64,000 bases of DNA from Achromobacter insolitus (GTDB taxonomy: Bacteria; Pseudomonadota; Gammaproteobacteria; Burkholderiales; Burkholderiaceae_B). The notes under the pieces are model-generated. The model did no database searches. It had not been told where the DNA came from and worked only from the letters and a program-made list of their open reading frames with translations. The DNA lies in contig NZ_NJIF01000014.1 in the NCBI RefSeq assembly GCF_002209555.1, forward strand, positions 1 through 64,000, in the 5' to 3' direction. Numbering within the stretch: the stretch's first letter is position 1; every line of letters starts with the position of its first letter. The translations under genes and the position numbers were made by a program. Below, piece by piece: positions 1 through 64,000 of the stretch.

Positions 1-1440
1 AATCCCACGCCCGAGATCCTGCCGGAAGTGGCGCAATCGGTGCGCGACGACGTGGTCATGGCCACCGGCCGTTCGGATTATCCGAACCAGGTCAACAACG
101 TGCTGTGCTTCCCGTACATCTTCCGTGGCGCGCTGGACGTGGGCGCCACCACCATCACCCGCGAGATGGAAAAGGCGGCGGTGTACGCCATCGCCGAGCT
201 GGCCGAGGAAGAACAGAATGAAGTCGTGGCGGCGGCCTATGGCACCTACGACATCTCCTTCGGCCCCGAATACCTGATTCCCAAGCCCTTCGATCCGCGC
301 CTGATCGTGCGCATTGCCCCGGCGGTGGCCAAGGCGGCCATGGATGGCGGCGTGGCCACGCGTCCGCTGGCGGACCTGGAAGCCTACGAAGAGCAACTGC
401 AGCAGTTCGTGTACCACTCGGGCGCCTTCATGAAGCCCTTGTTCTCGGCAGCCAAACGCATCGTGCGCGAAGGCGGCAAGGCCCGCATCGTGTTTACGGA
501 AGGCGAGGACGAGCGCGTGCTGCGCGCGGTGCAGGTGGTGGTGGATGAAGGCTTGGCCCGTCCCATCCTGGTGGGCCGGCCGTCCGTGCTGCTGTCACGC
601 ATCGAGAAATTCGGCTTGCGCCTGCGCCTGGGCGAGGACGTCGAGGTCACCAATCCGGAATACGACGAGCGCTTCCATCAGTACTGGACCACGTACTGGG
701 AACTGATGTGCCGCCGCGGCATCACCAAGGAAATGGCGCGCGTCGAAATGCGCCGCCGCCTGACCCTGATCGGCGCGATGATGGTGCACCTGGGCGATGC
801 CGACGGCATGGTCTGCGGCACGGTTGGCGCCTACCACGACCACCTGCGCTTCGTGGACGAGGTCATCGGCCGCCGCCCCGGCCACAATGTGTACGCGGCC
901 ATGAACATCCTGTTGCTCAACGAGCGCACGGTGGTGCTGGTGGACACGCACGTCAACGATGAACCCTCGGCCGAACAGATCGCCGAATTCACGGTGATGG
1001 CGGCGCAGGAAATGGCCCGCATGAACCTGGCGCCCAAGGTCGCGTTGCTGTCGCGCTCGAACTTCGGTTCGGGTAGTTCGGCGTCGGGCGCGAAGATGCG
1101 CCGCGCGCTGGAACTGGTGCGCCAGGCCGCGCCGGACCTGGAAATCGATGGCGAGATGCATGGCGACTGCGCGCTGGACGAAGCGCTGCGCATGCGCATC
1201 CTGCCCTCGTCGTCGCTCAAGGGCGAGGCCAATCTGCTGGTGTGCCCGAACGTGGACTCCGGCAACATCGCCTACAACCTGCTCAAGACGGCCGCGGGCG
1301 GCAACGTGGCGGTGGGCCCGTTCCTGCTGGGCGCGAATGCGCCGGTGCACATTCTGACCTCCAGCTCCACCGTGCGCCGCATCATCAACATGACTGCGAT
1401 GACGGTGCTGGACGCCAACCGGGTCGAAGCCTCGGCCTGA
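1..1440 (+). CDS. maeB: NADP-dependent malic enzyme (MaeB type), C-terminal part
   Basis: Decarboxylates malate to pyruvate. The frame is open from base 1, so the gene is cut by the window edge; 479 codons are visible, and MaeB-type enzymes are usually about 760 residues. The first ~100 visible residues are the end of the malic/NAD-binding region (SDYPNQVNN, CFPYIFRGALDVGA). The rest is the phosphotransacetylase-like regulatory domain typical of the long bacterial malic enzymes (LARPILVGRPSVL, ALLSRSNFGS, DGEMHGDCAL). In known MaeB proteins this domain is not an active acetyltransferase but mediates allosteric control, for example by acetyl-CoA. A rho-independent terminator follows about 50 bases after the stop. 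Confidence 0.93.
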   Translation, partial: NPTPEILPEVAQSVRDDVVMATGRSDYPNQVNNVLCFPYIFRGALDVGATTITREMEKAAVYAIAELAEEEQNEVVAAAYGTYDISFGPEYLIPKPFDPRLIVRIAPAVAKAAMDGGVATRPLADLEAYEEQLQQFVYHSGAFMKPLFSAAKRIVREGGKARIVFTEGEDERVLRAVQVVVDEGLARPILVGRPSVLLSRIEKFGLRLRLGEDVEVTNPEYDERFHQYWTTYWELMCRRGITKEMARVEMRRRLTLIGAMMVHLGDADGMVCGTVGAYHDHLRFVDEVIGRRPGHNVYAAMNILLLNERTVVLVDTHVNDEPSAEQIAEFTVMAAQEMARMNLAPKVALLSRSNFGSGSSASGAKMRRALELVRQAAPDLEIDGEMHGDCALDEALRMRILPSSSLKGEANLLVCPNVDSGNIAYNLLKTAAGGNVAVGPFLLGANAPVHILTSSSTVRRIINMTAMTVLDANRVEASA

Positions 1441-1490
1441 TCCAGCCCCGGCGCGCATTCACCGCCGGGCCACGCCAGGGCAAAAAGACA

Positions 1491-1527
1491 AAAAGCCGCG
1501 CCATCTCCGGATGGCGCGGCTTTTTTG
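1491..1527 (+). terminator. Rho-independent terminator after maeB
   Basis: AAAAGCCGCGCCAT and ATGGCGCGGCTTTT form a long perfect stem around a CTCCGG loop, followed by a run of T. It lies between maeB (plus) and the minus-strand gene ending at 1553, and the A-rich left flank means it could serve both directions. Confidence 0.88.
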
Positions 1528-1552
1528 CGCTGAAGTCCGGCGCGGGGCGAGC

Positions 1553-1933
1553 TTAGTTGCGGCTGGCCTTCCAGGTGCCGTCAGGCTGCTTGCAGAACCA
1601 GAACTGCCATTTTTCGGTGGTGGCGCCGCGAGCGAAATCGCCAACCAGGAAACGGCAGACGCGGTCGTCCTTGACCCTGCTGGTCTGCGTAGGCGTCAGC
1701 TGGACGGTGATGGGCGGAGCCTTCCTGGGCTGGTGCGTGCTGCTCCACTGGGTGCGCTGGCCGTCGGCCGACGTGTTCAGGGACTGCGCCACGGCTTCGT
1801 GGAACGAGGGCTGATCGCCCTTGGGGATTTGCGTGATGATGGCATTGTTCAGCATCACCGGAGGCGCGGCGATCGCAGGCGCGGCCATGCCACAAGCCAC
1901 GAGCAAAGAGGCGAGAACGCGGGTGTGTTTCAA
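1553..1933 (-). CDS. Small secreted protein of unknown function
   Basis: 126 residues. I place the start at a TTG (1931-1933) because a GGAG ribosome site lies about 6 bases before it and the resulting protein begins with a clean signal peptide (KHTRVLASLLVACGMAAPAIA, cut after AIA). Longer open reading to 2050 would put charged residues before the signal and is less likely. The mature part has two cysteines and ends with KWQFWFCKQPDGTWKA, which resembles the ending of 17-kDa surface-antigen-like periplasmic proteins (CRQPDGSW type), but I cannot assign a family with confidence. Monocistronic; converges on maeB across the terminator at 1491-1527. Confidence 0.7.
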   Translation of the reverse strand: MKHTRVLASLLVACGMAAPAIAAPPVMLNNAIITQIPKGDQPSFHEAVAQSLNTSADGQRTQWSSTHQPRKAPPITVQLTPTQTSRVKDDRVCRFLVGDFARGATTEKWQFWFCKQPDGTWKASRN

Positions 1934-2107
1934 GATGGGCTCCCTGTTGAGTCGTAGTGTTATGCCTGATCTTGGGGCGATAGTACGCGAACGGATGGAA
2001 CAATGCTCTGCGCGGCGCGCTGAAACCAGCGGTTTTTGCCTGGAGGCCACACCTGGGCCCGAAGCGTCCGGTCACAAGAAGCGCGGCTGGCGCTTTCCGC
2101 ATAGGCG

Positions 2108-2133
2108 AAAAAAAGCCGCCAGAGACTGGCGGC
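2108..2133 (-). terminator. Rho-independent terminator of the DUF4148 gene
   Basis: Read on the minus strand: GCCGCCAG, loop TCT, CTGGCGGC, then seven T. It lies about 40 bases after the stop codon of the gene at 2171-2527. Confidence 0.9.
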
Positions 2134-2170
2134 CAAGGTACAACAAGGGGAGGGGTAAATCCGCGTGCGC

Positions 2171-2527
2171 TCAGTTGGCGTGGTAGACGCCTTGGAAGGG
2201 CACGTTGTTCGGTTCCACATCGGCCATCTGGCCGGCGGCGCGGGCTGCCGCCAATTCAGCGCGCACTTCGGCGCGGGTCTTGCCGGTGTGGGGCGTGCCG
2301 TACACACCTTGGAAGGGCACGTTGTTCGGTTCCACTTCAGCCATCTGGCCGGCAGCCTTGGCGGCGGCCAGTTCAGCCTGCACCTGGGCGCGGGTCGGGC
2401 CTTCGTAGGGGGTGCCGTAAACACCTTGGAACGGAACGTTGTTGGGTTCGATGTTGGGCGAGGCGGCGTAGGCGCCAGCGCTTAGCGCGGCCAGGGACAT
2501 CATCAAAGCGGTAGCGAGGGTCTTCAT
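2171..2527 (-). CDS. DUF4148 secreted protein with exact 39-residue tandem repeats
   Basis: 118 residues: a signal peptide (MKTLATALMMSLAALSAGAYA) followed by two full and one partial copy of a 39-residue unit. Each begins EPNNVPFQGVYGTP and continues with a TRAxVxAELAAAxAAGQM helix. The helical half is the DUF4148 signature, a small exported family common in Burkholderiales with no known function. At DNA level the repeats have a strict 117-base period (CTTGG anchors at 2191, 2308 and 2425), so recent duplication or recombination-driven length change is plausible. Monocistronic with its own terminator. A related protein lies at 12130-12489. Confidence 0.85.
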   Translation of the reverse strand: MKTLATALMMSLAALSAGAYAASPNIEPNNVPFQGVYGTPYEGPTRAQVQAELAAAKAAGQMAEVEPNNVPFQGVYGTPHTGKTRAEVRAELAAARAAGQMADVEPNNVPFQGVYHAN

Positions 2528-2657
2528 GGTAAATCTCCGATTTCAAGAGCTTTGGGAGCGAATCGGCGGCCTATCCGTCTGGTTCGTTGCTGTTTCCCGA
2601 TGGCTCAATAGTGCGCTGAATCGGACTAGGGATAAACCCGTATATTGGTAAAAGATA

Positions 2658-2712
2658 TTCCCATCAGTGGAAAGATAGGCAATTTCTTAGGATATATTTT
2701 CCATTGATGGAA
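2658..2712. promoter_or_regulatory. Two dyads in an AT-rich promoter region
   Basis: In the 284-base gap between the DUF4148 gene and slyX there is an AT-rich island. It holds a perfect palindrome TTCCATTGATGGAA (2699-2712) and a close relative TTCCCATCAGTGGAAA (2658-2673), with centres about 40 bases apart (near four helical turns). This arrangement suggests a dimeric regulator binding two sites upstream of the DUF4148 gene. The regulator is unknown. Confidence 0.4.
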
Positions 2713-2811
2713 TCGGGGACGGATTTTCAGGCGCAGGAATGCCTGGAATACGGCGATTCCATGAAGCACTGGGCGCAGGCGGGGAAGGGCGGCGAAGAGG
2801 CGCGGCCCGTA

Positions 2812-3027
2812 TCAGTAGTGCGGCGGTATCTCGTCGCGCAGGCTGCGGAAGGGGGCGCCGCCCTCGGGCGCCTGCTGGCGCAGGTCGGCCACTTCGCGCA
2901 TCAGCCGGTCTATCTGCTGTTGCTGGCGCACGATGATCTGGTTGAGCTGTTCCAGCATGTCGTCCGAAAAGCTGGCCTTGACCTCCAGCTCCAGCAGGCG
3001 GCGTTCGATGTCTTGCAAGTTATCCAT
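2812..3027 (-). CDS. slyX: SlyX family protein
   Basis: 71 residues, the normal SlyX size. An N-terminal coiled coil (DIERRLLELEVKASF, then LNQIIVRQQQQIDRL) is followed by a short proline-containing tail ending in RDEIPPHY, the conserved SlyX ending. Function is unknown in all bacteria; the name comes from a phage-lysis suppressor locus in E. coli. Transcribed divergently from the TonB receptor gene, with only 48 bases between them. Confidence 0.9.
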   Translation of the reverse strand: MDNLQDIERRLLELEVKASFSDDMLEQLNQIIVRQQQQIDRLMREVADLRQQAPEGGAPFRSLRDEIPPHY

Positions 3028-3075
3028 GGCGGGTATTAGAACCGATTCCCGCCGCGGCCCCTACAGGAGGCGTGT

Positions 3076-5190
3076 TTGACGCAGCGGCAATGGTGGCGTA
3101 CGGGCGTGGGGCATTGGGCCGTGCATGGCCTGCTGGCGTCGTTTCCGGCTGGGACCGCCTGGGCGCAGGAAGCGGAACCGCTTTTGCCTGCCGTCGTTGT
3201 GACGGGCACGCGCCTGGACACCACGGTGCTGGATACTCCGGCCTCGGTCAACGTGGTGGAGGGCGCGGCCATGCGCCTGAACCAGCCGGGCATCAACCTG
3301 TCCGAGGGCTTGGCCGGCGTGCCGGGCCTGCAGATCCAGAACCGCCAGAACTACGCCCAGGATCTGCAGATATCCAGCCGCGGCTTTGGCGCCCGCTCCA
3401 CTTTCGGCGTGCGCGGCGTGCGCCTGTACGTGGACGGCATTCCGGCCACCATGCCGGACGGACAGGGGCAGACGTCGAACATCGATATCGGGTCCATCGG
3501 CCATGTCGAAGTGCTGCGCGGACCGTTTTCCGCGCTGTACGGCAATTCCTCGGGCGGCGTGATCCAGGTGTTTACCGAGGATGGCGCGGCGCCGCCCTCG
3601 CTCGCGACCAGCGGCTGGGGCGGCAGCTACGGCACCTGGCGTTACGGCGCCCGCGCCCACGGCGCAGCCGGCGCGCTGGACTACGTGCTGGACCTGACCC
3701 GTTTCACCACCGACGGCTATCGCGACCACAGCGCCGCCCGCAAGAACCTGGGCAATGCCAAGCTCGGCCTGCAACTGGACGACGCCAGCCGCCTGACCAT
3801 CGTGGCCAACAGCGTGGACCTCAAGGCGCAGGATCCGCTGGGTCTGACCTACCAGCAGTTCCAGGACGATCCGCGCGCGGCTCCACTGGCCCGGCAGTAC
3901 GACACCCGCAAGACGGTCAGGCAGACCCAGGGCGGCGCGGTCTACGAGCGCCAGGTGGACGGCCGCAATACCTTGCGCGTGATGGTTTATTACGGCCAGC
4001 GGGACACTACGCAATACCAGGCCATTCCCCCGGCCGCGCAGATGGCGCCCACCCAGGCTGGCGGGGTGATAGACCTGAAGCGTCAGTACGGCGGCGCCGA
4101 TCTGCGCTGGACCTCCGAGCAGACGATGGCGGGCCGGCCATTGACGTTGATCGGCGGCTTTTCCTATGACTCCATGCGCGAAGACCGCAAGGGCTACCAG
4201 AACTACACGGGTGAGGGCGCCAGCCGGCAACTGGGCGTGCAGGGCGCGCTGCGGCGCGACGAGACCAATACCGTCTACAACGCGGATCCTTACCTGCAGG
4301 CATCCTGGCAGGTGACGGAGCGCTGGACGCTGGATGCCGGCCTGCGTTACAGCACGGTCGGCTTCGATTCCAACGATCATTACATTGCGGCCGGCAATGT
4401 CGACGACAGTGGCGACGCGCGCTATCGCAAGGCCTTGCCGGTCGCGGCCGTCCGTTATGCGCCGAATCCGGATCTGAGCTTTTACGCGTCGTATGGGCGG
4501 GGATTCGAGACGCCGACGCTCAACGAGATCTCTTACCGTCCCGGCGGCCAGCCCGGCCTGAACTTCGGGCTGGCGCCGGCGCTCAGCACCAATCTGGAGG
4601 CGGGCGTGAAGGCGAACCTGGCGGGCGGCTTGCTGACGGCCGCGGTGTTCCATACCGGCACCGACGACGAGATCGTGTCCGCGGGCAGCTCCGGCGGACG
4701 GACCACGTACCAGAACGCCGGCCGCACGCGGCGCGATGGCGTGGAGCTGGGCTGGTCCGGCGAGTTCGCCAGACATGGGCGCGCGCAACTCTCCTACACC
4801 TGGCTGAATGCGCGGTATGCCGACGACGGGCCAGGCGATATCCGCGCCGGCAACAAGATCCCCGGCATCGCGCGCCAGGCAGCCTATGCCTCGCTGGCCT
4901 GGGCGCCGCCGGAGGGTTGGCAGGCATCGATGGAAGGGCGTTTTCTCAGCAAGATCTACGTGAACGATGCCAACGACGGCGACGCGCCTGCCTACTTCGT
5001 GGCGGCACTTGGCGCGGGGTATGTATTGAAGGCGGGGGCTTGGGAGCTGAACGCCTACGGGCGTGTAGACAACCTGTTCGACCGGCGCTACGCCGGATCC
5101 GTGATCGTCAACGAGACCAACGGACGCTACTACGAACCCGCTGCCGGGCGCAGCCTGGGAGCGGGCGTGGGCGCGACATACCGGTTCTGA
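3076..5190 (+). CDS. TonB-dependent outer membrane receptor, substrate unknown
   Basis: 704 residues. The start is a TTG placed 5 bases after a perfect AGGAGG (3065-3070). Signal peptide ends near residue 33 (GTAWA-QEA). A TonB-box-like stretch (LPAVVVTGT) precedes the plug domain (about 45-165; QISSRGFGARSTFGVRGVRL, VEVLRGPFSALYGNSSGG). A 22-strand barrel follows and ends with the usual aromatic residue (ATYRF). There is no N-terminal signalling domain and no sigma/anti-sigma pair nearby, so it is not a surface-signalling transducer. No Fur box was seen in the short upstream gap. It converges on the NifQ-like gene (stops 10 bases apart), which raises but does not prove a metal other than iron as substrate. 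Confidence 0.9.
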   Translation: MTQRQWWRTGVGHWAVHGLLASFPAGTAWAQEAEPLLPAVVVTGTRLDTTVLDTPASVNVVEGAAMRLNQPGINLSEGLAGVPGLQIQNRQNYAQDLQISSRGFGARSTFGVRGVRLYVDGIPATMPDGQGQTSNIDIGSIGHVEVLRGPFSALYGNSSGGVIQVFTEDGAAPPSLATSGWGGSYGTWRYGARAHGAAGALDYVLDLTRFTTDGYRDHSAARKNLGNAKLGLQLDDASRLTIVANSVDLKAQDPLGLTYQQFQDDPRAAPLARQYDTRKTVRQTQGGAVYERQVDGRNTLRVMVYYGQRDTTQYQAIPPAAQMAPTQAGGVIDLKRQYGGADLRWTSEQTMAGRPLTLIGGFSYDSMREDRKGYQNYTGEGASRQLGVQGALRRDETNTVYNADPYLQASWQVTERWTLDAGLRYSTVGFDSNDHYIAAGNVDDSGDARYRKALPVAAVRYAPNPDLSFYASYGRGFETPTLNEISYRPGGQPGLNFGLAPALSTNLEAGVKANLAGGLLTAAVFHTGTDDEIVSAGSSGGRTTYQNAGRTRRDGVELGWSGEFARHGRAQLSYTWLNARYADDGPGDIRAGNKIPGIARQAAYASLAWAPPEGWQASMEGRFLSKIYVNDANDGDAPAYFVAALGAGYVLKAGAWELNAYGRVDNLFDRRYAGSVIVNETNGRYYEPAAGRSLGAGVGATYRF

Positions 5191-5199
5191 GAACGGTCC

Positions 5200-5832
5200 T
5201 CAGTCCGGCATGTCCGAATAGCAGAAACCATAGTCTTCGCAGGCCGGGCAGCCCGGCGCGGCGGTTGGCGGCAGGCCCGCCTGCTCGCAGGCGGAATAGG
5301 CCAGGAACTGCTTCCACCGCAGGTTGCGCACATTGCGCACCATCAGGCCGGGATAGTGCCGTGCCAGCAGGAAGGTCACGTCCTCGCGGCCCGACAGGCC
5401 CAGGTCCCGCCACAGATGGTCGGGCCGGAGACAGGCATGCGCCAGCACGCTGGTGACCCAGGGTGTCGTGCCCGCGCCGGGCGCTGCCCAGGTGTCCAGC
5501 AGCGCGCGCATCAGGCGCATGAATTCCGTCTGGGCCGTATCTGCGCGGCGGGCCGGGTAGATGGCGGCCTGCTCGCGCAGGCTCGCCAACGCCGGGTCGT
5601 GGCCCGTCAGTGCGCCGGGGAAGAGGCACGCCGCGAGGCTTTCCAGTTCGCGCGGCGCCAGGCCGCAGCGGCCCAGGTCGCCGCCGGCCAGGCTCTTGCC
5701 GATGACGGTGGCGAAGAAGCCTGCGTCCGGATGGCCCGGTGGGGCATGGCGCAGCAGCGCGCCGCAGAACCGCGAGGCGAGGTCGGTCCTGTCGGCCGGG
5801 GTTGCTACGGGAGCGAGGGAGACGGCGTTCAT
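5200..5832 (-). CDS. NifQ-like molybdenum-handling protein
   Basis: 210 residues. NifQ is an iron-sulphur protein that passes molybdenum to cofactor synthesis in diazotrophs. The C-terminal half matches the family: WRDLGLSGREDVTFLLARHYP, LRWKQFLAYSAC, then the cysteine cluster C182, C195, C198 and C204 (CPACEDYGFC). The last spacings (Cx2C, Cx5C) are the classical ones, but the first is 12 residues rather than the usual 4. I chose the ATG at 5832, not in-frame starts further upstream, because a ModE-type operator occupies 5877-5900 and must lie outside the coding region. No nif gene is present in the window, so the function here is probably not nitrogenase assembly. Confidence 0.8.
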   Translation of the reverse strand: MNAVSLAPVATPADRTDLASRFCGALLRHAPPGHPDAGFFATVIGKSLAGGDLGRCGLAPRELESLAACLFPGALTGHDPALASLREQAAIYPARRADTAQTEFMRLMRALLDTWAAPGAGTTPWVTSVLAHACLRPDHLWRDLGLSGREDVTFLLARHYPGLMVRNVRNLRWKQFLAYSACEQAGLPPTAAPGCPACEDYGFCYSDMPD

Positions 5833-5856
5833 GGTCGGAAGGCGGTGGTTGCCGAT

Positions 5857-5872
5857 GATTAAACTGTTAATC
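5857..5872. promoter_or_regulatory. Perfect GATTAA-ACTG-TTAATC dyad before the NifQ-like gene
   Basis: A 6-base perfect inverted repeat sits between the ModE-type box and the start codon, 25 bases from the ATG. It may be a second operator or part of the promoter; no regulator can be named. Confidence 0.35.
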
Positions 5873-5876
5873 AAAT

Positions 5877-5900
5877 CGTTATGGTGTTGAATATATAACG
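5877..5900. promoter_or_regulatory. ModE-type molybdate-responsive operator
   Basis: CGTTAT, 12 bases, ATAACG: the same half-sites and the same 24-base span as the E. coli modA ModE site (CGTTAT-N12-ATAACG). It lies 45 bases upstream of the NifQ-like start codon, a normal place for a ModE repressor or activator site. Its partner gene is itself a molybdenum protein, which makes a chance match less likely. Confidence 0.7.
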
Positions 5901-5962
5901 AAACCCGCGCTGCGTCCGCGTTGTCTGGCATGGTTCCGGGGCCGCGCGATCGGCGTATCGCC

Positions 5963-5999
5963 GGGTAAAAAAAAACAGGCGCCCGCAGGCGCCTGTATT
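5963..5999 (-). terminator. Rho-independent terminator of the cyo operon
   Basis: ACAGGCGCC and GGCGCCTGT (5975-5983 and 5988-5996) form a perfect 9-bp stem with a 4-base loop. On the minus strand it is followed by a run of T, about 25 bases after the cyoD stop. The strong terminator directly after cyoD shows that cyoE (haem O synthase) is not part of this operon. Confidence 0.9.
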
Positions 6000-6021
6000 T
6001 TGCTTCAACGGCAGGCCGTCA

Positions 6022-6372
6022 TTACATGGCGTGACCCATGTTGACGTTCATGTTGTAGAGCACCCATGCCGAACCGCCAACGATGATGGCGATGATCATG
6101 ACGGTGAACAGGAACGTGGCCAGGTTGTCGCGGGCCGACTTCGATGCGCCCATGTGCAGGAAGTACACCAGCTGCACCAGCAGCTGGATCACGCACAGCG
6201 CCACCACACCGATGATGGTGATGGTGTGGGACAGTCCGCCGTTCATCACCAGGCCGAAGGAGCCGAAGGTGAGAAGCAGCGAGAGCACGAAACCGATGAT
6301 GTAGGACTTCAGGCTGCCGTGGTCGGCGGCGTGGTCGTCGTGGCCGTGTGCGGCCGCAGCGGAGTGCGACAT
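6022..6372 (-). CDS. cyoD: Cytochrome bo3 ubiquinol oxidase subunit IV
   Basis: 116 residues with a His/Asp-rich N-terminus (HGHDDHAADHG) and three membrane helices (YIIGFVLSLLLTFGSF, TIIGVVALCVIQLLVQLVYF, TFLFTVMIIAIIVGGSAWVL). This is the COX4-like small subunit that helps assembly of the oxidase. The start is the ATG at 6372, sharing one base with the cyoC stop (TGATG), so translation is likely coupled; longer readings into cyoC are not needed. Confidence 0.95.
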   Translation of the reverse strand: MSHSAAAAHGHDDHAADHGSLKSYIIGFVLSLLLTFGSFGLVMNGGLSHTITIIGVVALCVIQLLVQLVYFLHMGASKSARDNLATFLFTVMIIAIIVGGSAWVLYNMNVNMGHAM

Positions 6373-6986
6373 CAGATGGCTCCCATGAGATAGACGAAGG
6401 TGAAGACGCAGATCCAGACGATGTCCAGGAAGTGCCAGAACAGGCTCAGGCACGCCAGACGACGCTTGTTGATCGAATCCAGGCCATGGCGGCGGATCAT
6501 GTCCAGCAGGACGATGATCCAGATCAGGCCGAAGGTGACGTGCAGGCCGTGCGTGCCGATCAGCGTGAAGAACGCCGACAGGTACGCGCTGCGGCCGGGG
6601 CCGGCGCCGATCGAGATCAGGTGATGGAATTCATAGACTTCCATCGCGATGAAGCCCGCGCCGAACAGGAACGTCACCATCAACCAGCCCATGGCGCGGC
6701 TCTTGTTGTTGGCGTGCACGTTCAGGTTGGCCATGCCGAACGTGAAGCTGGAGAACAGCAGCAACAGCGTTTCGACCAGCACGAACTTCAGATCGAACAG
6801 TTCCTTGCCCGTCGGACCGCCCGCGGTGGCGTTGAACAACACCGCGAACGTGGCGAACAGCACCGAGAAGATCAGCAAGTCGCTCATCAGATAGACCCAG
6901 AAACCGAAAACGGTCTTGGATCCATCGTCGTGATGCGCGTGATCGTCGTGACCCGCGTGGGGGTGAGTGGCTACGGCTTGAATCAT
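6372..6986 (-). CDS. cyoC: Cytochrome bo3 ubiquinol oxidase subunit III
   Basis: 204 residues, usual size. A His/Asp-rich cytoplasmic N-terminus ([15 protein letters not shown]) is followed by five membrane helices with the CyoC-type motifs [33 protein letters not shown] and [20 protein letters not shown]. Part of the membrane oxidase that passes electrons from ubiquinol to oxygen. Three bases separate it from cyoB and it overlaps cyoD. Confidence 0.97.
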
Positions 6987-6989
6987 GGC

Positions 6990-8966
6990 TCAGGCGGCCT
7001 TCTGCATTTTGTCAAAGTGAGCGTTTTCGATGCGTTCGACTTCCGCGGCCGGGACCCAGTAGTCGACGTCGCGGTCATAGGCGCGGACGATGAACGAACC
7101 GATCATGCCGACGAAACCGACGATGGACAGCCACCAGATGTGCCAGATCAGGGCAAAGCACATGACCAGGCCAAAGGCGCCGATGAATACGCCGGCGGCG
7201 GTGTTCTTCGGCATGTGGATGTCTTCGTACTTGGCCGGGCGCTTGTAAGCCTTGCCGTTCTGCTTGTCTTCCCAGAACTGGTCCAGCGAGTCAACGTGCG
7301 GCACGTGGGCGAAGTTGTAGAAAGGAGCGGGCGAAGAGATCGACCATTCCAGCGTGCGGCCATCCCAGGGATCGCCGGTGATGTCCTGGTTCTGCTTGCG
7401 CTGGCGAACCGACACGAAAACTTGCTGCAGCAGGAACCAGATGCCCAGCATGATCAGCGCGGCGCCGGCCAGGGCGACCAGCAGGTAGGGCTGCCATTCG
7501 GGGTTGTCGTAGTGGTTCAGGCGACGGGTCATGCCCTTGAAGCCCAGGATGTACAGGGGCATGAAGGCCAGGAAGAAGCCGACGAACCAGCAGTAGAACG
7601 AATAGCGGCCCAGGCGTTCGTTCAGCTTGAAGCCGAAGGCCTTGGGGAACCAGTAGGTCATGCCGGCGATGCAACCGAACACCACGCCACCGATGATGGT
7701 GTTGTGGAAGTGGGCGATCAGGAACAGGCTGTTGTGCAGCACGAAAGACACGCCGGGGATGGCCAGCATCACGCCGGTCATGCCGCCGATGACGAAGACG
7801 ATCATGAAGCCCAGCGTCCACAGCACCGGCGTGGTGATGCGCAGGCGGCCGCGGTAGATGGTGAACAGCCAGTTGAAGATCTTCGCGCCCGTCGGGATCG
7901 AGATGATCATTGTCGCTATGCCGAAGAAGGCATTGACGTTGGCTCCCGCGCCCATGGTGAAGAAGTGGTGCAGCCAGACCAGGAACGACAGCACGCCGAT
8001 GGCGGCCGTGGCGTAAACCATGGATTTGTAGCCGAACAGGGTCTTGCGGGCGTAGGTGGCAACGATTTCCGAATACACGCCGAACGCCGGCAGCACCAGG
8101 ATGTAGACCTCGGGGTGGCCCCAGATCCAGATCAGGTTCACGTACATCATGACGTTGCCGCCCATGTCGTTCGTGAAGAAGTGCGTGCCCAGGTAGCGGT
8201 CCATCGTCAGCAGCGCGAGCGTTGCGGCCAGCACGGGGAAGGCAGCGACGATCAGGACGTTGGTGACCAGCGAGGTCCAGGTGAAGATCGGCATCTTCAT
8301 CAGGCTCATGCCCGGCGCGCGCATGCGCAGGATGGTCACGATGAAGTTGATACCGCTAAGCGTGGTGCCCAACCCGGATATCTGGAGCGCCCAGATGTAG
8401 TAATCCACCCCCACGCTCGGGCTGTAGTCCAGCCCGGAGAGCGGCGGATAGGCGAGCCAGCCGGTCGCGGCGAATTCGCCCACGAACAGCGAGATCATCA
8501 TCAGCGCGACGCCGGCGCCGAACAGCCAGAAGCTCAGCGAGTTCAAGAACGGGTAGGCCACGTCGCGAGCGCCGATCTGCAGCGGCACGACAAGGTTCAT
8601 CAGCCCGGTGATGAAGGGCATCGCCATGAAGAAAATCATGATGACGCCGTGGGCGGTGAAGATCTGGTCGTAGTGGTGCGGCGGCAGGAAGCCCGCCGAG
8701 TCGGCGGACGCGACCGCCAACTGGGTACGCATCATGATGGCGTCGGCGAAGCCGCGCAGCAGCATGATCAGGGCGACGATGATGTACATCACGCCGATAC
8801 GCTTGTGGTCGACCGTGGTCAGCCACTCCGTCCAGAGATACTTCCACTTCTGGAAGTAGGTGATGGCGCCGAAGACCGCTAGGCCTCCCAGGCACACGGC
8901 GGCCAGCGTAACCATGACGATGGGTTCATGGTACGGAATGGCCTCGAGGGTGAGTTTCCCGAGCAT
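6990..8966 (-). CDS. cyoB: Cytochrome bo3 ubiquinol oxidase subunit I
   Basis: 658 residues, the catalytic haem-copper subunit with about 15 membrane helices. It shows the haem-copper signature [13 protein letters not shown] (CuB histidine, the cross-linked tyrosine and the D-channel glutamate), the LHHFFTMG pair of CuB histidines, and the haem-ligand region [11 protein letters not shown]. An N-terminal helix precedes the core as in E. coli CyoB. It reduces oxygen to water and pumps protons. Two bases after the cyoA stop, so cotranscribed. Confidence 0.98.
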
Positions 8967-8968
8967 TG

Positions 8969-9877
8969 TTAGTTAATTCCTGCGATCAGATTGTTCGACG
9001 TGGGGGTGCACGTGGCGGAGTCCACGCCGGCCATCTTGGTCATGGTGCTGCCAAGAATGAAATCAAACATGGCGGGGGGCGCCGAGGAGTACTTGACGAC
9101 CGGGTTGTGCTCGCTGCGCTTGGTCAGCTCCGCATAGACCTCGGGGGTCAGCGCGGCCGGGGCGGCCTTGGCTTCCTTGATCCAGTTGTCGAACCCTTCC
9201 TGCGGCATGGCGATGGCCTTGAAGCGCATGCCGGAGAAGCCGGCGCCGCTGTAGTTGGCCGAGATGCCCGCATAGGTGCCGGCTTCGCGCGCGTTCAGGT
9301 GCAGCTTGGTCTCCATGCCAGCCATCGAGTAGATCTGGCTGCCCAGCTGGGGGATGAAGAACGAGTTCATGACCGTGGCCGAGGTGATCCGGAAGTTGAC
9401 CGGCACATCGACGGGGAACGCGATCTCGTTGACCGTGGCGATGTCGTACTCGGGGTAGATGAACAGCCACTTCCAATCCAGCGAAACCACCTCGATGGTC
9501 ACCGGCTTGTGTTCGGACACGAGCGGCTTGTAGGGATCCAGCGCATGCGTCGAGCGCCAGGTGATCACGGCCAGAATGGCCACGATGATACAAGGGATGG
9601 TCCAGACTACGACTTCGATCGCCGTGGAGTGGGCCCACTTGGGCTGGTAGTCAGCTTTGGTGTTGGAGGCGCGGTATTTCCAGGCAAAAGCCAGGATCAT
9701 GACGATGACTGGAATCACGACGATGAGCATCAGCCCGGTCGTCGTGAACAGCAAAGTCCTTTCCTGGATGCCGATATCTCCCTTGGGGGAGAGGATTTCC
9801 ATGTTGCAGCCGCCAAGCAGCATGACCGCGCCGACGCTAAGAATGCGCGTAAGGGTCGCAAGGAGGGGGTGTTTCAC
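8969..9877 (-). CDS. cyoA: Cytochrome bo3 ubiquinol oxidase subunit II, lipoprotein
   Basis: 302 residues from a GTG (9875-9877). This start gives a normal lipoprotein signal ([13 protein letters not shown], Cys near residue 22); the open frame upstream would run through the RegA box at 9976-9994 and is rejected. Two membrane helices are followed by a periplasmic cupredoxin domain that lacks the CuA cysteines, as expected for a quinol rather than cytochrome c oxidase ([41 protein letters not shown]). First gene of cyoABCD. Its upstream region carries three RegA-like palindromes. Confidence 0.95.
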
Positions 9878-9975
9878 GTACAGCCTTGGATGGAAGGTGG
9901 AAAATGCTGCGTAGCAGCAAGCGGAAGTGCTGCTAGGCAGCAACGTCCATCCTATCGGCTTGATATGGGTCAAGC

Positions 9976-9994
9976 ATGCGACGAATGGTCGCAT
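9976..9994. promoter_or_regulatory. RegA/RegR-type box 1 (cyoA-proximal)
   Basis: ATGCGAC-N5-GTCGCAT, a perfect 7-bp dyad with a 5-base spacer, about 100 bases upstream of the cyoA start. It fits the GCGNC-N5-GNCGC pattern described for RegA/PrrA/RegR sites. Confidence 0.68.
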
Positions 9995-10072
9995 TGCCTG
10001 GGGGGATTCCGCCCCAAGGGAAACAGATTTAGGGTTTTCCTAGGGGGGCAGGGGGCTGCTGCAGGGTTCCAG

Positions 10073-10093
10073 GGTGCGACGATATGTCGCACC
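10073..10093. promoter_or_regulatory. RegA/RegR-type box 2
   Basis: GGTGCGAC-N5-GTCGCACC, a perfect 8-bp dyad with the same core and spacer as boxes 1 and 3. Its centre lies 34 bases from that of box 3 and 98 from that of box 1. Confidence 0.68.
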
Positions 10094-10107
10094 TGCACAT
10101 GCGGGAT

Positions 10108-10126
10108 ATGCGACGATTTGTCGCAT
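10108..10126. promoter_or_regulatory. RegA/RegR-type box 3 (regA-proximal)
   Basis: ATGCGAC-N5-GTCGCAT, spacer GATTT. It ends 10 bases before the regA stop codon, so it belongs to the cyoA promoter region and not to the regA promoter. Spacer bases (GATTT, GATAT) are also similar between boxes 2 and 3. Confidence 0.68.
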
Positions 10127-10135
10127 CTGCACAAA

Positions 10136-10687
10136 TCAGTCGATGAGCACCTCGCGTTCCGGCCCCGGTTTTTTGGCCAGTTTGCGCTGCAGGGAGCGCC
10201 GGTGCATGCCCAACAGGCGAGCGGCCGCCGAAACATTGCCGCCGGTTTCGTGCAGGGCCTGGTGGATGTGCTCCCATTCTAGGCGGTGCAACGGTGTCAT
10301 GGTGGTTTCGATCGTAACGTTTTCCGGCTTCACCAGGCCCAGCGTGCGCAGGATCATCGGCGCCGTGGCGGGCTTGGGCAGGTAGTCGTCCGCGCCGCGC
10401 TTGATGGCCTCGACGGCGGTGGCCACGCTGGCGTAACCGGTGACCAGCAGGATCCGCATGTCGGCGCGCAGGGCGCGCAGCGGCCGGATCAAGGTCAGGC
10501 CGGAGTCTTCGCCCAGGCGCAAGTCCACCAGGGCGAAGGCGGGGCGGATTTCCTCGGCCACGCGCAGCGCTTCGGCGATGCCGGTGGCGGTTCGGGTTTC
10601 CAGGCCGCGGCGCGACAGGCTGCGCTGCAAGGTGCGCACATACAGCTCGTCGTCGTCGATCAGCAGGCCAAGATCGGTTGGGTTCAT
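10136..10687 (-). CDS. regA: Redox response regulator, RegA/ActR/PrrA type
   Basis: 183 residues, the usual RegA size. Receiver domain (1-120) has the acidic pocket LLIDDDE and phospho-acceptor Asp55 (ALVDLRLGEDSG). A short linker leads to a Fis-type helix-turn-helix (about 145-175; GGNVSAAARLLGMHRRSLQRKL), whose recognition helix matches the near-invariant RegA/PrrA helix. Start at ATG 10687, 5 bases after the regB stop. In Rhodobacter and relatives this protein controls terminal oxidases, nitrogen and carbon fixation in response to redox state. Here it sits directly upstream of cyoABCD, with three likely binding sites between. Confidence 0.92.
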   Translation of the reverse strand: MNPTDLGLLIDDDELYVRTLQRSLSRRGLETRTATGIAEALRVAEEIRPAFALVDLRLGEDSGLTLIRPLRALRADMRILLVTGYASVATAVEAIKRGADDYLPKPATAPMILRTLGLVKPENVTIETTMTPLHRLEWEHIHQALHETGGNVSAAARLLGMHRRSLQRKLAKKPGPEREVLID

Positions 10688-10692
10688 TGCAC

Positions 10693-11895
10693 TCAAGTCC
10701 CGGGGTTCCCTAGCGGGAGGTAAAAACGAATACGCGTGCCGCCATCTTCGGCGGCGGTCATGGTCATTTCGCCGCCCATCTGTTCCACCGTGGCGTGCGA
10801 TAGCGCCAGGCCCACGCCCAGCCCTCCCGGCTTGCCGCTGTTGAACAGGCTGGTCGCCGGCAACAGGGTCTGGTCGGGATCGAAACCCCGGCCGTAGTCC
10901 CTGACTTCGCCGCGCAGGGCGCCATAACCGTACTCCAGATGCAGATCCACGCGAGGGGCGCCGGCGGCTTCGCCGGCATCGGCCGCGTTGTTCAAGAGGG
11001 CCTGCAGCAGGTGGGCGATGGCCGGATCCACCCGCAGGCTGCCAGGCAGGCTGCCCGAGCGCTGCAGGTCGATGGTCGGCCGGATCAGGCGCCACTGTCC
11101 CACCACCCGGACCAGGTCCACCGCGGTTGGGACCGCCAGATTGCGGATACGTTCCCGGCACAGGGCCAGCAGCTGGCTGAGCGTGGAGACGTCGGCGCGC
11201 AGGTCGTCGTCCTTGACCTCGGCGGCGATCTCGTCGGCCAGCAGCGTCATGGTCGCCAGCGGGGTGTTCAGTTCATGCGCCATCGCCGCGGCGTGAGTGG
11301 CCAGGGCGACGATGCCTTCGTTGCGGGTGAAGCGTTCGCGCAGCCGCGCCAGTTCGCGTTCGCGGTCGCGCAGGTCCGAGGCCAGGCGGGTCGAAAACAC
11401 CAGCACCACCACCACGGAAATGAGGAAATTGGCGCCCATGCCCCATAGCAGCAGCGTGTGGGTGTCGACCTCGCCGCGCAGCGGCTGGCCGAAGATCGCC
11501 GCCGCCGCATAGCCCGAGATGCCCGCCACCGCCGCGGCCAGCGCCCAGTTGCGCGGCAAGGCCAGGGCCGCCAGCGCGGTCAGGATCAGGAACATCATGC
11601 CGAACGGATTGCTGATTCCGCCGCTCCAGCCCACCATCCATGCCAGCACCGCCATGTCCACGAACAGATGGCCGAATGCCGTGGCATGGGACAGGTCACG
11701 GCGGTGCCGCAGGCGCAGGCTTGCGTAGACGTTGAAGCCGATCAGCGCGCCGACGCCGATCCACAGCGGCTCCAGCGGCAGGGCCAGGCCCAGCACGCTG
11801 CTGGCCAGCAGGATGGTGGCGGCTTGGCCCGCGATGGCGAGCCAGCGCAGGCTGCAGAGGGTACGCAGGAAGGAAAAGGCGGAACTACCGGGCAT
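10693..11895 (-). CDS. regB: Redox sensor histidine kinase, RegB/PrrB type
   Basis: 400 residues. Six membrane helices (about 15-170) include GGISNPF (92-98), the GGxxNPF heptapeptide shown in RegB to take part in ubiquinone sensing. The H-box AHELNTPLATM (phosphorylated His207) is followed by Cys246 (LLALCRERIRNL), in the region of the redox-active cysteine of RegB. The C-terminal ATPase domain has NNAADAG and GLGVGLALSHATVEQMGG. Directly precedes regA. It likely senses quinone pool state and controls RegA phosphorylation. Confidence 0.92.
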   Translation of the reverse strand: MPGSSAFSFLRTLCSLRWLAIAGQAATILLASSVLGLALPLEPLWIGVGALIGFNVYASLRLRHRRDLSHATAFGHLFVDMAVLAWMVGWSGGISNPFGMMFLILTALAALALPRNWALAAAVAGISGYAAAAIFGQPLRGEVDTHTLLLWGMGANFLISVVVVLVFSTRLASDLRDRERELARLRERFTRNEGIVALATHAAAMAHELNTPLATMTLLADEIAAEVKDDDLRADVSTLSQLLALCRERIRNLAVPTAVDLVRVVGQWRLIRPTIDLQRSGSLPGSLRVDPAIAHLLQALLNNAADAGEAAGAPRVDLHLEYGYGALRGEVRDYGRGFDPDQTLLPATSLFNSGKPGGLGVGLALSHATVEQMGGEMTMTAAEDGGTRIRFYLPLGNPGT

Positions 11896-12129
11896 ATCCA
11901 GACACAGAGGTGCCGGCTGGCTGCCGGCGGGTACGGGCGCCCGGCTGCGCGGAACGCTGGCATCCGGGCGCGGCGGGGGGAGCCGGCTGCCGCCGCGCCG
12001 GCAAGGACGCGGACGGTGGATGTGCTGGCATTGTATGGTGAATCAGCAACCGCCGCCGGCCGGCCCCCGGCTTATATGTCCCCGAATTTCGGCCGGCAGT
12101 GCCGGTCCGCCGTTGCGCCTGCCTCTGTA

Positions 12130-12489
12130 TTAATGGATATCAGAGGTGCCGCTGTGCGCCATCGCGGCAGGAGGGTAGTCTTCCTGGTCGGACGCCATCT
12201 GGCCCTGGACCTGCGCCTGCTGCAGCTCCTGCTCGACCTGCGCGCGGGTTTCGCTCTGGCGGGAGACGACGGGGGGAGGATAGTCTTCCTGGCCGAAGGT
12301 GTATTGGCCATTGGCCTTGGCCTCGGCCAGTTCGGCGCTGACCTGGCCCGCCGTCTTGGCGGCGGGGGCGGCGTAGGTGACGCGCCAGTCGCCGTAGAGG
12401 TCGCGAGAATACTGCGTGGTCTGGGCCTGGACGGCGCCCGCGGCGGCCAAGCCGGCGCATAGCAATAAGGTCTTGCTGTAGGTCTTCAT
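12130..12489 (-). CDS. DUF4148 secreted protein
   Basis: 119 residues with a signal peptide (LLLCAGLAAAGAVQA, cut before QTTQ). Two imperfect repeats each have an AxVxxELxxAxxxGQ helix followed by QEDYPP. Same exported family as the protein at 2171-2527 but more diverged between repeats. Function unknown. It lies between regB and the copper chaperone gene on the same strand, but the gaps on both sides (234 and 251 bases) suggest its own promoter. Confidence 0.8.
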   Translation of the reverse strand: MKTYSKTLLLCAGLAAAGAVQAQTTQYSRDLYGDWRVTYAAPAAKTAGQVSAELAEAKANGQYTFGQEDYPPPVVSRQSETRAQVEQELQQAQVQGQMASDQEDYPPAAMAHSGTSDIH

Positions 12490-12740
12490 GAAACGCTCCT
12501 GGCAATCAAAGCTTGCGGCCGAGGGCGGCCGCGCCTACGTCCACGATGCTGTCGGCGGACGATTCCTGGATGCGGAAAAGCCTGGCCGGCGGCGCCGCAA
12601 GGGCGCGCGCCGGACCTTTTTCAATTCGACCCGGCGCGCGGCGCGGCGTTGCACGCCAGGCGGCCTTGTTGCAAGGAAGCTGTTTCAGCCGTGCAGCACA
12701 GCTGTCAAGCCACTTTCATGGGGACGTTGCGGGCCGGGCA

Positions 12741-13241
12741 TCAATGGCCATGGCCATGGCCGGCGGCCGGGGCTGCCCCCGCATTCAGCGGACGCGCTAC
12801 CGCATCGACCGGCACGCGCCGCTGGTTCCTGGCGGCATCTTCGACGATCAGCGTCAGGGCGACGTGATCGCCCGCCGCGATCTGGCCGGCCAGATCGATC
12901 AGCATGACGTGGTAGCCGCCGGGCTTGAGCTCAACGGGCTGGCCCGCGGGCAGATCGATGCCTGGCACCTGGCGCATCTTCATGACGTTGTCCTGCATCG
13001 CCATTTCATGGATTTCCACGTGCTTGGCGGCTTGCGATTCCACACCGACCAGGCGGCCCGCGGCGTTGGACGTCAGGCGCATGAAGACGCCCGTGGCATG
13101 CTGGCTGGGCACGGTGGCGCGCACCCAGGCGTCATCGACCTTGATGCCGGCGTCCTGGGCGAGCGCAACATGGTTGGCGCCGGCCAGGGCGCAGAAAGCA
13201 AAGGCGGCGGCCGCCAGGGACTTGATCGCGATTTTTTTCAT
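12741..13241 (-). CDS. PCuAC periplasmic copper(I) chaperone
   Basis: 166 residues with a signal peptide ending near residue 28 (ANHVALAQD). The full copper motif H-x10-M-x21-H-x-M is present: His78, Met89, His111 and Met113. A GHGHGH tail adds further metal-binding potential. PCuAC proteins carry Cu(I) in the periplasm and, with Sco, metallate cytochrome oxidases. The gene follows the Sco gene by 26 bases on the same strand, so the two are almost certainly one operon. Start at ATG 13241; reading further upstream merges into sco out of phase with any signal sequence. Confidence 0.93.
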   Translation of the reverse strand: MKKIAIKSLAAAAFAFCALAGANHVALAQDAGIKVDDAWVRATVPSQHATGVFMRLTSNAAGRLVGVESQAAKHVEIHEMAMQDNVMKMRQVPGIDLPAGQPVELKPGGYHVMLIDLAGQIAAGDHVALTLIVEDAARNQRRVPVDAVARPLNAGAAPAAGHGHGH

Positions 13242-13267
13242 GAGACTGGTCTCTTTGAGAGTTTGGG

Positions 13268-13891
13268 TCAGAGCACGGTGCGCAGATCGTCCACGCATTC
13301 CTGCGCGCTCTGCTGGTGGCGCAGGGCGATGCGCAGCTTGCCGTTCGCGTCGATGACATAGGTCAGCGCGGTGTGGTCCATGGTGTAGGACGAGCCGGTG
13401 GCGACCTTCTGATAGAAAACCTTGAACGATTGGGCGGCCGCGCGGGTCTGCTCGGCATTGCCGCGCAGGCCCACGAAGTCCGGATCGAAGGCTTGGGTGT
13501 AGGCACGCAGGATCTCCGGCGTGTCGCGTTCGGGGTCGACGGTAATGAACAGGACCCGCAGCTTGCTGGCGTCCGCGCCCAGCAGGGTCTTGATCTCGAC
13601 CGCGCGGGTCAGCGCCGTGGGGCAGATGTCCGGGCATTGCGTGAAGCCGAAGAACAGCATCACCGGCTGGCCGGCGTAGTCGGCAAGCTTGCGTTCACGG
13701 CCATCGGTGTCCTGCAGTTGGAAGTCGCCGGACGGCATGCCGGAAAGATCCATGCCGTGCAGCTTGGGCGCATCGGGGCCGCAGCCCGTCAGGGCCAAAA
13801 GGGCGAGTGAGGACAGCAGCAGGCGGCGCCGCGGGTCGGGCGCGTGGGAGTGCGTCGCGCCGAAGCGCGCGCGCGGAAGGGGGGAATGCAT
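13268..13891 (-). CDS. senC: Sco1/SenC copper chaperone, lipoprotein
   Basis: 207 residues. Lipoprotein signal (LLLSSLALLALTGC, Cys37) anchors it to a membrane facing the periplasm. A thioredoxin-like fold has the copper ligands Cys86 and Cys90 (CPDICP) and His173 (YTMDHTALTYVID). It delivers copper or keeps oxidase copper sites reduced. It lies between a DUF2946 gene and PCuAC, all on the minus strand. In Rhodobacter, senC is adjacent to the reg genes; here regBA follow on the same strand about 1.4 kb further on. Confidence 0.93.
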   Translation of the reverse strand: MHSPLPRARFGATHSHAPDPRRRLLLSSLALLALTGCGPDAPKLHGMDLSGMPSGDFQLQDTDGRERKLADYAGQPVMLFFGFTQCPDICPTALTRAVEIKTLLGADASKLRVLFITVDPERDTPEILRAYTQAFDPDFVGLRGNAEQTRAAAQSFKVFYQKVATGSSYTMDHTALTYVIDANGKLRIALRHQQSAQECVDDLRTVL

Positions 13892-13953
13892 GAAAACCTC
13901 GTCGGTTGACGTGTCGTCCAGGGGCGCGGCGAGGGCCGCGCGTTCAGGCGGAG

Positions 13954-14379
13954 TCAGGCGGCGAGTGGCGGTGCGCGGGAGCCTAGCGGCGGACCCGAGG
14001 CGGTTCGCGCGGCCGGGGCATTGCCGGCGGGGGCGGGCAGCGCGGGAAGGCCGGCTGCCAGCAACAGGGGAGTCAGCGCCGGGGCGGGAGCCGGCGCCAC
14101 GTGCGCCAGCAGGCCGAAGGGGCATAGGGCGCCGACATCGGCGGTGTCATGCGCGGTCTTGCTTTTGTCTTCGGACGACAAAGCGAGGGTCAGCGCCGAT
14201 ACATCGCCGGCGGCCGAGCAGAACGTGACCTCCAGCCGGCCGTCATGCAGCGCCCGGGTGTCGGGCATGTAGCCTGTGGGCACCAGCGCGCGCAGCACCA
14301 GGGCCAGGAGCGCCAGCCAAAGCACGCCCCGCGCGCGCGCGGCGCTGCCGAGAGACTGGAGGCGGGTCAGGCGGGACAT
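13954..14379 (-). CDS. DUF2946 family protein
   Basis: 141 residues with an N-terminal hydrophobic segment (VLWLALLALVLRALVPTGYMP). VPTGYMP and the later pair of cysteines (VTFCSA, ALCPFG) match DUF2946, a small family often found with copper and TonB-receptor genes. Function is unknown, with a role in copper handling suspected from gene neighbours only. Probably the first gene of the DUF2946-senC-PCuAC unit (62 bases to senC). The C-terminal third is low-complexity Ala/Pro. A second member lies at 49161-49574. Confidence 0.75.
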   Translation of the reverse strand: MSRLTRLQSLGSAARARGVLWLALLALVLRALVPTGYMPDTRALHDGRLEVTFCSAAGDVSALTLALSSEDKSKTAHDTADVGALCPFGLLAHVAPAPAPALTPLLLAAGLPALPAPAGNAPAARTASGPPLGSRAPPLAA

Positions 14380-14486
14380 GGCGGCATTCTATCCCGCGCC
14401 GCCGACGCAAGCATCTGGCCCCAGCGCCCATGGCGCGTCAAAATCTTGGTACCCTTTAACGCACTCAGATCCCGACATCCCACTCA

Positions 14487-15278
14487 GTGCCCCAGGTTTC
14501 AGTGCTTTCCCCGTCCGCCTCGACCTTGCCCATTTCCGCCTTGCCCGCTGCCGCGGCGTCTGCCGACGCGCGCCAGGACAGGCGATCCTTCCGCTTGTGG
14601 ATGTGCGTGCTGGCGGTGGCGTTGCTGGCCTTGCTGTCCGCCTGCGGCACCACCAAGGTCCAGCCTGGGTACTACCGCGTGCAGTCGGGCGACACGCTGA
14701 CCCAGATTGCGCGCAAGCAGGGCACCAGCGTGAGCAACCTGGTGCGCTGGAACAAACTCTCGAATTCCAATTCGATCGAAGTCGGGCAGTTGCTGCGGGT
14801 CGAGCCGCCGGCCGGACAGGCTCGCACCTCCCCGCCGCCCAGCAAGGCGGGCAGCAAGCCGGCGCCCAAGTCGTCCACTTCCAGCGCGCGGCGGCGCACG
14901 GCTCCGCCGGGCGCGATCTCGCTGGTCTGGCCCGCTCAGGGCAAGGTCACGCGCGGCTACGACGGATCGGGTTCCAACGGCATCGTCATCAGCAATTCCT
15001 CGGGCACGCCGGTCGTGGCCGCCGCGCAGGGCACGGTGGCCTATTCCGGCAGCGGCCTGCGCGGCTACGGCCATCTGGTCATCGTCAAGCACAACGCCAG
15101 CTTCCTGAGCATCTACGCCCACAACAGCAAGCTGCTGGTCAAGGAAGGGCAGCGCGTCAGCCAGGGCCAGAAGATCGCCGAGATGGGCAATAGCGACAGC
15201 AAGCAGGTCGGCCTGTACTTTGAGCTGCGCTATGACGGCCAGGCGGTCGATCCCGCGGGATCCTTGCCGCCGAAGTAG
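14487..15278 (+). CDS. NlpD-like LysM/LytM lipoprotein, probably non-catalytic
   Basis: 263 residues from GTG 14487. An in-frame ATG at 14601 would place the lipoprotein signal (CVLAVALLALLSAC) at the very N-terminus and is a real alternative. LysM domain (YRVQSGDTLTQIARKQGTS) binds peptidoglycan, and the C-terminal LytM/M23 domain includes GYGHLVIVKHNASFLSIYAHN. The zinc ligands of active M23 enzymes are missing: the HxxxD position reads NGIVISNSSG and the terminal HxH position reads LYFELR. That is the pattern of NlpD/EnvC-type activators of cell-division amidases rather than hydrolases. It stands alone, not beside rpoS or surE, so it may be a paralogue (ActS/YgeR-like) of the main NlpD. 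Confidence 0.85.
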   Translation: MPQVSVLSPSASTLPISALPAAAASADARQDRRSFRLWMCVLAVALLALLSACGTTKVQPGYYRVQSGDTLTQIARKQGTSVSNLVRWNKLSNSNSIEVGQLLRVEPPAGQARTSPPPSKAGSKPAPKSSTSSARRRTAPPGAISLVWPAQGKVTRGYDGSGSNGIVISNSSGTPVVAAAQGTVAYSGSGLRGYGHLVIVKHNASFLSIYAHNSKLLVKEGQRVSQGQKIAEMGNSDSKQVGLYFELRYDGQAVDPAGSLPPK

Positions 15279-15330
15279 GAGTCCCCGGGCAGTTGCCGGC
15301 CCTGGGTGCGCGCCAGCGGCTGCCGTCGTC

Positions 15331-16082
<752 letters not shown>

Positions 16083-16086
<4 letters not shown>

Positions 16087-16832
16087 CGGTTCTTCTCGTT
16101 AAAGACCGCGTGCTGGCCAAAGCGCCGTTCCAGGCGGACCTGCGCGGCGGACAGGACGGAGCTGAACACCAGGTAGATCAGCGCTGCCTCGGTGTACAGG
16201 ATCAGCGGTTCATAGGTGACCGCAGCGATGCGTTGCGCCGCCTGGAAGATTTCGGGCACGGTCAGCACCGCCGCCAGCGAGGTGTCCTTGACCAGCGCGA
16301 TGAAGGAGTTGGACAAGGGCGGCACCGCCACGCGCGCCGCCTGCGGCAGGATGGTACGGCGCAGCGCCTGCGCGCGCGTCATGCTGAGCGAATAGGCGGC
16401 TTCCCATTGGCCCTTGGTAATGGATTCGATGGCCCCGCGTATCACTTCCGAGTTGTAGGCGCCCACATTGAGAGTGAAACCGATCAGCGCGGCGGGCAGC
16501 GGGTCGAGCACGATGCCGGCGCTGGGCAGGCCGTAGAAGATCACGAATAGCTGCACGAGCAGCGGCGTGCCGCGGATCAGCCAGACGTAGAAGCGCACAA
16601 CCGCCACCAGCGGGGCGGGGCCGAACAGGCGGATCAGCGCCACCACGAAGGCCAGCGCCAGCCCCAGCGCGAACGACATCAGCGTCAGGGGGACCGTGAA
16701 CATCAGCCCCGCATGCAGCAGGGGCCAGAACGAATCCACCATCAACTGCACCCAGGCAGGCACCGCCCAGTTGCCAAGTTGCGCCAGCAGCCAGTCAGGC
16801 AGGACGGATTGCAGCCAGGGGGGTAGCGTCAT
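16083..16832 (-). CDS. tcyL: Amino acid (cystine-type) ABC transporter permease
   Basis: 249 residues with about five membrane helices. HisMQ-family permease with the EAA loop (GAIESITKGQWEAAYSLSM, then LPQAARVAVPPLSNSF and LVKDTSLAAVLTVPEIF). The stretch after the EAA loop is strikingly close to E. coli TcyL. RGTPLLVQLFVIFYGLP is also conserved. It likely works as a homodimer with the ATPase encoded just downstream. Fifteen bases after the binding-protein gene. Confidence 0.87.
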
Positions 16833-16847
16833 GTGCGCTCCGCTCGC

Positions 16848-17630
16848 TTATTGCGCCGACAGGTCCGTGCCGAAATATTTGACCGAGATGGTCTTGTAGG
16901 TGCCGTCCGCCTTGATGTCCGCCAACGCCTTGTTGATGGCGGCCTGCAGCTCGGGATTGCCCTTGCGGATCAGCACGCCCGAGTTGCTGAACTCGGCGGT
17001 CTTGTCGGTGGCGGCGATTTTCACGCGGGCGTTGGGCTTTTGCTTTTTGAAGTCCAGGAACGACAGGTTGTCGTTCACCGTGGCTTCGACGCGGCCCGAG
17101 GTCAGCAGGTCGATGGCTTCGTTAAAGCCCTGTACCGCGATCACTTCGGCGCCATGGCTTTGCGCCAGCTTGCCGAAGTTGCTGGTCAGCGTGTTGGCCG
17201 ATTTCTTGCCCTTCAGGTCGTCGAAGGACTTGATGCTGGTGTTGTCGTCGCGCACGATCAGCACGGCGGCCGAGGAGATGTAGGGATCCGAAAAATCGTA
17301 TTTGGCGCGCCGCGCGTCGGTGATGCCGACCTGGTTGATCACCGCGTCGTACCGCTTGGCGTCCAGCCCGGCGATGAGGCCGTCCCATTTGCCTTCGACG
17401 AATTGCGCCTTGACGCCCAAGCGCTCGGCGATCGCGCGGCCGATGTCCACGTCAAACCCGGTAAGCTGGCCGGATGCGTCATGGAAAGTGAAAGGGGCGT
17501 AGGTGCCTTCGGTGCCGATCTTGAACACGCCGGCGGATTTGATCTGGTCCAGTCCGGATTGGGCATGAGCCGCGGACAATGCGGCGACCTGGACGAGGCC
17601 GGCGACGAACAGCGTACGGAAGAGTTTCAT
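16848..17630 (-). CDS. tcyJ: Amino acid (cystine-type) periplasmic binding protein
   Basis: 260 residues with a signal peptide (LFVAGLVQVAALSAAHA). Family 3 solute-binding fold: GTEGTYAPFTFHDASGQLTGFDVD, then KWDGLIAGLDAKRYDAVIN and ARRAKYDFSDPYI, close to the E. coli cystine-binding protein TcyJ. It captures substrate in the periplasm for the permease/ATPase pair downstream. First gene of the operon; ATG at 17630. The divergent gene at 17825 encodes a peptidase. Confidence 0.87.
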   Translation of the reverse strand: MKLFRTLFVAGLVQVAALSAAHAQSGLDQIKSAGVFKIGTEGTYAPFTFHDASGQLTGFDVDIGRAIAERLGVKAQFVEGKWDGLIAGLDAKRYDAVINQVGITDARRAKYDFSDPYISSAAVLIVRDDNTSIKSFDDLKGKKSANTLTSNFGKLAQSHGAEVIAVQGFNEAIDLLTSGRVEATVNDNLSFLDFKKQKPNARVKIAATDKTAEFSNSGVLIRKGNPELQAAINKALADIKADGTYKTISVKYFGTDLSAQ

Positions 17631-17824
17631 GGCGGTGCTCCACGGATGGCAGATATCTCGGGGGAGAGCATCCGTGCCTGCGATGCCCTCCGGCGTAGCC
17701 GCACTCTAACAACGCGCCTATTTTTCCACAAAGCATAAGGAATAGTAAAAATATAGCGGCAAGTCATATGGCAATACCCCTGCTCCGGCGCGATGCCGTC
17801 GGGGTGCATCCAGGCAGGACTTCA

Positions 17825-18910
17825 ATGGAGATCGGTGTGGAACAGCAATGGAATAGGCGGGCTTTCATGATGGCTGCGGCAGGCGCGGCAGCAGCAAGCG
17901 CAATGCCCGCCCAGGCGGCGGACGCCTCGCGGCTGATGCCGGGCAGCGGCAGCATCACGCAGGTGGCGGGGTTGCGGGTGGGGCACTACACCGACACGCG
18001 CCGCCCCACGGGCTGTACGGTCATCATCGCCGAGGCCGGCGCGACCGCCGGAGTCGACGTCCGCGGCGCGGCGCCCGGCACGCGGGAAACCGACCTGCTC
18101 AATCCGGTGAACATGGTGGAGAAGGTGCACGCCGTGGTGCTGTCGGGCGGCAGCGCCTTTGGTCTGGACGCGGCCTCCGGCGTCATGCGCTATTTGGAGG
18201 AAAAGAAGATCGGCTTCGACGTGGGCGTGGCGCACGTGCCCATCGTGCCATCGGCCATTCTGTTCGACCTGGGCGTGGGCGACGCCTCCATCCGGCCGGA
18301 CGCGGCCGCGGGCTATCAGGCCTGCAAGTCGGCCACGGAAGCCGCGCCGCAAGAGGGCAATGTGGGCGCGGGAGCGGGCGCGACGGTGGGCAAGCTGTAC
18401 GGCCCCAAGCGTGCCATGAAGGGCGGCATCGGCAGCGCGTCGCTGACCGTGGCGGGCGTGACGGTGGGCGCCATCGTCGCGGTCAATGCCGTGGGCGATG
18501 TGGTCGATCCGGCCACCGGACGCATCCTGGCCGGCGCCCGCAGCGCGGACGGCAAAATGCTGCTGGATACCCGCGCGGCCATCCTGGCGGGCGACCTGCC
18601 CAAGTCCATGCGCCCCGGCACCGCCACCACCATCGGCCTGGTCGCCACGGATGCCAAGCTCACCAAGGCGCAGGCGCAGAAGATCGCGGGCATGGCGCAT
18701 GATGGGCTGGCGCGCACCATCAATCCCATCCACACCATGCTGGACGGCGACACCATCTTCGCGCTGGGCACAGGCACCTCTGGCAAGCCGGGCAACGTAA
18801 TGCTGCTGGGCGTCATGGCGGCGGAGGCGATGGCAATTGCGGTGCAGCGCGCCATCCTGTCGGCGCGCGCGCTTGAAGGCTATCCCGCCGCAGTGGATTT
18901 CGTCGCCTGA
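17825..18910 (+). CDS. P1 family peptidase (DmpA/NylC-like), Tat-exported
   Basis: 361 residues from ATG 17825, chosen because an AGGA precedes it and the protein then begins with a twin-arginine signal (NRRAFMMAAAGAAAASA). Another in-frame ATG lies at 17768. P1 enzymes are made as precursors and cleave themselves to expose an N-terminal Ser or Thr nucleophile; here the likely site is GGIG-SASLTVAG (Ser204). The N-terminal part has VAGLRVGHYTDTRRPTGCTV and LSGGSAFGLDAASG, typical of the family, which includes D-aminopeptidases, beta-peptidases and nylon-oligomer hydrolases. Substrate unknown. Divergent from the amino acid transporter, which might import its products. Confidence 0.88.
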   Translation: MEIGVEQQWNRRAFMMAAAGAAAASAMPAQAADASRLMPGSGSITQVAGLRVGHYTDTRRPTGCTVIIAEAGATAGVDVRGAAPGTRETDLLNPVNMVEKVHAVVLSGGSAFGLDAASGVMRYLEEKKIGFDVGVAHVPIVPSAILFDLGVGDASIRPDAAAGYQACKSATEAAPQEGNVGAGAGATVGKLYGPKRAMKGGIGSASLTVAGVTVGAIVAVNAVGDVVDPATGRILAGARSADGKMLLDTRAAILAGDLPKSMRPGTATTIGLVATDAKLTKAQAQKIAGMAHDGLARTINPIHTMLDGDTIFALGTGTSGKPGNVMLLGVMAAEAMAIAVQRAILSARALEGYPAAVDFVA

Positions 18911-18995
18911 CGGCTTCGCGTCCTGACCTCGGACTGTCACACAACGGCGCCATCATGGGGGGCGCCGGCGCGTGGCCGGCGGGCGGAGGGCGTGC

Positions 18996-19625
18996 ATGTA
19001 CAAGGGCGAACGATTCAATGGCGCGACGCACCTGGCCGGCCTGGCCCTCGCGGTGGCCGCCTCGGGCGCCCTGATTGCCCGCGCGGCTGAGCTGAAAGTT
19101 GATACGCGGCAGGTCATCGCCTGCGCCGTGTTCGCCGCGTCGATGATCGCGGTCTATGCGTCGTCGGTGCTGTTCCATTGCACAAGGGGGCGCCGCAAGG
19201 CTACGTGGGCCAAGGCTGACCACTGCGCCATCTACCTGTTGATCGCAGGCACGTATACGCCGCTGGCCTACGGGCCGGTGGAACATGGCTGGGGCGCCGC
19301 CATGGGCGTGGCGATCTGGCTGCTGGCCGCGGTCGGCATCAGCCGCGAACTGTGGTGGGCGCGCGGCGCGGCGCCGGCATTGCCCTTGTATCTGGCGATG
19401 GGATGGCTGGGCGTGATGTTTGCCGCGCCGATCGCGGGCGCGTTGTCCGCGGCCGGGCTGGCCTGGCTGCTGGCCGGGGCGGCGGTCTACACCGCCGGCA
19501 CGCTCTTCTACGTGAATGACAAGCGCTGGCCCCACGCGCACGGCATCTGGCACCTGTTCGTCATGGGCGGCACGGCCTGCCACTTCGTGACGGTATTCGG
19601 CTTCCTGCGGCTGAGCCCGGCCTGA
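18996..19625 (+). CDS. Haemolysin III family (TrhA/YqfA) membrane protein
   Basis: 209 residues from ATG 18996, with a GGAGG about 6 bases before it. Seven membrane helices and the family motifs ERFNGATHLAG, SSVLFHCTRG (Ser and His), DHCAIYLLIAGTYTPLA and the terminal HGIWHLFVMGGTACHF. The conserved Asp/His residues are those of the progestin-receptor/adiponectin-receptor hydrolase fold. Despite the name, homologues are thought to act in membrane lipid homeostasis, not haemolysis. Convergent with kynR. Confidence 0.92.
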   Translation: MYKGERFNGATHLAGLALAVAASGALIARAAELKVDTRQVIACAVFAASMIAVYASSVLFHCTRGRRKATWAKADHCAIYLLIAGTYTPLAYGPVEHGWGAAMGVAIWLLAAVGISRELWWARGAAPALPLYLAMGWLGVMFAAPIAGALSAAGLAWLLAGAAVYTAGTLFYVNDKRWPHAHGIWHLFVMGGTACHFVTVFGFLRLSPA

Positions 19626-19637
19626 GCGCCGCCGTTC

Positions 19638-20111
19638 CTAGCGCCAGCTTGCCAGTGGCAGCATGCCGCCGCGGTTTTTCACTTTGCGCATGACGATATG
19701 CGAACAGAGGTCGCGCACGCCGGGGATCTTGCTGAGCTTGTCCTCGACGAATTGCGAGAACGCCGTCAGGTTGCGCGTGCGCACCATCAGAATGTAGTTG
19801 GACGCGCCGGTCACGATGCTGGCCTCGGTGATTTCATCATGCAGCGCGATCCCCGCCAGGAATTCCTCGTGCCAGCCGGGACGTGACTGGTCCAGCGACA
19901 CGTGGACGATGGCCTCCAGTTCGAAACCCAGCTTTTCGGCGTCCAGCACGGCGCGGTAGCTGCGGATCAAGCCGCTGTCTTCCAGTGCGCGGACCCGCCG
20001 CAGGCAGGCCGAGGGCGACAGCGCCACCTGCTCGGCCAGGTCCTGGTTGCTGAGGTGGCCGTTTTCCTGCAACCGGTAAAGAATGCGCTGGTCTATCGCG
20101 TCGATCTGCAT
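19638..20111 (-). CDS. kynR: Lrp/AsnC family regulator, probably KynR
   Basis: 157 residues from ATG 20111; the in-frame TTG at 20129 lacks support. Helix-turn-helix near the N-terminus (IDQRILYRLQENGHL, SNQDLAEQVALSPSACLRRVRALEDSG) and a RAM ligand-binding domain (EAIVHVSLDQ, VTGASNYILMVRTRNL). Divergent from kynureninase across 138 bases. This is the arrangement of KynR, which in other proteobacteria senses kynurenine and turns on kynurenine breakdown. A dyad at 20193-20214 is the likely operator. Confidence 0.88.
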   Translation of the reverse strand: MQIDAIDQRILYRLQENGHLSNQDLAEQVALSPSACLRRVRALEDSGLIRSYRAVLDAEKLGFELEAIVHVSLDQSRPGWHEEFLAGIALHDEITEASIVTGASNYILMVRTRNLTAFSQFVEDKLSKIPGVRDLCSHIVMRKVKNRGGMLPLASWR

Positions 20112-20192
20112 GATGCAATCAAATTCCAAAAAAATGAATCATGTGCAATCCAATGCGAAAACCTAGGGTAATCCGCGCCTGAATTTGCAATT

Positions 20193-20214
20193 TATCAGCC
20201 TGATCACGCTGATA
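20193..20214. promoter_or_regulatory. Candidate KynR operator
   Basis: TATCAGC-N8-GCTGATA, a perfect 7-bp dyad 36 bases upstream of the kynU start and 82 bases from the kynR start. Its position would allow control of kynU and autoregulation. Confidence 0.5.
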
Positions 20215-20249
20215 GTATGTATCCGGAATATAGCCTCAAGGAGCTGGAA

Positions 20250-21500
20250 ATGAACACCCGTGAAGCCTGCGTGGACGCAGACCGCCTAGACCCTCTGGCG
20301 GCCCTCAAGGACCGCTTCGATCTGCCGCCGGGCGTCCTCTACATGGACGGCAATTCGCTGGGCGTGCTGCCCAAGGCCGCCGCCGCCCGCGCCGCTTCGG
20401 TGATCGGCCAGGAATGGGGCACGGGACTGATCCGCAGCTGGAACACCGCTGGCTGGTTCGACTTGCCCAGCCGCCTGGGCGACAAGCTGGGCCGCCTGCT
20501 GGGCGCGCGCGAAGGCGAGCTGGTCGTGACCGACACGACCTCGTTGAACATTTTCAAGGCATTGGCCGCGGGCCTGCGCATCCAGCAACACCAACATCCC
20601 GAGCGCCGCGTCATCCTGTCCGAGCGCGACAATTTCCCCACTGACCTCTACATGATCCAGGGCATGATCGACCTGCTGCAGCAGGGCTATGAAATGCGCC
20701 TGATCGACGATGACCTGCCCCTGGACAAGGCGCTGGACGAGTCCGTGGCGGTCATGCTGCTGTCGCACGTGAACTACCGCAGCGGCCAGATGCACGACAT
20801 GGCCGCCGTGACGGCGCTCGCGCATGAGCGCGGCGCGCTGGCCATCTGGGATCTGGCGCACGCCGCGGGCGCGGTGCCGGTCGACCTGAATGGCGCCGAC
20901 GCCGACTTTGCCGTGGGCTGCACCTATAAGTACTTGAACGGCGGCCCGGGTTCGCCCGCCTTCATCTGGGTGGCGCCGCGCCACAGCAAGGACTTCTGGC
21001 AGCCGTTGTCGGGCTGGTGGGGCCACTCGCGGCCGTTCGACATGGCCGTGGCCTACGAGCCGGCGGGCGGCGTGCGCCGCTACCTGTGCGGTACCCAGCC
21101 CATCGTGTCGCTGTCGCTGGTGGAATGCGGATTGGACGTGGCGCATGCCGCCGACATGGCCGAAGTGCGCAAGAAGTCGCTGGCGCTGGGTGACCTGTTC
21201 ATCGCGCTGGTCGAGGAGCGTTGTGAGGGCCATCCGCTCACGCTGGTGACGCCGCGCAACCACGCGGACCGCGGCAGCCACGTCAGCTTCCGTCACCCCA
21301 ACGGCTTCGAAGTGATGCAGGCGTTGATCGCGCGCGGCGTGATCGGCGACTACCGCGAACCCGAGGTGCTGCGCTTTGGCCTGACGCCGTTGTATTTCGG
21401 CTATGCCGATGTGTGGGATGCCGTCGACATCCTCAAGGACGTGCTGGACACGCGCGCCTGGGACAAGCCGGAATTCAAGCATCGCGCCGCCGTGACCTGA
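20250..21500 (+). CDS. kynU: Kynureninase
   Basis: 416 residues from ATG 20250 with AAGGAG just upstream. PLP enzyme of tryptophan breakdown that cleaves kynurenine to anthranilate and alanine. Visible features: [11 protein letters not shown] at the N-terminus, [28 protein letters not shown] (PLP aspartate) and the PLP lysine 227 in [16 protein letters not shown]. The usual partners kynA and kynB are not in the window. Followed by an amino acid permease gene that is probably cotranscribed. Confidence 0.96.
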
Positions 21501-21583
21501 GCGGGCCGCGACACAGCGATATTGCGCGGGCCATAACGGCCCTATATCCATAAAAGAAGAGAGCGCAGGACCTGGAGGAGACA

Positions 21584-22990
21584 ATGCAACAACAGAAAGG
21601 ATTCGGCCAGATCGCCGAACGTGAGCAGGGCCTGAAACGACGGCTGACCTCGGGACAGATGAGCATGATCGCCATTGGGGGCGCCATTGGCACGGGCCTG
21701 TTCCTGGGCAGCAAGTTCGCCATCGGCTTTGCCGGGCCCAGCGTGATCATCAGCTATGCCATCGGCGGCCTGATCACGCTATTGCTGATGGGCTGCCTGG
21801 CGGAAATGACGGTGGCGCACTCCACCTCGGGTTCCTTCGGCGCCTATGCCGAACACTATGTCGGTCCGCTGGCGGGTTTTCTGGTGCGCTATGCGTACTG
21901 GTCTTGCGTGGTGCTGGCAGTGGGTACCGAGGTCACCGCCGTGGCCGAATACATGAAGTTCTGGTTTCCGGACGTGCCAGGCTGGCAATGGGTCTGCCTG
22001 TTCTCGGCGGCGCTGATCTTCATCAACGCGATGAGCGTCAAGACATTCGGCACGGTCGAATACTGGTTCTCCACCATCAAGATCACCGCCATCGTGGCCT
22101 TCATCATCCTGGGCGCCTACGTGGTCTGGGGCAGCCCGCAATACGGCACGGCGCTGTACACCTCGCACGGCGGGTTCTTCCCGAACGGCGTGTGGGGCAT
22201 GTGGATCGCGGTGGTCATCTCGATCTTCAGCTATCTCAGCGTGGAGATGATCGCGGTGGCGGCGGGCGAGGCCGAAGACCCAGAGCGTGCGGTCAAGCAG
22301 GCCTTTCGCGCCACCATCGTGCGGCTGGTGGTGTTCTACCTGCTGACGCTGGCGCTGATCCTGGCCATCGTGCCCTGGGACGAGGCGGGCAAGGGCGGCA
22401 GCCCCTTCGTCAAAGTGATGCAGGCGCTGGAGATTCCCGGCGCGGCCGGCGTTATCAACTTCATTGTGCTGGTGGCGGCGCTGTCGGCCATGAACAGCCA
22501 GCTCTACATCACTACGCGCATGATGTTCAGCCTGTCACGCGCAGGCCATGCGCCGTCCGCGCTTGGCCGGCTGAGCCGCAATGGCACGCCCTTGAATGCG
22601 CTGCTGCTGTCGACCAGCGGCATCGCCATCGCCGCGGTGCTGAACGTGCTTTATCCCGAAACCTCGTTCACGCTGATGATGGCGATTTCGATGTTTGGCG
22701 CGCTGTTTACGTGGATGATGATCTTCGTGACCCACTATTGCTTCCGTCGCCGCTGGGCGCGCGAAGGCGGCGGGCACTTGTCATTCCGCATGCCGGGGTT
22801 TCCGGTGCTGACGCTATTGGGCGCGGGCGCGATGCTGGCTATTCTGGCCACGACCTATTTCACCAGCGTCTTCAAGATGACGCTGGTGTTCGGCGTGCCG
22901 TTCCTGCTGGTGCTGGCTGCGCTGTACCAGTTGCTGTTTCGCCGGCGTGGGGAAACCGTGGCGCTGACCCCGCGCAGTCAGCGCTCCTGA
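21584..22990 (+). CDS. Amino acid permease (APC superfamily)
   Basis: 468 residues with twelve membrane helices; RBS GGAG upstream. N-terminus LKRRLTSGQMSMIAIGGAIGTGLFLGS is the amino acid transporter (AAT) family signature, and FSYLSVEMIAVAAGEAEDP is the conserved helix 6-7 region. It lies 83 bases downstream of kynU, so it may import tryptophan, kynurenine or another aromatic amino acid; this is inference from position, and GABA or other amino acids remain possible. Confidence 0.88.
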   Translation: MQQQKGFGQIAEREQGLKRRLTSGQMSMIAIGGAIGTGLFLGSKFAIGFAGPSVIISYAIGGLITLLLMGCLAEMTVAHSTSGSFGAYAEHYVGPLAGFLVRYAYWSCVVLAVGTEVTAVAEYMKFWFPDVPGWQWVCLFSAALIFINAMSVKTFGTVEYWFSTIKITAIVAFIILGAYVVWGSPQYGTALYTSHGGFFPNGVWGMWIAVVISIFSYLSVEMIAVAAGEAEDPERAVKQAFRATIVRLVVFYLLTLALILAIVPWDEAGKGGSPFVKVMQALEIPGAAGVINFIVLVAALSAMNSQLYITTRMMFSLSRAGHAPSALGRLSRNGTPLNALLLSTSGIAIAAVLNVLYPETSFTLMMAISMFGALFTWMMIFVTHYCFRRRWAREGGGHLSFRMPGFPVLTLLGAGAMLAILATTYFTSVFKMTLVFGVPFLLVLAALYQLLFRRRGETVALTPRSQRS

Positions 22991-23006
22991 TTCCGGCGGA
23001 CTGCGA

Positions 23007-23420
23007 TCAAGCGCTGGCCACGGCCGGCGCGGACTGCTCGATGGACTGTTCCTGCGGCGCCGGCGCAAACACGCGCAGCCGGTGCCCGTCGGGGTCCAGC
23101 GCCACGAAGGTGCGGCCGAAATCCATGTCGGTGGGCGCCTGCAGGATGGGCAGGCCGCGCAGGCTCCAGTCCAGGTGGCGGCGGTCCAGTGCCTGGGCAT
23201 CGGGGACGGTGAAGGCCAGCTCGGTCGCGCCGCCGCGGCCGGCGGCGGCCGGTTCCACGGTGTAACGCGACCACAGACCCAGCATCAGGCCGGAATCGAG
23301 CCTGAAAAGCGCGAAGGTGGGGGAGCTTTCGAGAGGCGGGCGCTGCAGCAGCGCGCTGTAGAAGGCGGCGCTGGCTGCGGGCTTTTCGACGTAGAAAATG
23401 ACGAAATTGGTGTCTGACAT
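23007..23420 (-). CDS. VOC (glyoxalase/bleomycin-resistance fold) protein
   Basis: 137 residues, two beta-alpha-beta-beta-beta units. FVIFYVEKPAASAAFYSALLQRPP starts the first unit and FGRTFVALDPDGHRLRVFAP closes the second, matching the VOC family. Metal ligands cannot be fixed by eye and no reaction can be assigned. It follows the YafY-type regulator gene on the same strand with a 69-base gap, so that regulator may control it. Confidence 0.83.
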   Translation of the reverse strand: MSDTNFVIFYVEKPAASAAFYSALLQRPPLESSPTFALFRLDSGLMLGLWSRYTVEPAAAGRGGATELAFTVPDAQALDRRHLDWSLRGLPILQAPTDMDFGRTFVALDPDGHRLRVFAPAPQEQSIEQSAPAVASA

Positions 23421-23489
23421 GATGCGCTCCGGGTGGTTGAGGCGCTCATCTTAGACAGGGGTGCTGTCAGTTTTTGGCAGTAGCCTGCA

Positions 23490-24179
23490 TCAGTTTTTTT
23501 GGGGCGCATGGGCGATTGCGCGCCACTCCTTGAGCAGCGCATGACGACGCTTGGGATAGCGTGGGCCGGGCGTGAGCGTGGCGATGCGGTCGGTGCGGAA
23601 ATGGCGGAAATCCTGCCGCAGTTCGCACCAGGCCATGACGATGCGCACACTGTCGAAAAACCCCAATGCAAATGGCCAGATCACTCGCGCGGAATCGGCA
23701 CCCTTGTCATCCCGGTAGGTAATGTCGATCTTCAGTTCATTGCGTATGGCCTGGCGGATCAGCGACAGGTCCACGCGATCGATCACCCGCATCGCGCTGG
23801 GGCCGACCAGCAGCGGTATCGCATCCAGCCCGTCGCGCAGTTCCGTGGGCAGCACGGCCCCGATCTTGGCCAGCGCGTTGCTCGCAGCCTGCGCCAGGCG
23901 CGGATCGGCGCGGTCCGCCACCCAGCGGGTGCCCAGCACCAGCGCTTCGATTTCCTCGGTGCTGAACATCAGCGGCGGCAACATGAAGCCAGGCCGCAGG
24001 ACGTAGCCCACGCCTGGCTCGCCTTCGATCTCGGCGCCCTGCGACTGCAGGGTGGCGATGTCGCGATACAGCGTGCGTATGCTGACGCCAAGGTCGGCGG
24101 CCAGCTGGCGGCCGCTGACGGGGCGGCGATGGCAGCGCAAGGTCTGCATCAGGCCCAGGAGGCGTTCGGTGCGGGACAT
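23490..24179 (-). CDS. YafY/DeoR-type transcriptional regulator with WYL domain
   Basis: 229 residues from ATG 24179. N-terminal winged helix (ERLLGLMQTLRCHRRPVSGRQLA, LGVSIRTLYRDIATL), then a WYL-type ligand-sensing domain (IDITYRDDKGADSARVIWPFALGFFDSVRIVMAWCELRQDFRHFRTDRI). Such regulators often control neighbouring small enzymes of the VOC or DinB families; the VOC gene directly downstream is the natural candidate target. Confidence 0.88.
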   Translation of the reverse strand: MSRTERLLGLMQTLRCHRRPVSGRQLAADLGVSIRTLYRDIATLQSQGAEIEGEPGVGYVLRPGFMLPPLMFSTEEIEALVLGTRWVADRADPRLAQAASNALAKIGAVLPTELRDGLDAIPLLVGPSAMRVIDRVDLSLIRQAIRNELKIDITYRDDKGADSARVIWPFALGFFDSVRIVMAWCELRQDFRHFRTDRIATLTPGPRYPKRRHALLKEWRAIAHAPQKN

Positions 24180-24266
24180 GGGGCGGGGCAGGGAATGACG
24201 GATCCATAATGCTGCCACGAAATGGCAGCATTCGGGGGGCGCCCAGCCGGCTCTGCCGCAGGTCGT

Positions 24267-25238
24267 TCAGGCCGGGGGCAGGGCGATCAGCCAGTCATGC
24301 ACGCGCGCGGCCAGGTCCAGGCTGTTGCGATCCATCATCAGCATGTGGGAATTGCCCGCGATGCCCAGTTCCGGCAGCGACAGCAGGGTGACGCAGGGAT
24401 GCCGCCGCGCGAAGTCGCGGGCCCGCTCGCGCATGCGCGGCCAGCGCGGGTCCGTGTCCATGTTGTCGCCCATGAGGATCAGGGTGGGCGTGCGGTAATC
24501 GGTGTCCAGTTCCGGGATGCTGGCCGGTTCCAGCGCGACGACGGCGCGTACGCGGTCGGGCCGCGCCGCGGCCGCGCGTATGCCGAACACCCCCGCTTGC
24601 GAGTGGCAGATGACGATCATGCGGCCGACCCGCTCCAGCAGGGCCAGATAGCCGCGGAGAATGGCGGCGTCGGTATGCACCCAGCGCGGGACCATCTGCG
24701 CCGCCAGTTCGCCGAACGCCTCCAGCGGGAACTGCGTATTGGCATAGGCGCTGTCGGGGCCGGGCCGGGTGCCGGGGCGTCCGATGCGAAAGCGCGTGTA
24801 GCAGTCTTCCTGCGCCTGCACGATGGGAGCTTCCCGCCAGATCTCGGGGACCGGCGCAAAGCCGGAGCGGCCCCGTTCCACGGCGTCGCACAGATAGGCG
24901 TCCCAGCCGCGGCGCAGGAAAGCATGCAGCCAGCCCTGGCGGCCGTCGGGAGTGGTTTCCCACGCGGCGCCCGTCATGCCGCCGCCGTGCCAGAAGGCCA
25001 GTGGCGGTCTGCCGCTGGCGGGTTCGGCCAGGAAATACTGCGCGTACATCTGCTCGACGCGGTAGGTGCCGTTGGGATCCAGGGCCACGGGTTGGCCGCC
25101 CTCGGCCATGACCACTTCGCGCCGCGGCAGGCCGGACAGGCGCGCGTCGCGGCCGCCGACATGGAAGGATCCCATGTCGCGCAACCGGATGGGCGCGCGC
25201 GCGTCGGCTGCGGCGTGGCCGGAATCGTCCGCCATCAT
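24267..25238 (-). CDS. Alpha/beta hydrolase (esterase-like)
   Basis: 323 residues. The oxyanion-hole motif FWHGGGMTGAAWE is followed by the nucleophile elbow CHSQAG (first residue Cys instead of the common Gly). The likely Asp lies in LILMGDNMDTD and the His in GIAGNSHMLMMD. There is no signal peptide, so it is cytoplasmic. The start codon overlaps the stop of the TTT-receptor gene (ATGA), so the two are one operon. The receptor probably supplies the substrate or a related carboxylate. Substrate unknown. Confidence 0.87.
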   Translation of the reverse strand: MMADDSGHAAADARAPIRLRDMGSFHVGGRDARLSGLPRREVVMAEGGQPVALDPNGTYRVEQMYAQYFLAEPASGRPPLAFWHGGGMTGAAWETTPDGRQGWLHAFLRRGWDAYLCDAVERGRSGFAPVPEIWREAPIVQAQEDCYTRFRIGRPGTRPGPDSAYANTQFPLEAFGELAAQMVPRWVHTDAAILRGYLALLERVGRMIVICHSQAGVFGIRAAAARPDRVRAVVALEPASIPELDTDYRTPTLILMGDNMDTDPRWPRMRERARDFARRHPCVTLLSLPELGIAGNSHMLMMDRNSLDLAARVHDWLIALPPA

Positions 25239-26248
25239 TCGGCCCGGATATGGTTGGCCTGGATCACGTCTTTCCAGCGCGCGGTCTCGGCCACCACGAA
25301 ATCGCCCAGCGCCTGGCGCGGGCCGGCGGCGGTTTCCACGCCCAGCTCGCGCATCTTGGCTGCGACCTCGGGCGCCTGCAAGGCCTCGTTGAAGGCGCCG
25401 TGCAGTGTGGCAAGCGTGGCATCCGGCGTGCGGGCCGGCGCCATGATGCCGAACCAGGGCGTGATCAGGAAATCGGGGACGCCGGCTTGCGCGAAGGTCG
25501 GCACGTCCGGAATGGCCGGCGCGCGCTTGTCGCTGGCCACGGCCAGCGCCCGCAGCTTGCCCGCGCGGATGTTGGCCAGCGACGCCGGCAGGTTGTCGAA
25601 GTACATGTCGACCTGGCCGCCCAGGAGGTCCGCGGCGACCTGTCCGGCGCCCTTGTAGGGGATGTGCGCCACATCGATGCCGGTGCGCAGTTTGAGCAGT
25701 TCCGTGGCCAGGTGGGCAGAGCCGCCCACGCCCGACGAGGCCGAGTTCAGCTTGCCCGGATTGGCGCGGGCGTAGGCCAGCAGTTCGGCCACCGTCCGTG
25801 CCGGCACTTTCGGGTTGACGACCAGCACGCTGGGCACCGTGCCGACCATGGCGACGGGCGCGAAGTCCTTGACGATGTCGTAGGGCGCGGGCTGGTAGAG
25901 CGACGGCGCGACCGTGCAGCCGAAGGCGCACATCAGCAGCGTGTAGCCGTCGGGCGCGGCGCGGGCCACGGCCTGCGCGCCGATATTGCCGCCGGCACCC
26001 GCCCGGTTCTCCACGATCAGCGGCTGGCCCAGGCGTTTGGCCAGGCTGTCGCTGAGAATGCGGGCCAGGATATCGGGCGTGCCGCCAGCAGGGAAGGGCA
26101 CCACCAGCGTGACGGGGCGGTCGGGAAAGCCGGCGGCCGCGGCCGGCTGGGCTGCGCCCAGGAACAGCGCGGCGCCTGCCAACGCGGCCGCCGTCCAGCG
26201 GCGGGAGTAGGCGCGCCAGCGCGCGGCGTTCGGGCCCAAGGGGTTCAT
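25235..26248 (-). CDS. Bug/TTT family periplasmic solute-binding receptor
   Basis: 337 residues from ATG 26248 with a signal peptide (AAALAGAALFLGAAQPAAAA). Bug signatures: FPDRPVTLVVPFPAGGTPDILAR, ENRAGAGGNIGAQAVARAAPDGYTLL, HIPYKGAGQVAADLLGGQVDM. These receptors bind carboxylates, amides or aromatic acids in Bordetella and relatives; many have no transporter next to them, as here. First gene of an operon with the alpha/beta hydrolase, divergent from a LysR gene. Confidence 0.93.
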   Translation of the reverse strand: MNPLGPNAARWRAYSRRWTAAALAGAALFLGAAQPAAAAGFPDRPVTLVVPFPAGGTPDILARILSDSLAKRLGQPLIVENRAGAGGNIGAQAVARAAPDGYTLLMCAFGCTVAPSLYQPAPYDIVKDFAPVAMVGTVPSVLVVNPKVPARTVAELLAYARANPGKLNSASSGVGGSAHLATELLKLRTGIDVAHIPYKGAGQVAADLLGGQVDMYFDNLPASLANIRAGKLRALAVASDKRAPAIPDVPTFAQAGVPDFLITPWFGIMAPARTPDATLATLHGAFNEALQAPEVAAKMRELGVETAAGPRQALGDFVVAETARWKDVIQANHIRAE

Positions 26249-26369
26249 TGCGGCAGTCTCCGGAAAGTCGGGGTCGGGTGCGAAAGGTCCCGATCTGCCG
26301 CGGACTGTAGCCAAGGCCGGCCGCCTTGCCCAATGCCGGTTGCGCAAGGGCGATATGTCAAAAACGATA

Positions 26370-26394
26370 TGAAGTTTTCGATGCATGCACTTCA
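26370..26394. promoter_or_regulatory. Candidate LysR operator dyad
   Basis: TGAAG-N15-CTTCA centred on an ATGCAT core in the 163-base gap between the divergent TTT-receptor and LysR genes. It resembles a LysR-type T-N11-A dyad and ends 17 bases before the LysR start, a place for autoregulation and divergent activation. Confidence 0.42.
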
Positions 26395-26411
26395 GGCATA
26401 GTATTGCCCGC

Positions 26412-27368
26412 ATGAGCGACTCCCAACCTTTGCCCTATCTGCGCCGGCTGGACATGAACCTGCTGCTGACGTTCGACGTCCTGATGCGCACCCGCAGCGC
26501 CACGGCCAGCTCGGCCCTGCTGCACAAGACGCAGCCGGCCATCAGCCGCGATCTGGCGCGCTTGCGGCGCCGGCTGGAAGACCCCTTGCTGGTGGTGGTC
26601 AAGGGCCGCTTCATTCCGACCGAGCGCGCGCTGGAACTGCATTCGGCGGTGCACGACGCGTTGTCGCAAATCGAATCCGCGTTGCGTCCGCCCGAAGCCT
26701 TTGATCCGGTCAAGGCCAGCGGCGTGGTCAATATCGGCACCGGCGCGCATAGCGAAATCCTGCTGGCTGCGCCGCTGATCGAACGGCTGCACCGTGCCGC
26801 GCCGGGCATTACCCTGCGCTTTCAGTCCGTGCACGGAGATTTCATGCCGGATGATCTCGATGCGGAACGCCTGGACATGGCCATCGGCCTTTTTGGCAAG
26901 GTGCCGGCGCGCTTCCACCGCGATACGCTGCTCAAAGACCGGCGCGTGTGCGTGGTGTCGGCCAGGCATCCATGGGCCGGACGGGGCGCGCTGTCGCTGG
27001 CCGATCTGCCGTCCATCAAATGGTTTGCCTTCGCGCACATGTACGGGCGGGAGACCAACTTCGACCGCGCGCTGAAGCCGGACGCCAGCCGATTGGAGTT
27101 TTCGGCCTACCTGTCGGGGTTCGGCATCACGCCGTATGTATTGCTGGATACCGACTACGCCACGACCATGCCCGCCAGCGTCGCGCGCGTGCATGGCCAG
27201 CATTTCCCGCTGGCCACGCTGGAACTGCCCGCCAGCTTGCGCAAGATCGAGCTGGTGATGGTCTGGCCGCGGCGTCTGCACACGTCGCCGCTGCAGGCGT
27301 GGCTGCGCGGGCAGATCCGCGAAGTGCTGCAAGAGCGCGCGGGCGATCCTGCAGCGCCGGACGCTTAG
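26412..27368 (+). CDS. LysR family transcriptional regulator
   Basis: 318 residues from ATG 26412 (an in-frame start at 26385 also exists). N-terminal helix-turn-helix (LDMNLLLTFDVLMRTRSATASS, HKTQPAISRDLARLRRRLEDPLLV) and a NodD-like effector domain (NIGTGAHSEILLAAPLIERL). Divergent from the receptor/hydrolase operon, which it most likely controls. Its stop overlaps by three bases with that of the convergent gene. Confidence 0.92.
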   Translation: MSDSQPLPYLRRLDMNLLLTFDVLMRTRSATASSALLHKTQPAISRDLARLRRRLEDPLLVVVKGRFIPTERALELHSAVHDALSQIESALRPPEAFDPVKASGVVNIGTGAHSEILLAAPLIERLHRAAPGITLRFQSVHGDFMPDDLDAERLDMAIGLFGKVPARFHRDTLLKDRRVCVVSARHPWAGRGALSLADLPSIKWFAFAHMYGRETNFDRALKPDASRLEFSAYLSGFGITPYVLLDTDYATTMPASVARVHGQHFPLATLELPASLRKIELVMVWPRRLHTSPLQAWLRGQIREVLQERAGDPAAPDA

Positions 27369-28219
27369 GAGCCGACCTTCTTGCCGCTGGCCACGTCGAT
27401 GGCCGAGCCGTCTTCCAGGCTGACGCGATAGATCTCGCGCACCACGTTGCCGGCGAATCCGATCTCGACGATGGACACGTCCTTGAAGGTAGTGTTGATG
27501 CCTTCGGGCAGCACGGCGTTGAACTTGTCGGCTTCCTGCTTCATGGCGTCCTGCAGGCGAGCGTCGTACATCGCCATGCTGTAGACCAGCGTGGTGTGCG
27601 GGTTGTGTGCGCGAACTTCCTTGCCGTCCTGCATGACGTTCACGCCGCTCACGCCCATGGTCTTGACCAGGTCGCGCCCGGCATCGGCCATCTTGGCGTA
27701 GACAGGGCCGGTGACGCGCGGCAGCGGACCGTCGCGCAACGGCGCCAGGGCGGCGGTGGCCACGGTGTTGTAGCGCATCATGTCCTCGAATCCCTGGCCG
27801 CTCTTGACCACGCCCAGGTCCAGCCACCACGGATGGCCCGCGCCCTTGGCGGCCTCGGTGGGATAGAAATTCTTCAGGGTGACCTGCAGCGGGGCCGGCG
27901 GCTTGGGCAGGGCCTTGAGCATGCGGGCCGGCGTTTCGGGGTCGGCGCTGTGGATGTGCACCACCGTCACGTGCGGCATGTTGGGCGTGTCGGCCTCGGT
28001 CTTCAGGCCGAGCTTGAGCAGGTCGGCCTTCAGCGTGCCGTTGACCTTGGCATCCAGGATGGCGTTGACGTCCTGGGGCAGACGGTAGACCACGCCGTAG
28101 GTGGCCTTGTGTTCGCGGAATTCCGCCTTGTCCAGGGCGCTGTTGTCGATGGGGGCCGCGGCATGCGCTGCGGAGGCGAACAGGCCGAGGGCGGCCAATT
28201 GGAAGACACGCTTGATCAT
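27365..28219 (-). CDS. Secreted protein with two HxT motifs (possible 2H phosphoesterase fold)
   Basis: 284 residues with a signal peptide (LAALGLFASAAHA, cut before AAPID). I do not recognise a named family. Two histidine motifs stand out: H83-V-T-V (NMPHVTVVHIH) and H208-T-T-L (AHNPHTTLVY), each a His-x-Thr flanked by hydrophobic residues and 125 residues apart. That is the catalytic signature of the 2H (LigT-like) phosphoesterase superfamily. If real, this would be an exported member. The C-terminus (FAGNVVREIYRVSL) has no clear match. Alone on the minus strand, with 143 bases to the gene behind it. Confidence 0.7.
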   Translation of the reverse strand: MIKRVFQLAALGLFASAAHAAAPIDNSALDKAEFREHKATYGVVYRLPQDVNAILDAKVNGTLKADLLKLGLKTEADTPNMPHVTVVHIHSADPETPARMLKALPKPPAPLQVTLKNFYPTEAAKGAGHPWWLDLGVVKSGQGFEDMMRYNTVATAALAPLRDGPLPRVTGPVYAKMADAGRDLVKTMGVSGVNVMQDGKEVRAHNPHTTLVYSMAMYDARLQDAMKQEADKFNAVLPEGINTTFKDVSIVEIGFAGNVVREIYRVSLEDGSAIDVASGKKVGS

Positions 28220-28362
28220 GGAAATTCCTTTTGTTTGTGTAGGCCCGCGAAAGTCATCCGCAGTGTGGCGAGCACGGATGTACTGCGTATTGCACCAAGC
28301 AAAAGAATTCCGATACCAGCCTGCGCATGCCCGATACCTGGCACGGGCCGGCTGGCATCCGC

Positions 28363-28830
28363 CTACCCCAGAAAGACGATGGCCACGATGGCGATGCCCA
28401 GCAGCAGGTTCACACCCACCCAGCGGCGGATGCCGCCCATGGCCTGCCCGCTGCGGGGCCAGTCGGACGCCGAGACCGCGGCTCTCAATTGCGGGTAGAG
28501 CAAGAACCGGATGTAGGCATAGATGGCTGTCATGACCAGGCCGCCGGAAACCATGAGGGTCCAGCTGCGAGGCATGAAAAAGGCGCCACCCGTCTGCGCC
28601 GCCTGGCTGGCTTCCTGGCCGATCATCACCGCGCCGCTTGCCAGGATCAGCAGGATGGCCGCCAGCACGGCGTTCAAGAACGGGCCCAGCACCGAGGCCA
28701 TCAGCCGCAGACGGACCGGCGGTTCCAGTTGGGCGGCCGCGGGCCGCAGGAAACAGTGGGCGAACAACATGCCCCCGACCCAGAGGATCACGGCCATCAC
28801 GTGGATGAATTTGAGCGCGGCATAGAACAT
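28363..28830 (-). CDS. CopD-like four-helix membrane protein
   Basis: 155 residues from ATG 28830. Four membrane helices, with FIHVMAVILWVGGMLFAHCFLRP in the first, then LNAVLAAILLILASGAVM, MVSGGLVMTAIYAYIRFLLYPQLR and VGVNLLLGIAIVAIVFLG. This is the pattern of CopD/YebZ-type integral proteins, which have His residues in helix 1 and are linked to copper or haem. A metal role is not shown by the sequence itself. Divergent from the haem-uptake cluster. Confidence 0.75.
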   Translation of the reverse strand: MFYAALKFIHVMAVILWVGGMLFAHCFLRPAAAQLEPPVRLRLMASVLGPFLNAVLAAILLILASGAVMIGQEASQAAQTGGAFFMPRSWTLMVSGGLVMTAIYAYIRFLLYPQLRAAVSASDWPRSGQAMGGIRRWVGVNLLLGIAIVAIVFLG

Positions 28831-28917
28831 GGGGCAGGCCTGTAGGGAGGAATCCGTCCCCATCATATCGCCGTCAAGCGTTGCGCGCGGGCTTGACCGG
28901 GATCATGGTTTTGCATT

Positions 28918-28936
28918 TAGAATGAGATTGATTTCT
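28918..28936. promoter_or_regulatory. Candidate Fur box upstream of hurI
   Basis: TAGAATGAGATTGATTTCT resembles three GATAAT-type hexamers and contains the AATGAGA/TTCTATT dyad (to 28939). It lies about 30 bases before the hurI start. Fur control of the haem surface-signalling genes is known in Bordetella; the match here is moderate. Confidence 0.5.
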
Positions 28937-28966
28937 ATTTGTGATTGAAAGTACAGGGAGCCTTCC

Positions 28967-29476
28967 GTGCCGAATCCCGCGGTCGCCGCCAGCGACAACG
29001 TCCATCTGCTGTATCGCGCTCACCACGGATGGCTGCATGGCTGGTTGCGCGCCAAGCTGGGCAATAGCTTCGATGCGGCCGACCTGGCGCAGGACACCTT
29101 CGTGCGGGTGTTGCGGCACCGCCATGAACTCGACGCCCTGCGTGAACCCCGCGCCTATCTCACTACCATCGCCAAGCGCCTGCTGCTGAATCACCACCGG
29201 CGGCGCTCGGTGGAGCAGGCCTATCTGGAAGCCCTGGCCCTGGTTCCGGAGGCCATGGCCCCGTCGGCCGAGCAGCGCCTGATCATCCTGGAAACGCTGC
29301 AGGAAATCGATGAGATGCTGGCGGGGCTGTCCCTGCCGGCCCGTCAGGCATTCCTGATGGCGCAACTGGAAGGCCTGAGCCATGGCGAGATCGCCGCCCG
29401 GTTGAACGTGTCGCTGCGCACGGTGCACCGCTACATCGCCAAGGGATACGAGCAATGCATCATGGCGTCGATCTGA
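28967..29476 (+). CDS. hurI: ECF sigma factor for haem uptake (FecI type)
   Basis: 169 residues from a GTG with AGGGAG about 6 bases before it. Region 2 has FDAADLAQDTFVRVLRHRHEL and RAYLTTIAKRLLLNHHRR; region 4 has LSHGEIAARLNVSLRTVHRYI. FecI-type sigma factors turn on one TonB receptor operon when the receptor is occupied. The order sigma, FecR-like, STN-containing receptor, then haem genes equals hurI(rhuI)-hurR(rhuR)-bhuRSTUV of Bordetella. Overlaps hurR by 22 bases. Confidence 0.93.
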   Translation: MPNPAVAASDNVHLLYRAHHGWLHGWLRAKLGNSFDAADLAQDTFVRVLRHRHELDALREPRAYLTTIAKRLLLNHHRRRSVEQAYLEALALVPEAMAPSAEQRLIILETLQEIDEMLAGLSLPARQAFLMAQLEGLSHGEIAARLNVSLRTVHRYIAKGYEQCIMASI

Positions 29477-30468
29477 GAGGGGCGGGCGAGGCGATGCCCG
29501 AATTGCCGCCCGTCGAGCGCAGCGTGGCGCGCGAAGCCGCGCGTTGGCTGCTGCGGCTGGGATCGGGCCGCGCCACGGACGCCGACCTGCGCGCCTGTGA
29601 ACGATGGCGCGCCAGCAAGGCCGAACACGAGCATGCCTGGCAGCGCGCGCAACGGGTGAATGAACGATTCGGCCTGATCCCGGCGGCGCTGGGGATGGCG
29701 ACGCTGAATCGCCCCGAGCTAAACAGCCGCCGCGCCGCGCTGAAGACGCTGATCGCGCTGGTCGTGGCGGGGCCTGCCGCATGGGCTGCCTGGCGCGTCG
29801 ACCCGTTGGACTGGACCGCGGACTATCGCAGCGCGCCGGGCGAACGGCGCGAGGTGGCGCTGGCCGACGGTTCCACGCTGCTTCTGAACACGGCCAGCGC
29901 GGTCGATGTGATGTTTGGCTCCACGGTCCGCCTGCTGCGCTTACGCGCAGGCGAGATCGCCGTGCACGCGGTGGCCGACACGGCGCCGCAACCGCGTCCC
30001 TTCGTGGTGCGCACGAGCCTGGGAGACATCGAGGCGCAGGCGTCGCGCTTCTGCGTGCGGCAGGAAGGCGGGTTGTGCCGGGTCAGCGTGCAGGAAGGGC
30101 GGGTGCGGCTCAGCAGCGCCGCGCATCCGCGCAGCCCCGTCAGCCTGGCGGCGGGCGAACAGAGCAGCCTGATGGACGAGGGCGCGTCGGCGCCATCCGC
30201 CGCCGATCCGCATGCGAGCGACTGGCAGCGCGGCGTGCTGTACGCCAATCGCATGCCGCTGACCGCCTTCGCGGCAGAGCTGGGCCGTTACCGGCCGGGC
30301 ATCCTGCGCTGCGACCCCGACGCCGCGCACCTGCGCATATCCGGCGCGTTCCAGGTGCGCGATACCGATGCCGTGCTCGCAGCCTTGCCCGCGACTTTGC
30401 CGGTGCAGGTGCGCTACCGCACGCCGTATTGGGTCACGATCGCCTTGCGCGCGCCCGCCGAGGCCTGA
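29455..30468 (+). CDS. hurR: FecR-type anti-sigma regulator for haem uptake
   Basis: 337 residues from ATG 29455, preceded by AAGGGA; an ATG at 29494 is a possible alternative. Cytoplasmic N-terminal DUF4880 domain (about 20-75; EAARWLLRLGSGRATDADLRACERW), one membrane helix (about 95-113) and a periplasmic FecR domain (TADYRSAPGERREVALADGST, LLRLRAGEIAVHA). It passes the receptor-occupied signal from BhuR across the membrane to HurI. The C-terminus ends in an STN-like segment as in other FecR proteins. Confidence 0.93.
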   Translation: MHHGVDLRGAGEAMPELPPVERSVAREAARWLLRLGSGRATDADLRACERWRASKAEHEHAWQRAQRVNERFGLIPAALGMATLNRPELNSRRAALKTLIALVVAGPAAWAAWRVDPLDWTADYRSAPGERREVALADGSTLLLNTASAVDVMFGSTVRLLRLRAGEIAVHAVADTAPQPRPFVVRTSLGDIEAQASRFCVRQEGGLCRVSVQEGRVRLSSAAHPRSPVSLAAGEQSSLMDEGASAPSAADPHASDWQRGVLYANRMPLTAFAAELGRYRPGILRCDPDAAHLRISGAFQVRDTDAVLAALPATLPVQVRYRTPYWVTIALRAPAEA

Positions 30469-30580
30469 ATCCGCGCTGTTACAAAAAACTGGAGGGTCAG
30501 CTGTCCGATTCGGATTTCACGAGGGTCATGGTCAGTAGAGGCACACGAATGCCGACACCTTTTGGATCGAAAGGACGACC

Positions 30581-33199
30581 ATGGCTTACTTTTCCGCCGG
30601 CCGCGCAAGCGGCTCCCGACCCGCTCGAGGCCCGCAATGCCGAATGACCCGCCTTGCCGCCGCCGTGCATGCCGCGCTGATGCTGGCCGCCCTGCCTGCC
30701 GCCCTGCTGCCCGCAAGCGGCGCCTGGGCGCAGCCTGCGGAGCAGGCGCAGGCCCGCGGCTACCGCATCCCGGCGGGCACGTTGGCCGAGGCGTTGCCGC
30801 GCTTTGCCGACAGCGCGGGCGTGACGGTGCTGTTCGATGCGGCGCTGGTGGGGCAGCGCCGCACGGCGGGACTCCAGGGGACCTACTCCGTGCATGAGGG
30901 ATTCGCGCGATTGCTGGCGGGCAGCGGCCTGGGCGTGCAGGAGCGCAGCCCGCGGGTCTACGTGCTGCATGCAGTGACGGCCCCGGACGTTACGCAGTTG
31001 GCGCCCGTCCAGGTGGAAGGAGAGGGCGCGGTGGTCACGCCGGCGTGGCAAACCAGCACCGACCGCAAGCGTCTGGATGAGCTGCAAGTCAGGAACTGGA
31101 GCGACTTGGGTAAACGCGCTGAACCGGGCGTGAGCTTTAACCGCACGACCAACAGCATCAACATCCGCGGCCTGGACCAGGACCGCGTGCTGACGCGCGT
31201 GGACGGCATCCGCTTGCCGTGGCTGGACGACGGCGCGCGCGGTCTGAAGGGCGGCCTGGAAGCGGTGGATTTCAACAGCCTGTCGCGGCTGGACATTGTG
31301 CGCGGGGCGGACGCCAGCGGCGGCGGCTCGGGCGCGATTTCCGGCATTGCCGACCTGTACACGCTGCAACCGTCGGACCTGCTGACCGATGGCAAGACCT
31401 TCGGCGCGCTGGCCAAGACCGACTACGACACGGCCGATTCCAGCTGGGGCGCCAACGCGGCGCTGGCCGGCCAGATCCACAGCAATACGTTCTGGCTGGT
31501 GCAGGCCGGCGTGCGCAATGGCCATGCCCTGGACAACCGCGGTGACGTGGGCGGTTATGGGTCCAAGCGCAGCGAGCCCAGTCCGGAAGACTACGATCAG
31601 CGCAGTTTCCTGCTCAAGCTGCAGCAACGCGTCGAAGGCGGCCACCGTTTTGGCCTGACGGGCGAGTACTTCAAGCGCAACGCGGACATCGACAGCATGT
31701 TCGAACAGGGTGCCGGCACCAGCTATCTCTACGGCGAAAACAGCACCCGCAAGGAAACCGAGCGCGAGCGCGTGTCCTTCGATTATTCGTACAAGGCGCC
31801 AGACGCAGACAGCCTGATCGACATGGCCAGCGCGGTCATTTACTGGCAGCGCCTGCAGCTGGACAGCTCGCTGAGCGGCGTGCGCAGCGTGGATTCCCGT
31901 GCCTACGCCATACCGGGCGATCCGTTCCGTTACGGCTATCCCAGCGGGCCTTATGGCCGTAGCAACTCCATCCGGCAGACCATGTTCGGCGCCAATGCCG
32001 AAATTACCAAGCGCCTGACGGGCGCAACGGTGTCGCAACTGTGGACCGTGGGCGGGGAGTGGTACGGCAACAAGACCGAGCAGTACTCCAGCGGCTACGA
32101 CAATTGCCCGGTGATTCCCCCGGGCACACGGGCGCCGATGGGCCCGCGCGCTTGCGACATGCTGCACACCAACCAGGCCGACGTACCGCAGTCCAAGGGC
32201 AACCAATGGGCCCTGTGGGTGCAGGACGAATTCAGCTTCGCCGATGGCCGCTACACCATCATGCCGGCGCTGCGTTACGACCACTACGAACAGAAGCCGC
32301 AGTCCACGCCCGGCTACGAAAGCAACCCGAACGCGGGGCCGTTGCCGCCGACCAATAGCGGCAGCCGCTTTTCGCCCAAGCTGCTGGCGACGTGGAAGGC
32401 CGCGGACGAACTCAGCCTCTATGCGCAGTACGCCTACGGCTTCAAGGCGCCCAGCCCGACCCAGCTCTATACCAACTATGGCGGCCCGGGCACCTACCTG
32501 CGCGTGGGCAACCCATACCTGAAGCCCGAAACCAGCAAGGGCTGGGAACTGGGGGCCAAGATCGGTTCCGATTCCCTGGGCGGCGCGGTATCGTTGTTCG
32601 ACAACCGCTATCAGAACTTCATCGATGGCGACGTGCCGCTCAACGCGTCTTCGCCGCAGTGGCAACCGGGCTGGACGGGCCAGTATCCGCTGGGCGTGAC
32701 GGGCAACGTCAACCGCGCCAAGGTGCGCATCTACGGCGCGGAGGCCAGCGCGCACTGGAAGTTTTCGCCTGGCTGGCGGACCTGGGGGTCGCTGGCGTGG
32801 GCAGTGGGCAAGGACGAAGGCACGGGGCAGTACCTGAACTCGGTGGCGCCGCTGAAGGCGGTGCTGGGCGTGGGCTACAGCCGCGACGTGTGGGGCGTGG
32901 ATGCGCTGCTGACCACCGCGCTGAAGCGCAACAAGGTCGAATACCCGGATGCCAGCGCCACGGCCCCCAATGCGGATTTCCAGGCCCCGGGCTACGGCGT
33001 GGTGGACCTGATGGGCTATTGGCGCCCGGCCGCCGTAAAGGGGCTGCAAGTGCAGGCAGGCGTGTTCAACCTGTTCGACAAGAAGTATTGGGAGGCCATC
33101 AATGTGCCGACCGCCGGCGCGATAGCGATTCCGCGTCCGGTCGATTGGTACACGGAACCGGGGCGCAGTCTGCGCGTCTCACTGACATACCAGTATTGA
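30581..33199 (+). CDS. bhuR: TonB-dependent haem receptor with signalling domain
   Basis: 872 residues; AAAGGA precedes the ATG. A long basic signal region ends near residue 50 (ASGAWA-QPA), followed by an STN signalling domain (about 58-125; RIPAGTLAEALPRFADSAGVTVLFD). Then come the plug (NSINIRGLDQDRVLTRVDGIRLP) and the barrel. FKAP (GFKAPSPTQLY) and NPYL (GNPYLKPETSKGWELG) correspond to the FRAP/NPNL block of haem receptors. It brings haem across the outer membrane and signals to HurR. Gene order makes the haem assignment strong. Confidence 0.94.
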   Translation: MAYFSAGRASGSRPARGPQCRMTRLAAAVHAALMLAALPAALLPASGAWAQPAEQAQARGYRIPAGTLAEALPRFADSAGVTVLFDAALVGQRRTAGLQGTYSVHEGFARLLAGSGLGVQERSPRVYVLHAVTAPDVTQLAPVQVEGEGAVVTPAWQTSTDRKRLDELQVRNWSDLGKRAEPGVSFNRTTNSINIRGLDQDRVLTRVDGIRLPWLDDGARGLKGGLEAVDFNSLSRLDIVRGADASGGGSGAISGIADLYTLQPSDLLTDGKTFGALAKTDYDTADSSWGANAALAGQIHSNTFWLVQAGVRNGHALDNRGDVGGYGSKRSEPSPEDYDQRSFLLKLQQRVEGGHRFGLTGEYFKRNADIDSMFEQGAGTSYLYGENSTRKETERERVSFDYSYKAPDADSLIDMASAVIYWQRLQLDSSLSGVRSVDSRAYAIPGDPFRYGYPSGPYGRSNSIRQTMFGANAEITKRLTGATVSQLWTVGGEWYGNKTEQYSSGYDNCPVIPPGTRAPMGPRACDMLHTNQADVPQSKGNQWALWVQDEFSFADGRYTIMPALRYDHYEQKPQSTPGYESNPNAGPLPPTNSGSRFSPKLLATWKAADELSLYAQYAYGFKAPSPTQLYTNYGGPGTYLRVGNPYLKPETSKGWELGAKIGSDSLGGAVSLFDNRYQNFIDGDVPLNASSPQWQPGWTGQYPLGVTGNVNRAKVRIYGAEASAHWKFSPGWRTWGSLAWAVGKDEGTGQYLNSVAPLKAVLGVGYSRDVWGVDALLTTALKRNKVEYPDASATAPNADFQAPGYGVVDLMGYWRPAAVKGLQVQAGVFNLFDKKYWEAINVPTAGAIAIPRPVDWYTEPGRSLRVSLTYQY

Positions 33200-33278
33200 T
33201 CCAGACCCGCCGCCGGTCCGGCTCATGCCGGGGCGGCGGCGGTCCACGCGAACTTTAGCAACGGCCGGAGGGCCCACG

Positions 33279-34325
33279 ATGAGCAACAACGATTTCACGT
33301 CCCGCGCCCAGGAACTGCGCGCCCGCAACGATGCCCTGGCCGCTACGCAACCCAAGTTGCGCGCCCGCAACCTGGCCCAGGCGCTCGGCGTGTCCGAAGC
33401 CGAATGGGTGGCTGCCGAATGCAGCGGCCTGAAAGCCACGGCCCTGCACGGCACGCCGCAGGAGATCTTCCGCGAGCTGGGCACGCTGGGGCACGTCATG
33501 GCGTTGACCCGCAACGACTGGTGTGTGCACGAACGCCATGGCGTGTACGAGGACATCCAGGCCGAGGGTCCGGTAGGCCTGGTATTGGGCCCGGACATCG
33601 ACCTGCGGGTCTTTTTCACGGCATGGAAGTCGGCCTGGGCGGTCGAGCAGGATGGCCGCCACAGTCTGCAGTTCTTCGATGGCGCGGGCGTGGCGGTGCA
33701 CAAGGTCTACCGCACCGAGGCCACCGACACGGCCGCCTACGACGCCCTGGTAGCCAAGTTCGCGGGAGAGGCGCGGTGGCCCGAAACCCAGCCCTACGCA
33801 CCTGCGGCCGACGCTGACAAGGTCGAGGACAGCGCACTCTGGCGCGAAGCCTGGCTGGGAATGCAGGATACGCACGAGTTCTTCCCCCTGCTGCGCAAAT
33901 TCAAGGTGTCGCGCCTGGCCGCCCTGGCCGCCGCGGGCGAAGACCTGGCGCAGCCGGTGCCTGCCGAATCCGTCGAACGCATGCTGGAATCGGCCGCCCG
34001 ATCGGGGCTGTCGATCATGTGCTTCGTGGGCAACCGCGGCATGATCCAGATCCACACCGGCCCCGTGCAGCAGTTGCGCCGCACCGGTCCCTGGTACAAC
34101 GTGCTGGATCCGAAGTTCAACCTGCACCTGGATACCACTGCCATCGCTTCGGCCTGGGTAGTGAACAAGCCCACGTCCGATGGCTGGGTCACGTCGCTGG
34201 AGCTGTATTCCTCCACGGGCGACCTGATTGCGCAGTTCTTCGGCGAGCGCAAGCCGGGCAAGCCGGAGCTGGCGCAATGGCGCGAACTGATGGCCAGCCT
34301 GTGCAGCGTGCCGCTGGCCGCCTGA
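33279..34325 (+). CDS. bhuS: Haem-handling protein, HemS/BhuS family
   Basis: 348 residues from ATG 33279 with CGGAGGG before it. Duplicated HemS/ChuX fold: first half AEWVAAECSGLKATALHG and VMALTRNDWCVHERHGVYE; second half SIMCFVGNRGMIQIHTGPVQ and WVVNKPTSDGWVTSLELY. Cytoplasmic proteins of this family bind imported haem and traffic or break it down. Second gene of the bhuRSTUV operon. Confidence 0.93.
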   Translation: MSNNDFTSRAQELRARNDALAATQPKLRARNLAQALGVSEAEWVAAECSGLKATALHGTPQEIFRELGTLGHVMALTRNDWCVHERHGVYEDIQAEGPVGLVLGPDIDLRVFFTAWKSAWAVEQDGRHSLQFFDGAGVAVHKVYRTEATDTAAYDALVAKFAGEARWPETQPYAPAADADKVEDSALWREAWLGMQDTHEFFPLLRKFKVSRLAALAAAGEDLAQPVPAESVERMLESAARSGLSIMCFVGNRGMIQIHTGPVQQLRRTGPWYNVLDPKFNLHLDTTAIASAWVVNKPTSDGWVTSLELYSSTGDLIAQFFGERKPGKPELAQWRELMASLCSVPLAA

Positions 34326-34335
34326 GGACGATGCG

Positions 34336-35169
34336 ATGAAGAAATGGTTGGCAGTGGCTATCGGATGGACGCTGGCGGGCGCTGCCCAGGCGGCGCCGCC
34401 CGAAAGGGTGGTGACGCTGGGGGGCAGCGTGACCGAGATCGTCTACCAGCTGGAGCAGGGCGCGCGCCTGGTGGGAGACGATCTTTCCAGCCTGTACCCC
34501 GACGCGGCGACCCGGCTGCCGCGCGTGGGCTACTACCGCTCGGTGCCTGTTGAAGGCGTGCTGGCGCTCAAGCCAGACCTGGTGCTGGCCTCCGAACAGG
34601 CGGGGCCTCCTGACGCCCTCAAGCGCCTGGGCGATGTCGGCGTGCGCGTGGTGACGGTGCCGGATTCGCCTTCGGTCGATTCGCTCAAGGCACGCATCCG
34701 CAACATTGCCGAGGCGCTGGACGTGGCGCCCGCGGGCGAACGCCTGGTGGAGCGCATCGCGCGCGAGCTCAAGGCCGTGGAGGCCATTCCAGTCACGAAT
34801 GCCCGCGCCATCCTGCTGCTCAACCGCACTGGTGCCATGCAAGGCGCGGGGCGCGGCACGGCTGCCAATGAAGTGATGTCGATGGCGGGCCTGGTCAACG
34901 TGCTGAAGGACCAGCAGGGTTACAAGCCTTTGTCCGCCGAAGCCGTCAGCGCGCTGGCGCCCGATGTGATCGTCGTGACCAAGACGTCGCTGGAAGCCTC
35001 GGGCGGCCTGGACAAGCTGCTGGCCTTGCCGGGCCTGGCCTCCACGCCCGCCGCCGCCCAAAAGCGGGTGATCGTCATGGACGACCTGCTGCTGCTGGGC
35101 ATGGGGCCGCGGCTGCCCCAGGCGCTCACGGAACTCAAGCGGGAGGCTGCCGGTGTCATGGCGCGCTAG
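34336..35169 (+). CDS. bhuT: Periplasmic haem-binding protein
   Basis: 277 residues with a signal peptide (AVAIGWTLAGAAQA). Class III binding-protein fold: RVVTLGGSVTEIVYQLEQGARLVG and LAPDVIVVTKTSLEASGG. The tyrosine in RVGYYRSVPVEGVLALKPD corresponds to the haem-ligand Tyr of ShuT/PhuT. It delivers haem to BhuUV. Overlaps bhuU by 17 bases, so translation is coupled. Confidence 0.93.
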   Translation: MKKWLAVAIGWTLAGAAQAAPPERVVTLGGSVTEIVYQLEQGARLVGDDLSSLYPDAATRLPRVGYYRSVPVEGVLALKPDLVLASEQAGPPDALKRLGDVGVRVVTVPDSPSVDSLKARIRNIAEALDVAPAGERLVERIARELKAVEAIPVTNARAILLLNRTGAMQGAGRGTAANEVMSMAGLVNVLKDQQGYKPLSAEAVSALAPDVIVVTKTSLEASGGLDKLLALPGLASTPAAAQKRVIVMDDLLLLGMGPRLPQALTELKREAAGVMAR

Positions 35170-36166
35170 CGCGGGCCGCACGGCCGCGCCGCTGGCCTTG
35201 CTGCTGTTGGGCGCGGCCCTCGCAGTTGCCGCGTTGGCCGCCAGCAGCAGCGGCGCGGTGCGCATTCCGCTGGGCGAACTGCCTGCGCTGCTATGGGGGC
35301 AGCCGGTTCCAGGCAATGAACTCTGGCGCAACGTACTGATCGACATCCGCCTGCCGCGGGTGCTGTTCGCGCTGGTGGCCGGCGCGGCGCTGGCGGTCTC
35401 GGGCGCCTCCATGCAGGCGCTGTTCCGCAACCCCCTGGCCGAACCCGGCCTGATCGGCATTTCCGCGGGCGGCGCGCTGGGGGCGGTGGGGGCCATCGTC
35501 CTGACGTCGGGCGGGTTCTGGATATTGGCGCCCGCGGCTTTCGCCGGCAGCCTGCTGGCCACCTTTTGCGCCTACGCGCTGGGCCGCAGGGTGCCCGGGG
35601 TGGCGGGGCTGTTGCTGGCGGGCATCGCGATCAACGCGGTGGCGGGCTCCCTGATCGGCCTGTTCACCTTCGTGGCCAACGACGCCCAGTTGCGCGACCT
35701 GACTTTCTGGAGCATGGGCAGCCTGGCGGGCGCGAGCTGGACGCTGCTGGCGTTCCTTGGGCCGTGGGTGCTGCTGATGTCGTTGTGGCTGATGGGGCAG
35801 TGGCGGGTCATGAATGCCTTGTTGCTGGGCGAACGCGAGGCCCAGCACCTGGGCTATGCGCTTAAGCGCGTGCGCGCCCAGCTGGTCCTGGCTTGCGCGC
35901 TGATGATAGGCCCGCTGGTGGCCGCGACGGGCGGAATCGCGTTCGTGGGCCTGGTGGTGCCGCATCTGGTGCGCATGACGTTGGGGGCGAATCACCGCTG
36001 GCTGTTGCCGGCGTGCGTGTTGGGCGGGGCGCTGGCGCTGGTCCTGGCGGACTGGCTGTCGCGCGTCGCGGTGGTGCCGGCCGAACTGCCCATCGGACTG
36101 GTCACGAGCCTGGTGGGCGGGCCGTTCTTCCTGTGGCTGCTCGCGCGCGGCCGGAGGCATGGGTGA
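35153..36166 (+). CDS. bhuU: Haem ABC transporter permease
   Basis: 337 residues from GTG 35153 with GGGAGG before it. FecCD/BtuC family with about ten membrane helices: LPRVLFALVAGAALAVSGASMQA, FRNPLAEPGLIGISAGGALGA and GGIAFVGLVVPHLVRMTLG are classical. It forms the inner-membrane channel for haem with BhuV. Its stop shares one base with the bhuV start (TGATG). Confidence 0.95.
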   Translation: MSWRASAGRTAAPLALLLLGAALAVAALAASSSGAVRIPLGELPALLWGQPVPGNELWRNVLIDIRLPRVLFALVAGAALAVSGASMQALFRNPLAEPGLIGISAGGALGAVGAIVLTSGGFWILAPAAFAGSLLATFCAYALGRRVPGVAGLLLAGIAINAVAGSLIGLFTFVANDAQLRDLTFWSMGSLAGASWTLLAFLGPWVLLMSLWLMGQWRVMNALLLGEREAQHLGYALKRVRAQLVLACALMIGPLVAATGGIAFVGLVVPHLVRMTLGANHRWLLPACVLGGALALVLADWLSRVAVVPAELPIGLVTSLVGGPFFLWLLARGRRHG

Positions 36167-36951
36167 TGCTGGCAGCCGACGACCTGATACTGACGCGCGG
36201 CGGCAACCGCATCCTGGACCGCGTGTCGCTCGCCCTGCGGCCCGGCGAAGTCGTGGGGTTGTTGGGCGCCAATGGCGCGGGCAAGTCCACGCTGCTGGGC
36301 GCACTGTCCGCCGAACTGGCAGCCGATGCCGGCGAACTGCGGCTGGACGGCGCGGCGCTGGCGCGGTTGCCGCACCGGCAGCAGGCGCGGCAGCGCGCCG
36401 TGCTGCCGCAAAAGCCCGGCCTGACCTTCGACCTGGATGTGCGCGAGGTAGTGGCGATGGGCGCCTATCCCTTTCCGGAGCTGTCGCCAGTCGAGGTGGA
36501 TGCGCTGGTGGACCAGGCGCTGGGCTGGGCCGATGTATTCCATCTGCGGGCGCGGCGTTATCCCGAACTGTCGGGCGGCGAGCAACAGCGCGTGCAATTC
36601 GCGCGGGTGCTGGTGCAATGCAAGGCGGCGCGCGCGCCGGGCGAGCCGCGCTACCTGCTGCTGGACGAGCCCACCGCCAGCCTCGATCCCAAGCATCAGG
36701 GCGACCTGTTGCGGGTCGCGGCTGAAATGGCCCATGCTGGCGATACGGGCGTACTGGTGATCCTGCACGACATGAACCTGGCCGCCCGCTGGTGTGACCG
36801 CCTGCTGCTGCTGTGCGCGGGCCGCGCCATTGCTGCGGGCACCCCTGAGCAGGTCCTCACACCCGCCAATCTGTATCTGGCCTACGGGATCGACGCGCAG
36901 GTCATCGCGCATCCGCTGCGGCCGGACCGGTTGCTGGTGGTGACGACGTGA
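36166..36951 (+). CDS. bhuV: Haem ABC transporter ATP-binding protein
   Basis: 261 residues from ATG 36166. Walker A GANGAGKSTLLG, Q-loop LPQKPGL, signature LSGGEQQRVQFARVL, Walker B LLLDEPTASLDP, H-loop ILHDMNLAARWCD. HmuV-type. Last gene of the haem-uptake operon. Confidence 0.95.
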   Translation: MLAADDLILTRGGNRILDRVSLALRPGEVVGLLGANGAGKSTLLGALSAELAADAGELRLDGAALARLPHRQQARQRAVLPQKPGLTFDLDVREVVAMGAYPFPELSPVEVDALVDQALGWADVFHLRARRYPELSGGEQQRVQFARVLVQCKAARAPGEPRYLLLDEPTASLDPKHQGDLLRVAAEMAHAGDTGVLVILHDMNLAARWCDRLLLLCAGRAIAAGTPEQVLTPANLYLAYGIDAQVIAHPLRPDRLLVVTT

Positions 36952-37019
36952 CGCTGGGCGCGGGGTCGGTAAAATGGCGTCGATAAGCATTTTTCCCATC
37001 CATTACAGGACCCCGTGTC

Positions 37020-37502
37020 ATGCCTACTTTTGACGTCGTCTCCGAAGTCGACAAACACGAACTCTCCAACGCTGTCGACCAGGCCAACCGCGAACTGGCC
37101 ACCCGCTTCGATTTCAAGGGTTCGGACGCCAAGTTCGAGCTGGAAGGCTTTGTCGTGACCCAGGTCGCCTCCAGCGCGTTCCAGCTTAAGCAGATGCTGG
37201 ACATCCTGCGCGGTCGCCTGTCGGCGCGCGGCATAGACGTGCGCTGCCTGGACGTGGCCGATCCGCTTGAAAACCTGGGCGGCGCCCGCCAGAAGATCAC
37301 CATCAAGCAGGGCATCGAACAACCGGTGGCCAAGAAGCTCATCGCCGCCATCAAAAACGCGAAGCTCAAGGTGGAGTCGCAGATCAACGGCGACAAGCTG
37401 CGCATCAGCGGAAAAAAGCGCGACGACCTGCAGACCGCCATCGCCCTGCTCAAGAAGACCGACGTCGACCTGCCCCTGCAGTTCGAGAACTTCCGCGACT
37501 GA
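37020..37502 (+). CDS. YajQ family nucleotide-binding protein
   Basis: 160 residues, the standard size. PTFDVVSEVDKHELSNAVDQANRE at the N-terminus and KQGIEQPVAKKLIAAIKNAKLKV plus VSGKKRDDLQ-type ending (RISGKKRDDLQTAIALLK) identify YajQ. Some homologues bind cyclic di-GMP and act on transcription with a LysR partner (Clp-type effects in Xanthomonas). A LysR gene follows 48 bases downstream, but no direct link can be claimed. Confidence 0.95.
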   Translation: MPTFDVVSEVDKHELSNAVDQANRELATRFDFKGSDAKFELEGFVVTQVASSAFQLKQMLDILRGRLSARGIDVRCLDVADPLENLGGARQKITIKQGIEQPVAKKLIAAIKNAKLKVESQINGDKLRISGKKRDDLQTAIALLKKTDVDLPLQFENFRD

Positions 37503-37550
37503 GCGGCTCCGCGCCAAGGTGCCTGGCACCCAGCGGATCTCGAGGGGGCC

Positions 37551-38456
37551 ATGGGACATTCCAATGAGTTGCAGCTGGTTGTGGAACTGGTGCGCGCCGG
37601 CGGCATGTCAGCGGCCGCGCGCGAACTGGGCGTCACCCCGGCCGCGGTCAGCAAGCGGCTGGCCCAGATCGAGGCGCGGCTGGGCGTTCGATTGGTCAAC
37701 CGCAGCACACGGCGCTTGAGCCTGACGGCGGAAGGCGAGGTCTACCTGGAAAACGCCCGCCGCATCCTGGGCGAAATCGAAGACCTGGACCAGCTCATCG
37801 CCAGCCGCCAGGACAGCCCGCGCGGCCTGCTCAAGGTCAATGCGCCATTGGGCTTCGGCCGCAGCTATATCGCGCCGGCCATCGCGGAATTCGCGCAGAA
37901 GTATCCCGAAGTTTCGTTGCAACTGCAGCTGACGGACAGCCCCGCCGACTTCGTGCAGGACGCGTTCGATGTGGCAGTGCGCTTCGGCGACCTGCCCGAC
38001 ACCCGCCTGATCGCCCGCAAGATCGCGCCCAACCGGCGCCTGGTCTGCGCATCGCCGGGCTATCTCAAAATCCATGGAATTCCCGCCACGCCGCACGACC
38101 TGACGCGGCACCAGTGCATCGTGCTGCGCCAGAACGAAGCCACGTACGGGCTATGGCGCTTTACCAAAGGGCAACGCAGCGAAACCGTCAAGGTGCGAGG
38201 CAACCTCAGCAGCAATGACGGCGAAGTGACGCTGACCTGGGGACTGGCGGGCCTGGGTATCCTGCAGCGCGCCGAATGGGACCTGGCCCGCTATCTGCGC
38301 AGCGGACGCCTGGTGCGCGTGCTGGAGGACTATGCCTTGCCGCAGGCCGACATCTATGCGGTGTTTCCGGAGCGCCACCACCTGTCGGCCAAGGTGCGGG
38401 TGTTCGTGGATTTCCTGGTCGCCTATTTCCAGCGGGGTGAGGAAGGCCAGTGGTAA
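37551..38456 (+). CDS. LysR family transcriptional regulator (CrgA/DmlR-like)
   Basis: 301 residues. Helix-turn-helix MSAAARELGVTPAAVSKRLAQI, linker helix, and effector domain with GLLKVNAPLGFGRSYIAPAI and DAFDVAVRFGDLPDTRLIARKI, typical of the large CrgA/DmlR-like subgroup. DmlR regulators often control malate or tartrate dehydrogenases; one lies at 41859-42944 but is not adjacent. Probable cotranscription with the YajQ gene. Confidence 0.92.
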   Translation: MGHSNELQLVVELVRAGGMSAAARELGVTPAAVSKRLAQIEARLGVRLVNRSTRRLSLTAEGEVYLENARRILGEIEDLDQLIASRQDSPRGLLKVNAPLGFGRSYIAPAIAEFAQKYPEVSLQLQLTDSPADFVQDAFDVAVRFGDLPDTRLIARKIAPNRRLVCASPGYLKIHGIPATPHDLTRHQCIVLRQNEATYGLWRFTKGQRSETVKVRGNLSSNDGEVTLTWGLAGLGILQRAEWDLARYLRSGRLVRVLEDYALPQADIYAVFPERHHLSAKVRVFVDFLVAYFQRGEEGQW

Positions 38457-38468
38457 GGGCCGCGTAGC

Positions 38469-39914
38469 TCAGGCCGTCCAGAGATGCTGGGCGGCGTAGG
38501 CGCGCCAGGGCCGCCACGTTTCGGCGCGTGCCAGCAATTGCGCAGGCGTGTAGGCGCGCGATTCCAGCCGCTCCAGCGCGCGTATCAAGCCGATGTCCGC
38601 GCAAGGAAACGCATCCGGCTCACGCAATTGCCGCAGGGCAATGTACTGAGCCGTCCATTCGCCGATGCCCCGTATCGCGCGCAGGCGCCGCACCGCGTCC
38701 TCCAGACCGCCGGCGGCGTCGAACAGATGCTTGTCCGCGACCGCGGCCGCGGCGACCGCGGAGAGGGTCGCGGCGCGGCTGCGAGGCATGCCCAGCGACG
38801 CCAGTTCGGCAGCAGCCACGGCCTCGGGCAGGGGAAACACATGCGTCAACGGACCTTCCGGGCTTGCCATGGGCGCGCCGTGCGCCGCCACCAGCTTGCC
38901 GGCCAGGCGGATGGCCGCCGCCACCGTGATCTGCTGCCCCAGCACGGCGCGCATGGCCAGCTCGAAGCCGTCCCATGCGCCAGGCACGCGAAGGCCGGGC
39001 CGGGCCCGGATCAGTTCGGTCATGACGGGATCGCTGGAAAACTGCGCGGCAATGGCGACCGGATCGCTGGCCAGGTCGAATACGCGGCGCAGGCGCGCGA
39101 TGATGGCCGGCAGCGCCTGCAAGCGCGGAAAGCGGACCGTGGCCTCCAGCGCATCGCCGCGCGCCGGGCGGACCGTTATCGTGCCCTGATGACCGTCCAG
39201 CAGGACCGTGCGCGCATAACAGCCGTCCGTGACCTGCTCGATGCCGGGAATCGCGCGCAACCGCAGGAAGTCCAGCATGGCCGTCCAGTCGTAGGGCGGG
39301 CGGTAGCGCAATAGCAGTTTGATTTCGCCTTCCTGCGCTGCGGACACGTCAGGCTTTCCAGTGCGACGCAGCTCGCCAGGGGCGCGGGCGAACAGGTCGT
39401 GGAAAATTTCATTGAAGCGGCGGATGCTGCCAAAACCCGATGCGAAGGCGATCTCCGCCATCGGCAGCCGGGTTTCGTGGATCAGTTGCTTGGCCAGCAG
39501 CACGCGCCGGGTCTGGGCCACGGCCACGGGCGAGGCCCCCAGGTGCTGGCGGAACTGGCGTCGCAGCTGGCGTTCGCCCACCCCCAGGCGCTGCGCCAGT
39601 CCGTCGACGCCGTCCTCGTCCAGCGCGCCCAGCTCGATCAGCTGCAGCGCGCGGGTTACGCTGTCGGGCAGTTCGTGTCCCGGGCCCACTTCCGGCGCGG
39701 TCTCGGGCCGGCAACGCAGGCAGGGGTGATAGCCCGCCTCCTGCGCCGCCGCGGCGGTGGTGTAGAACGTCACGTTCTTGGATAGCGGCGTGCGGGCTGG
39801 GCAGACCGGCCGGCAATAGATGCGCGTGGTCTTCACGGCGGTGAAGAAGCGGCCGTCGTAACGGGCGTCGCGCACCTGGATGGCGCTGTAGCAGGCGTCG
39901 TGGTTCAGTTCCAT
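38469..39914 (-). CDS. Ada-AlkA fusion: methyl-sensing regulator joined to 3-methyladenine DNA glycosylase
   Basis: 481 residues with three modules. 1-75: Ada zinc domain with Cys34, Cys38, Cys65 and Cys68, the same spacing (4, 27, 3) as E. coli Ada, where the first cysteine takes methyl groups from phosphotriesters. About 85-190: AraC helix-turn-helix (LPMAEIAFASGFGSIRRFNEIF). About 195-481: AlkA with the helix-hairpin-helix LRAIRGIGEWTAQYIAL and the catalytic Asp in FPCADIGLIRAL. It removes alkylated bases and probably switches on its own gene after methylation. The O6-alkylguanine transferase half of Ada is absent and is encoded divergently (ogt). Confidence 0.93.
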   Translation of the reverse strand: MELNHDACYSAIQVRDARYDGRFFTAVKTTRIYCRPVCPARTPLSKNVTFYTTAAAAQEAGYHPCLRCRPETAPEVGPGHELPDSVTRALQLIELGALDEDGVDGLAQRLGVGERQLRRQFRQHLGASPVAVAQTRRVLLAKQLIHETRLPMAEIAFASGFGSIRRFNEIFHDLFARAPGELRRTGKPDVSAAQEGEIKLLLRYRPPYDWTAMLDFLRLRAIPGIEQVTDGCYARTVLLDGHQGTITVRPARGDALEATVRFPRLQALPAIIARLRRVFDLASDPVAIAAQFSSDPVMTELIRARPGLRVPGAWDGFELAMRAVLGQQITVAAAIRLAGKLVAAHGAPMASPEGPLTHVFPLPEAVAAAELASLGMPRSRAATLSAVAAAAVADKHLFDAAGGLEDAVRRLRAIRGIGEWTAQYIALRQLREPDAFPCADIGLIRALERLESRAYTPAQLLARAETWRPWRAYAAQHLWTA

Positions 39915-39950
39915 GGGGTGATGCTACCGCTGCGGCGGGCGTCGGATCTA

Positions 39951-39999
39951 GCGGTTTTCGGACAGTGTTGTGGATGCGGCATTCCTGTCCGAAAACCGC
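39951..39999. promoter_or_regulatory. Perfect 15-bp dyad in the ada-alkA/ogt divergent promoter
   Basis: GCGGTTTTCGGACAG (39951-39965) and its exact reverse complement CTGTCCGAAAACCGC (39985-39999), separated by 19 bases. It lies 36 bases from the ada-alkA start and 65 from the ogt start, with no T run, so it is an operator rather than a terminator. Probable binding site of the methylated Ada-AlkA protein. Confidence 0.65.
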
Positions 40000-40064
40000 C
40001 AGCGCCAGGCCAGCTTCCCCGCCTATATTGCTGGCGTCGATCACATCCCCTGGAGCTTTTCCCC

Positions 40065-40613
40065 ATGTCCGCCCGAACCCAGGCATTCTTTCTTGAACGC
40101 GTTCCCACGCCCCTCGGGCTGATGCTGGTCTTGAGCGACGAGCAGCAGCGATTGCGGGCGGTCGACTGGGAGGATTTCGAGCCGCGCATGCACCTGCTGC
40201 TGCGCAGGCAGTACCGCGGCCGGCAGGTCGAACTGCGCGACGCGAGCCGGTCCTCGCCCGCGCGGCGAGCGCTGCTGGATTACTTCGATGGCGATGTGCG
40301 CGCTATCGATACCCTCGACGTAGCCACCGGCGGCACCGATTTCCAGCGCGAAGTGTGGCGGGCCTTGCGAGGCATCTCGGGCGGCCAGCCGATCAGCTAT
40401 GGCACGCTGGCGAACCGCATCGCGCGTCCCGCCGCGGTGCGGGCCGTGGGCATGGCCAATGGCGCGAATCCCATAGGCATCGTCGTGCCTTGCCACCGGG
40501 TCGTGGGCGCGGACGCGTCCTTGACCGGCTACGGCGGCGGCTTGCATCGCAAGCGTTGGCTGCTGGATCACGAGCAGAGATGGCTTGAAAACTCTTGTGA
40601 CAGCGCAGTATGA
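40065..40613 (+). CDS. ogt: Methylated-DNA-[protein]-cysteine S-methyltransferase
   Basis: 182 residues from ATG 40065. N-terminal ribonuclease-like domain, then the transferase domain FQREVWRALRGISGGQPISYG, with active-site Cys143 in GIVVPCHRVVGADASLTGYGGG. It repairs O6-alkylguanine by suicidal transfer to Cys143. Divergent from the ada-alkA fusion and sharing its regulatory region, so the two probably form one inducible alkylation response. Confidence 0.95.
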   Translation: MSARTQAFFLERVPTPLGLMLVLSDEQQRLRAVDWEDFEPRMHLLLRRQYRGRQVELRDASRSSPARRALLDYFDGDVRAIDTLDVATGGTDFQREVWRALRGISGGQPISYGTLANRIARPAAVRAVGMANGANPIGIVVPCHRVVGADASLTGYGGGLHRKRWLLDHEQRWLENSCDSAV

Positions 40614-40686
40614 CTTTGTAGCGTGTTAAGCAACTGAAGGGCATATCATGCGTCCCCTTCAGAGCAACCCGCAACAGGAAATAAAG

Positions 40687-41652
40687 ATGTTTATGCCGCG
40701 CCCCTTGCGCATGTCCGCAGTTCTGGCCTTCACGCTGGCGCTCGCCGCGTGCGGCGACGATAGCGCCAAGAAGGAAGCGAAGGCGCCCGAGCCGACCACG
40801 GCCCAGGCCGAGATCGTCAAGTACAACCAGTACGTCGATACCGCCAACAGCATCTCCACCACTTTCGAGCAGGCGCTGGACCGCTACGAAACCTATGCCG
40901 TCCCGGCGCTCAAGAGCGACAAGCCGCTCAAGGACTTCGTCATCAGCAATGACACGGCGATCCTGCGCACCAAAGAGAAACTCGACCGCGCGCTGGCGAT
41001 GACCACGCCCATCGCCGAGATCGACGCGCCGGCCAAGGAGTTCTCGGATGCGCTGGGCAAGCTGGCGCCGCTGAGCAACGAACTGCAGAACTATTCGGCC
41101 GCCAAGACCTTCCTGTCGGACAACGGCGCGTTGGCGCGCGAGAAAAGCCCGGCCTACGTGGCGGCGCTGACGGAGGTCGTGAAGGCGGAAAACGGCTTCT
41201 ATCGCGGCATCTCCATCAAGGACACGGCCAACACCAAGGAAGCCTTCGAGAAGGCCAAGAAGGACACGGTCGCCTACTACCGCGCGGGCATGGTCTATTA
41301 CGGCAAGGCCACGATGGACAAGGCGTCGGGCGTGTTCGACGGCAAGGGCCTGGGCGCCGACCAGGAGGCGTTCAAGCAGCAACTGGACAAGATGAACGAA
41401 ATGGCGCTGGGCTTTGACAAGAAGACGCGCGAAGCCGATCCCAAGGGCTGCACGGGCATGATGATGAACGTCAACGGCTTCCTGGCCTCCGGCCGCAAGA
41501 TCCTGGAGCACACCAATAATGGCCGCTATAAGGAAGATGCGGCGCGCACCGGCGCGTTCAAGATGATGCGTCCCACCATCGAAGACGACGCCAACAGCCT
41601 GCGCCAGAACTTCAACAACCTGATCTCCGACTTGAACATCGGCCGCTGCTGA
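40687..41652 (+). CDS. DUF3829 lipoprotein (YiiG-like)
   Basis: 321 residues; start at ATG 40687 with AGGA before it (ATG 40693 possible). Lipoprotein signal (SAVLAFTLALAAC). The mature part is helical: IVKYNQYVDTANSISTTFEQALDRYE starts the DUF3829 domain and KGCTGMMMNVNGFLASGRKILE and FNNLISDLNIGRC lie near the end. Function unknown. Monocistronic; a terminator follows at 41694. Confidence 0.85.
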   Translation: MFMPRPLRMSAVLAFTLALAACGDDSAKKEAKAPEPTTAQAEIVKYNQYVDTANSISTTFEQALDRYETYAVPALKSDKPLKDFVISNDTAILRTKEKLDRALAMTTPIAEIDAPAKEFSDALGKLAPLSNELQNYSAAKTFLSDNGALAREKSPAYVAALTEVVKAENGFYRGISIKDTANTKEAFEKAKKDTVAYYRAGMVYYGKATMDKASGVFDGKGLGADQEAFKQQLDKMNEMALGFDKKTREADPKGCTGMMMNVNGFLASGRKILEHTNNGRYKEDAARTGAFKMMRPTIEDDANSLRQNFNNLISDLNIGRC

Positions 41653-41693
41653 TCCCAGCGCGCGCCTGCGGCCGGTTCATGGCCGCGACCTGA

Positions 41694-41721
41694 AACAGCG
41701 CCCCATGCGGGCGCTGTTTTT
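41694..41721 (+). terminator. Rho-independent terminator after the DUF3829 gene
   Basis: AACAGCGCCC, loop CATGC, GGGCGCTGTT, then T residues: a perfect 10-bp stem about 40 bases after the stop codon. Confidence 0.9.
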
Positions 41722-41858
41722 CATGCTCGGCCGGCGTAGCGCCAGGATGCGCCACCTTCAACTCCAGGTAAAAAATGTTTTGAATTCCATTGCGCCCGCG
41801 GCTTGGGGGCGTCAGTACAGTGCCGACAGACTTTCATCAGCAAGGAGCCAGTCGGCAC

Positions 41859-42944
41859 ATGAAGACCTATCGCATCGCAACCATTCCTGGCGACGGCATC
41901 GGCAAGGAAGTGATCCCCGCAGGACAGCGCATCATGCAGGAGCTGGCGCGGGACGGCGGCCTGAGCTTCGAGTTCGAGGATTTCGATTGGGGCGGCGACT
42001 ATTACCGCAGGCATGGCGTAATGATGCCGGCCGACGGCCTGGACGCGCTGCGCGGCAAGGATGCCATCCTGTTCGGTTCCGCGGGGGATCCGGACATTCC
42101 CGACCATATTACGCTGTGGGGCCTGCGGCTGAAGATCTGCCAGGGCTTCGATCAGTACGCCAACGTGCGTCCCACGCGCATCCTGCCGGGCATCGACGCG
42201 CCGCTCAAGCGTTGCGCGCCGGGCCAGCTGGACTGGGTCATCGTGCGCGAGAACTCGGAAGGCGAGTACTCCGGCGTGGGTGGCCGGGTGCACCAGGGGC
42301 ATCCGCTGGAAGCCGCGACGGACGTGTCCATGATGACCCGGGCCGGCGTGGAGCGCATCCTGCGCTTTGCCTTCAAGCTGGCGCAATCCCGCCCGCGCAA
42401 GCTGCTCACGGTAGTGACCAAGTCGAATGCGCAGCGCCATGCCATGGTGATGTGGGACGAGATCGCCCTGGAGGTCAGCCGCGAGTTCCCGGACGTTACC
42501 TGGGACAAGGAACTGGTCGATGCGGCTACCGCCCGGATGGTCAACCGTCCCGCGACCCTGGACACCATCGTCGCCACCAATCTGCACGCCGATATCCTGA
42601 GCGACCTGGCGGCCGCCCTGGCTGGCAGCCTGGGCATTGCGCCCACGGGAAACATCGATCCCGAACGCCGCTATCCGTCCATGTTCGAGCCCATCCACGG
42701 ATCCGCCTTCGACATCATGGGCAAAGGACTGGCGAACCCGGTGGGTACGTTCTGGTCGGTGGTCATGCTGCTGGAGCATCTGGGTGAGACCCAGGCCGCC
42801 GCGCGCCTCATGCAGGCCATCGAAAGCGTGACGGCCGATCCCTCGCTGCACACCAGGGACTTGGGCGGCAACGCCACGACGGAACAGGTGACGGCGGCGG
42901 TGTGCGCGAAGCTGGCGGCTTCGGCGAGAGCCAAGGCCGCCTAG
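41859..42944 (+). CDS. Tartrate dehydrogenase/decarboxylase-type enzyme (D-malate dehydrogenase family)
   Basis: 361 residues from ATG 41859 with AAGGAG before it. Beta-decarboxylating dehydrogenase fold: IPGDGIGKEVIPAGQRIM, IVRENSEGEYSGVGG, VTKSNAQRHAMVMWDEI, ATNLHADILSDLAAAL, EPIHGSAFDIMGKGLANPVG. The SAGDPDIPDHITLWGLRLKI stretch separates tartrate/D-malate dehydrogenases (TtuC, DmlA) from isopropylmalate dehydrogenase. It oxidises tartrate or D-malate with NAD. A TTT receptor gene follows by 96 bases, consistent with dicarboxylate uptake. Confidence 0.9.
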   Translation: MKTYRIATIPGDGIGKEVIPAGQRIMQELARDGGLSFEFEDFDWGGDYYRRHGVMMPADGLDALRGKDAILFGSAGDPDIPDHITLWGLRLKICQGFDQYANVRPTRILPGIDAPLKRCAPGQLDWVIVRENSEGEYSGVGGRVHQGHPLEAATDVSMMTRAGVERILRFAFKLAQSRPRKLLTVVTKSNAQRHAMVMWDEIALEVSREFPDVTWDKELVDAATARMVNRPATLDTIVATNLHADILSDLAAALAGSLGIAPTGNIDPERRYPSMFEPIHGSAFDIMGKGLANPVGTFWSVVMLLEHLGETQAAARLMQAIESVTADPSLHTRDLGGNATTEQVTAAVCAKLAASARAKAA

Positions 42945-43040
42945 GCGAAGCAGGCGCGTGGCAGGACCGGGGCACAGACTCCCGGCCTGCGGCGGGCTCG
43001 ACGACAAGAAGCGAATTCCATTCGTACCGAGGAGACAAGC

Positions 43041-44021
43041 ATGCACAAGAGAACAACATCCGCGCGCGTACTGGCAGTTGCCGGCCTGCTGGGCCTGTCC
43101 TTCGCCGGCGGCGCGTTGGCGCAGACCTATCCCGCGCGGCCGGTGAACCTGGTGGTGCCGTTTCCGGCGGGCGGCACCACCGACGTGCTGGCGCGGGCGC
43201 TGGGGCAAGAACTGGCGAAGAGCCTGGGCCAGCCGGTGGTGGTTGAAAACAAGCCGGGCGCGGGCTCGACGCTGGGCGCGGACTACGTGGCCAAGGCGGC
43301 GCCTGACGGTTACACGCTGCTGATGGGCGCCGTGCACCATACCATCGCCACCAGTGTCTACAAGAGCCTGCATTACGACTTCCAGAAGGATTTCGCGCCC
43401 GTGACCACGGTGGCGCTGGTGCCCAATGTGCTGGTGGTCAATCCCAAGCTGCCGGCCCAGGACGTGAAGTCGTTGCTGAAACTGGCGCAGGCCGCGCCGG
43501 GCAAGCTGACCTATGGCTCGAACGGCATGGGCACGGGCCAGCACCTGATCGGCGCGCAGTTCGAAAAAGAAGGGCATGTGCAGCTATTGCACGTGCCCTA
43601 CAAGGGTAGCGGCCCATTGACCACCGACCTGCTGGGCGGGCAGATCGACATGTCGTTCGATACCGTGACGCCGGTGCTGGCCCATATCCAGAGCGGCAAG
43701 CTGCGCGCGTTGGCCGTCACCACCAATCAACGCTCGGCCGCGCTGCCGGACGTGCCAACGATGGAGGAGGCCGGCCTCAAGCCCTTCAACATGGGAACCT
43801 GGTTCGGCGTGCTGGCGCCCGCGGCCACGCCCAAGGACGTCGTGCAGCGCCTGAACGCAGAGATGGTGAAGATCATCCATTCGCCCGACTTCTCGCGGCG
43901 GATGGCGGAGATCGGCGCGGTGCCGATCGGAGATACTCCGGCCGAGATGAAGGCGCGCATCGGCGCCGACACCGAAAACTACGCCAAGCTGGTCAAGGAC
44001 GCCAAGGTCGCGATCAACTGA
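43041..44021 (+). CDS. Bug/TTT family periplasmic solute-binding receptor
   Basis: 326 residues with a signal peptide (AGLLGLSFAGGALA, cut before QTYPARP). Bug signatures: ARPVNLVVPFPAGGTTDVLARA, ENKPGAGSTLGADYVAKAAPDGYTLL, LHVPYKGSGPLTTDLLGGQIDM. Cotranscribed with the tartrate/D-malate dehydrogenase, so its ligand is probably a hydroxy-dicarboxylate. No tctAB transporter genes in the window. Confidence 0.93.
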   Translation: MHKRTTSARVLAVAGLLGLSFAGGALAQTYPARPVNLVVPFPAGGTTDVLARALGQELAKSLGQPVVVENKPGAGSTLGADYVAKAAPDGYTLLMGAVHHTIATSVYKSLHYDFQKDFAPVTTVALVPNVLVVNPKLPAQDVKSLLKLAQAAPGKLTYGSNGMGTGQHLIGAQFEKEGHVQLLHVPYKGSGPLTTDLLGGQIDMSFDTVTPVLAHIQSGKLRALAVTTNQRSAALPDVPTMEEAGLKPFNMGTWFGVLAPAATPKDVVQRLNAEMVKIIHSPDFSRRMAEIGAVPIGDTPAEMKARIGADTENYAKLVKDAKVAIN

Positions 44022-44032
44022 GCGCCGCGCGG

Positions 44033-44638
44033 TCAGGCGCGGATCCAGCCGCGCGCGATGGGCAGGGCCAGTATCTTGCGGTACAGGCCCTGGGCCATGC
44101 CAGTCAGGGGCTCGCCGCAACGGCGCCATGCCGTGGCGGTCAGGGCCGCGGCCAGGGGCGCCAGCAGGAGTCCGCCCAGGATATCCATGGGAAAGTGCAC
44201 GCCCAGGTAGACCCGGGAGGCGCCGACGATGGCGGAGGTGGCCAGCGCCAGCCAGCCCCAGCCCGCCCAGCGCCGGTCGAACACCAACGCGAACGCGAAT
44301 GTGGCGATGATGATGGTGTGGTTACTGGGGAACGACGATGTCGCCTTGTGCGGGAAGAACGCCTGTCCCAGGCCCAGAACGAAGGGCCGGGCATGTGGCC
44401 ACAGCGCGCCGCACAGATAGCTGGCGAAGAGCGCCACGGCGATGCTGGCCAGCGCTTTGAGCGCCAGATCGCGCTGCGGCCGGCCGCCCCACAGCCACAG
44501 GGCGGCCAGCACCGCCGGCACGAGCAGGATCAAGCGGTTGGCCACCAGCATGGCGGCGTGAATGCGCCAGACCGGGGTGGCCGGATCAGCGTTGATCAGC
44601 AGAAAAAGGGACTGGTTGAGGCTTTCCAGGGAATTCAT
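44033..44638 (-). CDS. PAP2 phosphatase (undecaprenyl-diphosphatase-like)
   Basis: 201 residues with about five to six membrane helices. The three PAP2 phosphatase motifs are present: HARPFVLG (Arg-Pro), SSFPSNHT and SRVYLGVHFPMDILGG with the catalytic His. Similar to BcrC/YbjG enzymes that recycle undecaprenyl diphosphate for cell-wall synthesis; a role in other lipid phosphates is possible. Lies 91 bases after arsC on the same strand. Confidence 0.9.
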   Translation of the reverse strand: MNSLESLNQSLFLLINADPATPVWRIHAAMLVANRLILLVPAVLAALWLWGGRPQRDLALKALASIAVALFASYLCGALWPHARPFVLGLGQAFFPHKATSSFPSNHTIIIATFAFALVFDRRWAGWGWLALATSAIVGASRVYLGVHFPMDILGGLLLAPLAAALTATAWRRCGEPLTGMAQGLYRKILALPIARGWIRA

Positions 44639-44729
44639 GGCTTGTCATCACCGCGTAATAAAGCAATTGCCGCGATGGTAATGACCCCAGCCGTCAGTCC
44701 GCTTACAAAAGGCGCCGGCGCGCGCTCTT

Positions 44730-45158
44730 TTACTTCTGGATGCGTTTGCCTTGCGCGTCGATCACGGCTTCGCCATCTTCCTTGCTGAACGCGCCTTGCT
44801 GCGGGGCCGGCAGGATGTCCAGCACCAGCTCCGACGGGCGGCACAGGCGCGCGCCCAGGGGCGTGGAGACAAAGGGACGGTTCAGCAGGATGGGATGCTG
44901 CTCGATCGCATCCAGTAGCGCCTCGTCCGTGAGGGACGCGTCGTCCAGCCCCAGTTCCTGGTAGGGCGTGCCCTTCTCGCGCAAGGCGTCGCGCACGCTG
45001 ATGCCCGCTTTCTTGAACAGCGCCTTCAGGGTGGCACGCGAGGGCGGCGTTTCCAGGTACAGCACGACCTCGGGTTCGATGCCGGCGTTGCGGATCATCG
45101 CCAGGGTATTGCGGGACGTGCCGCACTTGGGGTTGTGGTAGATGGTTACGTCGGACAT
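44730..45158 (-). CDS. arsC: Arsenate reductase, ArsC (glutaredoxin-linked) family
   Basis: 142 residues from ATG 45158; AGAGGAGC before it is a good ribosome site. Active-site Cys12 in YHNPKCGTSRNTLAMI, and ILLNRPFVSTPLGARLCRPSELVLDIL carries the conserved arginines that bind arsenate. It reduces arsenate to arsenite using glutathione/glutaredoxin. No arsR, arsB or acr3 beside it, so a housekeeping role or other substrate is possible. Confidence 0.93.
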   Translation of the reverse strand: MSDVTIYHNPKCGTSRNTLAMIRNAGIEPEVVLYLETPPSRATLKALFKKAGISVRDALREKGTPYQELGLDDASLTDEALLDAIEQHPILLNRPFVSTPLGARLCRPSELVLDILPAPQQGAFSKEDGEAVIDAQGKRIQK

Positions 45159-45223
45159 GGAAGCTCCTCTTTCCGGTAGATCGTCATGCAAGGCTGTGAG
45201 CATAGTGCATCCGCGCCGGCGGT

Positions 45224-46753
45224 TCAGGCGCGCAGCTTCCTGCCCAGCCGCCGCCAGCCTATCACCGCGCCGGTCAGGCTGAGCGCCGCGCCTCCCAGGC
45301 TCAGGAACACGAGCAGGGCGTCCCATAGCGGGCGGCGCGACAGCAGTCCGGTCCAGTCCCAACTGTGCAGGAAGGCGAACAGCCAGCGGCTGGCGCGCGA
45401 TCCGCTGTCCTGCCGGCTCAGGATCTGTCCGGTGCGGGGATCCAGGTAGACCCAGGTCGAGTGCGGGTCGTCATAGATCAGCCGCCATGCCGGCAAGGGC
45501 TTTTCGACATGGCCCAGCATCGCATGCTCATCGCGGGCGTAGTAATAAAAGTCGTAGGCGTCCAGTGTTTCGATCCTGGCGAGCCGCGCGCCGGGAACCA
45601 GGCGGGCCGCGGCGGCGCGCAGCGCTGCCGGGTCGTAGGCATGAGGGCGGGCATCGCGGGCGGACAACACCCCGGGCGCGCCCGCCGCGCTGCGCGCCAG
45701 CACCACGTCATGGCCGTCGGCACGAGCCCAGCGCAATTCGCGTGGCGGGGCGGGCAAGGCCGCGATCAAGTCCCGGGGCGGGGCCAGCGTCGTCCCGGGC
45801 TTGCCTGCATAAGCTGCCTGGGCCAAGGGCGGCGCGCCGCTTGCGAAGACCTTCCAGGGGTTCATCGACATCAGCCCGCTGAAGATCCAGGTGATCGTGA
45901 TGGCGGCAAACAGCAGGCCGCTGAGGTGGTGCCAGCGCATCATGTTCTCGCGATAGGGCGAGCGGCTGCCGCTGGCGTAGGGCCGCGAGAAGCGCCAGCG
46001 CAGGATCCCGACCACCGTGCCCGTCAGCGCCAGCAGCACGCCCGCCACCGACAGCCATACCACGATGTCGTGCCACCAGCCGTCCAGCGCGTTGCCGCGG
46101 AAGGGATACAGCCAGTGGATCCAGGCGCCCGCATAGTTCCACACGCGTTCGGCGCGCGTGGCGTCCAGCACCACCATGCCCGTGGCGGACGAGATGTAGA
46201 GCCGCGTCTGCGCGGGATCGTCCAGGTCCACCCGGTGCAGCGGCCGGTCGGGGCCGAGCGCGCGCGAATGGGTGTAGGCGTCTTCCTCCACCGTGTCCTG
46301 GTAGCGGGCGGTGTATTGGCCGCCGGACCAGGCGCGCGCGGTAGCCAGCGCGGTCGCGGCATCGGCCGAAGGGAGCAGGACGCCGCTGGCGGCGTCCACC
46401 ACCTTTGGAGCGCGGCGAGCCTCGCCCGGCACCAGGTAGACCGGCGCGCCGCCGCGGGCGGCGGCCAGGATCATGCCGGCGGAGTCCTGGGCGCCTGCCG
46501 CGGCCAGCGCCTGCGCGGGCGTGACGGTGATCGCCGCGGAATCCAGCGCGGGCAGGTGCGCCAGGCGCTCCTGCGGCGTGAGCTTGGGATAGCCCACGTA
46601 CATCATCACCACGCCGGAGATGAACCACATGGCGAAGAACAGGCACAGCACTATTCCTGCCCAGCGATGGATCAGGTACAGCCAGCGCTTGGCGCGCGCC
46701 GACAGTGGCGGCCCGTCGCGACGGCGGGACGAGGAGGGTAGCGTCGTGTTCAT
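45224..46753 (-). CDS. PepSY-TM family membrane protein
   Basis: 509 residues from ATG 46753. Four membrane helices: first (KRWLYLIHRWAGIVLCLFFAMWFISG), two central (IVVWLSVAGVLLALTGTVVGIL; RWHHLSGLLFAAITITWIFSG), last (LWDALLVFLSLGGAALSLTG), with large periplasmic domains between. His pairs in helices 1 and 3 are typical. Some PepSY-TM proteins act as inner-membrane reductases that release iron from siderophores (FoxB, FhuF-like roles). The TonB receptor gene is 23 bases upstream, so the two act together. Confidence 0.87.
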   Translation of the reverse strand: MNTTLPSSSRRRDGPPLSARAKRWLYLIHRWAGIVLCLFFAMWFISGVVMMYVGYPKLTPQERLAHLPALDSAAITVTPAQALAAAGAQDSAGMILAAARGGAPVYLVPGEARRAPKVVDAASGVLLPSADAATALATARAWSGGQYTARYQDTVEEDAYTHSRALGPDRPLHRVDLDDPAQTRLYISSATGMVVLDATRAERVWNYAGAWIHWLYPFRGNALDGWWHDIVVWLSVAGVLLALTGTVVGILRWRFSRPYASGSRSPYRENMMRWHHLSGLLFAAITITWIFSGLMSMNPWKVFASGAPPLAQAAYAGKPGTTLAPPRDLIAALPAPPRELRWARADGHDVVLARSAAGAPGVLSARDARPHAYDPAALRAAAARLVPGARLARIETLDAYDFYYYARDEHAMLGHVEKPLPAWRLIYDDPHSTWVYLDPRTGQILSRQDSGSRASRWLFAFLHSWDWTGLLSRRPLWDALLVFLSLGGAALSLTGAVIGWRRLGRKLRA

Positions 46754-46776
46754 GGTGGTCTGTCCTGGCGCGCCGC

Positions 46777-48978
46777 TCAAAAGCGGGCCTGCAGCGTGAG
46801 CTCCACCGAGCGCGGCGCGCCCAGGTAGTACATGGTGGGCGTCGCGTTTGCCGCGTAAACCTTGTCGGTCAGGTTGCGCACGCGCGCCGTCACGCTCAGG
46901 TTGCGGTTGATCCGGTGCGACAGGGCCGCGTCGAACACGGTGTAGGACGGTGTCCAGACGGTGTTGGCGGCGTCCGCGTACATGCGGCCCACGTAGCGCG
47001 CGGCCATGCTCGCCGTCCAGTCAGGCAGGAAGGCATAATCCAGCCAGACATTGGCGAGACGGCGCGGGGTGTTGGTCGGCACATTGCCATTGCGCGAAAC
47101 CGCTACGCCGCCCACGGACTGCGAGAAGTCGTCGTACTTGGGATCTACGAAGGCCACGTTGCCCTGCAGGGACAACTGGGAGGTCAGCTGCAGGCCGCCA
47201 GCCAGTTCGATGCCGCGCGCCGATTGCGCGCCCACGGGCACGCTGACCCCGGGATTGTCGGGATCCGAGGTGGCCATGTTCTTGCGCTTGATCTCGTAGA
47301 CCGCCACCGTGGCCGATCCTCGGCCGTCCCAGAAGTTGAACTTGCCGCCCACCTCGGCCTGTCTGCCGGTGGTGAGCTTGTCATTGTTCAGGACGTCCGC
47401 GAACGACGCGGTCGCGAGCAGGCCCGAAGGAGGGTCGGCCGCAGTGGCGTACTGCGCATATAGCGAGGCCTCGGGACTCAGCTCCCAGTTGACGCCCAGG
47501 CGGCCGGTCAGCGGCGAGTAGCTGCGCTGGGCGCTCGCGGGCGAGGCTGCCGTGACGGCGCGGCGGTTGGTCAGGTCCACGTCGATGAAGTCCTTGCGCA
47601 GCGCCGATACGATGGCCACGCCCGGCAGCACCGTGGTGCGGTTTTCCATCGTCAGCGCCAGCGTGCGGATGCGGTTGTCGCGGTCGGCGACGTGGCCGCG
47701 GGTCATGCCGGGTATGTCGTAGAAGTCTCCGGCAGAGAAGTCATAGGGATCCACCGCGTCCACCTGGCCCGGCAGGCTGGTGGGATAGCGCGTGATTTTG
47801 TTCTGGCTGACGTCCACGCCGAAGGACCAATCGCTGGGCAGGCCGGCCAGTGTGGAGCGGTACAGCCCCTCCACGCGATTGCCGATCAGGCTCTGTTCGT
47901 GGCGTTGCAGCAGGGCGCCGGACCGCAGCACCAGGCTGTTGCCGGCGTTCAGGCGGTAGCTCTCCAGGTTGCGGTAGTCGCGTTCGGCGCGATAGTAGTA
48001 GAGCGTGTTCTTGAAGGTCAGGTTGGTGCCCGCGCGCCATTCCGTCAGAGATCGAGCCCACAGCACTTCCTGCTCATACAGGCCGTCGTTGACGTTGTAG
48101 TTCTTGAAGCGTGTGCCATCCAGGATGCGTCCGGTTCCCTGCACCACGCCATTTGCATCCGTTTTCAGCGGCGTGCCCCAATAGGGCCGGTCGACCTGTT
48201 CACGCTGATACTCGAAGGCAAACGTCTGGGTCACGTCCGCGCCCAGGTCGGACAGCAGCGAGGCGGCGACCTGGCTGGCGCGGGAATGGTTGCCGTCGAC
48301 CCAGCCGTGGCTGGATCCGGTGTTGGCGTCTATGCGCAGATAGTGCCCGCGGCCGCCGGGTTCGCCGGCCAGTTGCTGATTCAGGCCCATCGACAGTTGG
48401 CGGCTGTCGAACGAGCCCAGCCGCAGTTGCCCATCGTAGAAGGTGTCGCGCTCGGGCAGCTTGGTGACATAGTTGATGGCGCCGCCCACGGCGCCCGCGC
48501 CGAACAGGAAGGTGGAGGGGCCGCCTATCGCTTCCACCCGGTCATAGATCCAGCTGTCCACGGGCCGCGCGGCAATGGAGTCGTACTGCACGGAAATGCC
48601 GTTGAACAGCTGCGAGACCTGGCCGCCGGAGAAGCCGCGGTAGCTGACCGCGCCGGCGTTGCCGGGAGGCGACGCGTTGTCCACGCCCGGGATGCCGCGG
48701 GCGATTTCCTGTGTGTTCAGGGATCCGCGCGCTTCGATCTGTTCGCGCGAAATCACGGTAACGCTGGCCGGCGTTTCGCGCAGGGTCAGGCCCAGGCGGC
48801 TGCCGGTGGTGTCGCGGATATTCAGATCGATGGGGCCGTTGGGCGCGGGCGTTTCGGCTGCGGCGCCATGCACAGTGGTGGGCGCCAGGGTAGGCACGGC
48901 GGGTTCCGCGGCCAACACAAGGGCGGGGCCGCTGGCAAGCGCGCCCAGCAGCAGGGAGTGGATCGTGGTTGTCTTCAT
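46777..48978 (-). CDS. TonB-dependent receptor (siderophore or metal type)
   Basis: 733 residues from ATG 48978 with a signal peptide (LLLGALASGPALVLA). TonB-box region (APTTVHG), plug (LRETPASVTVISREQIEARG, AVSYRGFSGGQVSQLFNGISV, VEAIGGPSTFLFGAGAVGGAIN) and barrel ending in LTLQARF. No STN domain. It sits in the unit DUF2946, receptor, PepSY. The same gene set surrounds the copper receptor oprC in Pseudomonas, so copper is an option beside ferric siderophores. I see no Met-rich copper motif to decide it. Confidence 0.9.
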   Translation of the reverse strand: MKTTTIHSLLLGALASGPALVLAAEPAVPTLAPTTVHGAAAETPAPNGPIDLNIRDTTGSRLGLTLRETPASVTVISREQIEARGSLNTQEIARGIPGVDNASPPGNAGAVSYRGFSGGQVSQLFNGISVQYDSIAARPVDSWIYDRVEAIGGPSTFLFGAGAVGGAINYVTKLPERDTFYDGQLRLGSFDSRQLSMGLNQQLAGEPGGRGHYLRIDANTGSSHGWVDGNHSRASQVAASLLSDLGADVTQTFAFEYQREQVDRPYWGTPLKTDANGVVQGTGRILDGTRFKNYNVNDGLYEQEVLWARSLTEWRAGTNLTFKNTLYYYRAERDYRNLESYRLNAGNSLVLRSGALLQRHEQSLIGNRVEGLYRSTLAGLPSDWSFGVDVSQNKITRYPTSLPGQVDAVDPYDFSAGDFYDIPGMTRGHVADRDNRIRTLALTMENRTTVLPGVAIVSALRKDFIDVDLTNRRAVTAASPASAQRSYSPLTGRLGVNWELSPEASLYAQYATAADPPSGLLATASFADVLNNDKLTTGRQAEVGGKFNFWDGRGSATVAVYEIKRKNMATSDPDNPGVSVPVGAQSARGIELAGGLQLTSQLSLQGNVAFVDPKYDDFSQSVGGVAVSRNGNVPTNTPRRLANVWLDYAFLPDWTASMAARYVGRMYADAANTVWTPSYTVFDAALSHRINRNLSVTARVRNLTDKVYAANATPTMYYLGAPRSVELTLQARF

Positions 48979-49160
48979 GTCTGAAACCGGTGGTCCGGCC
49001 CGCGCGCCCGGATGCCCGCCCACGGAGGCGGGCAGGGGGCGCGTCAAGCCTGAATGACGGCACGCATCCGCACGCGCGGGCAGGCGCGGACGGGACGTGG
49101 CGGTGCAATAACGGCGTGCGGACGCAGACCAACCGCGCTCAGGCGGCGGGGCGCGCCGGC

Positions 49161-49574
49161 TCAGGCTGCTGGCGGCGCGCGCGGCTGGGCCGCGCTCCAG
49201 GCATGAAGGGAGTGTGCCGCCAGGAAGAACAGCGGCGGATACGTGATGGCGCGCCCAAGGGGGGCCGGCACGACGGGCACGGGCGCGGGCAGGATGCCCA
49301 CGTCGGCATTGGGGTTGCGGCAAAGCGGGCAGTGATGGCCGTCGCCATGGTCGGCGGCCTGCGTGCCATCATCGCTCTTGCCCGGCACGTCCAGAGTCAG
49401 GGAAGCTTGCGCGGCGCCTTCGGTGGTGCAGAAGTCGACGCTGACGCGATGGGCGTTGTGGCTGGCGGGAGACAGGCTCAGCGCATGGGCCAACGACGGC
49501 GCCAATGACGCCCACAGGATCGCGAGGAGCGCGATCCACAGGGCGGGGCGGGTCAGGAAGGCAGCGGAGCACAT
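49161..49574 (-). CDS. DUF2946 family protein (second copy)
   Basis: 137 residues with an N-terminal hydrophobic segment (IALLAILWASLAPSLAHA). Cysteines in VDFCTTEG and HHCPLC and a HGDGHHCPLC cluster are candidate metal ligands and more prominent than in the copy at 13954-14379. Function unknown. First gene of the unit with the TonB receptor and PepSY protein. A TATAAT (49588-49583 on the minus strand) ends only 8 bases before the start codon, so the transcript could be leaderless. Confidence 0.78.
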   Translation of the reverse strand: MCSAAFLTRPALWIALLAILWASLAPSLAHALSLSPASHNAHRVSVDFCTTEGAAQASLTLDVPGKSDDGTQAADHGDGHHCPLCRNPNADVGILPAPVPVVPAPLGRAITYPPLFFLAAHSLHAWSAAQPRAPPAA

Positions 49575-49651
49575 GGCGCTCGATTATATCGGAGCAGATG
49601 GGCTCGTCGTCCAGAGGCGGCTCAATAAAAACAGCCCTCGCGCCGGAGGCG

Positions 49652-50350
49652 CTAGACCGACAAGTGGCGGCGCACGTCTTCCCCGTCGATCGCGCCACGG
49701 TCGCCGCGCGCCACCACCTCGCCGCGTGACAGCACCACGAACTGGTCCGCCAGTTCGCGGGCGAAGTCGAAGTACTGCTCGCACAGCAGGATGGCGATGT
49801 CGCCGCGCTGGCGCAACATGTGGATGACGCGGGCGATGTCCTTGATGATGGAGGGTTGGATGCCTTCGGTGGGTTCGTCCAGGATGATGAGCTTGGGCTC
49901 GGCCACCAGGGCGCGGGCAATGGCCAGCTGTTGCTGCTGCCCGCCGGACAGGTCGCCGCCGCGGCGCGACAGCATGGTCCGCAGCACCGGGAACAGTTCG
50001 TACACTTCTTCCTTGATGCGGCGCGCGCGCGCCGCCGGCTTGGCCGCCATGCCCATGAGGATGTTCTCTTCCACGGTCAGGCGCGCGAAGATATCGCGGC
50101 CTTGCGGCACGTAGGCCATGCCGCGCGCGGCGCGCTGGTGCGGCGCCAGCCGCGTGACGTCGGCGCCATCGAAGGCGATGTGGCCGCGGGCCACGGGCAG
50201 CACGCCCATCACGCACTTGAGCAAGGTGGTCTTGCCCACGCCGTTGCGGCCCAGCAGCGCGAGGCATTCGCCCTGGCGCAGCGCCAACGACACGCCGCGC
50301 AGCGTGTGGCTGCCACCGTAGTATTGGTCGATCGCGTTCACGTCCAGCAT
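49652..50350 (-). CDS. urtE: Urea ABC transporter ATP-binding protein UrtE
   Basis: 232 residues from ATG 50350. LivF-type ATPase: Walker A LLGRNGVGKTTLLKCVMG, signature DLSGGQQQQLAIARAL, Walker B IILDEPTEGIQPSIIKDI. YYGGSHTLRGVSLALRQGE and IQPSIIKDI are typical of UrtE rather than LivF. Last gene of urtABCDE, one base after urtD. Confidence 0.94.
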   Translation of the reverse strand: MLDVNAIDQYYGGSHTLRGVSLALRQGECLALLGRNGVGKTTLLKCVMGVLPVARGHIAFDGADVTRLAPHQRAARGMAYVPQGRDIFARLTVEENILMGMAAKPAARARRIKEEVYELFPVLRTMLSRRGGDLSGGQQQQLAIARALVAEPKLIILDEPTEGIQPSIIKDIARVIHMLRQRGDIAILLCEQYFDFARELADQFVVLSRGEVVARGDRGAIDGEDVRRHLSV

Positions 50351-50351
50351 G

Positions 50352-51191
50352 TCAGCGCCCCAGATAGACTTCAATGACGCGCGGATCGGCCTGTACCTTG
50401 CTCATCGGCCCTTCGGCCAGCACCGAGCCTTCATGGAGCACCGTGACTTTGCCGTCGCCCGCGATCTGGTTGACGAAGTCCATGTCGTGTTCCACCACCA
50501 TCAGGGAGTGGCGTCCGCGCAACTCGTTGAGCAGTTCGCCGGTGCGTTCGGTCTCGGCATCGGTCATGCCGGCCACCGGTTCGTCCAGCAGCAGCAATTG
50601 CGGCTCCTGCATCAGCAACATGCCGATCTCCAGCCATTGCTTCTGTCCATGCGACAGCAGCCCCGCGGGCAGGGCCGCTTCCGGCCGCAACCGGATCAGG
50701 TCCAGCGTTTCGCCGATGCGGTCGGCCTGCTCGCCGCTCAGCCGGGCGAACAGCGTCGGTCGCACGCGCTTGTCGGTTTTCATCGCCAGTTCCAGGTTTT
50801 CGAAGACGGTGTGCTGTTCGAACACCGTGGGCCGCTGGAACTTCCGGCCGATGCCGGCGTGCGCGATCTGCGCTTCGTTCAGCGTGGTGAGGTCGATGCT
50901 CTGCCCGAAGTAGGCCGTGCCCGACGTGGGCCGAGTCTTGCCGGTGATGACGTCCATCATCGTGGTCTTGCCCGCGCCATTGGGGCCGATGATGCAGCGC
51001 AGTTCCCCCACCCCGATGTCCAGCGTCAGATCGTTCAGGGCCTTGAAGCCGTCGAAGCTGACCGTGATGCCCTCCAGGTAGAGGATGGCGCCGTGGCTCG
51101 TGTCCAGGCCCTTGGGGCTGACGCGGCCGTAGCCCGCCTCGCCGCTGGGGCCGCCGTCGAGCGCGGCGGATTCGATGTGCGTGCTGGTCAT
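50352..51191 (-). CDS. urtD: Urea ABC transporter ATP-binding protein UrtD
   Basis: 279 residues. LivG-type ATPase with an N-terminal extension, then ILYLEGITVSFDGFKALNDL, Walker A IIGPNGAGKTTMMDVITG, KFQRPTVFEQHTVFENLELAM, signature LLSHGQKQWLEIGMLL and Walker B LLLLDEPVAGMTDAE. LSHGQKQWLEIG and FENLELA are the UrtD pattern. ATGA overlap with urtC. Confidence 0.95.
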   Translation of the reverse strand: MTSTHIESAALDGGPSGEAGYGRVSPKGLDTSHGAILYLEGITVSFDGFKALNDLTLDIGVGELRCIIGPNGAGKTTMMDVITGKTRPTSGTAYFGQSIDLTTLNEAQIAHAGIGRKFQRPTVFEQHTVFENLELAMKTDKRVRPTLFARLSGEQADRIGETLDLIRLRPEAALPAGLLSHGQKQWLEIGMLLMQEPQLLLLDEPVAGMTDAETERTGELLNELRGRHSLMVVEHDMDFVNQIAGDGKVTVLHEGSVLAEGPMSKVQADPRVIEVYLGR

Positions 51192-52327
51192 GCTTGTTTC
51201 CCCTGGGAGCGGACGGAAAGGCGGGCGGCGGCGCGGCGTGCCAATCCGACGATGCCGGTGGGCAGGAACAGCGTCACCAGCACGAAGATGAGGCCCAGCG
51301 CGTATAGCCAGAACTCAGGCAGCACGCTGGTGAACCAGGTCTTCAGTCCGTTGACCGCGCCTGCCCCGATGATGGGGCCGACCAGCGTGCCGCGCCCGCC
51401 GGTGGCGACCCAGATCACCATTTCGATCGAGGTCTCGGTGGACATTTCGCTGGGGTTGATGATGCCGACCTGCGGCACGTAGAGCGCGCCGGCGATGCCG
51501 CAGAGCACGGCGGACAGGGTCCATACGAACAGCTTGAAGCCCAGCGGGTCGTAGCCGATGAAACGCAGGCGGCTTTCGGCGTCGCGCACGGCGGTCAGCA
51601 CCCGGCCCAGCTTGCTCTGCGTGACCGCGCGCGCCAGGATGAGCGCGCCGGCCAGCGCGCCCAGCGTGATCCAGTACAGCGCCGCCCGCGTGCCCGGCGC
51701 GGTGATGTCGAAGCCGAGGATGCGCTTGAAGTCCGTAAAGCCGTTGTTGCCGCCGAAGCCCGTGTCGTTGCGGAAGAACAGCAGCATGGCGGCGAAGGTC
51801 AGTGCCTGCGTGATGATCGAAAAGTACACGCCCTTGATGCGGGAACGGAACGCGAAGTAGCCGAACACGAAGGCCAGCAGGCCGGGCACCAGAACGACGA
51901 GCAGCATGGCGTACCAGAAGTGTTCCGTGAACGACCAGTACCAGGGGTAGGTCTTCCAGTCCAGGAACACCATGAAATCCGGAAGGTCGCTCTGGTAGAC
52001 GCCGTCGCGGCCGATGGCGCGCATCAGGTACATGCCGTGCGCATAGCCGCCCAGCGCGAAGAACAGGCCGTGGCCCAGGGACAGGATGCCGGCATAGCCC
52101 CACACCAGGTCCAGCGCCAGCGCCGCCATGGCGTAGCACATGAACTTGCCCAGCAGCGCCACGGCATACGCGGACACGTGCAGCGCATGGCCCGGCGGGA
52201 AAACGAGATTCAGCAAGGGCAGCAGCGCCAGCAGGGCCACCGCCGCCGCCAGGGCCGTCCAGACCCGGCCCGAGAAGAGCGGGCGGCGGGTCAGCAGATT
52301 CAGGTCAGTCAGCGCGTTCTGTTTCAT
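51188..52327 (-). CDS. urtC: Urea ABC transporter permease UrtC
   Basis: 379 residues, LivM-type permease with about nine to ten membrane helices. LDLVWGYAGILSLGHGLFFALGGYAHGMYLMRAIG and GGRGTLVGPIIGAGAVNGLK are conserved, and the long insert describing DGVYQSDLPDFMVFL is typical of UrtC. ATGA overlaps on both sides link it tightly to urtB and urtD. Confidence 0.95.
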   Translation of the reverse strand: MKQNALTDLNLLTRRPLFSGRVWTALAAAVALLALLPLLNLVFPPGHALHVSAYAVALLGKFMCYAMAALALDLVWGYAGILSLGHGLFFALGGYAHGMYLMRAIGRDGVYQSDLPDFMVFLDWKTYPWYWSFTEHFWYAMLLVVLVPGLLAFVFGYFAFRSRIKGVYFSIITQALTFAAMLLFFRNDTGFGGNNGFTDFKRILGFDITAPGTRAALYWITLGALAGALILARAVTQSKLGRVLTAVRDAESRLRFIGYDPLGFKLFVWTLSAVLCGIAGALYVPQVGIINPSEMSTETSIEMVIWVATGGRGTLVGPIIGAGAVNGLKTWFTSVLPEFWLYALGLIFVLVTLFLPTGIVGLARRAAARLSVRSQGKQA

Positions 52328-53955
52328 TCGACGCTCCGGCCACGGGGGGCGAACAGGCCTTGTGGCCGCTTTTGGACGAACAGCACAATGAGCGCCAGGA
52401 TGGTGATCTTGGCCATGACGGCTCCGGCATAGGGCTCCAGGAATTTATTTACGCCGCCCAGGCCCAGCGCGGCGATGACGGTGCCGGCCAGCTGGCCCAC
52501 ACCGCCCAGCACCACCACCATGAACGAATCCACGATGTAGCCGCGGCCCAGGTCCGGCCCCACGTTGCCCAATTGAGATAGCGCGACTCCGGCCAATCCA
52601 GCGATGCCGGAACCCAGCCCGAAGGCCAGCATGTCGACGCGGCCGGTGGGCACGCCCACGCAATCGGCCATCCGGCGATTCTGTGTGATGGCGCGCACGA
52701 ACAGGCCCAGGCGCGTGTGATTCAGCAACGCCCAGACCAGGAATACCACGAAGAACGCGAAGCCGATGATGACGAGGCGGTTGTAGGTCAGCACCAGCCC
52801 GCCCAGCACGGTGATGCCGCCAGACATCCAGCTGGGATTGCCCACTTCCACGTTCTGCGCGCCGAACAGCGTGCGCACGCCTTGCATCAGCATCAGGCTG
52901 ATGCCCCAGGTCGCCAGCAGCGTTTCCAGCGGACGGCCATAGAGCCAGCGTATGACGGTGCGTTCCAGCGCCATGCCGACCAGCGCGGTCACGGCAAAGG
53001 CCAGCGGCAGCGCTGCCAGCACATACCAGTCCAGCCATCCCGGCAGCCAGGCGCGGAACGCCGTCTGCACCATATAGGTCGCATAGGCGCCGATCATCAG
53101 CAGTTCGCCGTGCGCCATGTTGATAACGCCCATCAAACCGAAAGTAATGGCCAGCCCCAGCGCCGCCAGCAGCAGCACGCTGCCCAGGCTGATCCCGTAA
53201 AACAGGTTGCCGGCCCATTCAATGGTGGCCAGGTGCCGGTCGATCTGCTTGAGCGCATGCGCGGCGGCCTCGCGCACGCCGGCATCGGGCTCTGCATGGA
53301 CGCCGTCGCGCTCCTGCGTGAGCGCGGCCAGCGTGGGGCGGAACGCGGCATTGCGGGTGGCGCCCAGCACCTCCACCGCATGGCGCCGTTTGGCGGGGTC
53401 GCTGCTCTTGAGTTCGAGATTGGCCTGCGCGATCAGCAGCGCATCTCGCACGGCGTCGTTCTTTTCCGAAGCCAGCGCCTTTTCCAGCATGGGCAGGCGG
53501 GCGGGGTCGCCGGTCTGCTGCAGGCGGCGGGCCGCGGCCAGGCGTTCGGCGGGCTGCTCGGAGTACAGGCGCGAGCTTGCCAGGGCGGCTTCGATAGCGC
53601 GGCGCAGCCGGTTGTTGATGCCGATGGTGCCTGTGCCCGCGGGCAGCTCGGCGGCGGCGCCCGTCGCCGCGTCGGTGGCGCGCGTGCCGCCGTCGCCGAT
53701 CAGCACGCGGCCGTCATCGGTGGCATAGAGCCGGTCTTCGCCCAACGCCTGCAGCACCTGGGCGGCGCCCGGGTCGGGCGATTGCCCCAGCGCGGCAATC
53801 GCCTGCAGCCTGGCGTCCGTATCGTCGCCGGCCAGCGCCGCAAGCAAGGCCGGGTCCACGCCCGCCGCGGCCGCCGGAGCGGCCGCGAGCGGCACGGACA
53901 ACAGCCATGCCAGCAGGAAACGACGCAAGTACAGTGTGATTGCCGCGATGCGCAT
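52324..53955 (-). CDS. urtB: Urea ABC transporter permease UrtB
   Basis: 543 residues, the long UrtB form: a signal sequence and a ~220-residue periplasmic region with HEAT-like repeats (LLAALAGDDTDARLQAIAALGQ; LPMLEKALASEKNDAVRDALLIAQANLE), then a LivH-type permease (GLMGVINMAHGELLMIGAYATYM, GLGSGIAGLAGVALSQLGNVGPDLG). The N-terminal part distinguishes UrtB from branched-chain amino acid permeases. Twenty bases after urtA. Confidence 0.95.
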   Translation of the reverse strand: MRIAAITLYLRRFLLAWLLSVPLAAAPAAAAGVDPALLAALAGDDTDARLQAIAALGQSPDPGAAQVLQALGEDRLYATDDGRVLIGDGGTRATDAATGAAAELPAGTGTIGINNRLRRAIEAALASSRLYSEQPAERLAAARRLQQTGDPARLPMLEKALASEKNDAVRDALLIAQANLELKSSDPAKRRHAVEVLGATRNAAFRPTLAALTQERDGVHAEPDAGVREAAAHALKQIDRHLATIEWAGNLFYGISLGSVLLLAALGLAITFGLMGVINMAHGELLMIGAYATYMVQTAFRAWLPGWLDWYVLAALPLAFAVTALVGMALERTVIRWLYGRPLETLLATWGISLMLMQGVRTLFGAQNVEVGNPSWMSGGITVLGGLVLTYNRLVIIGFAFFVVFLVWALLNHTRLGLFVRAITQNRRMADCVGVPTGRVDMLAFGLGSGIAGLAGVALSQLGNVGPDLGRGYIVDSFMVVVLGGVGQLAGTVIAALGLGGVNKFLEPYAGAVMAKITILALIVLFVQKRPQGLFAPRGRSVE

Positions 53956-53975
53956 GGCTGCTTGTCCCGAGAGCG

Positions 53976-55229
53976 TTAGAGTCCTTGCTTGCCTTCATTG
54001 CCCGGGATGTACGGGCTCCAGGGCTGGGCGCGGATCGGGCCCTTGCTTTTCCACACCACGCTGAACTGGCCGTCCGCCTTGATTTCGCCGATGTAGACCG
54101 GCTTGTGCAAGTGATGGTTGGTCTTGTCCATCTCGATGGTGTAGCCGTCCGGCGCCTTGAAGGTCTGGCCGCCCATCGCCGCGATGACCTTGTCCACGTC
54201 CGTGGTCTTGGCCTGCTCGACCGCCTGCTTCCACATATGGATGCCGATGTACGTGGCTTCCATCGGATCGTTGGTTACCACCGTATTCGCGTTGGGCAGG
54301 TTCTTGGCCTTGGCATAGGCCTTCCACTTCTGGATAAAGGCCTCGTTGACCGGGTTCTTGACCGACTGGAAGTAGTTCCACGCGGCCAGGTGGCCCACCA
54401 GCGGCTTGGTGTCCACGCCGCGCAGTTCTTCTTCCCCGACCGAGAAGGCCACGACCGGCACGTCGGTGGCCTTCAGGCCGGCGTTGCCCAGCTCTTTGTA
54501 GAAGGGCACGTTGGAGTCGCCATTGATGGTGGAGATGACGGCGGTCTTGCCGCCGGTGGCGAACTTCTTGATGTTGGCGACGATGGTCTGGTAGTCGGAG
54601 TGGCCGAAGGGCGTGTAGACCTCGTCGATGTCGCTGTCCTTGACGCCTTTGGAATGCAGGAACGCGCGCAGGATCTTGTTGGTGGTGCGCGGGTAGACGT
54701 AGTCGGTGCCCAGCAGCACGAAGCGCTTGGCGCCGCCGCCGTCCTCGCTCATCAGGTATTCCACCGCCGGTATGGCTTGCTGGTTGGGCGCCGCGCCCGT
54801 GTAGAACACGTTCTTCTCCAGCTCTTCGCCCTCGTATTGCACGGGGTAGAAGAGCAGGCCGTTCAGTTCCTTGAACACCGGCAACACGGACTTGCGCGAC
54901 ACGGAGGTCCAGCAGCCGAAGACCACCGCAACCTTGTCCTGGGACAGCAACTGGCGCGACTTCTCGGCGAACAACGGCCAGTTCGACGCGGGGTCCACCA
55001 CCACGGCTTCCAGCTTCTTGCCCATCACGCCGCCATTGGCGTTGATTTCGTCGATGGTCATCAGGGCCACGTCCTTGAGCGACGTTTCCGAGATCGCCAT
55101 CGTGCCCGACAGCGAATGCAGGATGCCGACCTTGATGGTGTCCTCGGCGGCGAGTACCTGCGGCATCCATCCGGACATGGCCAACAGGCTCACGGCGGTC
55201 AGTTGCTTAAGGGCTAGTCTGCGTTTCAT
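53976..55229 (-). CDS. urtA: Urea-binding periplasmic protein UrtA
   Basis: 417 residues from ATG 55229, with CAGGAGT before it. Signal peptide (LKQLTAVSLLAMSGWMPQVLA). IKVGILHSLSGTMAISETSLKD, VVFGCWTSVSRKSVLPVFKE, LLFYPVQYEGEE and TNHHLHKPVYIGEI are the UrtA/FmdD pattern; short-chain amides are an alternative ligand. First gene of urtABCDE, transcribed from a sigma54-type promoter and divergent from the urea amidolyase genes, which makes urea the best candidate. Confidence 0.94.
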   Translation of the reverse strand: MKRRLALKQLTAVSLLAMSGWMPQVLAAEDTIKVGILHSLSGTMAISETSLKDVALMTIDEINANGGVMGKKLEAVVVDPASNWPLFAEKSRQLLSQDKVAVVFGCWTSVSRKSVLPVFKELNGLLFYPVQYEGEELEKNVFYTGAAPNQQAIPAVEYLMSEDGGGAKRFVLLGTDYVYPRTTNKILRAFLHSKGVKDSDIDEVYTPFGHSDYQTIVANIKKFATGGKTAVISTINGDSNVPFYKELGNAGLKATDVPVVAFSVGEEELRGVDTKPLVGHLAAWNYFQSVKNPVNEAFIQKWKAYAKAKNLPNANTVVTNDPMEATYIGIHMWKQAVEQAKTTDVDKVIAAMGGQTFKAPDGYTIEMDKTNHHLHKPVYIGEIKADGQFSVVWKSKGPIRAQPWSPYIPGNEGKQGL

Positions 55230-55305
55230 GGTGACTCCTGAATGGAATGTGCCGGCTGGGCCGGCGAGAACGATCTGAACAACACCCGACAACAAGGACC
55301 TCAAA

Positions 55306-55320
55306 GCAAAAGGCATGCCA
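55306..55320 (-). promoter_or_regulatory. Sigma54 promoter for urtA
   Basis: On the minus strand TGGCATGCCTTTTGC, preceded by C and followed by T, fits YTGGCAYG-N4-TTGCW fully, with GG and GC exactly 10 bases apart. Predicted start of transcription near 55294, about 65 bases before the urtA ATG. Confidence 0.72.
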
Positions 55321-55421
55321 GCCGCGCAAGCTGGCGGGGATCGCTATAGGAAGGGGCAGTCCGGCGTGCGCGCGCGGGCGGTGGCGGAACCCGGGCGGCA
55401 GGGATCGATGTGGTGCCGCGT

Positions 55422-55436
55422 GCACAACATGGGTGC
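55422..55436. promoter_or_regulatory. NtrC-like activator site
   Basis: GCACAACATGGGTGC: GCAC-N7-GTGC, closely like the E. coli glnA site (GCACCAACATGGTGC). It lies about 102 bases from the urtA -24 element and about 111 from the amidolyase -24 element, a normal enhancer distance for both. Confidence 0.62.
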
Positions 55437-55546
55437 GCGTCCCGCCCGCTGGCGGTGCGCGGGCGGGATGGCGGCATGCGCGCGGATGGTCGCGGGGCGC
55501 GGCGTCGCCGGGAGAACAAGGGGCAAGCACCGGGCGTCGGCCAACA

Positions 55547-55561
55547 TGGCACGCCGATTGC
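55547..55561 (+). promoter_or_regulatory. Sigma54 promoter for the urea amidolyase operon
   Basis: TGGCACGCCGATTGC followed by T: matches TGGCACG-N4-TTGCW with GG and GC 10 bases apart. Predicted start of transcription near 55573, giving a short leader of about 27 bases. Confidence 0.75.
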
Positions 55562-55574
55562 TTGGGAATCCGTA

Positions 55575-55586
55575 CTTGTATACAAG
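55575..55586. promoter_or_regulatory. GntR (FCD)-type operator
   Basis: CTTGTATACAAG, a perfect 12-base palindrome containing the TTGTATACAA core common to FCD-type GntR regulators. It lies just after the predicted sigma54 start and just before the AAAGGA ribosome site, so a bound repressor would block the transcript. The gntR gene ends the same gene row (61115-61861). Confidence 0.68.
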
Positions 55587-55599
55587 AAAGGATTCCAGC

Positions 55600-57429
55600 A
55601 TGAACGCCGTAGCAACGCTGAAGGGCCCGGTAGGTTGGACGATCGCGCAGTGGCAGGCTGCCTATCGCGAGGAGGGCGCCACGCCCGAGACCTTGCTGGC
55701 CGCGTGGGCCGAACGCGGCGGCCCGTCAGACAACGCCTGGATCAAACGCGTGGACGGCGCCATGCTGGCTCGGCAGCTCGATGCCCTGCATGGGCTGCTG
55801 GAAGCCGCTGGCGGCGACCTGGCGCGCTTGCCCTTGTATGGGGTGCCGTTCGCCATCAAGGACAACATCGATGCCGCTGGCTGGCCCACCACGGCGGCCT
55901 GCCCGGACTTTGCGTACATGCCGGACCAGGATGCCACCGTGGTCAGCCGGCTGCGCGCGGCAGGCGCCATCCTGGTCGGCAAGACCAACCTGGATCAGTT
56001 CGCCACCGGGCTGGTGGGCACGCGTTCGCCGCTGGGCGCCGTGGCCAACGCTTTCAATGCGGAATACGTCAGCGGCGGCTCCAGTTCGGGCTCGGCGTCC
56101 GTGGTGGCGCGCGGGCTTGCGGCATTCTCGCTGGGCACCGATACCGCGGGCTCGGGCCGCGTGCCGGCAGGCTTTAACAACATCGTCGGTCTCAAGCCCA
56201 CCAAGGGCAGGCTCAGCACGGCCGGGGTAGTGCCGGCATGCCGCACCCAGGACTGCGTGTCGGTGTTTGCGCTGACGGTCGATGACGCTGAGCTCGTGGC
56301 AGACATCGCGGCGGGCTTCGATGAGCGCGATCCCTATTCGCGCCCGCAGCCTGTCGCGGGCGAGCGTCCCTGGCCCGCGCAGCCCAGGCTGGCGATACCC
56401 GCGCAGCGGGAGTTCTTCGGCGACGCGCAGGCGGCGGCCGCGTTCGACGAGGCGGTGCGTGTCCTGAAAGATTCCGGCGCGACGGTCGAACCCATCGACT
56501 TCACGCCGTTCAACGAGTTGGCCGCGCTGCTCTATCAAGGCCCGTGGGTGGCCGAGCGCTTCGCGGCCGTGGAGGCACTGTGGAAGCGAAATCCCGACGC
56601 CATCCACCCGGTGGTGCGCGGCATTGTCGAGCAGGCCGCCAGCTATACCGCGCTGGACACGTTCAAGGCCGAGTACAGGCGCGCGGAACTGGCGCGGCGC
56701 ATCCATCAGTCGCTGGCAGGCTTCGACGCCCTGGTCGTGCCGACGGCTCCCTCGATCTACACCATCGCTCAACTGCAAGCCGATCCGGTGACGCTGAATT
56801 CGCGCCTGGGCATCTACACCAACTTCGCGAACCTGGCGGATCTGTCGGCGCTGGCGCTGCCGGCCGGCATGCGCGGCGATGGGCTGCCCGCGGGCATCAC
56901 GTTGCTGGGCCTGGCGTGGCAGGACCATGCCCTGGCGCAGTTCGGCCGCCAATGGCAGGCGCGTCTCGGGCTGCCTCTGGGCGCCACCGGCGCCGCGTTG
57001 CCCGCCGCCGGCCCGGGCCGCGCGCCAACGCGTGACACAGTGCGCGTGTCGGTGGTCGGCGCGCACCTGCGCGGCATGCCGCTGAATCATCAACTGACCT
57101 CGCGCGGCGCCGTGTTCGTCGAGCAGACGCGAACGGCGGGCGACTACCGCCTGTATGCCCTGGCCAACACCTCGCCGCCCAAGCCCGGGCTGGTGAAGTC
57201 GGCCAGCGGCGCGCCCATCGAGGTGGAGCTCTGGGATGTGCCGCTGACTGCCTTCGGCGCATTCGTGGCCGAAATCCCCGCGCCGCTCGGAATCGGCACG
57301 CTGACGCTGGAGGATGGCCGCGAGGTCAAGGGCTTCATCTGCGAGCCGCGCGGCCTGGAGGGCGCGCGCGACATCACCGGGTTCGGCGGCTGGCGCGCCT
57401 ATCTGGCCAGCCTGGCCGCCAAAGCCTGA
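55600..57429 (+). CDS. atzF: Allophanate hydrolase
   Basis: 609 residues from ATG 55600 with AAAGGA before it. Amidase-signature enzyme: catalytic Lys in GVPFAIKDNIDAAG, and the Ser-cisSer pair in GGSSSGSASVVARGLAAFSLGTDTAGSGRVPAG (residues split by a Gly-Ser linker). The extra C-terminal domain (about 470-609; VVGAHLRGMPLNHQL, GFICEPRGLEGARDITGFGGW) is the one found in AtzF/DUR1 allophanate hydrolases and not in plain amidases. It converts allophanate to ammonia and CO2. Forms the urea amidolyase pathway with the carboxylase encoded 47 bases downstream. Confidence 0.95.
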   Translation: MNAVATLKGPVGWTIAQWQAAYREEGATPETLLAAWAERGGPSDNAWIKRVDGAMLARQLDALHGLLEAAGGDLARLPLYGVPFAIKDNIDAAGWPTTAACPDFAYMPDQDATVVSRLRAAGAILVGKTNLDQFATGLVGTRSPLGAVANAFNAEYVSGGSSSGSASVVARGLAAFSLGTDTAGSGRVPAGFNNIVGLKPTKGRLSTAGVVPACRTQDCVSVFALTVDDAELVADIAAGFDERDPYSRPQPVAGERPWPAQPRLAIPAQREFFGDAQAAAAFDEAVRVLKDSGATVEPIDFTPFNELAALLYQGPWVAERFAAVEALWKRNPDAIHPVVRGIVEQAASYTALDTFKAEYRRAELARRIHQSLAGFDALVVPTAPSIYTIAQLQADPVTLNSRLGIYTNFANLADLSALALPAGMRGDGLPAGITLLGLAWQDHALAQFGRQWQARLGLPLGATGAALPAAGPGRAPTRDTVRVSVVGAHLRGMPLNHQLTSRGAVFVEQTRTAGDYRLYALANTSPPKPGLVKSASGAPIEVELWDVPLTAFGAFVAEIPAPLGIGTLTLEDGREVKGFICEPRGLEGARDITGFGGWRAYLASLAAKA

Positions 57430-57476
57430 TCCCCGCCTAAGCCAATCCCCCCGCAAAGTCATCAGGGAGTCGCACC

Positions 57477-60400
57477 GTGTTCGATACCGTTCTGATTGCC
57501 AACCGCGGCGAAATCGCCGTCCGCGCCATCCGCACGCTTAAGCGCCTGGGCATACGCAGCGTGGCTGTTTACTCCGACCCGGACCGCAACGCCGCGCACG
57601 TGCGCGCCGCCGACGTGGCCGTGGCCCTTGGCGGCGACAAGGCCGCCGATAGCTACCTGCGCATGGATCTGTTGCTGGCTGCCGCCCGCGAGCATGGCGC
57701 GCAGGCGATCTACCCCGGCTATGGCTTCCTGTCCGAGAGCGCCGATTTCGCGCAGGCCTGCGAGGCCGCGGGCATTGCATTCGTCGGCCCTACGCCTTTG
57801 CAGATACGCGAATTCGGCCTGAAGCACCGTTCCCGCGAGCTGGCGGCCGAGGCCGGCGTACCGATGACGCCCGGCACGGGCCTGCTGGGCAGCCTGGGCG
57901 AAGCGCTGTCGCAGGCCGAACGCATCGGCTATCCGGTCATGCTCAAAAGCACGGCGGGCGGCGGCGGCATCGGCTTGTCGCGCTGCGAAAACGAAGCCGA
58001 GCTGACCGCCGCCTTCGACAGCGTGCAGCGCATGGGCGAACACTTCTTCAGCGATGGCGGCGCCTTCATCGAGCGCTACGTCGAGAACGCGCGCCATGTG
58101 GAAGTCCAGATATTCGGCGATGGCGCCGGCCGGGTGCTGGCGTTGGGGGAGCGCGACTGCTCGGTGCAGCGCCGCAACCAGAAAGTCATCGAAGAAACCC
58201 CCGCGCCGCTGCTGCCCGCGGCAACGCGCGCGGCGTTGCTCGACGCCGCCGTGAGGCTGGGCACAACGGTCAACTACCGCTCCGCCGGCACCGTGGAATT
58301 CATTTACGATCCGGCGCGCGACAGCTTCTACTTCCTGGAAGTGAACACCCGCTTGCAGGTCGAGCATCCCGTGACCGAAGCGGTGACCGGGCTGGACTTG
58401 GTGGAATGCATGTTGCGCGTGGCCGCGGGCGAACCGCTGGACTACGCCGCCATGTCGCGCGCGCCGCAGGGCGCGGCTATTGAAGTGCGTCTTTATGCCG
58501 AGGATCCGCTGCGCCAATTCCAGCCATCGCCGGGGATGCTGACCGAGGTGTCCTTCCCGGATGGCGTGCGAGTGGATGGCTGGGTCGAGACTGGCACCGA
58601 CGTGCCTGCGTTCTACGACCCCATGCTGGCCAAGCTGATCGTGCACGCCGACACGCGCGAGGCCGCGCTGGACAAGTTGTCCGCCGCGCTGGCCCGCACG
58701 CGCCTGCATGGCATCGCCACCAACCTGGACTATCTGCGGCAGATCGTGGACGACGCGCGCTTTCGCGCCGGCGAGCTGTCCACGCGCTTCCTGGACAGCT
58801 TCGCCTACCGGCCCGCCGCGATCGAGGTGCTGGTGGCAGGCACCTATACCAGCGTGCAGGATTATCCGGGCCGGGTGGGTTACTGGGATATCGGCGTGCC
58901 GCCGTCGGGACCGATGGACGACTATGCCTTCCGCATGGCCAACCGCATCGTCGGCAATGCCGCCGACGCCGCCGGCATCGAGGCCACCTTGGTCGGTCCG
59001 ACCTTGCGCTTTCATGGCGACGCCATCGTGGCGTTGACGGGAGCCGCCTGCGAGGCCACGCTGGATGGTGAACCCGTGCCTATGTGGGCCCCGGTGGCCG
59101 TGCGCTCGGGCCAGGTGCTGGCGACCGGCCGCGCGCTGTCGGGCTGCCGCAGCTACCTGGCCGTGCGTAACGGCCTGGACGTGCCGGTCTACCTGGGCAG
59201 CCGCTCTACCTTTGCGCTGGGGCAGTTCGGCGGCCACGCCGGCCGCACGCTGCGCGTGGGCGACATGCTGCCGCTGGTCCGCCCCGGGCTGGCTGAAGCG
59301 GCGCCCGCCGTGTCCGAGCCCCAGGCAGCGCCCGCCGGATTGATACCGGCTTACGGCAATGCCTGGGAAATCGGCGTGCTCTACGGTCCGCATGGCGCGC
59401 CGGATTTCTTCCAGCCCGAAGCCATAGACGCGTTTTTCGCGGCGGACTGGGAGGTGCACTACAACTCCAACCGGCTGGGCGTGCGCCTGATCGGCCCCAA
59501 GCCAACGTGGGCGCGTGAGGACGGTGGCGAAGCCGGCTTGCACCCGTCCAATATCCACGATTGCGAATACGCCATCGGCAGTATCAACTTCACCGGCGAC
59601 AGCCCCGTCATCCTGACGCGCGACGGTCCCAGCCTTGGCGGCTTCGTCTGCCCCGTCACCATCGCCCGCGCCGAGCTGTGGAAGGTGGGGCAGGTCAAGC
59701 CCGGCGACCGCATCCGCTTCGTGCGCATGGATTACCGGCAGGCCGTGGCGCTGGAGGCGGCGCAGGATCGCTGCGTGGCCGAACTGGCCCCACCGGTGCA
59801 GGCCGGCCCGGACCAGGCGCCCGCCGCGACCGCGGTCGCGGAGCCCATTGTGGCGGCGCTGCCGGCGCAGGGCGCGCGGCCTTCGGTCTCCTACCGCCAG
59901 GCGGGCGACGGCTACCTGCTGCTGGAATACGGCGACAACGTGCTGGACCTGGCGCTGCGCATGCGCATACACCTGCTGATGGAGGCGCTCAACGCCGATC
60001 CTATCGGCGGCGTGCAGGAGCTGTCGCCCGGCGTGCGTTCGCTGCAGATCCGCTATGACAGCCGCGTCATCCTGCAAGGCGAGCTGATCGAGCGCTTGTT
60101 GCGCATTGAAGCCGGCCTGGCCGACGTGGCCACGCTCAAGGTGCCCACCCGCGTGGTCTACCTGCCCATGGCGTTCGAGGACTCGGCCACGCTGGGCGCG
60201 GTGCAGCGCTATCAGGAGACCGTGCGCGCCAGCGCGCCCTGGTTGCCGAACAATGTGGACTTCATCCAGCGCATCAATGGCCTGGCCAGCCGCAAGCAGG
60301 TCCGCGACATCGTGTTCGACGCCAGCTATCTGATCATGGGGCTGGGCGACGTGTACCTGGGGGCCCCCTGCGCCGTGCCGATAGATCCGCGTCACCGCCT

Positions 60401-61112
60401 GTTGACGTCCAAGTACAATCCGGCGCGCACGTACACGGCCGAAGGCACGGTGGGCATAGGCGGCGTGTACATGTGCATTTACGGCATGGATTCGCCTGGC
60501 GGTTACCAACTGGTCGGGCGCACGCTGCCGATCTGGAACAAGTTCCTGAAGAATCCGGTGTTCCAGGATGGCAAGCCCTGGCTGCTGCGCTTTTTCGATC
60601 AGGTGCGCTTCTACCCCGTGAGCGAGGCGGAACTCGACGTGCTGCGCGAGGACTTCCGCGAAGGCCGCGCCACGATCCGCATCGAGGAAGAGGTCTTCGA
60701 TTTCGCTGCGCACCAGCGTTTCCTGGCGGAGGAGGCCGACAGCATTGCTGCCTTCCAGATGCGTCAAAGAAGCGCCTTCGATGCCGAGGTGGCGCTGTGG
60801 AAAAGCGAGGGCGCCGCGGTGGAGCAGGACGCGCCAGGTCCCGAGCCCGACCCCGAGGTAGCGCTGCGCGAAGGGGAAAGCCTGGTCAGCGCCGACATGT
60901 GCGGCAACGTCTGGAAGATCCCCGTGCAAGTGGGCCAGAGCGTATCGGCCGGCGACACGCTGGTGGTGGTCGAGGCCATGAAGATGGAGCTGTCCGTCAT
61001 CGCGCCCGCGGCCGGGACCGTGGCCGCGATCCGCTGCGTGCCCGGCAAACCCGTAAATGCCGGCGACCCGCTGATCGTGCTGGCCGAAGACGTGGCCTGC
61101 CCCGTCGCCTGA
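57477..61112 (+). CDS. uca: Urea carboxylase (biotin-dependent)
   Basis: 1211 residues from GTG 57477 with AGGGAG before it. Domains: biotin carboxylase (1-450; LIANRGEIAVRAIRTLKRLG, KSTAGGGGIGLSRC, FLEVNTRLQVEHPVTE), carboxyltransferase with KipA/KipI-like halves (about 470-1100; TSVQDYPGRVGYWDIGVPPSG, HDCEYAIGSINFTGDSP, FLPNN-type WLPNNVDFIQRINGL) and a C-terminal biotinyl domain with Lys1169 in VVEAMKMELS. It carboxylates urea to allophanate using ATP. Some annotated urea carboxylases are really guanidine carboxylases, but those come with DUF1989 genes and guanidine riboswitches. Neither is present, and a urea transporter is adjacent. Confidence 0.95.
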   Translation: MFDTVLIANRGEIAVRAIRTLKRLGIRSVAVYSDPDRNAAHVRAADVAVALGGDKAADSYLRMDLLLAAAREHGAQAIYPGYGFLSESADFAQACEAAGIAFVGPTPLQIREFGLKHRSRELAAEAGVPMTPGTGLLGSLGEALSQAERIGYPVMLKSTAGGGGIGLSRCENEAELTAAFDSVQRMGEHFFSDGGAFIERYVENARHVEVQIFGDGAGRVLALGERDCSVQRRNQKVIEETPAPLLPAATRAALLDAAVRLGTTVNYRSAGTVEFIYDPARDSFYFLEVNTRLQVEHPVTEAVTGLDLVECMLRVAAGEPLDYAAMSRAPQGAAIEVRLYAEDPLRQFQPSPGMLTEVSFPDGVRVDGWVETGTDVPAFYDPMLAKLIVHADTREAALDKLSAALARTRLHGIATNLDYLRQIVDDARFRAGELSTRFLDSFAYRPAAIEVLVAGTYTSVQDYPGRVGYWDIGVPPSGPMDDYAFRMANRIVGNAADAAGIEATLVGPTLRFHGDAIVALTGAACEATLDGEPVPMWAPVAVRSGQVLATGRALSGCRSYLAVRNGLDVPVYLGSRSTFALGQFGGHAGRTLRVGDMLPLVRPGLAEAAPAVSEPQAAPAGLIPAYGNAWEIGVLYGPHGAPDFFQPEAIDAFFAADWEVHYNSNRLGVRLIGPKPTWAREDGGEAGLHPSNIHDCEYAIGSINFTGDSPVILTRDGPSLGGFVCPVTIARAELWKVGQVKPGDRIRFVRMDYRQAVALEAAQDRCVAELAPPVQAGPDQAPAATAVAEPIVAALPAQGARPSVSYRQAGDGYLLLEYGDNVLDLALRMRIHLLMEALNADPIGGVQELSPGVRSLQIRYDSRVILQGELIERLLRIEAGLADVATLKVPTRVVYLPMAFEDSATLGAVQRYQETVRASAPWLPNNVDFIQRINGLASRKQVRDIVFDASYLIMGLGDVYLGAPCAVPIDPRHRLLTSKYNPARTYTAEGTVGIGGVYMCIYGMDSPGGYQLVGRTLPIWNKFLKNPVFQDGKPWLLRFFDQVRFYPVSEAELDVLREDFREGRATIRIEEEVFDFAAHQRFLAEEADSIAAFQMRQRSAFDAEVALWKSEGAAVEQDAPGPEPDPEVALREGESLVSADMCGNVWKIPVQVGQSVSAGDTLVVVEAMKMELSVIAPAAGTVAAIRCVPGKPVNAGDPLIVLAEDVACPVA

Positions 61113-61114
61113 GC

Positions 61115-61861
61115 ATGCGCCTGGAATCCGTGCAAACCGTTCCGGCCATGCGCCAGGCGCCGGCCCTGGCCGGCTCGCTGGCCGATCAGGTCTACCAATG
61201 CCTGAAGGAAGAATTGTTCGACTTCCGCGTGCTGCCGGGCGAACGTTTCACCGAAGCCGAGGTGGCGGCTCGGCTGGGCGTCAGCCGCACTCCCGTGCGG
61301 CTGGGCCTGGCACGGCTGGAGCGCGAAGGCTACGTGCTGCCGCAGCCGCGCAGCGGCTGGCAGGTACGGCCTTTCGATTTCGAGCGCTTCGAAGCGCTGT
61401 ACGACGTGCGCGTGGTGCTGGAGCAGGCTGCCGTGGAACGGCTATGCGCCAGGGAGCATATGGATCCCGCTGGCATCCTGGGCGCGCTGAAAGACGTGTG
61501 GCTGGCGCCGCCGCGGCAGCGCATCCTGGACGGGCGGCTGGTGGCGCAGTTGGACGAAGCGTTTCATTGTTCGCTGGTGGCCGCGGCCGGCAACCCCGAG
61601 ATGGCGCAGATCCATCGCGACGTGACCGAGAAGATCCGCATCGTGCGGCGGCTGGACTTCACCAAGGACTTCCGCGTGGACGCCACTTATGAGGAGCACG
61701 CCGCGATCCTGCGCGCCGTGCTGGCGCGGCGGGCCGATGAAGCCGCCCGCATGCTGCGTACGCATATCGGCATGAGCCGCGCGGAGGTGCGCAAGATCAC
61801 GCTGCATATGCTAAACGAGGCGCGGGCGCAAGCCGGCGGGCGCGCCCCGTCCTCGGGCTAG
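61115..61861 (+). CDS. GntR family (FCD) regulator of urea use
   Basis: 248 residues from ATG 61115, two bases after the uca stop (an ATG at 61148 is also possible). Winged helix FTEAEVAARLGVSRTPVRLGLARLEREGYV and an FCD effector domain (ALYDVRVVLEQAAVERLC, DEAFHCSLVAAAGNPEMAQIH, YEEHAAILRAVLARRADEAARMLRTHI), whose Asp/His residues normally bind a metal and carboxylate. Last gene of the atzF-uca row. It likely binds CTTGTATACAAG at 55575-55586 and senses a pathway intermediate such as allophanate. Confidence 0.92.
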   Translation: MRLESVQTVPAMRQAPALAGSLADQVYQCLKEELFDFRVLPGERFTEAEVAARLGVSRTPVRLGLARLEREGYVLPQPRSGWQVRPFDFERFEALYDVRVVLEQAAVERLCAREHMDPAGILGALKDVWLAPPRQRILDGRLVAQLDEAFHCSLVAAAGNPEMAQIHRDVTEKIRIVRRLDFTKDFRVDATYEEHAAILRAVLARRADEAARMLRTHIGMSRAEVRKITLHMLNEARAQAGGRAPSSG

Positions 61862-62673
61862 CCCTGCAGTTGCCGGTAGACTTCCTGCGAGACGCGCAGC
61901 AGCTCGTCGCGGCTGACCGCGCCGGACAGGGCGTAGCCGAACTGTCCTTCGACCCAATAGAACACCCGCACCGGGCCTTCCTGGGTGAACTGGAATGCCG
62001 TCTGGCCGCCCGCAGCCTCGCGGGTCACGTAAAGCGTCAGCCGCTGGCCGTCCGCCGCGCCATACATGAACAGCGCCACCGGGCCCGCGCCGCCCGGCAG
62101 CAGGCGGCCGCCCACCAGCTCGTAACCCGCCTGCGACAGGGACGGCGGGCGCATGGTCGCGCCCATGCGCTTGGTGAGCCAGGTGACCAGGCCTTTCTCA
62201 TTGTCGGCGCCCACTTCCACGGGGCGCCCCATGTCGGGCGCGTAGACCGCGTGGGCAATGGCGGCGCGCTGAGCGTAGCCGCCGGCGACGCGTTCCGGGC
62301 TGGCCGTGGCCAGCGCCGCTTGCAGCTGGCGGGCGTCCATGGCGCCTCGGGTGATCCAGGCAGCGCTGGCGCTCACGGCGGCAATTGCCACGCCGGCCGC
62401 CAGTGCGCGCCACGGCCACGGGTTCGCGGGCCGCGCCAGGGGCAGGCGCAGCGGCAGCGGCTCGTCCAGCACCGGATCCAGCATGGCGTGCAGCAAGCGC
62501 CGCTGTTCCCGCCATTCATCGACGCGGCCCTGGTCCTGCGGATGCGCCGCCAGGAAAGTCTCGACCTCGGCGCGCCGCGCCGGCGGCAATTGGCCGTCCG
62601 CATAGGCATGCAGGTCGGCTTCGGTAATCGGGGTGCCCGTGCCGGGCACCGCATGGAGGCGTTTTTCGTTCAT
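61858..62673 (-). CDS. Membrane anti-sigma factor
   Basis: 271 residues. Cytoplasmic N-terminal part (ITEADLHAYADGQLPPARRAEVETFLAAHPQ) of the RskA/RsiW-like anti-sigma type, one membrane helix (about 88-107; WRALAAGVAIAAVSASAAWI) and a periplasmic domain. The HxxxCxxC zinc motif of ZAS anti-sigma factors is absent; there are no cysteines in this region. Starts one base after the sigma-factor stop. It probably holds the adjacent ECF sigma until an envelope signal. Stops overlap with the convergent gntR. Confidence 0.88.
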   Translation of the reverse strand: MNEKRLHAVPGTGTPITEADLHAYADGQLPPARRAEVETFLAAHPQDQGRVDEWREQRRLLHAMLDPVLDEPLPLRLPLARPANPWPWRALAAGVAIAAVSASAAWITRGAMDARQLQAALATASPERVAGGYAQRAAIAHAVYAPDMGRPVEVGADNEKGLVTWLTKRMGATMRPPSLSQAGYELVGGRLLPGGAGPVALFMYGAADGQRLTLYVTREAAGGQTAFQFTQEGPVRVFYWVEGQFGYALSGAVSRDELLRVSQEVYRQLQG

Positions 62674-62674
62674 G

Positions 62675-63187
62675 TCATTTCACGCGATGGAGCTTGCTGA
62701 CGGTGTCGCGCGCCTGCATCAGCGCGCCCAGCTTCTCGCGGGCGCGCGACAGGCGCGACATGACGGTGCCCATCGGCACGTCCAGTATCCGGGCGGTTTC
62801 CTGATAGGACAGGTCCTCCACGCAGATAAGCAGCAGCACCTCCCGCTGCTCGGCGGGCAGGGCTTGCAGGCAGCGGTCCAGATCGCGCACCTCCAGGTGA
62901 TCCGTCTGCGTGGCGCGCACCGGTGCGTCGGGCAGCTCGCCCAAGGCGGTCTGTTCGGCCCGCCGGCTGCTGGCGCGCACGCCGTCGATGAAATGGTTGT
63001 GCATGATGCCGAACATCCAGGCGCGCAGTTCGCCCCGCCGTTGCCATCGCGAATAGCGGCTCCATGCGCGCTCCAGCGTGTCCTGGACCAGGTCGTCGGC
63101 CCGATGGGGGTCGCCCGTCAGCCCGCGGGCATAGCGCCGCAGGCTGGGGATGCAGGCCAGGATCAGGGCTTCGTCTTCGGCGCGCAT
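62675..63187 (-). CDS. ECF sigma factor
   Basis: 170 residues. Region 2 RRYARGLTGDPHRADDLVQDTLERAWSRYSRW and ELRAWMFGIMHNHFIDGVR; region 4 LPAEQREVLLLICVEDLSYQETARILDVPMGTVMSRLSRAREKL. Not the FecI type. Paired with the anti-sigma downstream and with a PF03640 secreted protein gene 30 bases upstream on the same strand; these three are probably one regulon. Confidence 0.92.
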   Translation of the reverse strand: MRAEDEALILACIPSLRRYARGLTGDPHRADDLVQDTLERAWSRYSRWQRRGELRAWMFGIMHNHFIDGVRASSRRAEQTALGELPDAPVRATQTDHLEVRDLDRCLQALPAEQREVLLLICVEDLSYQETARILDVPMGTVMSRLSRAREKLGALMQARDTVSKLHRVK

Positions 63188-63217
63188 GGGTTGCTGCGTT
63201 TGATGGGAACCACCGCG

Positions 63218-63586
63218 TCAGGGCTTGGCGATGTGCCAGACTTCCTTGAAGTTGTCGCCGGTCTTGTCGCCGGCCTTGGCGTCCTTGGCGTAGGTGTACA
63301 GCGGCTTGCCCTTGCTGGCCCATTGCTTGCTGCCGTCGTCGCGGGTGATGACGGTCAGGTCGCCCATGGGTTTGGCGTCGGCGCTGGCCATGACCGGCGG
63401 CCAGATCTTGGCGCACTGGTCATTGCAGGCGCTCTTGCCGCCGGCATCCTTGTCGAAGGTGTAAAGCGTCATGCCGGCGCTATTGACCAGCATGCCGTCC
63501 TGGGTCTTGACGGCCTGGGCATGGGCGCCAGCCGAAAACAGGGCGGCGGCGGAAATGGCCAGGGCTGCGGCGATGTGTTTGCGCAT
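63218..63586 (-). CDS. Secreted PF03640 (COG4315) repeat protein
   Basis: 122 residues with a signal peptide (AALAISAAALFSAGAHA). Two copies of the lipoprotein-15 type repeat: GMLVNSAGMTLYTFDKD with SACNDQCAKIWPPV, and GSKQWASKGKPLYTYAKD with GDNFKEVWHIAKP. The two cysteines may form a disulphide. Function unknown; the family is often next to ECF sigma/anti-sigma pairs, as here. Confidence 0.88.
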   Translation of the reverse strand: MRKHIAAALAISAAALFSAGAHAQAVKTQDGMLVNSAGMTLYTFDKDAGGKSACNDQCAKIWPPVMASADAKPMGDLTVITRDDGSKQWASKGKPLYTYAKDAKAGDKTGDNFKEVWHIAKP

Positions 63587-63686
63587 GGTTTGCCTCGTAC
63601 GTAGATAGGGAAAGTGGGAGACTGCCCTCTACAGACGCTGCCGGTCCCGGCTTTATTCCAGCCGGGCTGAAAGAAGTTGCAAAGGG

Positions 63687-64000
63687 TCAGCCGGCCGGCC
63701 GGACAGCGCCGGGTTCGCGACGCATTTCGAATTCCAGTTCGGTTTCCTCCATGGGGATGAAGCCCAGCGCTTCGTACAGGCGCCGGGCGGGGTTGCCCTT
63801 CAGCACGCTCAGGGTAACGGGGACGCCTTCGGCGTCGGCCTCGTCCAGCACGCGTTGCAGCAAGCGGCGGCCCAGCCCGCGGCCTTGGAACGCCGGGTCG
63901 ATCTGGATCTGGATGATGCGCCAGGCGGCCGCGTCACGGCCATGCTTGAACAGGCCGGCGGGGCGGCCGTCCAGCCAGACGATCCTGGCGTCATCGAAAC
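63687..64000 (-). CDS. GNAT family N-acetyltransferase, C-terminal part
   Basis: The gene runs off the right edge; 103 codons are visible. Acetyl-CoA motif A is IDPAFQGRGLGRRLLQRVLD, followed by GVPVTLSVLKGNPARRLYEALGF, the standard GNAT ending, and then a short tail. Substrate unknown. Confidence 0.9.
   Translation of the reverse strand, partial: FDDARIVWLDGRPAGLFKHGRDAAAWRIIQIQIDPAFQGRGLGRRLLQRVLDEADAEGVPVTLSVLKGNPARRLYEALGFIPMEETELEFEMRREPGAVRPAG

Follow-up and report, generated by a model that had tools for sequence, protein, structure and literature searches.

The window analysed here, a stretch of 64,000 nucleotides from Achromobacter insolitus (contig NZ_NJIF01000014.1, positions 1 to 64,000), carries a gene of the NifQ family behind a predicted ModE-type operator, in a genome in which no nifD match was found. 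Taken as a whole, these data are best explained by a branch of NifQ proteins in the Burkholderiales which handles molybdenum independently of nitrogenase, and we consider this explanation to be probable. A molybdate-linked function that does not depend on nitrogenase is very likely, while a donor mechanism for the window protein is proposed tentatively, with the balance slightly against it. We infer both the regulation and the biochemical role of this three-cysteine kind of NifQ. The features discussed below are as follows.

3076-5190, downstream of nifQ and convergent with it: TonB-dependent receptor, PqqU-like.
5200-5832, minus strand: three-cysteine NifQ-family gene, 210 aa (Pfam PF04891; alignment with 36 relatives).
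5221-5250, minus strand: codons of C195-x2-C198-x5-C204, the remaining cluster cysteines (alignments A2 and A3).
5263-5265, minus strand: Thr190 codon, where the C-x4-C-x2-C-x5-C of nitrogenase-linked NifQ has its first cysteine.
5857-5872, minus strand: A/T-rich imperfect inverted repeat, reading GATTAACAGTTTAATC towards nifQ (footprint of 40 loci).
5877-5900, minus strand: predicted ModE-type operator, reading CGTTATATATTCAACACCATAACG towards nifQ and ending 44 bases before its start codon.

The nifQ gene starts with the ATG at 5832-5830 and stops at 5200. A longer frame is possible from an ATG at 5931; the start at 5832 is the one common to most orthologues. The longer frame, of 243 aa, was scored with the Pfam NifQ profile PF04891 and reached 109.4 bits (cut-off 27), which bears out the NifQ homology put forward in the preliminary description of this DNA. 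Only this profile matched the protein, no NCBIfam model doing so, and a search of the PDB returned no convincing relative (best E 0.16). The gene was also said to lie outside any nif context, and this holds: upstream and in the same direction is a cyo-type oxidase operon (CyoD by Pfam, the other genes named by eye), on the other side is the TonB receptor gene, and nifD was not found in the genome. The receptor gave 959 bits with the PqqU model, below its cut-off of 1200. A convergent receptor of this type was present near nifQ in 17 of the 17 named Achromobacter loci (among the best 80 of 539), and no molybdenum link was evident for it in these loci.

NifQ proteins linked to nitrogenase, that is those from nifD-positive genomes, mostly end in C-x7-C-x4-C-x2-C-x5-C. 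The C-x4-C-x2-C-x5-C motif is absent from the window protein, where Thr190 replaces the first cysteine. The remaining C195, C198 and C204 are invariant in both alignments (16 rows in A2, 37 rows in A3), and so are 29 further positions in A3. Read literally, the window motif is C-x12-C-x2-C-x5-C, and the preliminary description had taken the altered spacing of the first cysteine (12 instead of 4) as a possible mark of a separate subgroup. However, no more than 28 of the 40 genus members have a cysteine at the position 13 residues before the C-x2-C pair (the others having F in 5, R in 4, H in 2 and Y in 1), which rules out the altered spacing as a new motif; the same cysteine is absent in the three-cysteine proteins read from other genera. 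Since Thr190 stands at the canonical place of the first cysteine, the defining change is the loss of this residue and not a changed spacing.

The subgroup itself was confirmed by a tally of the cysteines in 148 fetched proteins out of 165 distinct NifQ matches; the 17 matches left out, all from the order sample, comprise 16 from nifD-positive genomes and one short fragment from a nifD-negative genome (G345). Among the 80 proteins from nifD-positive genomes, 79 have the opening cysteine of C-x4-C, the 80th being a second copy without the motif (L189), whereas 61 of the 68 from nifD-negative genomes keep the last three cysteines only (40 from Achromobacter, 21 from others). The other seven divide into 2 with all four cysteines and 5 without a cysteine motif. 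The cysteine test thus separates both kinds of NifQ well, though imperfectly; two nifD-negative draft genomes, G622 and G653, carry four-cysteine NifQ. Proteins without a cysteine motif were seen at L126, L127, L128, L130 and L189, and the L126 gene lies directly before modE.

NifQ was present in 49 of 268 genomes of the family sample, 70 of 399 of the order sample and 51 of 397 of the phylum sample. Outside the genus, 51 of the 78 NifQ-positive family and order genomes had a nifD match (48 over the cut-off), as did 43 of the 44 further NifQ-positive genomes of the phylum sample (41 over the cut-off). Genomes were called nifD-positive on any match of the nifD model at E 0.001, so that G602 owes its place to a single weak match (E 7.8e-4), G718 and G846 to NifE-like or partial matches only. 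Within the family, order and phylum samples, three-cysteine proteins were confined to the Burkholderiales, the order to which the window belongs. With the cysteine region excluded, a quick tree was computed from 43 three-cysteine rows plus 40 of the 80 rows with four cysteines; it placed the three-cysteine rows in two clades of 34 and 9 rows (SH-aLRT 99 each), and a single three-cysteine clade was not rejected by the tree test (AU p 0.378). The two kinds can also occur together. In the 47 genomes of the named loci (best 80 of 539), each identified through its own three-cysteine NifQ, a second NifQ (144-178 bits) was present in 8, all Paraburkholderia, and in each of the 8 it has all five cysteines. 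This coexistence fits two jobs for the two proteins.

The operator was described beforehand as CGTTAT-N12-ATAACG, which we take to be the consensus of a ModE site, lying 45 bases upstream of nifQ; the dyad is there, at a distance of 44 bases. It is the single match in the window, with none in 100 dinucleotide shuffles, and the outer-arm pattern without mismatch occurs once in the whole genome of 6,443,829 bases (6.44 Mb), at 5877-5900. When the full dyad was scored on 16 arm positions (the outer arms plus inner ATAT arms), four sites in the genome had at most 3 mismatches, and the two best, with 2 mismatches each, precede nifQ and modA. The modA site (C23:140404-140427, 14/16) ends 33 bases before modA and sits in the modE/modABC locus, so that a dyad at the mod genes of the same genome, proposed as a check, was indeed found. 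The modE gene, whose absence would have counted against the proposal, was found as well (TIGR00637, 100.2 bits, plus Mop domains). A backward control pattern was commoner than the dyad at loose thresholds, with 126 places against 52 for the outer arms at up to 2 mismatches and 9 against 4 for all arms at up to 3 mismatches in the genome; therefore only the best sites count, and loose matches were not used. Three other candidates were set aside: C11:923156, which has one outer-arm mismatch, is beside a Fur-like gene (by eye) and is without the inner ATAT arms, and the two 3-mismatch sites, one of which is beside a PadR-like gene and the other inside a long reading frame (by eye).

The arrangement is conserved across Achromobacter. 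NifQ was found in 40 of 43 genomes of the genus, a dyad of at least 12/16 precedes nifQ in 40 of 40, and a modE match is present in 43 of 43 (42 over the cut-off, G036 having it in two pieces below the cut-off). With E up to 0.001 as the threshold, nifD was found in none of the 43 genomes, the source genome included; the search would probably also have revealed other nitrogenases, because the nifD model also catches NifE-like paralogues elsewhere. The dyads scored 16 in 7 loci, 15 in 12, 14 in 16, 13 in 2 and 12 in 3, and for two of the three loci at 12/16 the score of 12 was also reached by 4 and 3 of 100 shuffles. In the footprint of the 40 loci anchored on the dyad, eleven columns are identical in all of them, and the near half of the dyad, CGTTATATATT, is kept better than the far half; of the 42 columns between -45 and -4, 38 stay below 0.6 bit, and no -35 box was evident. 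The distance from dyad to nifQ start is mostly 28-47 bases, with 28 in two loci and 16 in one, the start being set by script at the farthest ATG within 200 bases where one exists, so that single distances (e.g. -10 and 61) may be wrong. A modA dyad at 14/16 was present in 18 of 20 stretches of the genus, the remaining two being one cut by a contig end and one without a site, and it ends 29-42 bases before the script start in 12 of the 18 stretches with a site, much as at nifQ. Conservation of the dyad, which the preliminary description had named as a check, is thus seen both at nifQ and at modA. Three genomes of the genus, all 99-100% complete although one is in 1430 contigs, are without nifQ and retain modE and the modA operator, which makes nifQ dispensable.

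Two side observations concern these loci. The repeat at 5857-5872, between operator and start codon, is partly conserved in many of the 40 Achromobacter loci, and could be the site of another regulator or the 5' end of the transcript. In G036 the modE matches are two adjoining pieces in different frames (G036:C1:4327842-4328095), so the gene may be broken or carry a sequencing error; the nifQ dyad of this genome (L135) scores 15/16.

Outside Achromobacter, the link with molybdenum appears in the gene context. The order modA-modB-modC-nifQ-modE was found at L115 (by Pfam) and at L119 and L120 (by eye), L121 has nifQ-modE-modA with a 16/16 dyad overlapping the script's nifQ start, and L122 and L124 have nifQ beside a full modE. 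These six contexts (L115, L119-L122, L124) belong to the smaller three-cysteine clade. A wider view comes from the named loci, which are the best 80 of 539 (63 from other genera, 17 from Achromobacter); all 80 are three-cysteine, a count biased towards the query by the choice of the best 80. Within 6 kb, 51 of the 63 non-Achromobacter loci have a molybdenum gene, by which we mean Mop, molybdopterin-domain, ModE-like, Wtp-like or mod, and the other 12 have none near nifQ (again among the best 80 of 539). By type, the same 63 loci have a ModE-like gene in 41, a molybdopterin-domain gene in 27, Mop in 24 and a WtpA-like gene in 22. ModE-like sites of at least 13/16 numbered 114 in these 63 loci, spread over 44 of them, against 0.1 in shuffles, but they cannot be counted as independent, since many of these loci are closely related. 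The gene of a TOBE protein overlaps the three-cysteine nifQ by 4 bases in Burkholderia multivorans, and the L129 gene encodes a fusion of ModD with a cysteine-free NifQ domain (L129:1922-3349; TIGR01334 239.7 bits, cut-off 178.85). Mop genes also adjoin nifQ in Burkholderia. Mop/molbindin and ModD both belong to Pfam families different from that of NifQ, the former being a neighbour only and the latter only a fusion partner. The gene context in other members of the order supports the general molybdenum trafficking or storage role suggested in the preliminary description, as far as such a function may be read from sequence.

Other observations were made in the same neighbourhoods. The ModE-like proteins of 41 of the 63 loci (among the best 80 of 539) consist of the DNA-binding part only, as for the N-terminal-only protein at L222:6614-7093 and at like places in the others; at L222, the one locus scanned, the ModE-like and Wtp-like proteins fall below the NCBIfam cut-offs. 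In some of these clusters the molybdenum-binding TOBE part is a separate Mop protein, and the pair is perhaps a split ModE. A DUF2325 protein accompanies nifQ and the ModE-like gene at L222:7117-8469 and at like places in 40 of the 63 loci (among the best 80 of 539), with ModE-like dyads nearby, and is a candidate for a new member of the molybdenum regulon. The fusion gene at L129 is followed by the gene of a TOBE/Mop protein.

The association has its exceptions. The Pigmentiphaga-type loci (L073, L106-L111) have no dyad in 7 of 7, and the contexts at L106, L110 and L238 hold no molybdenum genes. Outside the genus, 19 of the 21 three-cysteine loci from nifD-negative genomes are without a dyad directly before nifQ, a count in which some of the 19 genes lie inside operons and only the stretch directly before nifQ was read. 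In the opposite direction, the megaplasmid of Cupriavidus metallidurans CH34, presumably a non-fixer, carries a four-cysteine NifQ (L294:4965-5594) with a 14/16 dyad (L294:4894-4917) 47 bases upstream, so that four-cysteine proteins, too, may be under ModE-type control. The plasmid records of Cupriavidus include NifE in 2 and NifQ in 4, of which 2 are C. metallidurans; among the matches listed, these counts, drawn from plasmid records only, fit an absence of nifE from the C. metallidurans megaplasmid. The PLSDB gene table gives no gene for the CH34 nifQ stretch.

From these elements a working model can be drawn for Achromobacter, in which we infer the binding of ModE, the direction of control (from geometry), the type of cluster and the receiver. 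ModE loaded with molybdate would probably sit on the dyad overlapping the nifQ promoter and switch nifQ off; it would also occupy the matching dyad before modABC, and both would be derepressed together when molybdenum is low. The spacing between dyad and start, mostly 28-47 bases, suggests an operator placed on the promoter and therefore repression, which is also the simpler reading because 28 and 16 bases leave too little room for a promoter between an activator site and the start. NifQ would most likely hold an iron-sulphur cluster on C195, C198 and C204, take up the molybdate delivered by ModABC, and then buffer the molybdenum or pass it on. Three cysteines could leave a cluster with one open corner for molybdenum. 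Since there is no nitrogenase, FeMo-co cannot be the receiver, and molybdenum-cofactor assembly is the likely one. When a nifQ gene seems to be co-regulated with molybdate uptake although nitrogenase is absent, the best reading is that its product handles molybdenum for the other needs of the cell.

Other readings of the same data have to be weighed. The loss of the first cluster cysteine, the three genomes of the genus without nifQ and the relatives without the whole cysteine motif (L126-L128) are what one would see if the protein were a relic of a nif cluster that outlived nitrogen fixation, its cysteine site decayed and its function gone. Yet the three cysteines and 29 other positions are invariant over the 37 rows of A3, none of the 40 NifQ matches of the genus has an internal stop, the operator stands at all 40 nifQ genes, relatives are placed in mod operons, and 8 Paraburkholderia genomes keep the three-cysteine protein beside a four-cysteine copy; we regard a relic as very improbable. 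That the molybdenum link in Achromobacter is a coincidence and the dyad is bound by some other regulator seems to us more improbable still. Matches to a consensus are no proof of binding, and looser sites are no commoner than the backward control, but the two best sites of the genome precede modA and nifQ, and the modA site lies 29-42 bases before the start (12 of 18), much like that of nifQ (mostly 28-47).

Two further readings keep the link with molybdenum and assign the protein another part. NifQ could be a storage or detoxifying buffer rather than a donor, binding molybdenum for later use with no defined receiver, as the molbindin-like Mop neighbours and the resemblance of its operator to that of the uptake genes might suggest; a store is nevertheless expected when molybdate is plentiful, and the geometry of the operator would point to expression when it is scarce, which makes this reading unlikely, if one accepts such a geometrical argument. 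It could also be a regulatory partner that carries a molybdenum or Fe-S signal for ModE-type regulators, an idea most plausible for Burkholderia and its relatives, in which the ModE-like protein encoded near nifQ is DNA-binding only and the molybdenum-binding TOBE/Mop part is separate. N-terminal-only ModE-like genes near nifQ (41 of 63 loci) and Mop genes (24 of 63, both among the best 80 of 539) agree with it, as does nifQ next to a full modE at L115, L121, L122 and L124, and by eye at L119 and L120. In Achromobacter, however, ModE is full, with TOBE domains, and modE is far from nifQ; moreover, neighbourhood alone is no proof of contact, and we hold such a partnership to be quite unlikely. 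The preferred explanation thus remains a molybdenum-handling protein independent of nitrogenase. An extension of it, which we find doubtful, gives the Burkholderiales without nitrogenase their own route of Mo-Fe-S trafficking or sensing, in which a ModE-controlled three-cysteine NifQ would assemble a Mo-Fe-S cluster with an open corner, and either the assembly of the molybdenum cofactor or split ModE/Mop regulators would receive the metal or the signal from it. On that view, serving nitrogenase would be a single specialised role within a molybdenum-handling family of greater age or breadth.

Comparison with known systems places the window protein more precisely. In diazotrophs such as Azotobacter vinelandii and Klebsiella, NifQ is the molybdenum donor for FeMo-co. 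On an Fe-S precursor it builds a [Mo-Fe3-S4] group, and it supplies molybdenum during the assembly of nitrogenase (PMC11605450). The window protein belongs to the same Pfam family and shares the HLW-x-D and WK stretches and C-x2-C-x5-C. In contrast to these proteins, it is without the first cluster cysteine, its genome is without a nifD match, its gene has a ModE-type operator, and its relatives are in a molybdenum-uptake and not a nif context. Of the features of a nitrogenase donor, it therefore has the Pfam profile and lacks the four-cysteine motif and a nitrogenase in the genome. In Herbaspirillum seropedicae, nifQ and modABC form one operon in the nif region of a nitrogen fixer (PMC3912193). 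L115, L119 and L120 likewise join nifQ with modABC, but their genomes are without a nifD match and the operons include modE. The source genome resembles a known ModE regulon in its full ModE, its modABC and the dyad before modA, and differs from it by a NifQ-family member without nitrogenase. No such regulon member was found in the literature among the matches listed, a weak negative as subscription journals are mostly uncovered. What was found is only the nifQ-modABC operon of a fixer (PMC3912193) and Burkholderia NifQ taken as a sign of fixation (PMC8483353, PMC3937718); in the latter two, NifQ hits, which may be of either cysteine type, are counted among the signs of nitrogen fixation.

The three-cysteine gene of B. 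multivorans (L293:6917-7525, NZ_CP020399.1) bears the public name "nitrogen fixation protein NifQ" and the matching GO term, nitrogen fixation, which is likely an over-annotation. A three-cysteine NifQ can thus carry a nitrogen-fixation label, and annotations of this kind call for caution.

To our knowledge, it is not established for most bacteria by which route molybdate travels from its importer into the molybdenum cofactor. The NifQ relative described here, preceded by a molybdate operator in cells that lack nitrogenase, readily suggests itself as a candidate intracellular molybdenum carrier. Taken together, these results suggest that the NifQ family handles molybdenum for the rest of the cell too, beyond nitrogenase.
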